Source: Longimicrobium sp.
GTDB lineage: Bacteria > Gemmatimonadota > Gemmatimonadetes > Longimicrobiales > Longimicrobiaceae
Direction: 5' to 3'
NCBI GenBank assembly: GCA_036387335.1
Contig: DASVTZ010000096.1
Span: forward strand, 1 to 38,906
Length of the DNA stretch: 38,906 nt
Positions within the stretch are counted from its first letter, which is position 1. Each line of letters opens with the position of its first letter. The notes below the pieces were generated by a model. That model ran no database searches and was not told where the DNA came from. It saw only the letters and a list, made by a program, of their open reading frames with translations. A program made the position numbers and the translations under genes. Below are positions 1 through 38,906 of the stretch, in pieces.

Positions 1-261
1 CGACTCGCCCATGCGCTGCGCCATGCACCCCGTGACGCCCACCAGCGCCCCGCGCCGCCGCTGCTCCTGGAGCTGGCCCACGCGCCCGATGACGCGCTTC
101 TCCGCGTGGTCGCGGATGGCGCAGGTGTTCACCAGGATGACATCGGCGTCCTCCGCCGAGTCCGTCGCGACGTAGCCGCTCTCCGCCAGGATTCCGTGCA
201 TCAGCTCGGAATCGGCGGTGTTCATCTGGCAGCCGTACGTCTCGATGTACGCTCGCTTCAT
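1..261 (-). CDS. miaB: MiaB tRNA methylthiotransferase, N-terminal part (cut by window edge)
   Basis: The first 87 residues of a gene that runs off the left edge. MiaB is a radical-SAM enzyme that adds a methylthio group to N6-isopentenyladenosine at position 37 of tRNAs reading UNN codons. The visible part is the UPF0004/MTTase N-terminal domain: it opens with ETYGCQMN and continues with NTCAIRDHAEKR and GVTGCMAQR. Cys11, Cys47 and Cys79 are the three cysteines expected to hold the auxiliary 4Fe-4S cluster. The radical-SAM CxxxCxxC and TRAM domains lie outside the window. The start is the ATG at 261, immediately before the family's usual opening. RimO or MtaB are the alternatives, but the GCQMN and NTCAIR wording is typical of MiaB. 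Confidence 0.9.
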   Translation of the reverse strand, partial: MKRAYIETYGCQMNTADSELMHGILAESGYVATDSAEDADVILVNTCAIRDHAEKRVIGRVGQLQEQRRRGALVGVTGCMAQRMGES

Positions 262-334
262 GGCCGGGACTTCAGGGGACGCTGGATGGGATGGAGGCTT
301 GGGTACACCGGTGTGGGCCCGCGGTTCGGCGGGG

Positions 335-630
335 AGTGCGTTAGTGCGTTAGTGCGTTAGTGCGTTGAGGTCCGGCGGCCCACCCCACTTTGTCATCCTG
401 AGCGGGCGCTTCACCGTCCTCGCCCCGTCTCCAACCTCTGGCGCGCAGCGAAGGATCTACTGCGCGTACCGAGGGGCTCGTGCTGATCCACCGGCCTCTC
501 GCCTCGCCGGCTAGATCCTTCAGTCGCCGCCAAGGCTACGGCGTGATCCACGAATCTGAGCAGCGGCTCCTTCAGGATGACAAATAAGGGTATCTCCGCA
601 CGCACTAACGCACTCACGCACTAACGCACT
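335..630. repeat. Nested inverted-repeat element in the miaB-glyA gap
   Basis: The 375-base gap between glyA and miaB holds no credible gene. It holds three inverted repeats one inside another. Outer arms: four tandem AGTGCGTT units at 335-366, answered by reverse-complement AACGCACT units at 607-630 (middle unit with one mismatch). Middle arms: TTTGTCATCCTGA at 389-401 and its exact complement at 572-584. Inner arms: GAAGGATCTA at 450-459 and its exact complement at 512-521. The TCATCCTGAG...GGATCT wording resembles dispersed REP-like repeats seen in several phyla (recalled, not searched). It could fold as a long cruciform or an RNA hairpin ending glyA transcription. Confidence 0.8.
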
Positions 631-636
631 TCTGTT

Positions 637-1890
637 TCACACCCGCACCCAATCCGCGTACAGCGGAAACCGGTCGCACATCTCGCGGATCTCGCCGCGG
701 ACGGTGTTGGAAACCGTCTCGTCGTCGGGGGCGGTGACGACGCGGTCGATGAGCAGGGCGATGGCGCGCATCTCGTCGAGGCCCAGGCCGCGGGTGGTGA
801 GCGCGGGGGTGCCGATGCGGATCCCCGAGGTCACGAACGGCGACTCCGTCTCGCCGGGGACGGTGTTCTTGTTGACGGTGATGCCGGCGCGGTCCAGCGC
901 CTTCTCGGCCACCTTGCCCGTGACGCCCTTGCTGCGCAGGTCCACGAGGACCAGGTGGTTGTCGGTGCCGCCGGAGACGAGGGTGAAGCCGCGCTCCATC
1001 AGCCCTTCCGCCAGCGCCCGCGCGTTCTCGATCACGCGGCCGCTGTAGACGGAGAAATCCGGCCGCAGCGCCTCGCCGAAGGCGACCGCCTTGGCGGCGA
1101 TCACGTGCATCAGCGGGCCGCCCTGCACGCCGGGGAAGATCTGCTTGTCGACTGCCTTGGCGTACTCGGCGCGCGACAGGATCAGGCCGCCGCGGGGTCC
1201 GCGCAGCGTCTTGTGGGTCGTCGAGGTCACCACGTCCGCGAAGGGGACGGGGGACGGGTGGTGCCCCGTCGCCACCAGCCCGGCGATGTGCGCCATGTCC
1301 ACGAACAGCTTGGCGCCGCTCTCCCGCGCGATCTCGCCCATCACCTCGAAGTCGATCTGCCGCGGATACGCGCTGGCGCCCGCGACGATCACCTTGGGCC
1401 GCACCTGCATCGCCTGGTCGCGCAGGGCGGAGTAGTCGATGCGGTGGTCGTCCGGCCGCACGCCGTACGCGGCCACCTTGTACAGCCGCCCGCTGAAGTT
1501 TACCGGCGAGCCGTGCGTCAGGTGCCCCCCCTCGGAGAGGTTCATCCCGAGCAGGGTGTCGCCGGGCTCCATCAGCGCGAAGTAGACGGCCATGTTGGCC
1601 TGCGCGCCGCTGTGCGGCTGCACGTTGGCGTGCTCGGCGCCGAAGATGCGGAGGAGGCGCTCCTGCGCCAGCCGCTCCACCTCGTCCACCACCTCGCACC
1701 CGCCGTAGTAGCGCTTTCCGGGATACCCTTCGGCGTACTTGTTGGTGAGCACGGAGCCCATCGCCTCCAGCACCGCCCGGGAGACGAAGTTCTCCGAGGC
1801 GATCATCTCCAGCTGGTGCTCCTGCCGGGCGGCCTCTTCGCCGATCAGGCGGTGGATGTCCGGATCTGCGGCCCTCAGCGCGTCTTGCAT
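637..1890 (-). CDS. glyA: Serine hydroxymethyltransferase
   Basis: PLP-dependent enzyme that interconverts serine plus tetrahydrofolate with glycine plus 5,10-methylene-tetrahydrofolate, the main cytosolic source of one-carbon units. The 417-residue protein is full length for bacterial GlyA. It shows SENFVS near residue 32, [15 protein letters not shown] at 50-64, QPHSGAQAN at 91-99, the PLP-contacting [10 protein letters not shown] at 196-205, and the Schiff-base lysine in [14 protein letters not shown] (Lys227). The start ATG at 1890 is preceded by a GGAGAGAGAC ribosome site. It stands alone: the toxin-like gene ends 75 bases upstream and a repeat-filled gap follows. A C-rich/G-rich inverted repeat (1903-1912 with 1942-1951) just upstream may end the preceding transcript. 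Confidence 0.97.
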
Positions 1891-1965
1891 GTCTCTCTCC
1901 GTGCGGCGGCGGTCGTTCGGAAGCGCGGGAAGTTAGCGCGTCCGCCGCCGCCGGTCGAGAGCGGC

Positions 1966-2370
1966 TCAGGGCGAGATGATGTCCAGCCAGGGGAAGTAGC
2001 TTCTGTACCGCCGCGTATCGCGCGTGAGAAGACGCATCTGGTGAACCGATGCGTGCGCGCCGATGTAGAAGTCGGGCAGCGGCGACCGGCGTTCACCGCC
2101 GCGTCTGCGGTAGGCCAGATGGCTCTTCCCCGCCAGGAACGCCGCCTCGTACGGGAGCGGATCACGGCGGAACCGCGAAGTCGGGAGCAGGTCGTCGAGC
2201 TCTGCGACCTGGGCAAACTGAACCGACACTTCGGCGTAGATCACCGGGTTGATCACCAGCTCCGATTCCGCTTCGTAGCGGTTCAGCGCCTCCGTCGACC
2301 AGTCACTCCACGCGGGATCATCATTCAGGAAGTCTAGGAGCACGTTGCTGTCGACCAGAACGGCGCTCAC
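1966..2370 (-). CDS. PIN-domain ribonuclease, VapC-like toxin
   Basis: A 134-residue single-domain PIN protein. The fold is a Mg2+-dependent endoribonuclease, usually the toxin of a type II toxin-antitoxin pair that cleaves tRNA or rRNA. Visible acidic residues fit the metal site: Asp7 in VLVDSNVLLDFL, Glu47 in VIYAEVSV, Asp100 in LPDFYIGAHA and Asp118 in LTRDTRRY. Length is normal for VapC. The start ATG overlaps the stop of the upstream antitoxin gene by four bases (ATGA, 2367-2370), so the pair is translationally coupled with the antitoxin first, the usual order. The target RNA cannot be told from sequence. Confidence 0.88.
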   Translation of the reverse strand: MSAVLVDSNVLLDFLNDDPAWSDWSTEALNRYEAESELVINPVIYAEVSVQFAQVAELDDLLPTSRFRRDPLPYEAAFLAGKSHLAYRRRGGERRSPLPDFYIGAHASVHQMRLLTRDTRRYRSYFPWLDIISP

Positions 2371-2597
2371 TCGTCACCCCGCGTGAGAGCCATGACTTCG
2401 TCGGTGGTCATCCCGCCCTTGAGGCTGCCGCGGATCGAATCGAGGTACGAGCGAAAATCCCCAGATTTCTTCCAAACCTTGCGCACCAGCACCCCGCCGT
2501 CCACGACGGTGAGTTCCACCTCGCTGTCCGGCAGCAACCCTAACTTGTCGAGCATGTGCTGCGGAATCGTAACCTGTCCGTCCGCGCCGATCTTCAT
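2367..2597 (-). CDS. AbrB/SpoVT-family antitoxin
   Basis: A 76-residue protein beginning MKIGADGQVTIPQHMLDKLGLLPDSEVELTV-type sequence, the swapped-hairpin AbrB/MazE DNA-binding fold: a strand, the QVTIP turn, a helix and a Gly-containing loop. The C-terminal third (roughly residues 45-76) is the likely segment that wraps the PIN toxin. It overlaps the toxin gene by four bases. Antitoxins of this family usually repress their own promoter together with the toxin. A promoter-like sequence lies 37 bases upstream. The start ATG at 2597 follows a purine-rich GGGGCGAGAGAG stretch. DNA-binding and toxin-neutralising roles are inferred from family and context. Confidence 0.88.
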   Translation of the reverse strand: MKIGADGQVTIPQHMLDKLGLLPDSEVELTVVDGGVLVRKVWKKSGDFRSYLDSIRGSLKGGMTTDEVMALTRGDE

Positions 2598-2633
2598 CTC
2601 TCTCGCCCCTGGTGGTGTGGAAGACTTGCAAGG

Positions 2634-2661
2634 AGTTTAGCTTGCTTTCACCACAGGTCAA
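2634..2661 (-). promoter_or_regulatory. Candidate promoter of the toxin-antitoxin pair
   Basis: On the minus strand a TTGACC -35-like hexamer (2656-2661) is followed after 16 bases by TAAACT (2634-2639), about 37 bases before the antitoxin ATG. The surroundings are visibly richer in A and T than the flanking genes. Assigned by eye from sigma-70-like consensus. Confidence 0.45.
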
Positions 2662-2748
2662 CGGCTCGCCGAAAGGTCGTTTTCGCGATGGCTGCACAGT
2701 ACCGGAACCGCTCATTGGGGATCGCTCGGCCCTGCTCCCGTAGGATAC

Positions 2749-3477
2749 TCAGACGGGTGCCTCCGGGTTCAGGGGACCAGATAGGCGCTGCGCGTCGAAG
2801 CCTTCCTGGCGGATGCGGAGGTCGTAGTACAGGACCGTGGTCACCGCGCTGACGAACGGATAGACGAGGCAGACCACCACGCCGAGCAGCGGATCCATGT
2901 ACCGCGGGTCGAGCCCCAGCCCCATCGCCACCACGATCGCGAGCATGCCCCCCAGCAACGCCACGCCAAAGATCGCCCACGCCGCCACGACCGTGGTCAG
3001 GATGTGCACCATGAAGCCGTTCGTCAGCGCGCGGGAGCGTCCGTACGATGCGTAGGCGCCGGCGCCTTCCAGCACGACGGCGGCGGGCATGGCAAAGGTC
3101 CACGCGTAGAAGATGAACGCGGGCCCCACCAGCATCAGGAACCCCACTACGAGCAGAATCCCCTGGAAGATCGACGCGCCCAGGATGCTTCCGGAGCGGC
3201 TCACGACCTCGCGTACGCTCCGCCTGACGTCCGTCTCCCCTCCCGTGTAGATGTCGGACACGACCGCCATCACCGCGGTACTCGCCGCCAGCATGAGGAG
3301 GCAGCCGATGATGCCGACTACGACGCTCCGCTCGGGCAGCACGAGCATGATAAGGATGCCCGGGACGAGGAAAACGGCCGAGGCGAGCACCACCACGTCG
3401 TAGTGCGAGAGGATGATCTGGAACGCCGCATTGAGGATCTCCCCGGGGCGGCGGGCGCGGGGCTGAAGGGCCTGCAT
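2749..3477 (-). CDS. Multi-pass membrane protein (second of a tandem pair)
   Basis: A 242-residue integral membrane protein of unknown function. A short cytosolic N-terminus containing RRPGEILNAAFQI leads into about six hydrophobic segments (around residues 27-50, 54-72, 100-125, 155-180 and 195-215, some possibly double). It closes with TTVLYYDLRIRQEGFD, a signature seen in proteins annotated as having a glycerophosphoryl-diester-phosphodiesterase membrane domain. No catalytic phosphodiesterase residues are present, so an enzyme label would be unjustified. By eye more than half of it is identical to the next upstream gene, 36 bases away, so the two arose by tandem duplication. The start ATG at 3477 has GAGGAAA upstream. 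Confidence 0.8.
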   Translation of the reverse strand: MQALQPRARRPGEILNAAFQIILSHYDVVVLASAVFLVPGILIMLVLPERSVVVGIIGCLLMLAASTAVMAVVSDIYTGGETDVRRSVREVVSRSGSILGASIFQGILLVVGFLMLVGPAFIFYAWTFAMPAAVVLEGAGAYASYGRSRALTNGFMVHILTTVVAAWAIFGVALLGGMLAIVVAMGLGLDPRYMDPLLGVVVCLVYPFVSAVTTVLYYDLRIRQEGFDAQRLSGPLNPEAPV

Positions 3478-3513
3478 GGCTTTCCTCGTGCTGTGAATCC
3501 TTGCGTTACGAGC

Positions 3514-4263
3514 CTACGCGCCGAAGGGTAGTGCATCGGACTCCGCGTCGTCCATCTTGCCCGCGAGGAATTCCACGTCGAAGCCTTCCTGCCGGATGCG
3601 CAGGTCGTAGTAAAGCACCGTCGTCACTACGCTGATGAACGGATAGACGAGGCAGACCAGGATGCCGGAGAAAACGTCCGCGAACCGCTCGTCGATTCCC
3701 CCCGTCTCGAACACCGCGCTGAGCGCAAAGATTCCTCCAAAGAACACCACGCCCACGATCAGCCACGCAATCACGAGCGTGGCCAGGATGTGGCCCACGT
3801 ACCCCTTCGCCAGCGCGCGCGACCGCCCGAACGAGTCGGTGGCCCTGACGCCTTCAAGGATCACGACGGCCTGCATCGCGAAGCTCCAGGCGTAAAAGAT
3901 GAACGCGGGCACCACGAGCAGGAGGAGCCCTATCACCAGCAGGACTCCCTGCAGGATCGCCGATCCCACGACGCTGCCGAAGCGGCTGGCGACCTCGGTG
4001 ATGCTCCGCCTGACGTTCGCTTCTTCGCCCGTGTAGATGTCGGACGTGACCACCAGCACCGCCGTGCTCGCCGCGATCGTAAGGAGGCGGTCCGCGATGC
4101 CCGAAATGGGGTGCTCCTCGGGGAGCGCGAGCATGAGGAGGATGCTCGGGACGAGGAACACGGCCGAGGCGAGCAGCACGACATCGTAATGGGCCCGGAC
4201 GATCTGGAACGCGGCGTCCAGGATCTCGCCGGGGCGGCGAGGGCGGAGCTGGGGAGCCTGCAT
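3514..4263 (-). CDS. Multi-pass membrane protein (first of a tandem pair)
   Basis: A 249-residue paralogue of the gene downstream, with the same RRPGEILDAAFQI opening, the same spacing of hydrophobic segments, the conserved PAFIFYAW and GRSRAL motifs, and the same YYDLRIRQEGFD ending. Function is unknown; a role in membrane organisation or as a transport-like component would be a guess. The reading frame is open 24 codons further upstream, but the ATG at 4263 is chosen because CGGGAGGACC stands directly before it and because its N-terminus then matches the paralogue. A TATTAT -10-like sequence (4314-4319) lies about 50 bases upstream without a clear -35, so the pair may have its own promoter after the helicase gene. 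Confidence 0.82.
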   Translation of the reverse strand: MQAPQLRPRRPGEILDAAFQIVRAHYDVVLLASAVFLVPSILLMLALPEEHPISGIADRLLTIAASTAVLVVTSDIYTGEEANVRRSITEVASRFGSVVGSAILQGVLLVIGLLLLVVPAFIFYAWSFAMQAVVILEGVRATDSFGRSRALAKGYVGHILATLVIAWLIVGVVFFGGIFALSAVFETGGIDERFADVFSGILVCLVYPFISVVTTVLYYDLRIRQEGFDVEFLAGKMDDAESDALPFGA

Positions 4264-4368
4264 GGTCCTCCCGGATTTGGGGATGGTTTCGCGCGCGGGT
4301 GGGAAAGCAGATGATAATACGGGACGGGCGGGCAAGAACAGCGGATCACAGGCTTCGCGATGGCGCCG

Positions 4369-7300
4369 TCAGGCCGGCGGATCCAGCGTCCAGAGGTGGC
4401 AGCGCGCGGTGACCGTCGTGCCATCGGGCGCGGGGAGCTCGATGTGGCGGACGGGGCCGGCGGCCTCGGCGTAGCCCTTCACGGCCAGAGAGGCGCCCAT
4501 CACCTGCTCGTCGCGCGGGAGGGTACGCAGGACGTCCTGGCTGAGGAAGACGACCAGCTTGGCGCGCGGGCGGGTGATGGCGACGTTGAAGCGGTTGGGG
4601 TTGAGGAGGAACGACGCCTCGCGCTCCGCGTACTCCCGGTCCGCCACGGCGTAGGAGACGACGATCATCTCGCGCTCGTTCCCCTGCATCCGCTCCACCG
4701 TGTCGACCACGGGAAGCTCCTCGCGCGGCCAGCCGCCCGCCACCAGCTCGCCGAGGATCGCGCTGTTCTGCGCACGGTGCGGCGAGATGGCGGCGAAGGC
4801 GTGCGCGCGGAACGTCTCGGCCGTGTACGGCTCGCCGGTGGAAGGGTCGCGCATCCCCGCACGCGCCAGGCGCGCGAGACGGGCGACGAGCGCGGCTTCG
4901 AACGGGTTGCGGGCGGTGGCGCGGACGCCTTCGTACGTGCAGAAGACGACCGCGTCGCCGGGGCGGAAGAAGGTGTCCCAGAGGAGCGCGTCCAACGGGT
5001 CGGCGAAGGCACCGGGTGCTTCCAGCGTGAGCCGCCAGTCCGGCACCTTGGAGACGAGCCCCGGATAGAAGACGCGGCGCGGATAGCGGACCAGCGCCTG
5101 GTTCATCCGCCGGCTCTCGCGCAGCATGAAGTGCCCGAACTTCGCGGAGAAGTGAGAGAATGCGGAGCCGAAGAGGGTGTTCTCCGCGTCGTAGCTGCCG
5201 CGGATGATGGGGGCGAGCTGCCGGTCGTCGCCGCACAGGATCACCCGCCCGCCGCGGCGGATGGACGAGAGCGCGATCGTCGAGTCCGCAACCTTCATCT
5301 GCGACGCCTCGTCGATCACCACCACGTCGAAGAGCGGGCGAACCGGCGCGTCGCCCGACTCCTCATCTTCGTCCGATGAGGCGCCGTTCATCGCGCGCAT
5401 CTGCTTCCACAGCGACCACACGGTGGAGCCCACCACGACCGGCTCGTTGCCCGCGTCGGACTCGGCGAGGATGCGCTTGAGGTGCGTGTCCGGATGGAGG
5501 GCGTCGAGGCCGTGCAGGTCGGCGTCCGCCTCGCTCCCCCGCCCTTCCAGCTTCACAAGGCGCAGCGGGTTGGGGATGCCGCTCGCCTCCAGCTCGCGCG
5601 CGATCCGCACCAGCACGTTGACCACGGCGCGATGCGTGGCGGCGCTCACCAGGATGCGGCAGGGCCGCCCCTCGCGATTCGCCGCCGCCGCGATCCCGAT
5701 CAGCATCCACGCCAGCAGGTACGTCTTCCCCGTCCCCGGCGGCCCCCAGACGACGGAGATCTCCCTGCCGAAGACGCCGTGCCACGCATCCTCCTGCTCC
5801 GCGTTCAGCACGGGGCGGCCGAACGCGGCGCTCGCGGGGGCAATGGCGTCCTCCCAGGCCGCATCCGCGTGGAACGGCGCCAGGAGCCACTCCGCCGGGC
5901 GCTCGCCGCGCAGCAGCCCGCGCACGAGATCCGCCTCACCGCGGCCAGCTGCCAGCGCGCGCAGGGTGGCGACGACGCGGCGGGTGTTGAAGTCGGCCTC
6001 CGCCTTGTCGAGCACGCAGACGCGGCCGAAGTCGATCAGTCCTTCCTTCTCCGCACGCGCAAAGCCGTACTCGGAGGCCAGCGTCATGCGCGGCGGGTCG
6101 GCGGCGAGATCGTAGTCCACCAGCTCCGCGGCCAGCTTGCGGCGCAGCCACGGCTTGTGATGCGTGTCGGTGAGCGTGTGCCCGTCGTCGTTGGTCAGCA
6201 GGAGCGCGAAGTCGCCGGGGCGGAACTTGGCCTCGCGGCACTCGGGATCGAAGCTGAACACCGCGCTGCCATCCTCCCGCATCTCCTCCAGCGCGACGCC
6301 GCTGATGCATTCGAAGCGGCGCGCGCGGTCGTGCGTGGGAAGCGCGTGCAGCGAGCGTATGGCGGTGCTCTCCTCCGCCGCCTCCAGCTCGGTGAGCATG
6401 CGCAGCGATTCCAAGATCGGGTCAGCGATGGGATCGCCCGATGACGGATTCGCGGCGAACGTCGCGGCCTGCAGCTTGAGGCGCGTCTCGCCCTTGCGCC
6501 GCAGCGCCCGGTCGCGGACGGCGCGCACCACCGAGTCCAGCGCGGCCAGCTTCGACTCCACGGTGCGCACGATCTCCGCGCGCACCTCGTCCGGCCCCTG
6601 CTCCAGCTCGCTGACGCGAAACGGGCGGCGGTTCCAGACGTTGTGGATGCGCTCGAACGCCACCTGGCTGGAGAAGGGCGATCCGTACGTGCCGCGCGGG
6701 CGATGCACCCACGGCTTCAGCTCCGGCTGCAGCGCCTCGGAGACGCGCCCCAGCTCCCATGCGTACGGCACCGGGATGGCGTACAGCTCCGCAACCACGT
6801 CCAGCAGGATCGTCCCCGGCGCCGTGGATGCCGGCCTCGCCCCGTCGCCGTTGGGGAAGAGGAGCGCGGCCATCGCGGCGATCGCGGGCTGCGCATCCAC
6901 GTCCCCCAGGTGGCGCTGAAGGAGCCCGCGCAGGATCTCCATCTCCACCGAGTCGTAGACGAAGAAGTGCATCGATCGTCCGGGATTCGCCTCCTCGGCA
7001 AGCGCGGCGCCGAGGTGGTCCAGGAACTCGCCCAGCATCCGCCGCTCCGCCCGCGGATGCCCCCTCTCACAGACGAAGACGCGCGCCCTCCCCCGCCCCC
7101 CCGCCTCCACCCGTGCCCCCACCGCGAAGCAGAGTCCCGTCACCGGGTCGCTTTCGGCGGTGAGGAGGATGCGCACCCCCTCGCCCATCCCCATGCGATG
7201 CGTGCGGCCCTCGACGTCGAAGACCTTGTTGAAGCGGAGCGCCTGCACGCGCGCCTTGAGCTGCGCCTCGTGCGCCTCCAGCGCGTGCGAGCCGGTGTAC

Positions 7301-8199
7301 ACGCCCTTGTTGAACCCGCGCTTCTGCAGCTCGGCCACGGTGCGGATGCCGCGTGCGTTGAGCACCTGCCGCGCGACGGGCGTGATCCCGTGCACGCGCG
7401 ACAGGTCGTCCTCGCGGTCGGCCTGGGCGCGGCACTGGTCGAAGAAGCCGCACCCCGCGCAGAGCGGCATCAGGTGCCACGCGGCCTCGGCCGGCGTGCA
7501 CGCCGCCACGCGCGTCAGGTCTTCGCGCAGCAGTTCGCGCACGTGGTGCCGGTACGCGGCCAGCGCGAACGGACGCGGCTTTGCGGCGCCGCGCGTCCAG
7601 ATCCACCCGCGCCTCGTCTCCGCGACGCCGTCGATCCCCTCCGCGCGGCAGACTTCCTCGAGCATGAGCCCGTAGAACGCCACCTGCGCGAAGTGCTGGA
7701 GCGTCCCGTTGCGGCTCCACTTGATGTCCACCACGCCGAACCGCGCCCGCCCGTCCCTGCCGCGCCGGATGCGGATCAGGTCGGGCTGCGCGGGCTGGAT
7801 GGCGATGCGCGGATCGATCCCGTGCCGCGCCGCGAACGCCTCCGGATCGCGCAGGAGAAGCTCCGGCTGCACGATCCATCGCGTCTCCCCCGGATCGCGC
7901 AGCGCCTGGACCACGCGGTCGTATGCGAGCTTGACTGCATCGCCGTGCTCGTTGCGCCCGGCGGTGAGCACGGCGCCGGGGAAGCGGCGTTCGAGCTGCG
8001 CCAGCTTCCGCCGCTCGAACATCCGCCCCGCCTGCGTGAGGAGCCCCATCCCCGGCCGCGCGCTCGCCTTCGGGATCTCGAGGCCGCGCAGCGCCGGCGG
8101 CACCATCTCCCAGCGGAGGCGGCGGTCGCAGCGGAAGCGGAAGTGCTGTGCGGCGAGCGACCCGGTGAGGCGGAGCGCCGGATCTTCGGGGTGGGCCAT
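4369..8199 (-). CDS. RecB-like nuclease / RNase H-like / SF1 helicase fusion protein
   Basis: A 1276-residue three-part nucleic-acid enzyme resembling the TM0106 RecB-like nuclease-helicase family. (1) Near residue 156, GVVDIKWSRNG supplies the D-x-K of a PD-(D/E)xK nuclease. LCAGCGFFDQC near 250 is a cysteine set that may hold a 4Fe-4S cluster, as in AddB/Dna2-type nucleases. HGITPVARQVLNARGIRT follows, hairpin-helix-like. (2) From about 330, FDVEGRTHRMG to FFVYDSVEMEIL resembles the YprB-type RNase H-like exonuclease domain. (3) From about 800, an SF1 (Upf1/Dna2-like) helicase: GPPGTGKT near 820, VVIDEASQM near 960, CGDDRQLAP near 990, VERMQGNERE near 1170 and NRFNVAITRP near 1205. The ATG at 8199 is chosen because upstream codons run through a palindromic repeat; no good ribosome site is visible. 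Role is probably DNA repair or RNA/DNA processing; anti-phage function is possible but unsupported by neighbours. Confidence 0.88.
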   Translation of the reverse strand: MAHPEDPALRLTGSLAAQHFRFRCDRRLRWEMVPPALRGLEIPKASARPGMGLLTQAGRMFERRKLAQLERRFPGAVLTAGRNEHGDAVKLAYDRVVQALRDPGETRWIVQPELLLRDPEAFAARHGIDPRIAIQPAQPDLIRIRRGRDGRARFGVVDIKWSRNGTLQHFAQVAFYGLMLEEVCRAEGIDGVAETRRGWIWTRGAAKPRPFALAAYRHHVRELLREDLTRVAACTPAEAAWHLMPLCAGCGFFDQCRAQADREDDLSRVHGITPVARQVLNARGIRTVAELQKRGFNKGVYTGSHALEAHEAQLKARVQALRFNKVFDVEGRTHRMGMGEGVRILLTAESDPVTGLCFAVGARVEAGGRGRARVFVCERGHPRAERRMLGEFLDHLGAALAEEANPGRSMHFFVYDSVEMEILRGLLQRHLGDVDAQPAIAAMAALLFPNGDGARPASTAPGTILLDVVAELYAIPVPYAWELGRVSEALQPELKPWVHRPRGTYGSPFSSQVAFERIHNVWNRRPFRVSELEQGPDEVRAEIVRTVESKLAALDSVVRAVRDRALRRKGETRLKLQAATFAANPSSGDPIADPILESLRMLTELEAAEESTAIRSLHALPTHDRARRFECISGVALEEMREDGSAVFSFDPECREAKFRPGDFALLLTNDDGHTLTDTHHKPWLRRKLAAELVDYDLAADPPRMTLASEYGFARAEKEGLIDFGRVCVLDKAEADFNTRRVVATLRALAAGRGEADLVRGLLRGERPAEWLLAPFHADAAWEDAIAPASAAFGRPVLNAEQEDAWHGVFGREISVVWGPPGTGKTYLLAWMLIGIAAAANREGRPCRILVSAATHRAVVNVLVRIARELEASGIPNPLRLVKLEGRGSEADADLHGLDALHPDTHLKRILAESDAGNEPVVVGSTVWSLWKQMRAMNGASSDEDEESGDAPVRPLFDVVVIDEASQMKVADSTIALSSIRRGGRVILCGDDRQLAPIIRGSYDAENTLFGSAFSHFSAKFGHFMLRESRRMNQALVRYPRRVFYPGLVSKVPDWRLTLEAPGAFADPLDALLWDTFFRPGDAVVFCTYEGVRATARNPFEAALVARLARLARAGMRDPSTGEPYTAETFRAHAFAAISPHRAQNSAILGELVAGGWPREELPVVDTVERMQGNEREMIVVSYAVADREYAEREASFLLNPNRFNVAITRPRAKLVVFLSQDVLRTLPRDEQVMGASLAVKGYAEAAGPVRHIELPAPDGTTVTARCHLWTLDPPA

Positions 8200-8286
8200 G
8201 CAAACGGGTGCGGACGTGGTCGGGGATCGGAAACGGATGGTACGCGGAGGAGGGGGTGCGGTACAAGCGAAGAGAAGCCGAAGCCG

Positions 8287-8340
8287 CCCCCTCCCCCGCT
8301 CGTTCCTCGCGGCCCCTCCCCCAAAACTGCCTGGGGGAGG
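8287..8340. repeat. GC-rich palindromic repeat, module d
   Basis: Lies in the 204-base gap between the TPR gene and the helicase gene. Its reverse complement matches 23871-23926 with apparently one difference over about 54 bases, and a diverged copy sits at 38854-38906. A CCTCCCCC/GGGGGAGG stem encloses a short loop and is followed by CCGCGAGGAACGAGC. It can form a strong hairpin in the RNA and may end transcription of the six-gene operon, though no T-run follows. The rest of the gap shows nothing recognisable. Confidence 0.85.
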
Positions 8341-8403
8341 TGCGGACGCGGGCATCAGCGCCGGTCGGGCAGGTCGGCGCGAAGCAAGGCGGCGCATCGG
8401 CGC

Positions 8404-9222
8404 CTACCAGTCGCGTGCGGCGCGCTGGCCGGGAGGGGCTTCGCGCAGTTTGCGTCGCTGGAGCTCGCGCTCGTCGCGCTCGGCGGCGGAGAGGATGCTC
8501 TCGGCCTCGCCGCGCGAGAGGTTGGGATCGCCGGGGCCCGCGCTGGAGCGCGTCGGCTGCGGCGGGCCGGGGGCCGGCTGCGGCGGGCCTTTGTCCTGGT
8601 CGTCCTCCCCCCCGCCGGACTCGTCCTCCCCGCCTCCGCCGCCGCCATCGCTGCGCGGCGGGTCACCCAGCAGGCGCTGGGCGAGCTCCAGGTTCCACTT
8701 CGCGTCGCGGTCCGTGGGATCCAGGAGGAGCGCGCGCTTGTACTGGGCGATCGCCCGGCGCAGCGGTTCCGTGTGATCAGGGTTCTCCGACGAATCGCTG
8801 AAGGCAGGCTCCAGATCCGTGTTGCCGAGGTTGTAGTGCGCCCGCTCACCCAGCATCCGCCCCGAGCCGGGAACCGCCGCCGCCAGCTGCGTCCGCGCCT
8901 CGTCGAAGCGCCGCAGCCGCAGAAGCGCCGTCCCCAGGTTGTACCGCGCCACCCGCGACGTATCCCCGCCCTCCACCGCCCGCGCATACCCCTCCGCCGC
9001 CTGCCGCACCTCGCCGCGCCTGTACTGCGCATTCGGCGACTCCGCGCACGCCCCCAGCAGCAGGAGCAGCACGAGCAAGCCCCCCCTCCCCCGCCCTGCG
9101 CCCCCGCAGGCGGGGGAGCGGGTCGGGGGGAGGGGGCCCTGTTCCCCCCCTCTCCCGATAACGAGAGGGGCACCCTCTCCTGTTATCGGGAGAGGGGGCC
9201 GGGGGGTGAGGGCCGCCGTCAC
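8404..9222 (-). CDS. TPR lipoprotein, BatC-like, last gene of the MoxR operon
   Basis: A 272-residue envelope protein. From about residue 48, GLLVLLLLLGAC gives a signal-II hydrophobic core with the lipobox cysteine at Cys59. TPR-like helices follow (YARAVEGGDTSRVARYNLGTALL near 75-97, HYNLGNT, then AIAQYKRALLLDPTDRDAKWNLELAQ). A low-complexity Gly/Glu/Asp/Pro linker and a charged tail finish it. Such proteins probably scaffold the VWA partners at the inner membrane (inference from Bat operons). The GTG at 9222 overlaps the upstream stop as GTGA. Residues 4-48, before the signal core, are encoded entirely by two palindromic repeats, so the natural leader appears to have been split. Translation from the TTG at Leu49 would lack the usual positive N-region. 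Confidence 0.8.
   Translation of the reverse strand: MTAALTPRPPLPITGEGAPLVIGRGGEQGPLPPTRSPACGGAGRGRGGLLVLLLLLGACAESPNAQYRRGEVRQAAEGYARAVEGGDTSRVARYNLGTALLRLRRFDEARTQLAAAVPGSGRMLGERAHYNLGNTDLEPAFSDSSENPDHTEPLRRAIAQYKRALLLDPTDRDAKWNLELAQRLLGDPPRSDGGGGGGEDESGGGEDDQDKGPPQPAPGPPQPTRSSAGPGDPNLSRGEAESILSAAERDERELQRRKLREAPPGQRAARDW
9080..9213. repeat. Two palindromic repeat modules inside the TPR gene leader
   Basis: Module f (9080-9138; CGCCCCCGCAGGCGGGGG core) and module e (9145-9213; arms CTCTCCCGATAACGAGAG and CTCTCCTGTTATCGGGAG) lie head to tail within codons 4-48 of the TPR gene. Module f also occurs at 29743-29801 and 38558-38617, and module e at about 23569-23628, all outside genes. Here both are read in frame, giving proline- and glycine-rich residues (LTPRPPLPITGEG and LPPTRSPACGGAGRG). 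Confidence 0.88.
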
Positions 9223-10274
9223 GCCTCCTCCTCGCGCACACGCCCGCCACGCCGCCGCCTGCGCAGCACCCCCGACTCCAGCACCGAGTCCAGCGCGAGC
9301 AGCGCCAGGGCCGCGCCCAGGAACCACTCGTAGCGGTTCCCCGGCCGCACCTGCGTCCAGTTTGGGCCGCCCGGGCGCACGGTGCTCACCGCCGCAGCCA
9401 GCTCCGCCGCCGACGCCGCGCCGATCGGCCGGTAGCTGCCGCGCGTGACGGCGGCGACGCGCTGCAGGAGCGGCTCGCCCAGGGCGGAGCGCGCGATCGA
9501 GCCGTCCAGGTCGCGCTTGTAGCCCTCGCGCCGGCCGGTGCCGGGCACCACGTCCGGAACCGGCCCGCCGCCCGGGGTGCCGATCCCCACCGCGTGCACC
9601 GCGATCCCTGCGCGCCCCAGCAGCGTCGCGGCGAGCTCCACGTCGCGCAGCTCCTCCAGCGCGTCGCCGTCGCTCATCAGTACCAAACCGCCGCGCGCCT
9701 GCTCGCCCGGGCCGCCGAAGAGGAGCGCGGCGCCCTGCCGCATGGCGTGCGAGAGCGAGGTCCCGCCCTGCGGCACCATCTCCGGGGCGAGCGCTTCCAG
9801 GTACGCGTCGAGCGCGTCGTAGTCGCGCGTCAGCGGCGCCACCACGTAACCCGCCCCCGCGAAGACGACGATGGCCACACGCGCGCCCTGCACGCGCTGC
9901 AGGAAGTCGCGCGCGAGCGCCCGCTGCCGCTCCAGGCGGTTCGGACGCACGTCCTCCACCAACATGGAGTTGGACGCGTCCAGGATCAGCACCACGTCCG
10001 CCACGCGCGGGGCGGCCACCGGCTCGTTCCCCCACGTCGGCCCCGCGGCGGCGATGCCCAGAAGGAGCGCGGCGAGCACCAGCAGCGCCACCCGCCTCCG
10101 CGGAAGCCGCTCCAGCGCGGGAGCCAGGCGGCGCACCAGCGCGGGGTCGCCCAGCGATGCGGCGGCGTCGCGGCGGCGGCGCACCCACAGCAGCAGCGCG
10201 ATCAGCGCGACCACGGGAAAGAGCGCGATCAGGTGCCGCAGCGCCGGATGCGCCAACGTCAGCCCGGGGATCAC
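9219..10274 (-). CDS. VWA-domain membrane protein, BatB-like
   Basis: A 351-residue protein with two N-terminal membrane segments (about residues 14-30 and 61-78), a von Willebrand factor A domain (about 92-290) and a C-terminal membrane helix followed by an Arg-rich end. The metal-ion-dependent adhesion site is intact: DASNS at 99-103, the threonine in GGTSLSHAM, and MSDGD. BatA/BatB-type proteins bind divalent metal and partner proteins at the membrane and work with a MoxR ATPase; in Bacteroides such operons were linked to aerotolerance. The GTG at 10274 overlaps the stop of the upstream VWA gene as GTGA (10271-10274); the frame is open further upstream but only through shadow sequence. Its own stop overlaps the TPR gene the same way. 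Confidence 0.88.
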   Translation of the reverse strand: MIPGLTLAHPALRHLIALFPVVALIALLLWVRRRRDAAASLGDPALVRRLAPALERLPRRRVALLVLAALLLGIAAAGPTWGNEPVAAPRVADVVLILDASNSMLVEDVRPNRLERQRALARDFLQRVQGARVAIVVFAGAGYVVAPLTRDYDALDAYLEALAPEMVPQGGTSLSHAMRQGAALLFGGPGEQARGGLVLMSDGDALEELRDVELAATLLGRAGIAVHAVGIGTPGGGPVPDVVPGTGRREGYKRDLDGSIARSALGEPLLQRVAAVTRGSYRPIGAASAAELAAAVSTVRPGGPNWTQVRPGNRYEWFLGAALALLALDSVLESGVLRRRRRGGRVREEEA

Positions 10275-11257
10275 GGCAGCCTCCCCCAGCGGGTCGCGCG
10301 GAAGAGGACTTCCAACAGGAAGAGTGCCGCACCCGCCAGCAGGAAGGGGAGGTACAGCTCGCGGTACTCCACCGTGCGGCGGATGCGGACGGGGCTCCTC
10401 ACGAGCTGGTCGATGACTTCGTAGATGCGCCGCAGCCCGCGCGCGTCGGTCGCGCGGAAGTAGCGGCCGCCGGTGAGGCTCGCGATGTCGCGCAGGAGCG
10501 GCTCGTCGATGCTCACCGGGAGGAAGCCGTAGCGAAGCCCGGCCGGCGTGCGCGCGATGGGGATGCGGGCGCGCGTCTTGGAGCCCACGCCGATGGTGAA
10601 GACGCGGATGCCGTACGCGGCCGCGGCGCGGGCCGCGTCGCGCGGGTTGACGTTGCCGCGGTTGTTCTCGCCGTCGCTCAGCAGGATCACCACGCGCGAG
10701 CCGTCGATGCGGCGCAGGCGGTTGGCCGCCGCGGCGAGGCCCAGCCCGATCGCGGTGCCGTCCTCGAGCTGCCCCACCTGCATGCTTTCGAGGACGGTGA
10801 GCAGCATGGAATGGTCGGTGGTCAGCGGCACCATGGTGAGCGCCTCCCCCGCGAACGTCACCAGCCCGATGCGGTCGCTCTCGCGGTCGCGGACGAAGCT
10901 CGCCAGCGTCCGCTTGGCCGCGCCCAGCCGGTTCACGGGGCGGAAGTCCTCCGCCAGCATCGACGACGACACGTCCATCGCCACCACGATCCCGATCCCC
11001 TCCGACTCGCTCTCCACGATCTGGCGGCCGGAGCGCGGGCCGGACAGCGCGACGACCAACAGTACGAACGCGACCGCCCGCATCGCAGCCGGGAGCCACG
11101 ACCAGACGCGGGCGCTGCGCGGCGCGATGCTCGCCAGGAGGCCCGTGCGCGCGAACGTGACGGCGGGGCGCACGCGCTTCTTCGCCGCCCACCAACCCCA
11201 GAGCGGGAGGAGAAGAAGGAGCGCGAACGCCCACGGGTGCTCGAAGCCGAAGCTCAC
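10271..11257 (-). CDS. VWA-domain membrane protein, BatA-like
   Basis: A 328-residue protein: FGFEHPWAFALLLLLPLWGWW at the N-terminus and a second helix near 56-72 are the usual BatA opening. A VWA domain (about 88-285) with MIDAS residues DVSSS at 95-99, GTAIGLGL and LSDGENNRGN follows, then a C-terminal helix (LPFLLAGAALFLLEVLF). It is paralogous in plan to the following VWA gene. It is predicted to sit in the inner membrane with the VWA domain outside and to be a partner of the MoxR ATPase. The GTG at 11257 is chosen because it overlaps the upstream stop as GTGA (11254-11257), the rule in this operon, and gives the family's normal N-terminus. An extended start 19 codons earlier would add an Arg/Gly-rich tail of overlap sequence. 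Confidence 0.9.
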   Translation of the reverse strand: MSFGFEHPWAFALLLLLPLWGWWAAKKRVRPAVTFARTGLLASIAPRSARVWSWLPAAMRAVAFVLLVVALSGPRSGRQIVESESEGIGIVVAMDVSSSMLAEDFRPVNRLGAAKRTLASFVRDRESDRIGLVTFAGEALTMVPLTTDHSMLLTVLESMQVGQLEDGTAIGLGLAAAANRLRRIDGSRVVILLSDGENNRGNVNPRDAARAAAAYGIRVFTIGVGSKTRARIPIARTPAGLRYGFLPVSIDEPLLRDIASLTGGRYFRATDARGLRRIYEVIDQLVRSPVRIRRTVEYRELYLPFLLAGAALFLLEVLFRATRWGRLP

Positions 11258-12144
11258 CGCGCCGCCTCCTCCTCGCGGGGCGCGCGCGCGTCGCGCCCGA
11301 ACGACTCCACCCACCTGCGCGCCTCCTCCCAGTCCCGCAGCGCCGTGTCCGCGGGCACGGGGAAGCGCGCGAACTTCGCCAGGTCGGCCGTGTGCAGCAC
11401 GCTCCGCAGCGGCCCCAGGTCGCGCGCGGGGACGCCGTCGCGCTCCATGCGGCGCTCCAGCTCGGTCGTGGTCAGGTCCGGGCTCCAGCGCGGGCGCACC
11501 GCGTGCGCGAAGCCGCGCAGCGCATCGGCCACGAGCGTGTAGAAGGCGCGCCCGTCGCCGCGCTCCGCCAGTCCCGACACGCGCGCCGCCTCCAGCGCCT
11601 CCAGCGCCTGCTCGCGCGCGTCCGTCGGCGCGACGATGGGCTCGGGACGCGGCCGGAGCCTACGGCGGCGCAGCCAGTAGAGGAGCACGAGGAGCCACGC
11701 CAGGAGCGCCGCGCCCGCCGCCGCGAGCCGCCAGTCGATGCGCCGGTCGGGCCCGATCACGTCCTTGGGCCCCTTCGGCTGGAGCCCCGCCGTGTCTTTC
11801 GGAAGGACGGACTGCACGGCCGGCACCCCGAAGCGGAGCGGGACCGTGCGCACCGAGCCATCGGCCGCGATGATCCGTCCGCGCGCCGCCACCCCCGTCG
11901 CGGGGCCGGGCGTCCACGCAACCAGTGTGGCCGTGACGCGCGCGCCCGGCTCGATTTTCAGCCGTCCGATCGCCTGCACGCGCGAGGAGTCGGCGTTGGG
12001 GAAGCTCACTTCCAGCCGCGAGCCCGCCGGAATCGCGATCTCCACGACCGAAACGATGCGGTCGCCCACGGTCAGCACGCGCTTCGCCTGCGTGGCGGCG
12101 GGCGTGGCGAGCGCGCACAACACGAGCGTCATCCACCGCGTCAC
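11254..12144 (-). CDS. BatD-like membrane-anchored protein
   Basis: A 296-residue protein with a likely signal sequence (WMTLVLCALATPAATQA), a beta-rich extracytoplasmic region (about 20-135), one membrane helix (AAAGAALLAWLLVLLYWL, about 145-162) flanked by Arg, and a cytosolic helical tail (about 180-290) containing AREQALEALEA and LADALRGF. This layout matches the BatD/DUF4381-type proteins placed between DUF58 and VWA genes in MoxR operons. It probably joins the envelope VWA proteins to the cytosolic ATPase side; this is inferred from position and topology, as no catalytic motif is seen. The start is the GTG at 12144, overlapping the DUF58 stop as GTGA; the stop overlaps batA the same way. 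Confidence 0.78.
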   Translation of the reverse strand: MTRWMTLVLCALATPAATQAKRVLTVGDRIVSVVEIAIPAGSRLEVSFPNADSSRVQAIGRLKIEPGARVTATLVAWTPGPATGVAARGRIIAADGSVRTVPLRFGVPAVQSVLPKDTAGLQPKGPKDVIGPDRRIDWRLAAAGAALLAWLLVLLYWLRRRRLRPRPEPIVAPTDAREQALEALEAARVSGLAERGDGRAFYTLVADALRGFAHAVRPRWSPDLTTTELERRMERDGVPARDLGPLRSVLHTADLAKFARFPVPADTALRDWEEARRWVESFGRDARAPREEEAAR

Positions 12145-13091
12145 TGCCGCAGCCTCCGCTCGCGGCGCCGGAAGAAGGAGAGCACCGCGTTGGAGGTCGG
12201 CTCGTTCGTCGCCAGCGCGATCTCCTCCATCCCCAGGCGCCGGAAGATGCGCCGCATCGCCATGCGCTCATCGCGGACGGCCTCGCGGTAGCGCTGGCGG
12301 ATCTCGTCAGAGCTGGTGTCCACGATCACCTCCGCCCCCGTTTCCGGATCGCGCACGCGCAGGAGTCCGGCGTCGGGAAGCTCGTCGTCCGCGGGGTCGG
12401 TCAGGACGACGGGGATGACGTCGTGGCGCGCGGATGCGGCCGTGAAGGCGCGATCCACATCGGCCAGCGCGGGGCCGACGACGAAATCCGAGACCACGAA
12501 GACGATGGAGCGCGAGCGCAGCAGCCGCGTCGCGTAGCCGATCGACGCCGCCAGGTCCGTCCCCCGCCCCGTCGGCCGGAAGGCGATCAGGTCGCGCAGG
12601 ATGCGCATCACGTGGCGCCTCCCCTTTCGCGGGGGCACGAAGAGCTCCACGCGGTCGGTGAAGACGAGGAGCCCCACGCGGTCGTTGTTGCGCACGGCGG
12701 ACATCGCCAGCGTGGCGGCGGCCTCCACCACCATCTCGCTCTTGAAGCGCGCCCGCGTCCCCCACCGCTGCGATCCGGAAAGGTCGACGGCGAGGAGCAC
12801 TGTCAGCTCGCGCTCCTCCACGTACTTCTTGACGAAGACGCCGCCCGTGCGCGCGGAGACGTTCCAGTCGATCGTGCGCACGTCGTCGCCAGGGAGGTAC
12901 TCGCGCACCTCCACGAACTCGATCCCCTGCCCCTTGAACACGGAATGGTACTCGCCGCTGAACCTCGAGGTCACCAGCCCGCGCGTGCGCAGCTCCACCC
13001 GCCGCACCTGGCGGAGGATCTCCTGGAGCGGAGCGGGGGGCGGAAGGGCGGGCGGGCTGGGGCGCCGCCGGAAAAGGTCCAGCAGCCCCAT
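12141..13091 (-). CDS. DUF58 protein of the MoxR operon
   Basis: A 316-residue cytosolic DUF58 protein, a VWA-like relative that nearly always sits next to moxR. The family signature GEYHSVFKGQGIEFVEVREY and PGDDVRTIDWNVSARTG occupies about 46-83. DLSGS at 103-107 is the adhesion-site-like motif, and RRHVMRILRDLIAF and VVSDF follow. It has no membrane segment, unlike many DUF58 proteins. The ATG at 13091 shares one base with the moxR stop (TGATG), so translation is coupled. Roles are inferred: a client or adaptor for the MoxR ATPase. Confidence 0.92.
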   Translation of the reverse strand: MGLLDLFRRRPSPPALPPPAPLQEILRQVRRVELRTRGLVTSRFSGEYHSVFKGQGIEFVEVREYLPGDDVRTIDWNVSARTGGVFVKKYVEERELTVLLAVDLSGSQRWGTRARFKSEMVVEAAATLAMSAVRNNDRVGLLVFTDRVELFVPPRKGRRHVMRILRDLIAFRPTGRGTDLAASIGYATRLLRSRSIVFVVSDFVVGPALADVDRAFTAASARHDVIPVVLTDPADDELPDAGLLRVRDPETGAEVIVDTSSDEIRQRYREAVRDERMAMRRIFRRLGMEEIALATNEPTSNAVLSFFRRRERRLRQ

Positions 13092-14077
13092 CAGGGCACG
13101 CGCACGACTTCGAAGATGCGTTTCACCACGTCCTCCGAAGTCACCTCCTCCGCCTCGGCCTCGTACGTCAGCACCACGCGGTGGCGCAGCACGTCGGGAC
13201 CGATCGCCTTCACGTCGTCCGGCACCACGAAGTTGCGGCCGCGCAGGTAGGCATGGGCGCGCGCGCAGGCCGCCAGCGCCAGCGTCGCGCGTGGCGATGC
13301 GCCGAACTCGATCAGCGGCTGCAGCTCGGCGGCGCCGTGGCTGCGCGGGTCGCGGGTGGCGCCCACCAGGTCCAGGATGTAGTCGGCGATCTTTTCGTCC
13401 AGGTAGAGCCCCGCCACCACGCGCCGCGCGGCCAGGATCTCCTCCGGGCCGGCCACGCGCCGCACCGGCTCCTCGCCCACGCCCGCCCCACGCCGCAGGA
13501 TCTCGCGCTCCTCGTCGCGGGTGGGGTAGCCCACGCGCACCTTGAGCATGAAGCGGTCGACCTGCGCCTCGGGGAGGGGGTAGGTGCCGGTCTGCTCGAT
13601 GGGGTTCTGCGTGGCGAGCACCAGGAACGGCTGCGGCAGCGGGTGCGTCTCGCCGCCGATGGTCACCTGGCGCTCCTGCATCGCCTCCAGCAGCGCGGCC
13701 TGCACCTTGGCGGGGGCGCGGTTCACCTCGTCGGCCAGCACGATGTTGGCGAAGATCGGCCCGCGGTGCGGCACGAACTCCCCCGTGCGATTGTTGTAGA
13801 TCGTCGTCCCCACCACGTCGGCGGGAAGGAGGTCGGGGGTGAACTGGATGCGCTGGAACGAGGCGTGGATCGTCTCCGCGAGCGTGCGCACGGCGAGCGT
13901 CTTGGCGAGGCCGGGGAGCCCTTCGAAGAGGACGTGCCCCCCCGTGAGCAGCCCGATCAGGAGCCGCTCGATCATGTACTGCTGGCCCACGACGCGGCGG
14001 TGCACCTCTTCCACGACGCGGTCCAGGAACTCGGCGCGCGGGATCTCCGCGGGCGCGTACGGCGAAGGGATGCTCAT
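13091..14077 (-). CDS. moxR: MoxR-family AAA+ ATPase
   Basis: A 328-residue AAA+ ATPase with chaperone-like activity that matures or remodels protein complexes, here presumably those of its VWA neighbours. Walker A is GLPGLAKT (53-60), Walker B is IVLADEVNRA with Asp116/Glu117, sensor-1 region is LVLATQNPIEQTGTYPLPEAQVDRF (typical of MoxR), and a C-terminal lid follows (IEFGASPRATLAL). It is the first gene of the six-gene operon running to 8404. The ATG at 14077 has only a weak purine stretch upstream (GAAGAACGGACCGG). A strong hairpin 33-63 bases upstream of the start lies in or just before its leader. Confidence 0.96.
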   Translation of the reverse strand: MSIPSPYAPAEIPRAEFLDRVVEEVHRRVVGQQYMIERLLIGLLTGGHVLFEGLPGLAKTLAVRTLAETIHASFQRIQFTPDLLPADVVGTTIYNNRTGEFVPHRGPIFANIVLADEVNRAPAKVQAALLEAMQERQVTIGGETHPLPQPFLVLATQNPIEQTGTYPLPEAQVDRFMLKVRVGYPTRDEEREILRRGAGVGEEPVRRVAGPEEILAARRVVAGLYLDEKIADYILDLVGATRDPRSHGAAELQPLIEFGASPRATLALAACARAHAYLRGRNFVVPDDVKAIGPDVLRHRVVLTYEAEAEEVTSEDVVKRIFEVVRVP

Positions 14078-14109
14078 CCGGTCCGTTCTTCAGGGGTCGA
14101 ATACCAACC

Positions 14110-14140
14110 GGCCCGACACGAGGAAATCTCGTGCCGGGCC
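14110..14140. terminator. 13-bp hairpin just upstream of moxR
   Basis: GGCCCGACACGAG (14110-14122) pairs with CTCGTGCCGGGCC (14128-14140) around a 5-base loop with one mismatch. There is no T-run on either side, so it may be a terminator for upstream minus-strand transcription, a leader structure of moxR, or a protein-binding palindrome. Confidence 0.45.
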
Positions 14141-14152
14141 GACAAACTACGA

Positions 14153-14183
14153 TCTCACGCAAAGATGCAAAGGCGCGAAGAAC
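14153..14183. repeat. Hairpin-repeat arm at the left edge of the low-GC segment
   Basis: Reads CTCACGCAAAGATGCAAAGG and continues to GCGAAGAAC. It is a close relative of the left arm of the hairpin at 20163-20194, and its inverted partner is at 16906-16935, about 2.7 kb away. The two together bracket the lower-GC segment. Confidence 0.75.
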
Positions 14184-14195
14184 TGCAACTGCGGG

Positions 14196-14222
14196 CTCAC
14201 ACAGAGACACAGTCATCTCTGT
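14196..14222. repeat. CTCACACAGAGACACAG repeat, single arm
   Basis: Matches the left arm of the hairpin repeat at 29016-29037 and is followed by a partial inverted CTCTGT. It directly adjoins the other repeat arm at the left edge of the low-GC segment, so two unrelated hairpin-repeat families meet here. Confidence 0.6.
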
Positions 14223-14271
14223 CCCCGCTTCACCCCGGCAGATCACGTTCCGCGAAACTCACTGGTTTGCT

Positions 14272-15984
14272 CTACGGGTTTCCTGCGGCTGTACCAAGCA
14301 CTGTCGGCGTCGCGGGCGCGGTGGGCGCCGGGACCACACGTGGGAGAATGACATCCTTAATCGTGAAAACCTTCTCGGCAGGATCCGTTTGGTTCACGAT
14401 CGGTACCTGCACCGTCAGGATCATGTCACATACATCGTAGTCACCGGAAGCTTGAGAGAAAGCTTGTGCCGGGGTGAGCGTGCGCGTGACCTCATATGTG
14501 TACACCCGCTGCGTCGCATCGGCGGATTTGAAGACTGCGGCAATCGAGGCGTTGCCGGAACTCTGGCACCGGAGTTCCGCCACGCCATCACCCGCACTAA
14601 CTGCAAAGTTTACCGGCGCATCGGCGTCAGTGAACTCGACCGGAACGGTCCATTGGGCGAATGTTCGCCTGTTTATCACATTATGTTGTGCCGGGGCGAC
14701 GCGCTGCATTTCGGGACCCGGGCGGGGAATTGGATGCGGCGTTCGGGAGAGCGCAGCGGTGAGGGGCACGATCAGGGTGTCGTTGCCGATTGGTGTATTT
14801 TCCACGAAGGAGTACGGGAGGGTGTATTTCGCGGAATCTACGTTGGTCGTGAACGAAACTCGGAACACACAGGTTCGAGCACGGGCTTCCACATGCCCGG
14901 AGTGAACGCGAGTATCAGATGCCCGAAGACGCCACCGGCTGTTGTTGCACAAATCGGAGGGTATCCCCTCAATCTGGCGTTCCACTCTCGCGGGGACTCC
15001 ACGCACCACTTTCGGGTCCGTGCCGTAAGGCGTGGGTTGGAGGTTCCGGACACGCAACGAAATCGCACGAGGGCTCGGAAGAGTGTCCCATGTGGCGATT
15101 GGAAGACCCTCTCGATTAACATGGATGAATGTGTCGAACGTGCGCGATCTCATCTCGCTTGATCGCTGAACCGAGAGTTCGGCATCCGCGTTGAGGCTTC
15201 CCGCTACCCAACTCCCGCCTGCCCGCGCCGACCCGGATCCGGTACTGCCGCTGCCGCTTGCTGTCTGCTCGAAGAACACGACGCCTGTGAAGGTAGTAAT
15301 GTAGTGGAGGGCAGGCTGCTGTCGGTTGAACAGCGCTCGTCCTGGGCCACGGTAGTGCTCCCACAGCGCAAGGTGCGATGCGAGCCCCTGTGCACCTGGC
15401 GCGCCGAGGTTCGAAAACAGCGGGGACTTGAAGCGTCCCTGAGCCAGAACCACGGCCCCACTCACGGTATCCTGACGGCTGGCGGCCATCTGAATGGTGG
15501 CAATCGGGATTGCTCGGAGGTCCCCGCTTAGTGCTGCCTTGGCGAGACTGATGCACGTTTGCGAGTAGATGTTGCTGGTCTGCACGCTGTCCGGCTCGGG
15601 GGCGTCCGAGAGCCCGACCAACTGCACGGGCAACTCCCGTTCGGGACGACGGATGCCGGGCTGCAGGTTGTTCGACTCGAAAATATACGTAAACAGCGCC
15701 CGCGCACCGACATCCCTCCAACTCTCGTTGATCGGCTGGTCAAGCTTGATGCGTCGTCGGACCACAACTGGGATGGATGAAAGCTTCTGATCATCCGAGG
15801 TATTACTACGCCATTTGAGCTTGCAGTCGGCTCGGAACACGCCAAGACGGTTCTCGAGCGCCGACTCCAGAGGCGACGGCTGTGAAGTAATTCGTTGGAA
15901 CTGCGCCTGCGCTTGATCCGGGATGACAATCAACGCGCAGAGCGGAACTAGCTTGCGTGCCATACGTGCTACGGTCGTATACAT
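14272..15984 (-). CDS. Unrecognised secreted protein in a low-GC segment
   Basis: A 570-residue protein I do not recognise. The N-terminus (MARKLVPLCALIVIPDQAQAQ) looks like a Sec signal peptide with cleavage after AQA, so it is probably periplasmic or outer-membrane associated. The mature part is beta-rich in appearance, has few cysteines (six or so, in pairs suggestive of disulfides), a Gly/Ser linker near the middle (ASGSGSTGSGSARAGG) and a Pro/Ala/Thr-rich tail. No membrane helix or catalytic motif is visible. Composition differs from neighbours: sampled lines are 53-63% GC against 70-80%. Three starts are possible (16035, 15984, 15963). 15984 is preferred because it keeps a positively charged region before the hydrophobic core; no start has a strong ribosome site. 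It is probably acquired, and whether it is expressed is unknown. Confidence 0.65.
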   Translation of the reverse strand: MYTTVARMARKLVPLCALIVIPDQAQAQFQRITSQPSPLESALENRLGVFRADCKLKWRSNTSDDQKLSSIPVVVRRRIKLDQPINESWRDVGARALFTYIFESNNLQPGIRRPERELPVQLVGLSDAPEPDSVQTSNIYSQTCISLAKAALSGDLRAIPIATIQMAASRQDTVSGAVVLAQGRFKSPLFSNLGAPGAQGLASHLALWEHYRGPGRALFNRQQPALHYITTFTGVVFFEQTASGSGSTGSGSARAGGSWVAGSLNADAELSVQRSSEMRSRTFDTFIHVNREGLPIATWDTLPSPRAISLRVRNLQPTPYGTDPKVVRGVPARVERQIEGIPSDLCNNSRWRLRASDTRVHSGHVEARARTCVFRVSFTTNVDSAKYTLPYSFVENTPIGNDTLIVPLTAALSRTPHPIPRPGPEMQRVAPAQHNVINRRTFAQWTVPVEFTDADAPVNFAVSAGDGVAELRCQSSGNASIAAVFKSADATQRVYTYEVTRTLTPAQAFSQASGDYDVCDMILTVQVPIVNQTDPAEKVFTIKDVILPRVVPAPTAPATPTVLGTAAGNP

Positions 15985-16905
15985 TGCGCGGGCCTTTACG
16001 AGGTTGTGTAGATTACAACTACGAGTTGGTACCATCTAGCGGGGGACCTGCGGTCGTCACTTGGCTTCACGGAGTGGTCAAAACCTCGTGTGTATCATCC
16101 CGTCTGTATGTGGACTGACATCGACCGAAGCGCCGTTACGTGTCTATCGCGCGGTTAACCGCTACTGCGGTCAAAGCGGGGCTAGGAGCGAGTTCCTGAC
16201 TGAGTCTGAACTGCTGCTGGTGGGTTGGGACACTGGGGTGGGCTCGCGAGTTCGATGCGATCGGTGGATCAGCGACGTTCCTCATCCACGGATGACGACC
16301 GAGACGATCTTAAGGGGACGGGCCTTTTACGATTAGCGCTGACCAGACGGCGGCGCAAGGGATACGTGCGCCGCGCCGCCGAGCTCCCAATGCACGCTTG
16401 ACGCGCGCTGGTCCGCGTAGCCCTGCGAGAGTTATAGTCTACTCGCGGCGGCGGTGCCCAAGAGCGCCTCGCAATTGTGCTCGTAAAGCATCGCCCTTGC
16501 AGGGTTTGAGTCTCTGGCGCGGGATTGACCCTCCACCTCGGGGCGCCGCTTCCCTGGACAAGATTCGGGATCAAGACGCGGCGGATAGGCGCAAGTATTT
16601 GGAGCAACTAGACCGCGACCTGTTCCGTTGAGGCATGCGCCCCGTCGACAACGTGGACCCCGTATTCGTGGAAGTGCCGGCAGATCGATTGGCAAATGTG
16701 TTGTCTCTGGGGCTCACCCTTCTCCCACCCAAACCAACGGGGAAATCACCCAAGACAACGGCCCCGCTGACGCACCGCTCGGTGCGGTGGTCGAGCCAGC
16801 ATCGGCATCACACCCGGAGGAACTCGTTACCGCGTAGCGAAGGCGGACACTCAGAACTAAGTGCTCCAGGATCTGCAGCAGGCGAAAAACGGCATTTCCT
16901 TTATT
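15985..16905. other. Gene-poor lower-GC stretch
   Basis: About 0.9 kb in which I find no convincing gene. Composition is near 53% GC in sampled lines. Short open frames occur on both strands (for example plus-strand 16398-16631, ending in a plausible charged helix DAADRRKYLEQLDRDLFR), but none has a recognisable domain or a ribosome site. It may hold the promoter of the unknown secreted protein and remnants of decayed acquired genes. Confidence 0.5.
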
Positions 16906-16935
16906 GTTCTTCGCGTCTTCGCGCCTTGCGTGAGA
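16906..16935. repeat. Hairpin-repeat arm at the right edge of the low-GC segment
   Basis: Reads GTTCTTCGCGTCTTCGCGCC and continues to TTGCGTGAGA. It is the inverted partner of 14153-14183 and a relative of the right arm at 20227-20258. It lies 13 bases beyond the end of the HEAT-repeat gene. Confidence 0.75.
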
Positions 16936-16948
16936 CGGCCGTTTCTGT

Positions 16949-18466
16949 TCACGCCATCGTGGGCGAGAGGGCCTTGAAGACGGCGTCGCGGACTTCGCCG
17001 TTGCGGTCGCGGAGGAGGGGCTGGAGGACCGCGCGGGCCGCGTCGCCGCCGATCTCGCCGAGGGCGCGAACGGCCTCGATGCGCACCGCCGGGGGGGTGC
17101 GGGAGAAGAAGCCGCCGGCACCCGCGCGCTCCGCCAGCGCCGGGATCACGCGCGGGTTGCCGATGCGGCCCAGCGCGCGGAGCATCTCGACCAGCGCCTC
17201 CGCGTCCGTCTCGGCGGCGAGGCGTTCGAGGAGGGGGGCGACGGCGGATTGCGACTTGGTGAGGCCCAGCCCCAGCGCCGCCGCCGCGCGCAGGGAGGCT
17301 TCGCGGTCGGTGAGCGCCTTGACGAGGAGCGGCACCGCCTGCTCGTCGCCGTACTTGGTGAGCGCCAGGATCGTCTCGCGCCGCACGCGGGCGTCGGCGT
17401 GGTGGATGGTCCGCGCGAAGTGCTCCGCCGCGTCCGCGCTGCGGATCTCGCCCAGGATGCCGACCATGTTGCGCACCACGAACCAGCGCTGGTCGCCGAT
17501 CATGTCCTCCAGCAGCGGCACGCCCACCGCGTCCAGCGCCACCAGCGTGTCGCGGTACGCGCGCCGCGCCGAGAGGTCGCTCGCCGCCGTCAGCTCGCGC
17601 ACCAGCGGCGACACCGCCTCTGCGCCCAGGTGCAGCAGGGTGGAGCGAAGGGCGGTGCGCTCCTCGTCGGAGCGGGTGCGCCCCAGGCGCCGAACCAGCT
17701 CGTCGACGATGGTGGGATCGGCGATGCGGTGCATGGCCAGCATCACCGCGCCCCGGGTGGCGGGGTTGCGGCCATGGAGCTGCTCCGCGTCACCCCGCAG
17801 CTCGTCGAGGACGACGATGGCGCGGTCCATCTCGTCTTTTTGCATGTAGTACTGCGCCACGAGCTCCAGCCGCTGGAGCGCCTCCACCCGCTGGCTGTCG
17901 TTCCCCTCGTGCAGCATGCGGCGCAGCTCGGCCGTGTCCTCCGTCGCCACGCGCTGCGCGGAGAGCTGCACCTGCTCGTACATGTCCTGCGCGCTCCACA
18001 GCGAAATCCCGTCGGCGCGCGCCCCGGAGGCGGTCGCCTGCGCGGACTGCGGCTGGATCCAGTCGCCGTTCACGGACACGCGAGCCGCGCCCGCCGCCGC
18101 CAGCGCCGCCGCGATGCCGCCCACAGCGCGGGCCACCCGGGGCGGCAGGGTGCAGGCGGAGAGGAAACGCCCCACCGCCTCGATCCCCATGTCGCGGCGC
18201 AGCACGAGCGAGCGCACGCCGTGCTCGTCGAGCCGCGCGGCGAAGCGCTCCACGTGCGGCGAGCGGCGCGGCGTCGGCTCACCCGCCAGCACCAGGCAGG
18301 TGGGGTTGACGTCGATGCGCGTGTCGTCCTCGCGAGCCTGGAGGGCCGCGTCCAGCTTGAGGATCCCCTGCACCAGCGTGGGGTGCTTGAGGGGGTAGAA
18401 CTCGCTGAGGGCGAACCCCCGGGCGAGCTCCACGAGCAGCGCGGAACCGCTCTTGTTGCCGTGCAC
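16949..18466 (-). CDS. HEAT-repeat protein
   Basis: A 505-residue, apparently soluble protein. The N-terminal third (about 1-175) is an uncharacterised helical/mixed domain containing FYPLKHPTLVQGILKLDAAL. From about 190 on it is a chain of HEAT/PBS-lyase-type helical pairs, for example MLHEGNDSQRVEALQRL, ADARVRRETILALTKYGDEQAVPLL, TDREASLRAAAALGLG, GNPRVIPAL and RNGEVRDAVFKALSPTMA. Such solenoids bind proteins or nucleic acid; the partner is unknown. The start is a GTG at 18466 with a G-rich stretch (GGGGGGAAC) before it, 21 bases after the Rossmann-fold gene, so the two are probably one operon. Confidence 0.83.
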   Translation of the reverse strand: MHGNKSGSALLVELARGFALSEFYPLKHPTLVQGILKLDAALQAREDDTRIDVNPTCLVLAGEPTPRRSPHVERFAARLDEHGVRSLVLRRDMGIEAVGRFLSACTLPPRVARAVGGIAAALAAAGAARVSVNGDWIQPQSAQATASGARADGISLWSAQDMYEQVQLSAQRVATEDTAELRRMLHEGNDSQRVEALQRLELVAQYYMQKDEMDRAIVVLDELRGDAEQLHGRNPATRGAVMLAMHRIADPTIVDELVRRLGRTRSDEERTALRSTLLHLGAEAVSPLVRELTAASDLSARRAYRDTLVALDAVGVPLLEDMIGDQRWFVVRNMVGILGEIRSADAAEHFARTIHHADARVRRETILALTKYGDEQAVPLLVKALTDREASLRAAAALGLGLTKSQSAVAPLLERLAAETDAEALVEMLRALGRIGNPRVIPALAERAGAGGFFSRTPPAVRIEAVRALGEIGGDAARAVLQPLLRDRNGEVRDAVFKALSPTMA

Positions 18467-18487
18467 GTTCCCCCCGGGCGCGGGTTT

Positions 18488-20128
18488 CTAGCGTTTGATG
18501 CGCTCGCCTTCGTCCTCGTACCGGAAGATCCACGCGGCCAGGGCACCGGGGCGGATGCGCCGCTCCCGCTGCCAGGGCTCCATGTCCCACCGCGACCCGC
18601 CCTCGGCGCCGGAGTGGGAGTCCAGACGCCGCAGCACCTCGCTCACCCTCCGCTGCCAGATCGTCCAGTTGGCCGCCCTCAGGTCCACCCACCCGCTCCG
18701 TGCAGCCGCTTCCGGCCCGCGATCCCCCAGCCCGACCTTGACGTCGCGCCCGCGCAGCACGCGCTCCCCGTCCGCCAGCAGGATGGGGAGGCCGATGGAG
18801 AGGATGCGGGTGCGCAGGTCGGGGTCCTCGTCCAGCAGCCGCCCGGCGCGCGCCGCGATCTCATCCGGCTCCAGCTCCGCCGCGCGGTCCAGGCTGCCTT
18901 CCGCGAGCCGCCGCAGGATCTCGCCCTCGAAGAGCAGCTTGGCGAGCCGGGGAGGCCCCAGCATCTCGTAGGCGACGGCGTGGCTCCCGCTCTCCTCCTC
19001 CAGCGCGTCCATGTGCGCCAGCGCGGCCGTGCGCAGGACGCCCGCGCGGTACGTCGGCCCGCTGGTGGCGGCATCGAGCGCCGCAACGACGTCGTGCCCG
19101 CTGGGGCGCCCCTGGATCTCCCACACCACGTCGCGCGCGATCTCCTCGGGGGTGATGAACTCCATCAGTCCCAGCGCCGTGAGCGCCTCGAACTCGCCGG
19201 GGCTGAACAGCCCGTTCTCCCCCGCGTCCAGGAAGACGCCGTCCAGCGTCTCCCCGGTTTCCTTCCACGCATCGCCCGCGCCCTCGAACCCCTCCAGCGC
19301 CACCGGCCCCGCCGCATCGATGCGCTGGATCGGCTTCCGGCCCTTCATCACCTCGCCGAAGCCGATGCGCTTCCACGAGATGGCGGCGGTGGGCTTGATC
19401 TCCTTGACCGCCGGAGCTCCCGGCGTGCGCGCCATCAGGTAAAGGAGGAGCGTGTGCGCCCCCGCCACCGCGCTCTTGGCGAGGAGCTGGCGCGACGGAC
19501 GGTCCTCGGAGTGCGTGAAGGGGATGTTGAGCCCCATCCCGCCAGTCCCCGCCGTCCCCACCTTGAGGTACGCGCGCGTCCCGACCTCCATCATCGCGTT
19601 GAGCGCGACGTAGACGTGGTGGATCAGGTTGGGAAGGTAGAGCGTGAGGAGGTGGCGCTCCACGAGCTCGCCGCTCACCTCCTCGCGGCGGGCGGCGGCA
19701 CGCAGGCCAGTGGCGCTCTGGAAGACGTTCTGGTACGCGAACCCTGTGGCGGTGTTCACGCAGTCGATCACAATCTCCGGCCGGTGGCGGAAGATCAGGT
19801 CGCCCAGCGCGTTGGCCCGCACCGCATCGCCGCCGAGCGAGCCGTAGAGCCCGTCCAGCACCTGCCCGCGCGCGTCCGCGTCGTTCAGCAGCGTGTCGCG
19901 CGCGGCATCCTTGAGCGCGGCGGGGACGAACAGGTTCCCCCATTCCGCCAGCAGCTCGGTGCCGCCGGCTTCGGGGCGCAGCAGCTCCACCCCCTCCCTC
20001 GCCTCCCCCTCCGTGAGCGCGGCGATCACCACCACCGCAGGCTGGTGCAGCAGAAGCTCCCGTGCCGCCGCGAGCCCCACCAGCCCCGAGCCGCCCAGAA
20101 TCAGGATGCGCGAACCCTTGATGTCCAT
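18488..20128 (-). CDS. Rossmann-fold NAD(P)-binding protein, SDR-like
   Basis: A 546-residue protein opening with MDIKGSRILILGGSGLVGLAAARELL, a dinucleotide-binding GGSGLVG glycine motif of extended short-chain dehydrogenases/epimerases. NALGDLIFRHRPEIVIDCVNTATG (about 115-138) fits the strand carrying the substrate region. No clear Tyr-x3-Lys catalytic pair can be assigned with confidence (YLPNLIHHVY lacks it). The C-terminal 250 residues are unlike standard SDR enzymes. The substrate is unknown. The ATG at 20128 gives the canonical N-terminus but has no visible Shine-Dalgarno. It is followed closely by the HEAT-repeat gene, hinting at a shared function. Confidence 0.75.
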   Translation of the reverse strand: MDIKGSRILILGGSGLVGLAAARELLLHQPAVVVIAALTEGEAREGVELLRPEAGGTELLAEWGNLFVPAALKDAARDTLLNDADARGQVLDGLYGSLGGDAVRANALGDLIFRHRPEIVIDCVNTATGFAYQNVFQSATGLRAAARREEVSGELVERHLLTLYLPNLIHHVYVALNAMMEVGTRAYLKVGTAGTGGMGLNIPFTHSEDRPSRQLLAKSAVAGAHTLLLYLMARTPGAPAVKEIKPTAAISWKRIGFGEVMKGRKPIQRIDAAGPVALEGFEGAGDAWKETGETLDGVFLDAGENGLFSPGEFEALTALGLMEFITPEEIARDVVWEIQGRPSGHDVVAALDAATSGPTYRAGVLRTAALAHMDALEEESGSHAVAYEMLGPPRLAKLLFEGEILRRLAEGSLDRAAELEPDEIAARAGRLLDEDPDLRTRILSIGLPILLADGERVLRGRDVKVGLGDRGPEAAARSGWVDLRAANWTIWQRRVSEVLRRLDSHSGAEGGSRWDMEPWQRERRIRPGALAAWIFRYEDEGERIKR

Positions 20129-20162
20129 TCTATGACGAAATAGCGGATGAAAGAAAACAGGT

Positions 20163-20258
20163 CTCACGCAAAGGCGCGAAGACGCAAAGAAGAACTACGG
20201 AGAAAGTCCTGAAGCCACCTTTCTACTTTTTCTTCGCGTCTTTGCGCCTTCGCGTGAG
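20163..20258. repeat. Long hairpin repeat between rluB and the SDR-like gene
   Basis: A 32-base left arm (20163-20194, starting CTCACGCAAAGGCGCGAAGA) and a right arm (20227-20258, ending GCGCCTTCGCGTGAG) pair with only four mismatches around a 32-base loop. It falls after rluB and before the next gene on the minus strand, so the RNA hairpin could end transcription. Variants of the same arms bracket the low-GC segment at 14153 and 16935. Confidence 0.85.
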
Positions 20259-20279
20259 CCATGCAGTTACGACGTCAGC

Positions 20280-21092
20280 CTACTCCTCGGAATCCTGCCG
20301 CTCGGGCCGGACGCGCTTGCGGGGCGGGCGCTTCCCTTCCTTGCCGAGCGCGCTCAGCTCGCTGGGAGCGATGACGCGCCACTTGCCGGATGGAAGCTCG
20401 CCCAGCTCCACCGGCCCGAAGCGCCGCCGCGTGAGCCGGCGCACCGGGTGCTCGATGGCTTCCATCATACGGCGGATCTCGCGCTTCTTCCCTTCGCGCA
20501 GCACCACGCGCACGCGAAAGACGTCCACGTCCACCGGGTGAAGGCGCTGCACCTCCTCCGCCCTGGCCAACCCTTCTTCGAGCTCCACGCCCTCCAGCAG
20601 CCGCTCCATCTCGTGGTTCGTCAGCTTTCCCTCCACGTCCACCAGGTACTCCTTGGTGGTGCCGAACGAGGGGTGCAGCAGCCGGTTGGAGGTGTCGCCG
20701 TCGTTGGTGAGCAGCAGGAGCCCCTCGCTGTCGCGGTCCAGCCGGCCCACGTGGAAGAGCGAGTGGTACTTCTCCGGCAGCAGGTCGTAGATGGTGCGGC
20801 GGCCGAAGTTGTCGTGGCGGCTGGTGACGTAGCCCTTGGGCTTGTGCAGCGCCAGCCACACCGTCTCCTCCAGGGCCACCGCCTCGCCGTCCACCGTCAC
20901 GCGATCCTGCCCCGGACGCACCTTGGTGCCGGGCGTCGTCACCTGGTGGCCGTTCACGGACACGCGCCCCTGCGCGATCAGCTCTTCGCAGGCGCGGCGG
21001 CTGGCCACACCGGAGCGGGCCAGGTAGGCCTGCAGGCGTACGGGCTCGCCGCTCTCCTGCGGGGGGCGCTCACCCCGGGGGGGCTTCGGCAT
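20280..21092 (-). CDS. rluB: 23S rRNA pseudouridine synthase, RluB/RsuA family
   Basis: A 270-residue enzyme converting a specific uridine of rRNA to pseudouridine. An S4 RNA-binding domain (about 18-65; RLQAYLARSGVASRRACEELI and GRVSVNG) precedes the RsuA/RluB/E/F catalytic domain. The catalytic Asp119 is in HVGRLDRDSEGLLLLTNDGD, and KKREIRRMMEAIEHPVRRLTR follows in the C-terminal part. The position next to scpB is the classic location of rluB. The ATG at 21092 has GGAG upstream and lies inside the end of scpB (23-base overlap); the frame is open further upstream only through scpB sequence. The last about 20 residues are Lys/Arg-rich. Confidence 0.94.
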   Translation of the reverse strand: MPKPPRGERPPQESGEPVRLQAYLARSGVASRRACEELIAQGRVSVNGHQVTTPGTKVRPGQDRVTVDGEAVALEETVWLALHKPKGYVTSRHDNFGRRTIYDLLPEKYHSLFHVGRLDRDSEGLLLLTNDGDTSNRLLHPSFGTTKEYLVDVEGKLTNHEMERLLEGVELEEGLARAEEVQRLHPVDVDVFRVRVVLREGKKREIRRMMEAIEHPVRRLTRRRFGPVELGELPSGKWRVIAPSELSALGKEGKRPPRKRVRPERQDSEE

Positions 21093-21636
21093 CGGGACCA
21101 GCTCCAGGTTCTCGGCGGGCCAGCACCACCGGAAGCTCCTCCGGTCTCGGAAGGTCGTCCAGCGTGCGGAACCCGAAGTGTTGAAGGAAAAACGTCGTCG
21201 TGCCATACAGCAGGGGACGGCCCAGCCCTTCGCCGCGCCCCACCACGTCCACCAGCCCGCGCTCCTGCAGCGTCTTCAGCACGCCGCCCGCGCCCACCCC
21301 GCGGATCTCCTCCACCTCCGCGCGCCCTACCGGCTGGCGGTACGCGATGATGGCGAGCGTCTCCAGCGCCGGGCCGCTGAGGCGGTGCGTGGCCGGCACC
21401 GAGTCGAACCGCTCCAGCACCGGCGCGTACTCGGGGCGCGTGAGGAGCTGGAATCCGCCGCCCACCTCGAAGACGGTGAAGGCGCGCTCGTGCCGGTCGT
21501 ACTCCGCCCGCAGCTCGGCGACGGCCGCCTCCACCCGCTCCTCGTCCAGCTCCTCGTCCGCCCGCGCCAGCTCCGCCGCGCTCAGCGGCGACTCGCTGGC
21601 GAAGAGGAGCGCTTCCACGATGCGGCTCGCCCTCAC
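21070..21636 (-). CDS. scpB: Segregation and condensation protein B
   Basis: A 188-residue kleisin-associated winged-helix protein that forms the SMC-ScpA-ScpB condensin, needed for chromosome compaction and segregation. The signature RIVEALLFASESPLSAAELA is near the start, with GFQLLTRPEYAPVLERF, LSGPALETLAIIAYRQPVGRAEVEEIRGV and VLKTLQERGLVDVVGR (both winged helices). The GTG at 21636 is preferred over the ATG 15 codons earlier: GGGAAGGG stands seven to twelve bases before it and it begins one base after the scpA stop. The tail overlaps rluB by 23 bases. Confidence 0.95.
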   Translation of the reverse strand: MRASRIVEALLFASESPLSAAELARADEELDEERVEAAVAELRAEYDRHERAFTVFEVGGGFQLLTRPEYAPVLERFDSVPATHRLSGPALETLAIIAYRQPVGRAEVEEIRGVGAGGVLKTLQERGLVDVVGRGEGLGRPLLYGTTTFFLQHFGFRTLDDLPRPEELPVVLARREPGAGPDAEAPPG

Positions 21637-21637
21637 G

Positions 21638-22387
21638 CTACCCTTCCCGCGGTCGGCTCCGGTAGATCCAGAGCGACGCAAAGGGCGCCGCCTGGCGCAC
21701 GCGCACCATCGACCGCTTCGCCATCTCCAGGCACGCCAGCAGCGACGCGACGGCGTGGATGCGCGTACCCCATGGCATGACCAGCTGCGCGAACTCCACG
21801 CGGCGCGCGTGGTGGAGGGCGGCGGCGATCTCGTCCATCTTGTCCTCGATCTTCACGTCGCGGCCGCGCACGGTGTGCACCGGCTCGTCCGCGCCCAGCC
21901 TCTCGGCCATGCTGATGGCGGCGCTCCACACCTCGTCCCACGACGTGTCCAGCGGCAGGTCGGCCAGACGCGGCGCCGGGCGCACCTCCACGAAGCCGCG
22001 GGCGAAGAGGCGGCTGCGGTCGCGCTCGGCCTGCTCCAGGAGGCGCGCGGCCTCGCGGAAGTGCTCGTACTCCAGCAGGCGCCGCACCAGGTCGGCGCGG
22101 GGGTCCTCCCCCTCCTCGTCGTCCGGACGGCGGGGGAAGAGCATCTGCGCCTTGATCCTCACCAGCGTCGCCGCCATCTCCAGGAACTCCCCCGCCCTCT
22201 CCAGCTCCCACCTTTCCAGCGTGCGGATGGCGTCCAGGAACTGCTGCGTGATCCGCGCGATGGGGATGTCGAAGATGTCGACGTCCTGGTTGCGGATCAG
22301 GTGCAGCAGCAGGTCCAGCGGCCCGGAGAAGCGCTCCAGGTCGATCTCGAACGGACCCCGGACCGCCGCCTCCGCCGTCGCCGTCAT
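21638..22387 (-). CDS. scpA: Segregation and condensation protein A
   Basis: A 249-residue kleisin that bridges the SMC heads and binds ScpB. Typical ScpA features: FEIDLERFSGPLDLLLHLIRNQDVDIFDIPIARITQQFL at about 12-50, LEMAATLVRIKAQMLFPR at about 65-82, then EYEHFREAARLLEQAE, and a C-terminal winged-helix region (KRSMVRVRQAAPFASLWI). The ATG at 22387 overlaps the M50 protease stop as ATGA (22384-22387), so the two are translationally coupled. Upstream in-frame sequence belongs to the protease gene in another frame. Confidence 0.95.
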   Translation of the reverse strand: MTATAEAAVRGPFEIDLERFSGPLDLLLHLIRNQDVDIFDIPIARITQQFLDAIRTLERWELERAGEFLEMAATLVRIKAQMLFPRRPDDEEGEDPRADLVRRLLEYEHFREAARLLEQAERDRSRLFARGFVEVRPAPRLADLPLDTSWDEVWSAAISMAERLGADEPVHTVRGRDVKIEDKMDEIAAALHHARRVEFAQLVMPWGTRIHAVASLLACLEMAKRSMVRVRQAAPFASLWIYRSRPREG

Positions 22388-23046
22388 GCCGCCAGCGACG
22401 CCAGGCCCCAGAAGACCCCCTCGATCCGGCCGACCACGGGCCAGAGGAAGTCCAGCGTCCCCGTGAGCAGAAGCCCCCACAGGATCAGGAACCCGTACTG
22501 GTCGAGCTGCCGGTACGACTCGCGCGCGCCCGGGGGCAGGAAGTGGTACAGCACCTTGGAACCGTCCAGCGGCGGGATCGGGAGGATGTTGAAGAAGATC
22601 AGCCCGAGATTTACCTGAATGCCGGCCTCGATGAATCTCAGCACCGTGTGGGCGACGGTCCCTTCGTTGGGGATGCCGCCCACGACCGCGAAGAACACCG
22701 CGAGCGAAACGGTGAAGAGCACCACCAGCACGAAGTTCATGAACACGCCGGCAAGCGACACCAGGATGTCGCCCGTGCGGTAGTTGCGCAGCTTGCGCAC
22801 GTCCACGGGCACCGGCTTCGCCCATCCCAGCAGCGGGATGCCGCCCCCCAGCGTGGCGAGCGCGGGAAAGAGCAGGCTCCCGATGGGATCGATGTGCGAG
22901 CGCGGATCGAGCGTGACGCGCCCCAGCCTCGCCGCCGTATCGTCGCCCTGCCTGAGCGCGACCCAGGCGTGGCCGAACTCGTGGACGGTGAAGGCGAGAC
23001 AGAGAACCGGGAGGTAGAGCAGCAGAGTGTTGAGCGTGTTCTCCAT
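22384..23046 (-). CDS. M50-family site-2 protease-like membrane metalloprotease
   Basis: A 220-residue intramembrane zinc protease of the compact S2P/M50B group, commonly found just upstream of scpA. The zinc site is HEFGH (His22, Glu23, His26) in the first membrane segments, and the third ligand is Asp161 in FFNILPIPPLDGSK. About five or six hydrophobic segments are present and no PDZ domain. The substrate is unknown; relatives cleave membrane-bound regulators. The ATG at 23046 starts divergently from rpsT with 166 bases between them. Confidence 0.93.
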   Translation of the reverse strand: MENTLNTLLLYLPVLCLAFTVHEFGHAWVALRQGDDTAARLGRVTLDPRSHIDPIGSLLFPALATLGGGIPLLGWAKPVPVDVRKLRNYRTGDILVSLAGVFMNFVLVVLFTVSLAVFFAVVGGIPNEGTVAHTVLRFIEAGIQVNLGLIFFNILPIPPLDGSKVLYHFLPPGARESYRQLDQYGFLILWGLLLTGTLDFLWPVVGRIEGVFWGLASLAA

Positions 23047-23104
23047 GGGCGCAAGCTAGCGGGGTGCCATATCCTTGTCAAAGAAGGTGAACACGGGGCG
23101 CGGG

Positions 23105-23133
23105 TTGACACGCGGGGCGGCCGTGGGTATCTT
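23105..23133 (+). promoter_or_regulatory. Promoter of rpsT
   Basis: A perfect TTGACA -35 (23105-23110) and TATCTT -10 (23128-23133) separated by 17 bases, in the gap between divergent genes. The predicted transcript start near 23140 gives an untranslated leader of about 70 bases before rpsT. Confidence 0.8.
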
Positions 23134-23201
23134 TTCGGCTTCCGTTTTCCCGGGAATTTTTCCGCGAACACCATCGAGTGGCGCCTCGGCGCCGATCTGC
23201 T

Positions 23202-23206
23202 GGAGG
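23202..23206 (+). promoter_or_regulatory. Ribosome-binding site that fixes the TTG start of rpsT
   Basis: GGAGG six bases before the TTG at 23213. No ATG or GTG in this frame gives the right S20 N-terminus, so this site decides the start. Confidence 0.85.
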
Positions 23207-23212
23207 CCAGCT

Positions 23213-23470
23213 TTGCCCAACGTCAAGTCCGCCGAGAAGAGGATGCGGACCAGCGCGCTCCGCAACGAGCGTAACCGCGCGTTCCGCTCCAAGCTTCGCA
23301 CTGCCCTGAAGAAGGTCCGCGCCGCCGACACTGCCGACACCGGCAGCGAAGCGTTCCGCGAGGCTGCCTCGCTGCTGGATCGTGCCGCCCACAAGCGGAT
23401 CATCCACCCGAACAAGGCCGCCCGCGCGAAGTCGCGCATCCTGGCGCGCCTGAGCAAGCTGGCCGCCTAG
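23213..23470 (+). CDS. rpsT: 30S ribosomal protein S20, TTG start
   Basis: An 85-residue basic, helical protein binding 16S rRNA in the body of the small subunit. The opening PNVKSAEKRMRTSALRNERNRAFRS, the middle ALKKV and the ending IIHPNKAARAKSRILARLSKL are unmistakable for S20, and the length is normal. The initiator is TTG, supported by GGAGG at 23202. Escherichia coli rpsT also starts with UUG and is autoregulated through it (established knowledge), so weak initiation here may serve the same control. It has its own promoter and a strong terminator 29 bases after the stop, so it is a single-gene unit. Confidence 0.96.
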   Translation: MPNVKSAEKRMRTSALRNERNRAFRSKLRTALKKVRAADTADTGSEAFREAASLLDRAAHKRIIHPNKAARAKSRILARLSKLAA

Positions 23471-23498
23471 CCCAGCTTCTCCGTTCGCCGATGACGAA

Positions 23499-23532
23499 AG
23501 AAGCCCGCCGACGATCCCGTCGGCGGGCTTCT
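23499..23532 (+). terminator. Intrinsic terminator of rpsT
   Basis: A perfect 15-base-pair stem: AGAAGCCCGCCGACG (23499-23513), loop ATCC, and its exact complement (23518-23532). It is very stable though only weakly T-rich afterwards. Placed directly after the rpsT stop. Confidence 0.88.
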
Positions 23533-23544
23533 GCGTGCCGCAGG

Positions 23545-23926
23545 GCCCTCACCCCCGCTCGTTCCTCGCTGCCCCCTCTCCCGATAACGGGAGAGGGCTG
23601 CGCCCTCGCCGTTATCGAGAGAGGGGGCGGAACTACGCGCAACGCCGATGCCCCGTAGGGGCGCGATTTATCGCGCCCGTGCCCGCCGCCGCTCCTTCGC
23701 CCGCACTGCACGCCGATTCTCGGTAGGGGCAGACCTGCGTGTCTGCCCTCCCTTGCCGCCACCCTGATCCCCGCCCACGGCACCACAACCACGTAGGGGC
23801 CGCCCCACGTGGCTGCCCGTGCCCGCCCGCGCGCCGTCCCCCGCACCCCGGCATAGACCCATGCAAGACGCCCCTCCCCCAGGCTGTTTTGGGGGAGGGG
23901 CCGCGAGGAACGAGCGGGGGAGGGGG
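23545..23926. repeat. Composite repeat cassette, copy 1 (modules e-a-b-c-d)
   Basis: Fills the 403-base gap between convergent rpsT and the zinc-ribbon gene; no gene is present. Modules in order: e (about 23569-23628, CCCGATAACGGGAGAG type); a (23653-23690, GTAGGGGCGCGATTTATCGC); b (23722-23753, GTAGGGGCAGACCTGCGTGT); c (23792-23830, GTAGGGGCCGCCCCACGTGG); d (23871-23926, with a 10-bp CCCCTCCCCC/GGGGGAGGGG stem). Modules a, b and c share the leader GTAGGGGC and then each form their own short palindrome. Module d may act as terminator for the pyr operon arriving from the right. Confidence 0.88.
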
Positions 23927-23935
23927 CCCTTGTTG

Positions 23936-24991
23936 TTACAACTCCGACCCGCAGATCTCGCAGTACCAGGAATGCGGCTCATTGATCGCCCCGCACTCCT
24001 TGCACAGCAGCGGCCCGCCGCTGCTGCCGGGCGCGGGCGAGTGGCGGGCGGCGGGCGTGCCGGGGGCCGGGGGCGGCGTGGCGGGGCGACTCGTGGCGGG
24101 CGAGCCCGAGATCGCGCGGTCCAGCTCCTCCAGGAACGCGAGATCGTCCTCCGCCAGGTCGCTCTTCGAGGCGGACTCGGGAGCGGAGGCGCCGAGGTCG
24201 TTCAGGAACTCCAGCCCGTCGTCGCCGGGGGCGGCGGGGGTCCAGGCCTCCTCGGTGCGCTCGGGAGAGTCCAGCCAGGGGACGTCACCGCCGCCGACGT
24301 CCGACCGCGGCGTCGCGGGCGCGCCGCCGAACTCGCTGACGAACGGATCCCAGCTCGCCGCCGACGCCTCCTCGGCGGCCGAGGGGTCGGGCTGCGCGGG
24401 TGCGCTCGGCTCGTCGAGGGAGATCTCGTGACCCCAGCCGGTTCCTTCGACGGACTCGGTAGCAGCCTGCGAAGCGGCGGGCTCCGCCGTCGGGGCGCGG
24501 TCCGCGGGTTCCTCGGCGGCGGAGGCGAAGGCGGTGCGGGCGTCCGTCGTATCGCCGCCGACGTCGCCGGCAAGGGCGGAAAGTCGCTCTACCTCGACGC
24601 CGATGCGGCGGGACTCGGACTCGGCGGCGGAGACCTCGGATTCGAGGCGCTCGCGCTGCGCATCCCAGCTCGCGCCGTCCAGCTCGCCGATCAGGTTGCG
24701 GAGGCGCGCCTCCTCCAGCGCCTCGGAAGCCTGGGTGTGGCGCTCCTCGGCGGCGCGCAGCTCGGCGCGCATCGACTCCAGGTTGCGCCCGATCTCCTCG
24801 CGGTGCTGCCCGAGATCGGCGGTCACGCGGGCGAGGCGGTCGCCGTAGTCCTGGCGGATGCGCTCGGCCACGCGGCTGGGCGCGCCCTGCGACACCTCGT
24901 CCAGCTTGGCGATCCACGCGCGAAGCTGGTCGCGCTGCCGCACCAGGTCGTGGACGGGGGACGGCGCGCCTGCGGAGTTGAGATCGGTCAT
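23936..24991 (-). CDS. Coiled-coil protein with C-terminal zinc ribbon, function unknown
   Basis: A 351-residue protein in three parts. Residues about 15-145 are strongly heptad-like and charged (ESMRAELRAAEERHTQASEALEEARLRNLIGELDG and so on), a predicted coiled coil. About 145-320 is an acidic, Ala/Pro/Glu-rich linker, probably disordered, with short hydrophobic islands such as DDGLEFLNDLG and EDDLAFLEELDRAI that look like binding motifs. The end is a zinc ribbon CKECGAINEPHSWYCEICGSEL (CxxC...CxxC). No known family is recognised. It is the last gene of the pyr operon, 34 bases after the HD nuclease gene, with GAGAGG before its ATG. It may be a scaffold recruiting RNA or protein partners; this is inference. 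Confidence 0.75.
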   Translation of the reverse strand: MTDLNSAGAPSPVHDLVRQRDQLRAWIAKLDEVSQGAPSRVAERIRQDYGDRLARVTADLGQHREEIGRNLESMRAELRAAEERHTQASEALEEARLRNLIGELDGASWDAQRERLESEVSAAESESRRIGVEVERLSALAGDVGGDTTDARTAFASAAEEPADRAPTAEPAASQAATESVEGTGWGHEISLDEPSAPAQPDPSAAEEASAASWDPFVSEFGGAPATPRSDVGGGDVPWLDSPERTEEAWTPAAPGDDGLEFLNDLGASAPESASKSDLAEDDLAFLEELDRAISGSPATSRPATPPPAPGTPAARHSPAPGSSGGPLLCKECGAINEPHSWYCEICGSEL

Positions 24992-25025
24992 GCGGAACCT
25001 CTCGGGAAGTTGAACGCGGCCGCCA

Positions 25026-26126
25026 TCAGCCGCGGAACATGTCCAGGACCACTCCCACCACCTCGGCGGCCGGCACCGGCTCCACCTGCGAGGTCGCGGG
25101 GAAGGCAGGGGGCTGGAAGAGGGAGCGCCCCATGCTGCGGTCGTACGCGGTCCATCCGCCGTCGTCCACGGCCGCGAGGGCCGCCATGGCGGGGTTCATC
25201 TTGGCGTCCAGGTCGTCGGCCATGTGCAGGATCATCGCCTCCAGCGTCTGCGGCTCCTTGGGCGATGCCCACTCCAGCCGTCCCTGGTGGCTGGCGATGA
25301 GGTGCTGCAGGTGGAGAAGCTTGTCCGGCCGGATGGCGGGGATCGCCTCCGCCTCGCGCGTGACGATCTGCAGGCCGATGAGGATGTGCCCCAGGAGCTG
25401 CCCCTCGTCGGTGTACGAAAAGGTGCGCCGCGCCGCCAGCTCGCGCACCTTGCCGATGTCGTGCAGGATGGCGCCCGTTACCAGCAGGTCGCGGTCCAGC
25501 CGCGCGCCCTGGTTGAGGTAGTGCGAGCACATCCGGTCGCACGCCTTGGCCACCGAGATCGAGTGCTCCAGCAGGCCGCCCAGGTACGCGTGGTGGTTGC
25601 GCTTGGCGGCGGGGTGGATGCGGAACTGCTTCCCCAGCGCCGTCCCCTTCCCCACGCAGCGCGTCAGCAGGGTGCGCAGCGCGGGGTCGCCCACGGAGTT
25701 GACCAGGAGGTCCAGCTCGCGCGCCATCTCGCCGCGGTCGCGGGGGCTGCACGGGATGAAGAACTCCAGGTCGTCCTCCACCACCTCCAGCGTCTCCGCC
25801 CAGGTGACGGTGAGCTGGAGTTTATCGTTGTACGTGCTCGTCTTGCCGCGGACGCCGATCACGTCGTCCGCGTCGAAGGCGCGGTCCAGGCGGTCGGCAT
25901 CGTCCCACACCTTGGCCTCGATGGTCCCGGTGCGGTCGCCCAGCACGAGGTGCAGGTAGGGCTTGGCGCTCTTGGTCTCCTTGCGCTGCTTCTCGTGCAC
26001 CAGGTAGCACGCCGTCACGTCGCGCCCGTCCGCCAGGTCGCGCACCAGCGGCCAGGGGAACGCGGGGCCGCAGAAGGCGCGCGGGTCCACGCGCACGGCC
26101 GCGGCGCGGGGGAAGGCGATGCTCAT
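25026..26126 (-). CDS. YhaM-like 3'-5' exoribonuclease (OB-fold plus HD domain)
   Basis: A 366-residue protein with an N-terminal OB-fold (about 35-130; YLHLVLGDRTGTIEAKVWDD and VIGVRGKTSTYNDKLQLTV) and a metal-dependent HD domain (about 175-315). HD residues include HHAYLGGLLEHSISVAKACD, TGAILHDIGKVREL, HLIASHQGRLEW and MILHMADDLDAKM. YhaM of Bacillus subtilis is a 3'-5' exonuclease acting on RNA and single-stranded DNA with this architecture; the present protein is somewhat longer (Bacillus YhaM about 314). The ATG at 26126 shares one base with the pyrC stop (TGATG), so it is translationally coupled to pyrimidine synthesis, perhaps linking nucleotide supply and RNA turnover. Confidence 0.88.
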   Translation of the reverse strand: MSIAFPRAAAVRVDPRAFCGPAFPWPLVRDLADGRDVTACYLVHEKQRKETKSAKPYLHLVLGDRTGTIEAKVWDDADRLDRAFDADDVIGVRGKTSTYNDKLQLTVTWAETLEVVEDDLEFFIPCSPRDRGEMARELDLLVNSVGDPALRTLLTRCVGKGTALGKQFRIHPAAKRNHHAYLGGLLEHSISVAKACDRMCSHYLNQGARLDRDLLVTGAILHDIGKVRELAARRTFSYTDEGQLLGHILIGLQIVTREAEAIPAIRPDKLLHLQHLIASHQGRLEWASPKEPQTLEAMILHMADDLDAKMNPAMAALAAVDDGGWTAYDRSMGRSLFQPPAFPATSQVEPVPAAEVVGVVLDMFRG

Positions 26127-27406
26127 CACGCGCTCCACACGGTTGCGCCGCCCACGACCGTCCGCACCGCGCGGCAGCGGAGGACGCGGCCGGCGAAGGG
26201 GGTGTTGCGGCTCTTCGACAGGAAGCTCTCCGGGTCCACCGTCCACTCCACGCGCGGGTCGAAGATCGTCACGTCCGCCGGGCTCCCGTCGCGCAGCGTG
26301 CCGCCGGGCAGCGAGAGGGCGCGCGCCGGCTGGCAGCTCATCCGCTCGATCAGCGTCGGCAGGTCGATCAGCCCCGTCTCCACCAGCTCGGTGAAGGCGA
26401 GCCCCAGCGCCGTCTCCAGCCCGACGATGCCGTTGGGAGCGTCCTCGAAGGCCTGCTCCTTTTCGTCGTAATGGTGCGGCGCGTGGTCGGTGGCGATCAC
26501 GTCGAGGGTGCCGTCGCGCACGCCCTGGCGCACGGCGTCGCGGTCGGCCTCGGAGCGGAGGGGCGGGTTCATCTTGGCGTTGGTGCGGTACGAATCGACC
26601 GCCTCGTCGGTCAGCGTGAAGTGGTGCGGCGACCCCTCGGCCGTCACGCGCACCCCGCGCTCCTTTGCCGCCCGGATCAGCTCCACCCCGCCGCGCGTGG
26701 CGATGTGCTGGATGTGCAGGCGCCCGCCCGTGAGCTCCGCCAGCATCAGGTCGCGCGCGATCATCACGTCCTCGCTCGCGTTGGGGATGCCCGTGAGCCC
26801 CAGCCGCGTGGCGATGATTCCCTCGTTCATGGACCCGCCGCGCGAGAGCGTCAGCTCCTCCGCGTGTACCGCGACGGGGAGGTCGAAGGTCTGCGCGTAC
26901 TCCAGCGCCATCCGCATCATCCCCGCGCTGCTCACCGGGCGCCCGTCATCGGTGACGCACACCGCCCCCGCGCCGATCAGCTCGCCGAACTCGGTGAGCT
27001 GCTCCCCCGCCTGGCCCATCGTGATGCACCCGCTGGGGTAGACGCGCGCGCCGTCCGCCCGCATCCCCGCCGCGCGCACGAAGCCGACCGCGGCCGGCGA
27101 GTCGATGGGCGGATCGGTGTTGGGCATGGCGACCACGGCGGTGAAGCCCCCCGCCGCCGCCGCGCGCGCCCCGCTTCGGATCGTCTCCTTGTGCTCCTGC
27201 CCCGGCTCCCGCAGGTGCACGTGCACGTCGATCAGCCCCGGCGCCACGATCAGACCCGTGGCATCGACCGTCTCCGCGCCCTCGGGAGCATCGATCCGCT
27301 CGCCAACCCGCGCCACGCGGCCTTCGGCCAGCAGCACGTCCAGCACCGCGTCCATCCCCTGCGACGGGTCCACCACGCGCCCGCCGCGAATCAGCATCGC
27401 CGTCAC
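26126..27406 (-). CDS. pyrC: Dihydroorotase, class I
   Basis: A 426-residue zinc amidohydrolase that cyclises carbamoyl-aspartate to dihydroorotate, the third step of pyrimidine synthesis. Metal-site residues: His62 and His64 in [12 protein letters not shown], the Asp in VTDDGRP, the His in [16 protein letters not shown], and ATDHAPHH. Substrate-binding AMPNTDPP is present, and class I length and motifs fit. The start is a GTG at 27406 overlapping the pyrB stop as GTGA, with GGGAGG six bases before it; the ATG three codons later has poorer spacing. It ends overlapping the YhaM-like gene by one base. Confidence 0.96.
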
Positions 27407-28377
27407 GCCTCGCCTCCCGTCTTCGCCGCCTCGGCCCGTTCCGGCGCGCCGCCGGAGAGCAGGTAGAGGACGGCCATGCGCACGGCCACGCCGTTGGTCA
27501 CCTGCTGCAGGATCACCGACTGCGGCCCGTCCGCCACGTCACTGTCGATCTCCACGCCGCGGTTCATGGGGCCGGGGTGCAGGATGAGGATCTCGCGCGG
27601 GGCACGCTCCACCCGCTCGCGCGTGACGCCGAACACACGGTTGTACTCGCGAAGGCTGGGGATGAAGCCGCCCGTCATCCGCTCCAGCTGCAGCCGCAGC
27701 ACGTTGAGGACGTCCGCCCACTCGATCGCCTCCTCGATGCGCCGGAAGACGGTGACGCCCAGCGTCTGCACGTCGGCGGGGAGGAGGGTCTTGGGGCCGC
27801 ACACGCCCACCTCGGCGCCCATCTTCCGCAGGCCGTGGATGTTGGAGCGGGCCACGCGCGAGTGCAGCACGTCGCCGCAGATGCACACGCGGAGCCCCTC
27901 CAGCGGACCCCGGTGGTCGCGGATGGTGAGGAGGTCCAGCAACCCCTGCGTGGGGTGCTCGTGCTTGCCGTCGCCGGCGTTGATGACGTTCGACTTGATG
28001 CGCTCCGCCAGGAACTTCGCCGACCCGCTGGCGCCGTGGCGGATGACGACCATGTCAATGTTCATCGCCTCCAGGTTGCGCGCCGTGTCCACCAGCGTCT
28101 CGCCCTTGGCCACCGAGGAGCCGGTGCTGGAGATGTTCACCGTGTCGGCCGAGAGACGCTTCTGGGCGAACTCGAAGGAGATGCGCGTGCGGGTGGAGTT
28201 CTCGAAGAAGGCGTTGACGATGGTCTTGCCGCGCAGCACCGGCACCTTTTTGATGGGCCGGTTGCTGATCTCCTTGAACGCCTCCGCCGTGTCGAGGAGC
28301 GCGGTGATCTGCTCGCGGCTCAGCTCTTCCAGCCCCAGCAGGTCCTTGCCCAGGTATGGAGCGTGGGCGTGCGCCAT
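27403..28377 (-). CDS. pyrB: Aspartate carbamoyltransferase catalytic subunit
   Basis: A 324-residue enzyme making N-carbamoyl-aspartate from carbamoyl phosphate and aspartate, the committed pyrimidine step. Carbamoyl-phosphate loop [15 protein letters not shown] has STRTR at 61-65; [17 protein letters not shown] carries the Ser/Lys of the 80s loop; HPTQ is at 141-144; [11 protein letters not shown] lies near the end. Full length. No pyrI regulatory gene is adjacent; control is probably through PyrR. The ATG at 28377 shares one base with the pyrR stop (TGATG) and its own stop overlaps pyrC. Confidence 0.97.
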
Positions 28378-28919
28378 CAGGCCTCCACCAGCTCTACGCC
28401 CAGGCTCCCGTCGATCTCCGGCACCAGCACCTCCACGCGCCCGCCCTCCGGCACCTCGGCCGTGAACCCCACCACATCCGGCTGGATGGGGAGCTCGCGC
28501 CCGCCGCGGTCCACCAGCACGGCCAGCAGCGTCCTCCGCGGCCGTCCGAAGTCCGCCAGCTCGTCCAGCGCTGCCCTCACCGTGCGCCCCGTGTACAGCA
28601 CGTCGTCCACGATGGCCACGATGCGCCCGTCGATCCCCAGCGTCGGCAGCTTCGTGGGTCCCACCACAGGACGCGGGCCGACGGTCATCAGGTCGTCGCG
28701 GTAGAGGGTGATGTCCAGCGTCCCGGTGGCGACCGTCGCGCCGGTCGCGCGGATCTCGGCGGCCATCCTCTCGGCGAGCTGCACGCCTCGCCGGTGAATG
28801 CCCACGAGGATCAGCGTCTCGGCCCCGCCCGCGAGCCGCACCACCTCGCCCGCCATCCGCGACAGCGCCCGCTCGGTGGCGTGCGTGTCCATCAGGCTGC
28901 GCCGCTGCGGTTCGGTCAT
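28377..28919 (-). CDS. pyrR: PyrR pyrimidine regulator / uracil phosphoribosyltransferase
   Basis: A 180-residue PRTase-fold regulator, the same size as Bacillus PyrR. In the presence of UMP/UTP, PyrR binds pyr mRNA leaders and represses; many members also make UMP from uracil and PRPP. The PRPP loop is [19 protein letters not shown] (104-113 core); [16 protein letters not shown] and [11 protein letters not shown] are other family marks. The ATG at 28919 is chosen over the TTG 15 codons upstream because that TTG overlaps the -10 element of the promoter. The leader of about 35 bases is too short for a classical anti-terminator, so control of initiation at the start codon is more likely. Confidence 0.94.
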
Positions 28920-28962
28920 GGGCTGGATCGGGAGTGCCGGATAGGCTCGGGAAAGTGCCCGC

Positions 28963-28992
28963 AAGATACCCCACCGGCGGGGCGGGTGTCAA
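28963..28992 (-). promoter_or_regulatory. Promoter of the pyrR-pyrB-pyrC operon
   Basis: A perfect TTGACA (complement of 28987-28992) and TATCTT (complement of 28963-28968) 18 bases apart on the minus strand. The same two hexamers form the rpsT promoter. Predicted start near 28955, about 35 bases before the pyrR ATG. Confidence 0.75.
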
Positions 28993-29015
28993 CGCGGATA
29001 GAGCAGCAAAACAGC

Positions 29016-29101
29016 CTCACACAGAGGCCACAGAGAGAACTACAAGCCACAGATGACCCCTCATGCCGTCCTTCCTCTGTGTCTCTGTGTCTCTGTATGA
29101 G
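29016..29101. repeat. CTCACACAGAG hairpin repeat between tadA and pyrR
   Basis: Left arm 29016-29037 (CTCACACAGAGGCCACAGAG...) and inverted right arm about 29080-29101 (ending CTCTGTATGAG) enclose about 40 bases. The right arm is built of GTCTCT repeats. It lies after the tadA stop on the minus strand and may serve as terminator. A single left arm of the same family is at 14196-14222. Confidence 0.75.
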
Positions 29102-29111
29102 CCCCGCTGTT

Positions 29112-29576
29112 TTAGGAGCGGCGCCGTGCTCGAAAGAACGCCCGCAGGACGTCCCCGGCTTCCTGCGCGAGGACTCCGGCGGTGAGCTGGACGCGATGGT
29201 TGAGGCGGGGGTACTGGACGAGGTTCTCGAGCGAGCCGCACATCCCGGCCTTGGGATCGGGCGCGGCGTAGACGAGGCGTGGGATGCGCGCGAGGACGAT
29301 GGCGCCCGAGCACATGGCGCACGGCTCCAGCGTGACGTACAGCGTGCAGTCGAGGAGCCGCCAGTGCCCTGTCGCCTGCGCCGCGCGGCGGATGGCGACC
29401 ATCTCGGCGTGGGCGCTGGGGTCCTGGTCGGTGTGCGTGAGGTTGTGCCCGAGCGCCACCACCTCACCGCCGCGCACGATCACCGCGCCCACCGGCACCT
29501 CCCCCAGCGCCTCCGCAACCGCGGCCTCCTCCAGCGCGATGCGCATCCACCGTTCGTCGTCGTGCGTGTCCGTCAT
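29112..29576 (-). CDS. tadA: tRNA-specific adenosine deaminase
   Basis: A 154-residue zinc deaminase converting A34 to inosine in tRNA-Arg(ACG), essential for reading CGN codons. Zinc and catalytic residues: His56 and Glu58 in SAHAEM, Cys86 and Cys89 in LEPCAMCSGA. VPVGAVIVRGGEVVALGHN near the start and ARIPRLVYAAPDPKAGMCGSL fit TadA. The ATG at 29576 is chosen because earlier in-frame codons run into a repeat; the ribosome site is weak. It stands alone between repeat elements. Confidence 0.95.
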   Translation of the reverse strand: MTDTHDDERWMRIALEEAAVAEALGEVPVGAVIVRGGEVVALGHNLTHTDQDPSAHAEMVAIRRAAQATGHWRLLDCTLYVTLEPCAMCSGAIVLARIPRLVYAAPDPKAGMCGSLENLVQYPRLNHRVQLTAGVLAQEAGDVLRAFFRARRRS

Positions 29577-29618
29577 CGGCAGGTCGGGCGTGCGGTTGGC
29601 AGCGTGCGGAGCAGCGGC

Positions 29619-29801
29619 GGGCACGGGCAGCCACGCGGGGCTGCCCCTACGGACATCGTGGTGCGTACGCGGCTGCCGGAGCGGCGTCGGGCACGGGCGC
29701 GATGAATCGCGCCCCTACGGGTATTGCGCGGCACGTGCGGTTCTCCCCCTCACCCGCCCTGCGCCCCCGCAGGCGGGGGAGGGGGCCGGGGGGAGGGGGC
29801 C
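29619..29801. repeat. Composite repeat cassette, copy 2 (inverted, modules c-a-f)
   Basis: Occupies most of the 287-base gap between tadA and lexA. Read on the plus strand it holds inverted c (29619-29652), inverted a (29688-29720) and inverted f (29743-29801, CGCCCCCGCAGGCGGGGG core). On the minus strand this is f-a-c, the same relative order and orientation as the cassette after glnS, but without module b between a and c and without d. Confidence 0.85.
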
Positions 29802-29809
29802 AAACGCCA

Positions 29810-29840
29810 CGACCCCGGCAACCATCGGTCGCCGGGGTCG
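29810..29840 (-). terminator. Probable terminator of lexA
   Basis: A 10-bp stem CGACCCCGGC (29810-29819) with GCCGGGGTCG (29831-29840) around an 11-base loop, 23 bases after the lexA stop. Only a short T-containing tail (GTGGCGTTTGG) follows on the minus strand. Confidence 0.65.
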
Positions 29841-29863
29841 CGGGTCCGCAGGGCGCGGCGTCC

Positions 29864-30511
29864 TCAGGTGGCGATCGCCGCGGTCTGCTCCTGCGTGAAG
29901 CGGCGGACGAGGCCCGTCACGCGGCCCAGCACTTCGAAGTCGTCGTAGTCGTGCACCAGGATCGGCGCGTAGTCCGTGTTGGCGGCCTCGAGCACCACCT
30001 GGCCGTCGCGGGCGAAGTAGCGCTTCACCGTGGACTCGCCGCCCAGCCGCGCGGCCACGATCTCGCCGTCCTTGATCTCCGACGCGTCCACCGGCTCCAC
30101 CAGCACCATGTCGCCGTGCAGGATGCCCATCCCCTCCATGCTGTCGCCCTTGATCTCCAGCCCGAAGGCGTCAGCCGAGGCGACCAGCTTGCGGTCGATC
30201 TCCATGCGCTCGCTGACGTCCTCGCGCATCAGCGCCGGCTTCCCCGCGGCGATCTTGCCGTAGAAGGGCACCGAGATGACGCCCGGGGCCAGGTTCATCC
30301 CCAGGATCTTGACGCCGCGCGAGCGCGATGCGTCGCGCTCGATGTGGCCCTTGTCGGCCAGCGACTGGAGGTGCTCGGAGACGGTCTTGGTGGACTTGAT
30401 GGAGAACCGCTTGCCGATCTCGCGGATGCTCGGCTGGTACGTGTTGTCCTTGAGGTAGTCCACGAGGTAGTTCAGAATGCGGCGCTCGATCTTGTTCAGC
30501 GGCTCAGGCAT
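29864..30511 (-). CDS. lexA: LexA SOS repressor
   Basis: A 215-residue two-domain repressor. The N-terminal winged helix (about 5-68) contains SIREIGKRFSIKSTKTVSEHLQSLADKGHIERD. The C-terminal S24 self-cleavage domain has the scissile pair Ala89-Gly90 in KIAAGKP, nucleophile Ser124 in KGDSMEGMGI and Lys163 in STVKRYF. RecA filaments trigger autocleavage, releasing DNA-repair genes. The recognition helix region differs from proteobacterial LexA, so a different operator is expected. The ATG at 30511 has GGAGG seven bases upstream. Its leader is about 180 bases, and a candidate operator overlaps the -35 at 30724-30739. Confidence 0.95.
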   Translation of the reverse strand: MPEPLNKIERRILNYLVDYLKDNTYQPSIREIGKRFSIKSTKTVSEHLQSLADKGHIERDASRSRGVKILGMNLAPGVISVPFYGKIAAGKPALMREDVSERMEIDRKLVASADAFGLEIKGDSMEGMGILHGDMVLVEPVDASEIKDGEIVAARLGGESTVKRYFARDGQVVLEAANTDYAPILVHDYDDFEVLGRVTGLVRRFTQEQTAAIAT

Positions 30512-30699
30512 GGGGTGCCTCCGGGACTGGGTCGGGGTCGTCCCTGAATGGGAACCGCCGGGCGGGCGCCGGGGTGGCGCGCGGTGGATGCAATGGAAGG
30601 GGGCGCCGTCACCCGCGGCCGCCCCTCGTCCCTCACTCCTGCCCTGGCGTGCAGCCCCGGCGCGTAATGCGCGCCACACCGCTTGGCTGCTCAGGGCGC

Positions 30700-30728
30700 A
30701 ACATAGGCGCCGTAGCAGTGCAAGTCAA
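30700..30728 (-). promoter_or_regulatory. Candidate promoter of lexA
   Basis: TTGACT (complement of 30723-30728) and TATGTT (complement of 30700-30705) with a 17-base spacer, giving a predicted start near 30693 and a leader of about 180 bases. Confidence 0.6.
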
Positions 30729-30739
30729 CATTTGTCTAC
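30724..30739. promoter_or_regulatory. Candidate LexA operator
   Basis: GTCAACATTTGTCTAC is an imperfect 16-base palindrome of the form GTnnACAnnTGTnnAC. It overlaps the -35 of the lexA promoter and the gltX stop codon (30736-30738). Assigned from position and symmetry only; no second copy was recognised in the window. Confidence 0.4.
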
Positions 30740-32178
30740 TGAGCCCCGCTCACCGCCAGACGCTCCCGCGCGGCGTCGATCCGGGCCAGCGTGCGCTCGC
30801 GTCCCAGGAGCACGCCCACCTGGTCGATCCCCGGGCTGGCGGCGCTCCCCGTGAGGGCGATCCGCAGCGGCTGCGCCACCTTTCCGAACCCCACCCCCGC
30901 CGTCACCGCCGCGCCGCGCAGGGCGGCCTCGATGACGGCCGGCTCCCACGCGTCCACCCCCGCCAGCGCGTCCCGGACGACGGCCAGGCGGGCGGAGGTC
31001 TCGGGGTCCTTCCAGTGCTTGGCGGTCGCCTCCGCGTCGTACTCCAGCTCGTCGGCCAGGTAGACGCGCGCCTGCTGTGGGATCTCCAGCGTCGAGCGCG
31101 ACCTCACCCTGAGCAGGTCGATGAGGTGCACAACGTACTCGCGCCGCTCCTCCACCTCGTCCGCCGTCATCAGCCCCGCCTCCACCAGCAGCGGCCCGAC
31201 GATGGGGAGGAGCTCGGCGGCGGGCTTCTTGGCCAGGTACTGGCCGTTCATCCACTGGAGCTTCTCCATGTCGAACACGGCGCTCTTCTTGTTGATGCGC
31301 TCCACCGAGAAGAGCTCCGTCATCTCGTCCACCGTCATCAGCTCGCGGTCGTCGCCCGGGTTCCAGCCCAGGAGCGCGAGGAAGTTGACGAGCGTCTCCG
31401 GAAGGATGCCTAGCTTCGCGTAGTCGCCGACCGCGGTGGCGCCGTGGCGCTTGCTGAGCTTGCGGCCGTCCGATCCCAGGATCATCGGCAGGTGCGCGAA
31501 CTCCGGCACCGCGGCGCCCAGCGCGCGGTACAGCAGGATCTGCTTGGGCGTGTTGGCGACGTGGTCCTCGCCGCGCACCACGTGGGTGATGCGCATGTCG
31601 ATGTCGTCCGACACCACGGCCATGTTGTAGATGGGCGTGCCGTCGGTGCGCAGGATGATGAAGTCCTCGATGCTCTCGTTGTCGAAGCGAATGGCGCCGT
31701 ACACCTGGTCCGTCCACTCCGTGGCGCCCTCGGGCACGCGGAAGCGCACGGTGAAGGGCGTCCCCGCCTCCGCCTGCGCGTCGCTCTCCGCGCGGGGGAT
31801 CGCGCGGCACTTGCGGTCGTAACGGTACTCTACGCCAGCGGCCTGGCGCTTGGCGTCCAGCTCCTCCGGCGTGCAGAAGCAGCGGTACGCGCTGTCCTCG
31901 GCCAGCAGGCGCCGAGCCTCGGCGGTGTGGCGCGGAAGGCCCTCGCTTTGGAAGAACGGCCCCTCGTCCCAGGTGAGCCCCAGCCAGGTCATCCCCTCCA
32001 GGATCGTCTCCGTGGAGGCGTTGGTGCTCCGCTCGCGGTCCGTGTCTTCGATGCGCAGCACGAACACGCCCCCGCTCTGCCGCGCCATCAGCCAGTTGAA
32101 GAGCGCGGTGCGTGCCCCACCGACATGCAGGTAGCCGGTGGGGCTGGGAGCGAATCGTACGCGGATCGGGTCGGGCAT
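30736..32178 (-). CDS. gltX: Glutamyl-tRNA synthetase
   Basis: A 480-residue class I synthetase charging tRNA-Glu. The HIGH-equivalent is PSPTGYLHVGGARTALFN (11-28), and the KMSKS-equivalent is DGRKLSKRHG near residue 245. RIEDTDRERS, CFCTPEEL, HVVRGEDHVANTPKQ and LALLGWNP are all typical. The C-terminal anticodon-binding domain is complete. A GlnRS is also present in this window, so this enzyme is probably discriminating. The ATG at 32178 is divergent from the PDZ gene by 197 bases. The stop lies inside the lexA promoter region. Confidence 0.97.
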   Translation of the reverse strand: MPDPIRVRFAPSPTGYLHVGGARTALFNWLMARQSGGVFVLRIEDTDRERSTNASTETILEGMTWLGLTWDEGPFFQSEGLPRHTAEARRLLAEDSAYRCFCTPEELDAKRQAAGVEYRYDRKCRAIPRAESDAQAEAGTPFTVRFRVPEGATEWTDQVYGAIRFDNESIEDFIILRTDGTPIYNMAVVSDDIDMRITHVVRGEDHVANTPKQILLYRALGAAVPEFAHLPMILGSDGRKLSKRHGATAVGDYAKLGILPETLVNFLALLGWNPGDDRELMTVDEMTELFSVERINKKSAVFDMEKLQWMNGQYLAKKPAAELLPIVGPLLVEAGLMTADEVEERREYVVHLIDLLRVRSRSTLEIPQQARVYLADELEYDAEATAKHWKDPETSARLAVVRDALAGVDAWEPAVIEAALRGAAVTAGVGFGKVAQPLRIALTGSAASPGIDQVGVLLGRERTLARIDAARERLAVSGAQ

Positions 32179-32375
32179 CGGAAACGGGCTCGGTCAGGGC
32201 TGCGGCGGAACGGCGACCCTGGAAGCTATTCCCGCGCGCGGCATCGGACCAGTGCCCGCCGAGCGCCGGAACCATCAGAACACTTGCGGACAAAAGAGAA
32301 TCTCACGAAGTTGGAATTGTGCTGGCAGGCACGATCCCCCCGGCTACTGACGCGACCTTCGTCGCCACCGCTCCC

Positions 32376-32807
32376 ATGAAGCTCCTCCTAATCCGAGTGT
32401 GCATCGCGCTCGCTCTGGCGCTGCCCGGCGCGGCGTGCGCGCAGAGCAGGTCAAGCGTCGAAGCGCCCGGACGCGCCAGCCTGGGCTTCGCCTACTCGTC
32501 CAACCTGATCGACGACGCGTCGGGTGCGTTGAAGTGGGCGGACTACCCCGTCGTCCGGCACGTGTACGGCGGGTCGCCCGCCGCGCAGGCGGGCCTGCGC
32601 GTGGGAGACCAGATCCTCCGCATCAACGGGCGCGACGGCACCGAGCCGAAGGCCTACCACAACCCTCGCATCGGGGAGCGGTGCACGCTCGTCGTCCAGC
32701 GGGGGACGCAGGAGGTGGAGATCTCCTACGTTCTGACGGCGCGCACCTGGCCGGCGGACGAGTTCACTGCCCCCGGCCAGCGCACCGGCGGCGGAAAGAG
32801 GCGGTGA
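32376..32807 (+). CDS. Secreted single-PDZ protein
   Basis: A 143-residue protein with a signal peptide (MKLLLIRVCIALALALPGAACA, cleavage near ACA-QS) and one PDZ domain (about 40-125). The domain contains VVRHVYGGSPAAQAGLRVGDQILRINGRD, the typical PDZ helix/loop, and TLVVQRGTQEVEISYVL. No protease domain is attached, so it is probably a periplasmic adaptor that binds protein C-termini. Its stop overlaps the GTG start of the TonB-dependent receptor (GTGA, 32804-32807), so the two are co-translated and probably work together at the outer membrane. The start ATG has no strong ribosome site. Confidence 0.85.
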   Translation: MKLLLIRVCIALALALPGAACAQSRSSVEAPGRASLGFAYSSNLIDDASGALKWADYPVVRHVYGGSPAAQAGLRVGDQILRINGRDGTEPKAYHNPRIGERCTLVVQRGTQEVEISYVLTARTWPADEFTAPGQRTGGGKRR

Positions 32808-35800
32808 AGCACCCGCTCCGGACCGCGCTGCTGTGGGTGGCGGCACTCGTCTTCGCGGCGGGGTCCGGGGCGGCGCAGGCAGGCGGGACCCTTTCCGGCC
32901 GCCTCACCGGAGGGGCGAACGAACCGGTGGCGGACGCGCTGGTGCAGGTTTCGGCACCCGGCGGCACGCACCTCGGCTCCACGCGAACCGACGCGCGGGG
33001 AGCGTATTTGCTGCGCCTGCCGTCCGCGCCGGGACCATTCTTCCTCAGCGTCAGCCGCCTCGGTTTCGCCCCCCGCCGCGAAGTGCTCCCCATCGCGACC
33101 GCGGGCGCCGACCGCACCCTCGACCTGCGCCTCACCCCGCAGCCCGCCCTCCTGGACGCGCTCGAGGTCAAGGTGTTTCCGCCGCGTCTGCGCGATACTC
33201 CGGCCGGCCCCGGTGGCCAGGGAGGCAGCCACCTGGCGGGTATCTCCATGAACTATCCCGTGGAGCCGGGGAGCATCGCGGAGGGGGCACTCCTCTCGGC
33301 CGGTGTGGTGCCTCTGGGCGAGGCGTCGCCAGGGGTTCCCGCCGTCTCCATCGCCGGGATGGGCGGCGCGCAGAACCGCGTGACGCTGGACGGCGCCGCG
33401 TACGGGGGCGCGGAGCTTCCCGCCGAGGCCGTGCGCAGCGTCGGCGTGGTGACGAGCACCTACGACGTCTCGCGCGGCCAGTTCACCGGCGGACAGATCG
33501 CCGTGTCCACGCACAGCGGGAGCACGGACCGCGGGGGTGCACTCCGCGTGCGGGGCCGCTCGCTCCCGCTGAGCTGGGGCACCTCGCCCGCGGCCGCGGC
33601 GCCGGACGGGTCGCTCGCGCAGGTCAGCGCGGCGTATGGCGCCCCGCTCGCGGGGCGCCGCCTGTTCGGATTCGGCGCGGTGCAGTGGGTGCGGCGCGAC
33701 TGGACGCTCGGCTCGGCCGACCCGGCGGCGCTCCGGAGGCGTGGGATCGACCCGGACTCGGTGCGCCGCTTCTCGGAGGTGCTCGCACGTGCCGGAGTCC
33801 CGGCAGCAGGCTCGGGGATTGGCGCGGCGCAGGAGGGGTCCGCGCTCTTCCGGATGGACTGGAAAGCCTCCTCCTCACACTCCGTCTTCGCGAGGGTGGA
33901 CGGCCGGTGGTCGGAAGCACCGATGCCCGGCCCGTCGCTCGGCATGGCGGCGAGCTCGCGTGCGGTGCGCGGCGGGACGGGAGCACTCCTCGCCCTCACT
34001 TCGGATCTCGCGGGCGGGAGGAGCGAGCTTCGCGTGTCGGCGAGCCGCGGCCACTCCCGGAACCAGGACGGCGACTCGCTCCCCGCAGGGACCGTTCTCG
34101 TGGGGAGCGATGAAGCGGGGGTCAGCCGCTTCGGCTTCGGCGGAAGCTCCACGGGTGCCTCCTCGGCGGAGCGTTCGCTCGTGGAGATCAGCGAGTCGTG
34201 GCGGCGTCCGTTCGCCGGCGGCAGGCACCGCCTGCAGGTGGGAGTTTCGCTGACGGCGGAACGCGCGTCTGCCCGGTCATCGGAGAATTCACTCGGCTCC
34301 TTCCTCTTCCAGAGCCTCGACGACCTGGAGGCGCTCCGCCCTTCCTCGTTCACGCGCGGCCTCGCGCCCCGCGAGGGGGAGATTTCCTCCACGTACGCGG
34401 CACTGTACGCCGGGCACGCGATGCGGGTGTCGGGCCCGCTCAGCGCGACCTACGGAATCCGGGTCGAGGGGATCCGCTACGGCGAACGACCATCGCTCGG
34501 CATCCCGGCCGAGCTGCTCTCGGGTGCTGGCTCGTCGGCCCCGGCGACGGCGCTCCTCAGCCCGCGCGCCGGATTCGCCTACCGGGTGCCGGGGCCTCGC
34601 CCCGGCGAGTCCAGGGTAGAGCTCGAAGGCGGAGTCGGACGCTTCATGGGCCCGCTGGGGCTGGAGGAGCTGGCGTACGCCACGGGGGAGACGGGCGCTC
34701 CGCTCGGTGGGCGTCCGGTCTACGCGGAACCCGCCGCGATCGACTCCGCCTCCGGGCTCGTGCTCCCGGGTGCTTCGCGCCGTTTCGGAGATCTGGAAAC
34801 CGTGCGCGAGGTCCGAAGCGGGCGCGTGGAGGCCGGGCAGCTGATCCTGCAGGGCTACGCGGTTCCGCGCGGGTCCTCGGTCGTATTCGGGGCTTACACG
34901 TACACGAGATCCCGCGACGACGCGGCCGGGGTCGACGCGCCGGGAGGGGGGCGTGGTTATGCCGCCGCGGACCCGCGCGGCGTGGTGCTGTCCACGAGCG
35001 ATTACGAGCGGCGGCACTCGTTCATGCTCAACTACGCCCGCATCTACGGCAGGCGCTTCCAGGGTGGCGTCATCGCACGCCTCACCTCGGGGGTTCCGTA
35101 CACCCCGCGCGTTTCTGGCGACGTGAACGGCGATGGTCAGTGGAACGACGCCGCGTTCATCTTCGACCCCGCCCGTCGCGACGAGGCCGGCGCCGCGATG
35201 GGGGCGCTCCTGCGCTCGGCTCCCGCCGGCGCGCGGGAGTGCCTGCGCGCCCAGGTCGGTCGCGTCGCGGGGCGCAATAGCTGCCGCGGGCCCTGGACGG
35301 CGGGGCTGGACCTGCAGGCGGACTACGCGCCCCGCGGGATCGCCGGACGAAGTGGGGTGCGGATCACCCTCACCGCCTCCAACGTCCCCGCGCTGGCGGA
35401 CTGGGCGGTCCACGGCCGTGATGACCTCCGCGGCTGGGGGGAGCCGGCGATTCCGAACGCGCCACTCCTGCACACGCGCGGGTTCGACCCCGCGCGGGGC
35501 GCGTACCGCTACGAGGTGAACCCGTCGTTCGGGCGGTCGCTGTCGCGGCGAGACCGTTCCGGCTTCGCGCTGACGCTGCAGGTCCGGATGACGGTGGGCA
35601 CCGACCCCGCGACCCAGTGGATATCGGAGGCGCGGCGCGAGTACCAGAGTGTCGGGCGACAGCCCGAGGAGATCCGGGCGGAGATCGGCAAGCGGGTACG
35701 TAGCCTTCCCGCCCGCGTCCTCTGGTCCGCGGACTCGCTCCGCCTTGCGCTGGATTCCGCGCAGAAAGTGTCTCTGAGGCGGCTCGCGGACTCGGTTCAG

Positions 35801-36067
35801 CTCGTCGTTCCTCCGCTCCTCGACTCCCTTGCCGCGGCGGCCAGCCTGGCGGATACGGCCAGCGCTCCGACCCTCCCCGCGCGCGTGCGGCAAAGGGCGC
35901 TGACCGGCATCGTGCAGGAGCTGCTCGAAGGCGTTCAGGCGGAGGTCCGCGCGATCCTGACGCGGGCGCAGTGGGAGCTCCTCCCCGCCCCGTGGCGCGA
36001 ACCAGCCGGTGCGGCTCCCATCGTTCCCATGAAGCCGATCATCATCTCGACGGAAGAGGTCGGGTAG
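32804..36067 (+). CDS. TonB-dependent receptor-like outer-membrane protein with C-terminal helical extension
   Basis: A 1087-residue outer-membrane protein of the Oar-like type. Signal peptide (about 1-25, ending GAAQA), carboxypeptidase-regulatory-like beta domain (about 26-110; LSGRLTGGANEPVADALVQVS, DARGAYLLRLP), a LLDALEVKV stretch that could act as TonB box, then a plug domain (about 150-235; SIAGMGGAQNRVTLDGA and STYDVSRGQFTGGQIAV). A long beta-barrel region follows (about 240-935). After the barrel comes an unusual Ala/Leu/Ser/Arg helical tail of about 140 residues, with DSLRLALDSAQKVSLRRLADS and ILTRAQWELLP, reminiscent of LTxxQ (Spy/CpxP) proteins. The GTG at 32804 overlaps the PDZ gene and follows GGAAAGAGG. 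The substrate is unknown. Confidence 0.85.
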   Translation: MKHPLRTALLWVAALVFAAGSGAAQAGGTLSGRLTGGANEPVADALVQVSAPGGTHLGSTRTDARGAYLLRLPSAPGPFFLSVSRLGFAPRREVLPIATAGADRTLDLRLTPQPALLDALEVKVFPPRLRDTPAGPGGQGGSHLAGISMNYPVEPGSIAEGALLSAGVVPLGEASPGVPAVSIAGMGGAQNRVTLDGAAYGGAELPAEAVRSVGVVTSTYDVSRGQFTGGQIAVSTHSGSTDRGGALRVRGRSLPLSWGTSPAAAAPDGSLAQVSAAYGAPLAGRRLFGFGAVQWVRRDWTLGSADPAALRRRGIDPDSVRRFSEVLARAGVPAAGSGIGAAQEGSALFRMDWKASSSHSVFARVDGRWSEAPMPGPSLGMAASSRAVRGGTGALLALTSDLAGGRSELRVSASRGHSRNQDGDSLPAGTVLVGSDEAGVSRFGFGGSSTGASSAERSLVEISESWRRPFAGGRHRLQVGVSLTAERASARSSENSLGSFLFQSLDDLEALRPSSFTRGLAPREGEISSTYAALYAGHAMRVSGPLSATYGIRVEGIRYGERPSLGIPAELLSGAGSSAPATALLSPRAGFAYRVPGPRPGESRVELEGGVGRFMGPLGLEELAYATGETGAPLGGRPVYAEPAAIDSASGLVLPGASRRFGDLETVREVRSGRVEAGQLILQGYAVPRGSSVVFGAYTYTRSRDDAAGVDAPGGGRGYAAADPRGVVLSTSDYERRHSFMLNYARIYGRRFQGGVIARLTSGVPYTPRVSGDVNGDGQWNDAAFIFDPARRDEAGAAMGALLRSAPAGARECLRAQVGRVAGRNSCRGPWTAGLDLQADYAPRGIAGRSGVRITLTASNVPALADWAVHGRDDLRGWGEPAIPNAPLLHTRGFDPARGAYRYEVNPSFGRSLSRRDRSGFALTLQVRMTVGTDPATQWISEARREYQSVGRQPEEIRAEIGKRVRSLPARVLWSADSLRLALDSAQKVSLRRLADSVQLVVPPLLDSLAAAASLADTASAPTLPARVRQRALTGIVQELLEGVQAEVRAILTRAQWELLPAPWREPAGAAPIVPMKPIIISTEEVG

Positions 36068-36094
36068 GCGCGAGAATGGCGGGCCAAACCACAC

Positions 36095-36132
36095 GCAACC
36101 TCCCCCGCGCGTTGTAGTTCGGGGGGAGTTGC
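36095..36132 (+). terminator. Probable terminator after the TonB-dependent receptor
   Basis: GCAAC-C-TCCCCC (36095-36106) pairs with GGGGGAGTTGC (36122-36132), 11 pairs with one bulged C, then a T-containing tail (GCTATTCTGTT). The same stretch can be read as a weak promoter for glnS (TTGTAG at 36112, TATTCT at 36135, 17-base spacer); both may be true. Confidence 0.55.
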
Positions 36133-36181
36133 GCTATTCTGTTCGGCCCGACTCCGCAAAAGAGCTGGACAGCATCGGAAG

Positions 36182-38557
<2,376 letters not shown>

Positions 38558-38906
38558 GGCCCCCTCCCCCCGACCCCCTCCCCCGCCTGCGGGGGCGCAG
38601 GGCGGGTGAGGGGGAGAACACCGTGTCATGCGCCCACATCCGTAGGGGCGCGATTCATCGCGCCCGTGCCCGCCGCCGCGCCGCCCCCCGCACGTGGCGC
38701 AGATTTCCGTAGGGGCAGACCTGCGTGTCTGCCCTCCCTTCCCCCGCACCGCTCCCGCCCCTTCGCACCCAATCATGTAGGGGCCGCCCCGCGTGGCTGC
38801 CCGTGCCCGCCCCCGCGACGAACCCCGCCCACGGGCATCAACGCACGCCACCGCCCCTCCCCCGCAGTTTGGGGGAGGGGCCGCGAGGTGACGAGCGGGG
38901 GTGGGG
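38558..38906. repeat. Composite repeat cassette, copy 3 (modules f-a-b-c-d, reaching the window edge)
   Basis: The 349 bases after glnS contain no gene. Modules: f (38558-38617, core CCCCCGCCTGCGGGGGCG); a (38641-38680, GTAGGGGCGCGATTCATCGC); b (38708-38739); c (38776-38812); d (38854-38906, CCCCTCCCCC...GGGGGAGGGG). Order a-b-c-d and spacing match the cassette at 23545-23926, though the filler between modules differs. Module f directly after the stop codon could end glnS transcription. Confidence 0.88.

Follow-up and report, generated by a model that had tools for sequence, protein, structure and literature searches.

Inverted repeat arms around low-GC DNA in Longimicrobium belong to a palindrome family that brackets GxxExxY nuclease genes in many phyla

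Among described systems, the closest to the repeats reported here are REPINs, in which two inverted short repeats and a spacer form a hairpin found in many dispersed intergenic copies, and their RAYTs, or REP-associated tyrosine transposases (PMC3116915, PMC2817692). Mobile insertion cassettes and MITEs, in which non-autonomous DNA lies between inverted repeats with no transposase inside, offer a second comparison. A search of the open-access literature for the arm sequences described below, for PF13366/TIGR04256, and for nuclease-linked palindromes returned no relevant description; subscription papers, preprints, and database notes lay outside that search. The locus considered here is part of a 38,906-nucleotide stretch of a Longimicrobium sp. 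genome (5.82 Mb in 265 contigs, 72% GC), hereafter the window, in which two repeat arms enclose 2.7 kb of DNA between a moxR gene and a HEAT-repeat gene (Table 1). Taken alone, the cargo between the arms is of little interest, an ordinary insertion of orphan DNA at a hairpin; our main find, of high interest, is the nuclease-linked hairpin family that its arms expose.

Table 1. Coordinates of the arms, hairpins, and genes discussed in the text (window positions).
Feature	Position	Strand	Remarks
moxR flank (AAA_3 ATPase)	13091..14077	-	
Left outer arm, type A (CTCACGCAAAGATGCAAAGGCGCGAAGA)	14154..14181	+	Left arm sequence CTCACGCAAAGATGCAAAGGCGCGAAGAA
A-B spacer GAACTGCAACTGCGGG of composite hairpin	14180..14195	+	Aligned to composite copies L002-L008
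Inner arm type B, left part CTCACACAGAGACACAG, first 17 nt	14196..14212	+	Composite-repeat match stops here
Remnant stem TCTCTGT, 7 bp	14216-14222		After left part of B arm
587-aa orphan ORF	14272..16035	-	N-terminus resembling a signal peptide (inner start MARKLVPLCALIVIPDQAQAQ); GC3 low
Low-GC stretch without convincing gene	16036..16892	.	
Remnant B'-A' spacer TTTATTGTTC			Before right arm 16907..16934
Right outer arm, type A'	16907..16934	-	Reverse complement CTCACGCAAGGCGCGAAGACGCGAAGAA; one base deleted relative to usual arm
HEAT-repeat protein flank	16949..18466	-	
Compact hairpin, same family as window arms	20163..20258	.	
Third family hairpin, type B	29010..29111	.	Ends AACAGC/GCTGTT

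The original prediction placed inverted arms at 14153-14183 and 16906-16935 and called them relatives of the hairpin at 20163-20258. These arms are real, inward-facing, and of that family, with limits refined as in Table 1, and they are not chance sequence: the GCRAAG form of the arm, at up to three mismatches, has 146 copies genome-wide (74 forward and 72 reverse) against none for a reversed control pattern. Eighty of the first 100 matches pair up as 40 compact hairpins, in which a 16-nt loop prevails. With CACAGAG and GCGGAG units added to the pattern, 677 matches were obtained at up to two mismatches, and the reversed version had 24; with a degenerate 22-mer at three mismatches, such a control was uninformative because the units are self-similar. 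The arm consensus, CTCACGCRAAGRCGC..., consists of three 8-nt units beginning CTCAC and carries no GTAG. Arm type is partly genome-specific, and copies without a gene, which consist of two arms joined by a short loop, are scattered between genes. The hairpin at 20163 folds strongly (-32.6 kcal/mol, z -7.2) and has an unusually long loop, most compact GCRAAG copies having loops of 13-17 nt; the fold of the hairpin at 29010 is weak (z -1.4). The window also holds AGTGCGT tandem units, inverted and 234 nt apart (335-365 and 600-630), a possible further arm unit type, and several copies of a second dispersed repeat set (GTAGGGGCGCGATTCATCGCGCCC..., CCCCCTCCCCCG...; 23620-23930, 29590-29830, and 38527-38834), whose GTAGGGG start resembles GTAG-tagged REPs.

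Arms of this family bracket a small GxxExxY nuclease gene in bacteria of many phyla and in one or more archaea. In the genome of the window, one long arm pair (C29) encloses the gene for a 132-aa GxxExxY protein (TIGR04256 / PF13366; 143.8 bits to TIGR04256, cut-off 35), the single such gene of this genome. All 10 genomes of the genus carry a GxxExxY gene, most of them beside or between arms whose unit type is the same on the left and right. A scan of GTDB genomes returned at least 578 GxxExxY loci, of which the best 80 were kept, a sample of closer relatives that includes many phyla and, from the archaea, at least Methanoculleus. Inverted arms, taken as a score of at least 15 between the upstream and downstream 220 nt, lay on both sides of the gene at 62 of the 79 loci with enough flank and in none of 261 same-geometry windows in those loci. 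Owing to the likeness of arms at different loci, 20% of flank pairs mixed between loci still reached 15; their median score was 9.5. Further GxxExxY loci within the phylum had inverted arms in 15 of 22 cases, against 0 of 44 control windows.

Most of the arm pairs at GxxExxY genes are of the CTCACGC... type, some have units like CACAAAGG or GCAACGGC, and the loci of the phylum add further unit types (for example, ACAGGATG and ACGGATGT). Very different units occur at two loci, L244 and L228 (GACAGGATGACAGGA, CCACGGATGTTCACGGATGA), which suggests that the family of arms extends beyond the GCRRAGRC type. A broken GxxExxY gene, in two fragments, was seen near two compact family hairpins in another genome (L059/L063, G003:C39).

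The arms also follow the gene between genomes. Among 150 genomes of the phylum, PF13366 was present in 22 of 23 with arms and in 27 of 127 without (Fisher p = 7e-12, an optimistic value since the genomes are not independent on the tree), and in all 14 genomes with at least two arms. On the other side, 27 of 49 GxxExxY-positive genomes have none of the searched arm types; other unit types exist. In one genome (G009), dozens of other sites match the arms around GxxExxY at about 90-98% identity over 40-50 nt, mostly on both strands and hence as palindromes, and far fewer such copies occur in congeners. In most of the Sphingomonads examined, GxxExxY lies between fabD and fabG (L255-L264, L253). 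At that site in 11 Sphingomonads (10 genomes and one megaplasmid), the arms vary by species among GCGGAG, GCGAAG, CAGAG/CGGAG mosaic, and GCGGCG types while left and right stay complementary: the arm score was 22.4 within loci and 14.6 between them, and none of 20,000 random re-pairings reached the observed value. A further genome (G320) has neither the gene nor the arms between fabD and fabG, which are 12 nt apart, and carries GxxExxY elsewhere (L154). At some loci, namely the Sphingomonad fabD-fabG site and the C29 site in the genus, GxxExxY looks vertically inherited.

GxxExxY proteins are PD-(D/E)XK nucleases of 117-130 aa. A sequence search for a solved structure gave no convincing match, and the predicted structure (pLDDT 96.5) found its best fold match in SSO0001, a Cas4-type nuclease (Z 9.3, 96 residues, 3.4 Å). 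The PADLOC Cas4 profile matched GxxExxY weakly (E 9e-5), and the next fold matches, to restriction endonucleases and Holliday-junction resolvases (Z 6-8), may reflect the shared core alone. In the alignment, E23, E73, and K75 are invariant, and D63, Q87, and Y91 occur in 41 of 42 sequences; the conservation of D63, E73, K75, Q87, and Y91 suggests that GxxExxY is likely an active nuclease.

The arms at moxR are more elaborate than a compact copy. On the left, an A arm, a spacer, and part of a B arm make up the left half of the nested repeat A-B-B'-A', a stretch matched at 42 other sites in the genome; on the right, A' remains with a remnant of its spacer. The enclosed DNA thus either stands in place of the inner B stem of a single composite hairpin or links the halves of two. 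This DNA was predicted to be of lower GC and to encode an unknown secreted protein, and both statements agree with what we found. The 2.7 kb is about 60% GC (57-62%) against about 70-75% outside, and its 587-aa ORF has codon-position GC of 62/51/66% compared with 72-78/43-49/91-96% in four neighbours (moxR, DUF58, HEAT, and pseudouridine synthase), a foreign codon use at the third position; the N-terminus of the orphan resembles a signal peptide. The protein had no relative in the genus, 295 genomes of the class, the GTDB scan, IMG/VR, or phage or plasmid collections, and no match in Pfam, NCBIfam, PHROGs, or PADLOC. One class-level match (E 0.002, 59 aa) fell in its Gly/Ser-rich part and was disregarded, and an AlphaFold model made without an alignment was useless (pLDDT 29). 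A 112-aa ORF at 16269-16607 had no PHROGs match. Judging from composition, the cargo is probably foreign DNA.

The varied gap contents of relatives mark the stretch between moxR and the HEAT-repeat gene as a hot spot for insertions, and it has a hairpin in at least three species, of another type in each. A close sister genome, G005 (protein identity 100% for moxR and 92% for HEAT), has a gap of 179 bp with one well-formed hairpin (z -4.8) and nothing else, which is the empty hairpin that had been proposed as a check. This hairpin, of the same super-family as the window arms, is of type B and lacks the composite A-B structure, so that G005 does not preserve the exact state before insertion. In G008, a lone arm adjoins moxR and 6.6 kb of other DNA fills the gap without being enclosed by arms; other relatives have 0.1-7 kb of unrelated DNA. 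The cargo of the window was absent from the gap in relatives, which have other DNA there. A G+C-rich, terminator-like inverted repeat beside moxR, near 14110-14142, is common to G005 and in part to G008.

Given that the G005 gap holds only a hairpin and that the left end in the window is half of one, a hairpin already in place probably received foreign DNA, either as an insertion or as a replacement of its core. The original prediction had left two options, cargo inserted into a palindromic repeat or mobilised with it. Insertion is the likeliest reading, with a hairpin-only gap in G005 and cargo that ends inside a composite hairpin, and mobilisation finds no support, the cargo being single-copy and without relatives. 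A search of the genome for other cases of arm, cargo, and arm had also been proposed as a check: long pairs do occur at C29, C105, C157, C252, and C262, and the 2.7 kb itself has no second copy in the genome. Both G005 and G002 keep the gene bracketed at C262: in G005 only one of its sides has a hairpin, of type B, and in G002 an arm of type B lies at the same site on the left. In G008, gene and arms are both missing. The bracketed gene at C252 is kept in G005 without arms. A long pair at C241 proved to be two ordinary hairpins. Read from their translations, a VOC protein (L079 2518-3449), a carboxypeptidase-regulatory-like 342-aa protein (L084 6508-7910), a glyoxalase/SRPBCC protein with a VF530-like ORF (L067 15727-16985), and a PAP2-like phosphatase (L081 16403-17650) are also encoded between inward arms. 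Elsewhere in the window, two ORF-region copies, about 72-88% identical, lie in tandem 786 nt apart (2749-3477 and 3514-4335).

We suggest, with rather better than even confidence, that the arms are a REPIN-like repeat whose coding unit is arm-GxxExxY-arm, and that the foreign 2.7 kb was joined into the interior of a hairpin as a passenger. Against this stand the GxxExxY-positive genomes without a searched arm type, the seemingly vertical inheritance of the gene at some loci, the B hairpin of G005, and the lone arm and unenclosed 6.6 kb of G008. That no transposase is visible, as first remarked, is true within the window; the family has this coding form elsewhere. It is about an even call whether GxxExxY is the enzyme of a REPIN/RAYT-like system of many phyla that recognises the arms, spreads and homogenises gene-less hairpins, and through its breaks occasionally captures foreign DNA. 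The hairpin or cruciform form of its own arms would then be what GxxExxY recognises and nicks or cuts, and repair or copying would spread and homogenise the repeats; the association of arms and gene is shown, and we infer the nuclease-driven spread. In the window, a hairpin would have occupied the moxR-HEAT gap before the cargo arrived, and lower-GC foreign DNA would have been joined into its interior with the loss of most of the inner B stem. Capture at a break in the hairpin is the likely route, and the cargo would have been carried along in that event; it would not be a cassette that the arms move.

A possible but less probable explanation is that two independent hairpins flanked a variable gap that foreign DNA entered, that each lost its inner half, and that the bracket is coincidental. 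Two separately decayed hairpins around an ordinary insertion would look alike, the gap is the hot spot described above, and arms elsewhere come and go around retained genes, with arm type changing by species on one side of the C262 gene and the other side empty in G005, and with no arms at all beside the C252 gene there. Bracketing by itself is weak evidence: from an unbiased 476 kb, we estimate about 122 lone arms per genome, and chance alone should give each genome about 1.9 inward brackets within 3 kb. Over 950 kb of sampled sequence, a sample partly biased to lone arms, 41 of 180 arms had no local partner, and outward matches were about as frequent as inward ones. For this reason, and because the C262 and C252 genes persist without the arm pair, we rejected long-range arm pairs as proof of cassettes. 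Against a coincidence, both outer arms at moxR are of the A type, the left end is half a composite in the correct internal order, the right end keeps the matching spacer, and the sister genome has one hairpin at the site, not two.

It is improbable that the arms are just hairpins that the host keeps for termination or mRNA stability, with GxxExxY among them simply as a small intergenic gene. Family hairpins are indeed intergenic and often close to gene ends, but host upkeep of this kind fits poorly with the arm-free control windows near GxxExxY genes, with the co-occurrence of arms and gene across the phylum, and with the genome-specific match between the arms around GxxExxY and the dispersed copies. 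Least probable of all, and very doubtful, is a mobile cassette with the arms as terminal repeats and the cargo moved in trans by GxxExxY, in the manner of mobile insertion cassettes whose transposase comes from elsewhere, for although the arms do bracket several other genes and the genome does encode a GxxExxY protein, the cargo has neither copies nor relatives, bracketed genes outlast their arm pair in the sister genome, arms face outward about as often as inward, and no target-site duplication was recognised by eye.

If a hairpin family tended by GxxExxY is correct, it would give a widespread and uncharacterised family of nucleases a role and would explain very common intergenic palindromes of environmental genomes (those with GCAAAGAC, CACAGAGA, and GCGGAGAC units). 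It would also mean a second origin, based on an unrelated enzyme, for repeats that a vertically inherited gene maintains. The model is directly testable in culturable Sphingomonas.

Compared with mobile insertion cassettes and MITEs, whose layout the window resembles, this locus differs in its single-copy cargo and in showing by eye no duplicated target site, there is no DDE element with these ends, and the arms turn over independently of the genes they bracket. The gene of the coding form is a clear member of the GxxExxY family, which open-access papers name only in passing, in passages without mention of flanking repeats. The organisation of arms and GxxExxY closely parallels that of REPIN/RAYT. 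Besides the dispersed hairpins themselves, the two share a gene of low copy number, inherited for the most part vertically and lying between two inverted copies of the repeat (here at 62/79 and 15/22 loci), repeats inserted into or beside repeats, and a palindrome kept by complementary changes. They differ in the enzyme, which is here a PD-(D/E)XK nuclease instead of an HUH/Y1 (IS200/IS605-like) tyrosine transposase; in the arms, which have no GT(A/G)G head beside the palindrome and are built of three 8-nt units with a CTCAC start; and in range, as GxxExxY arms occur across many phyla, with at least one archaeon among their hosts.
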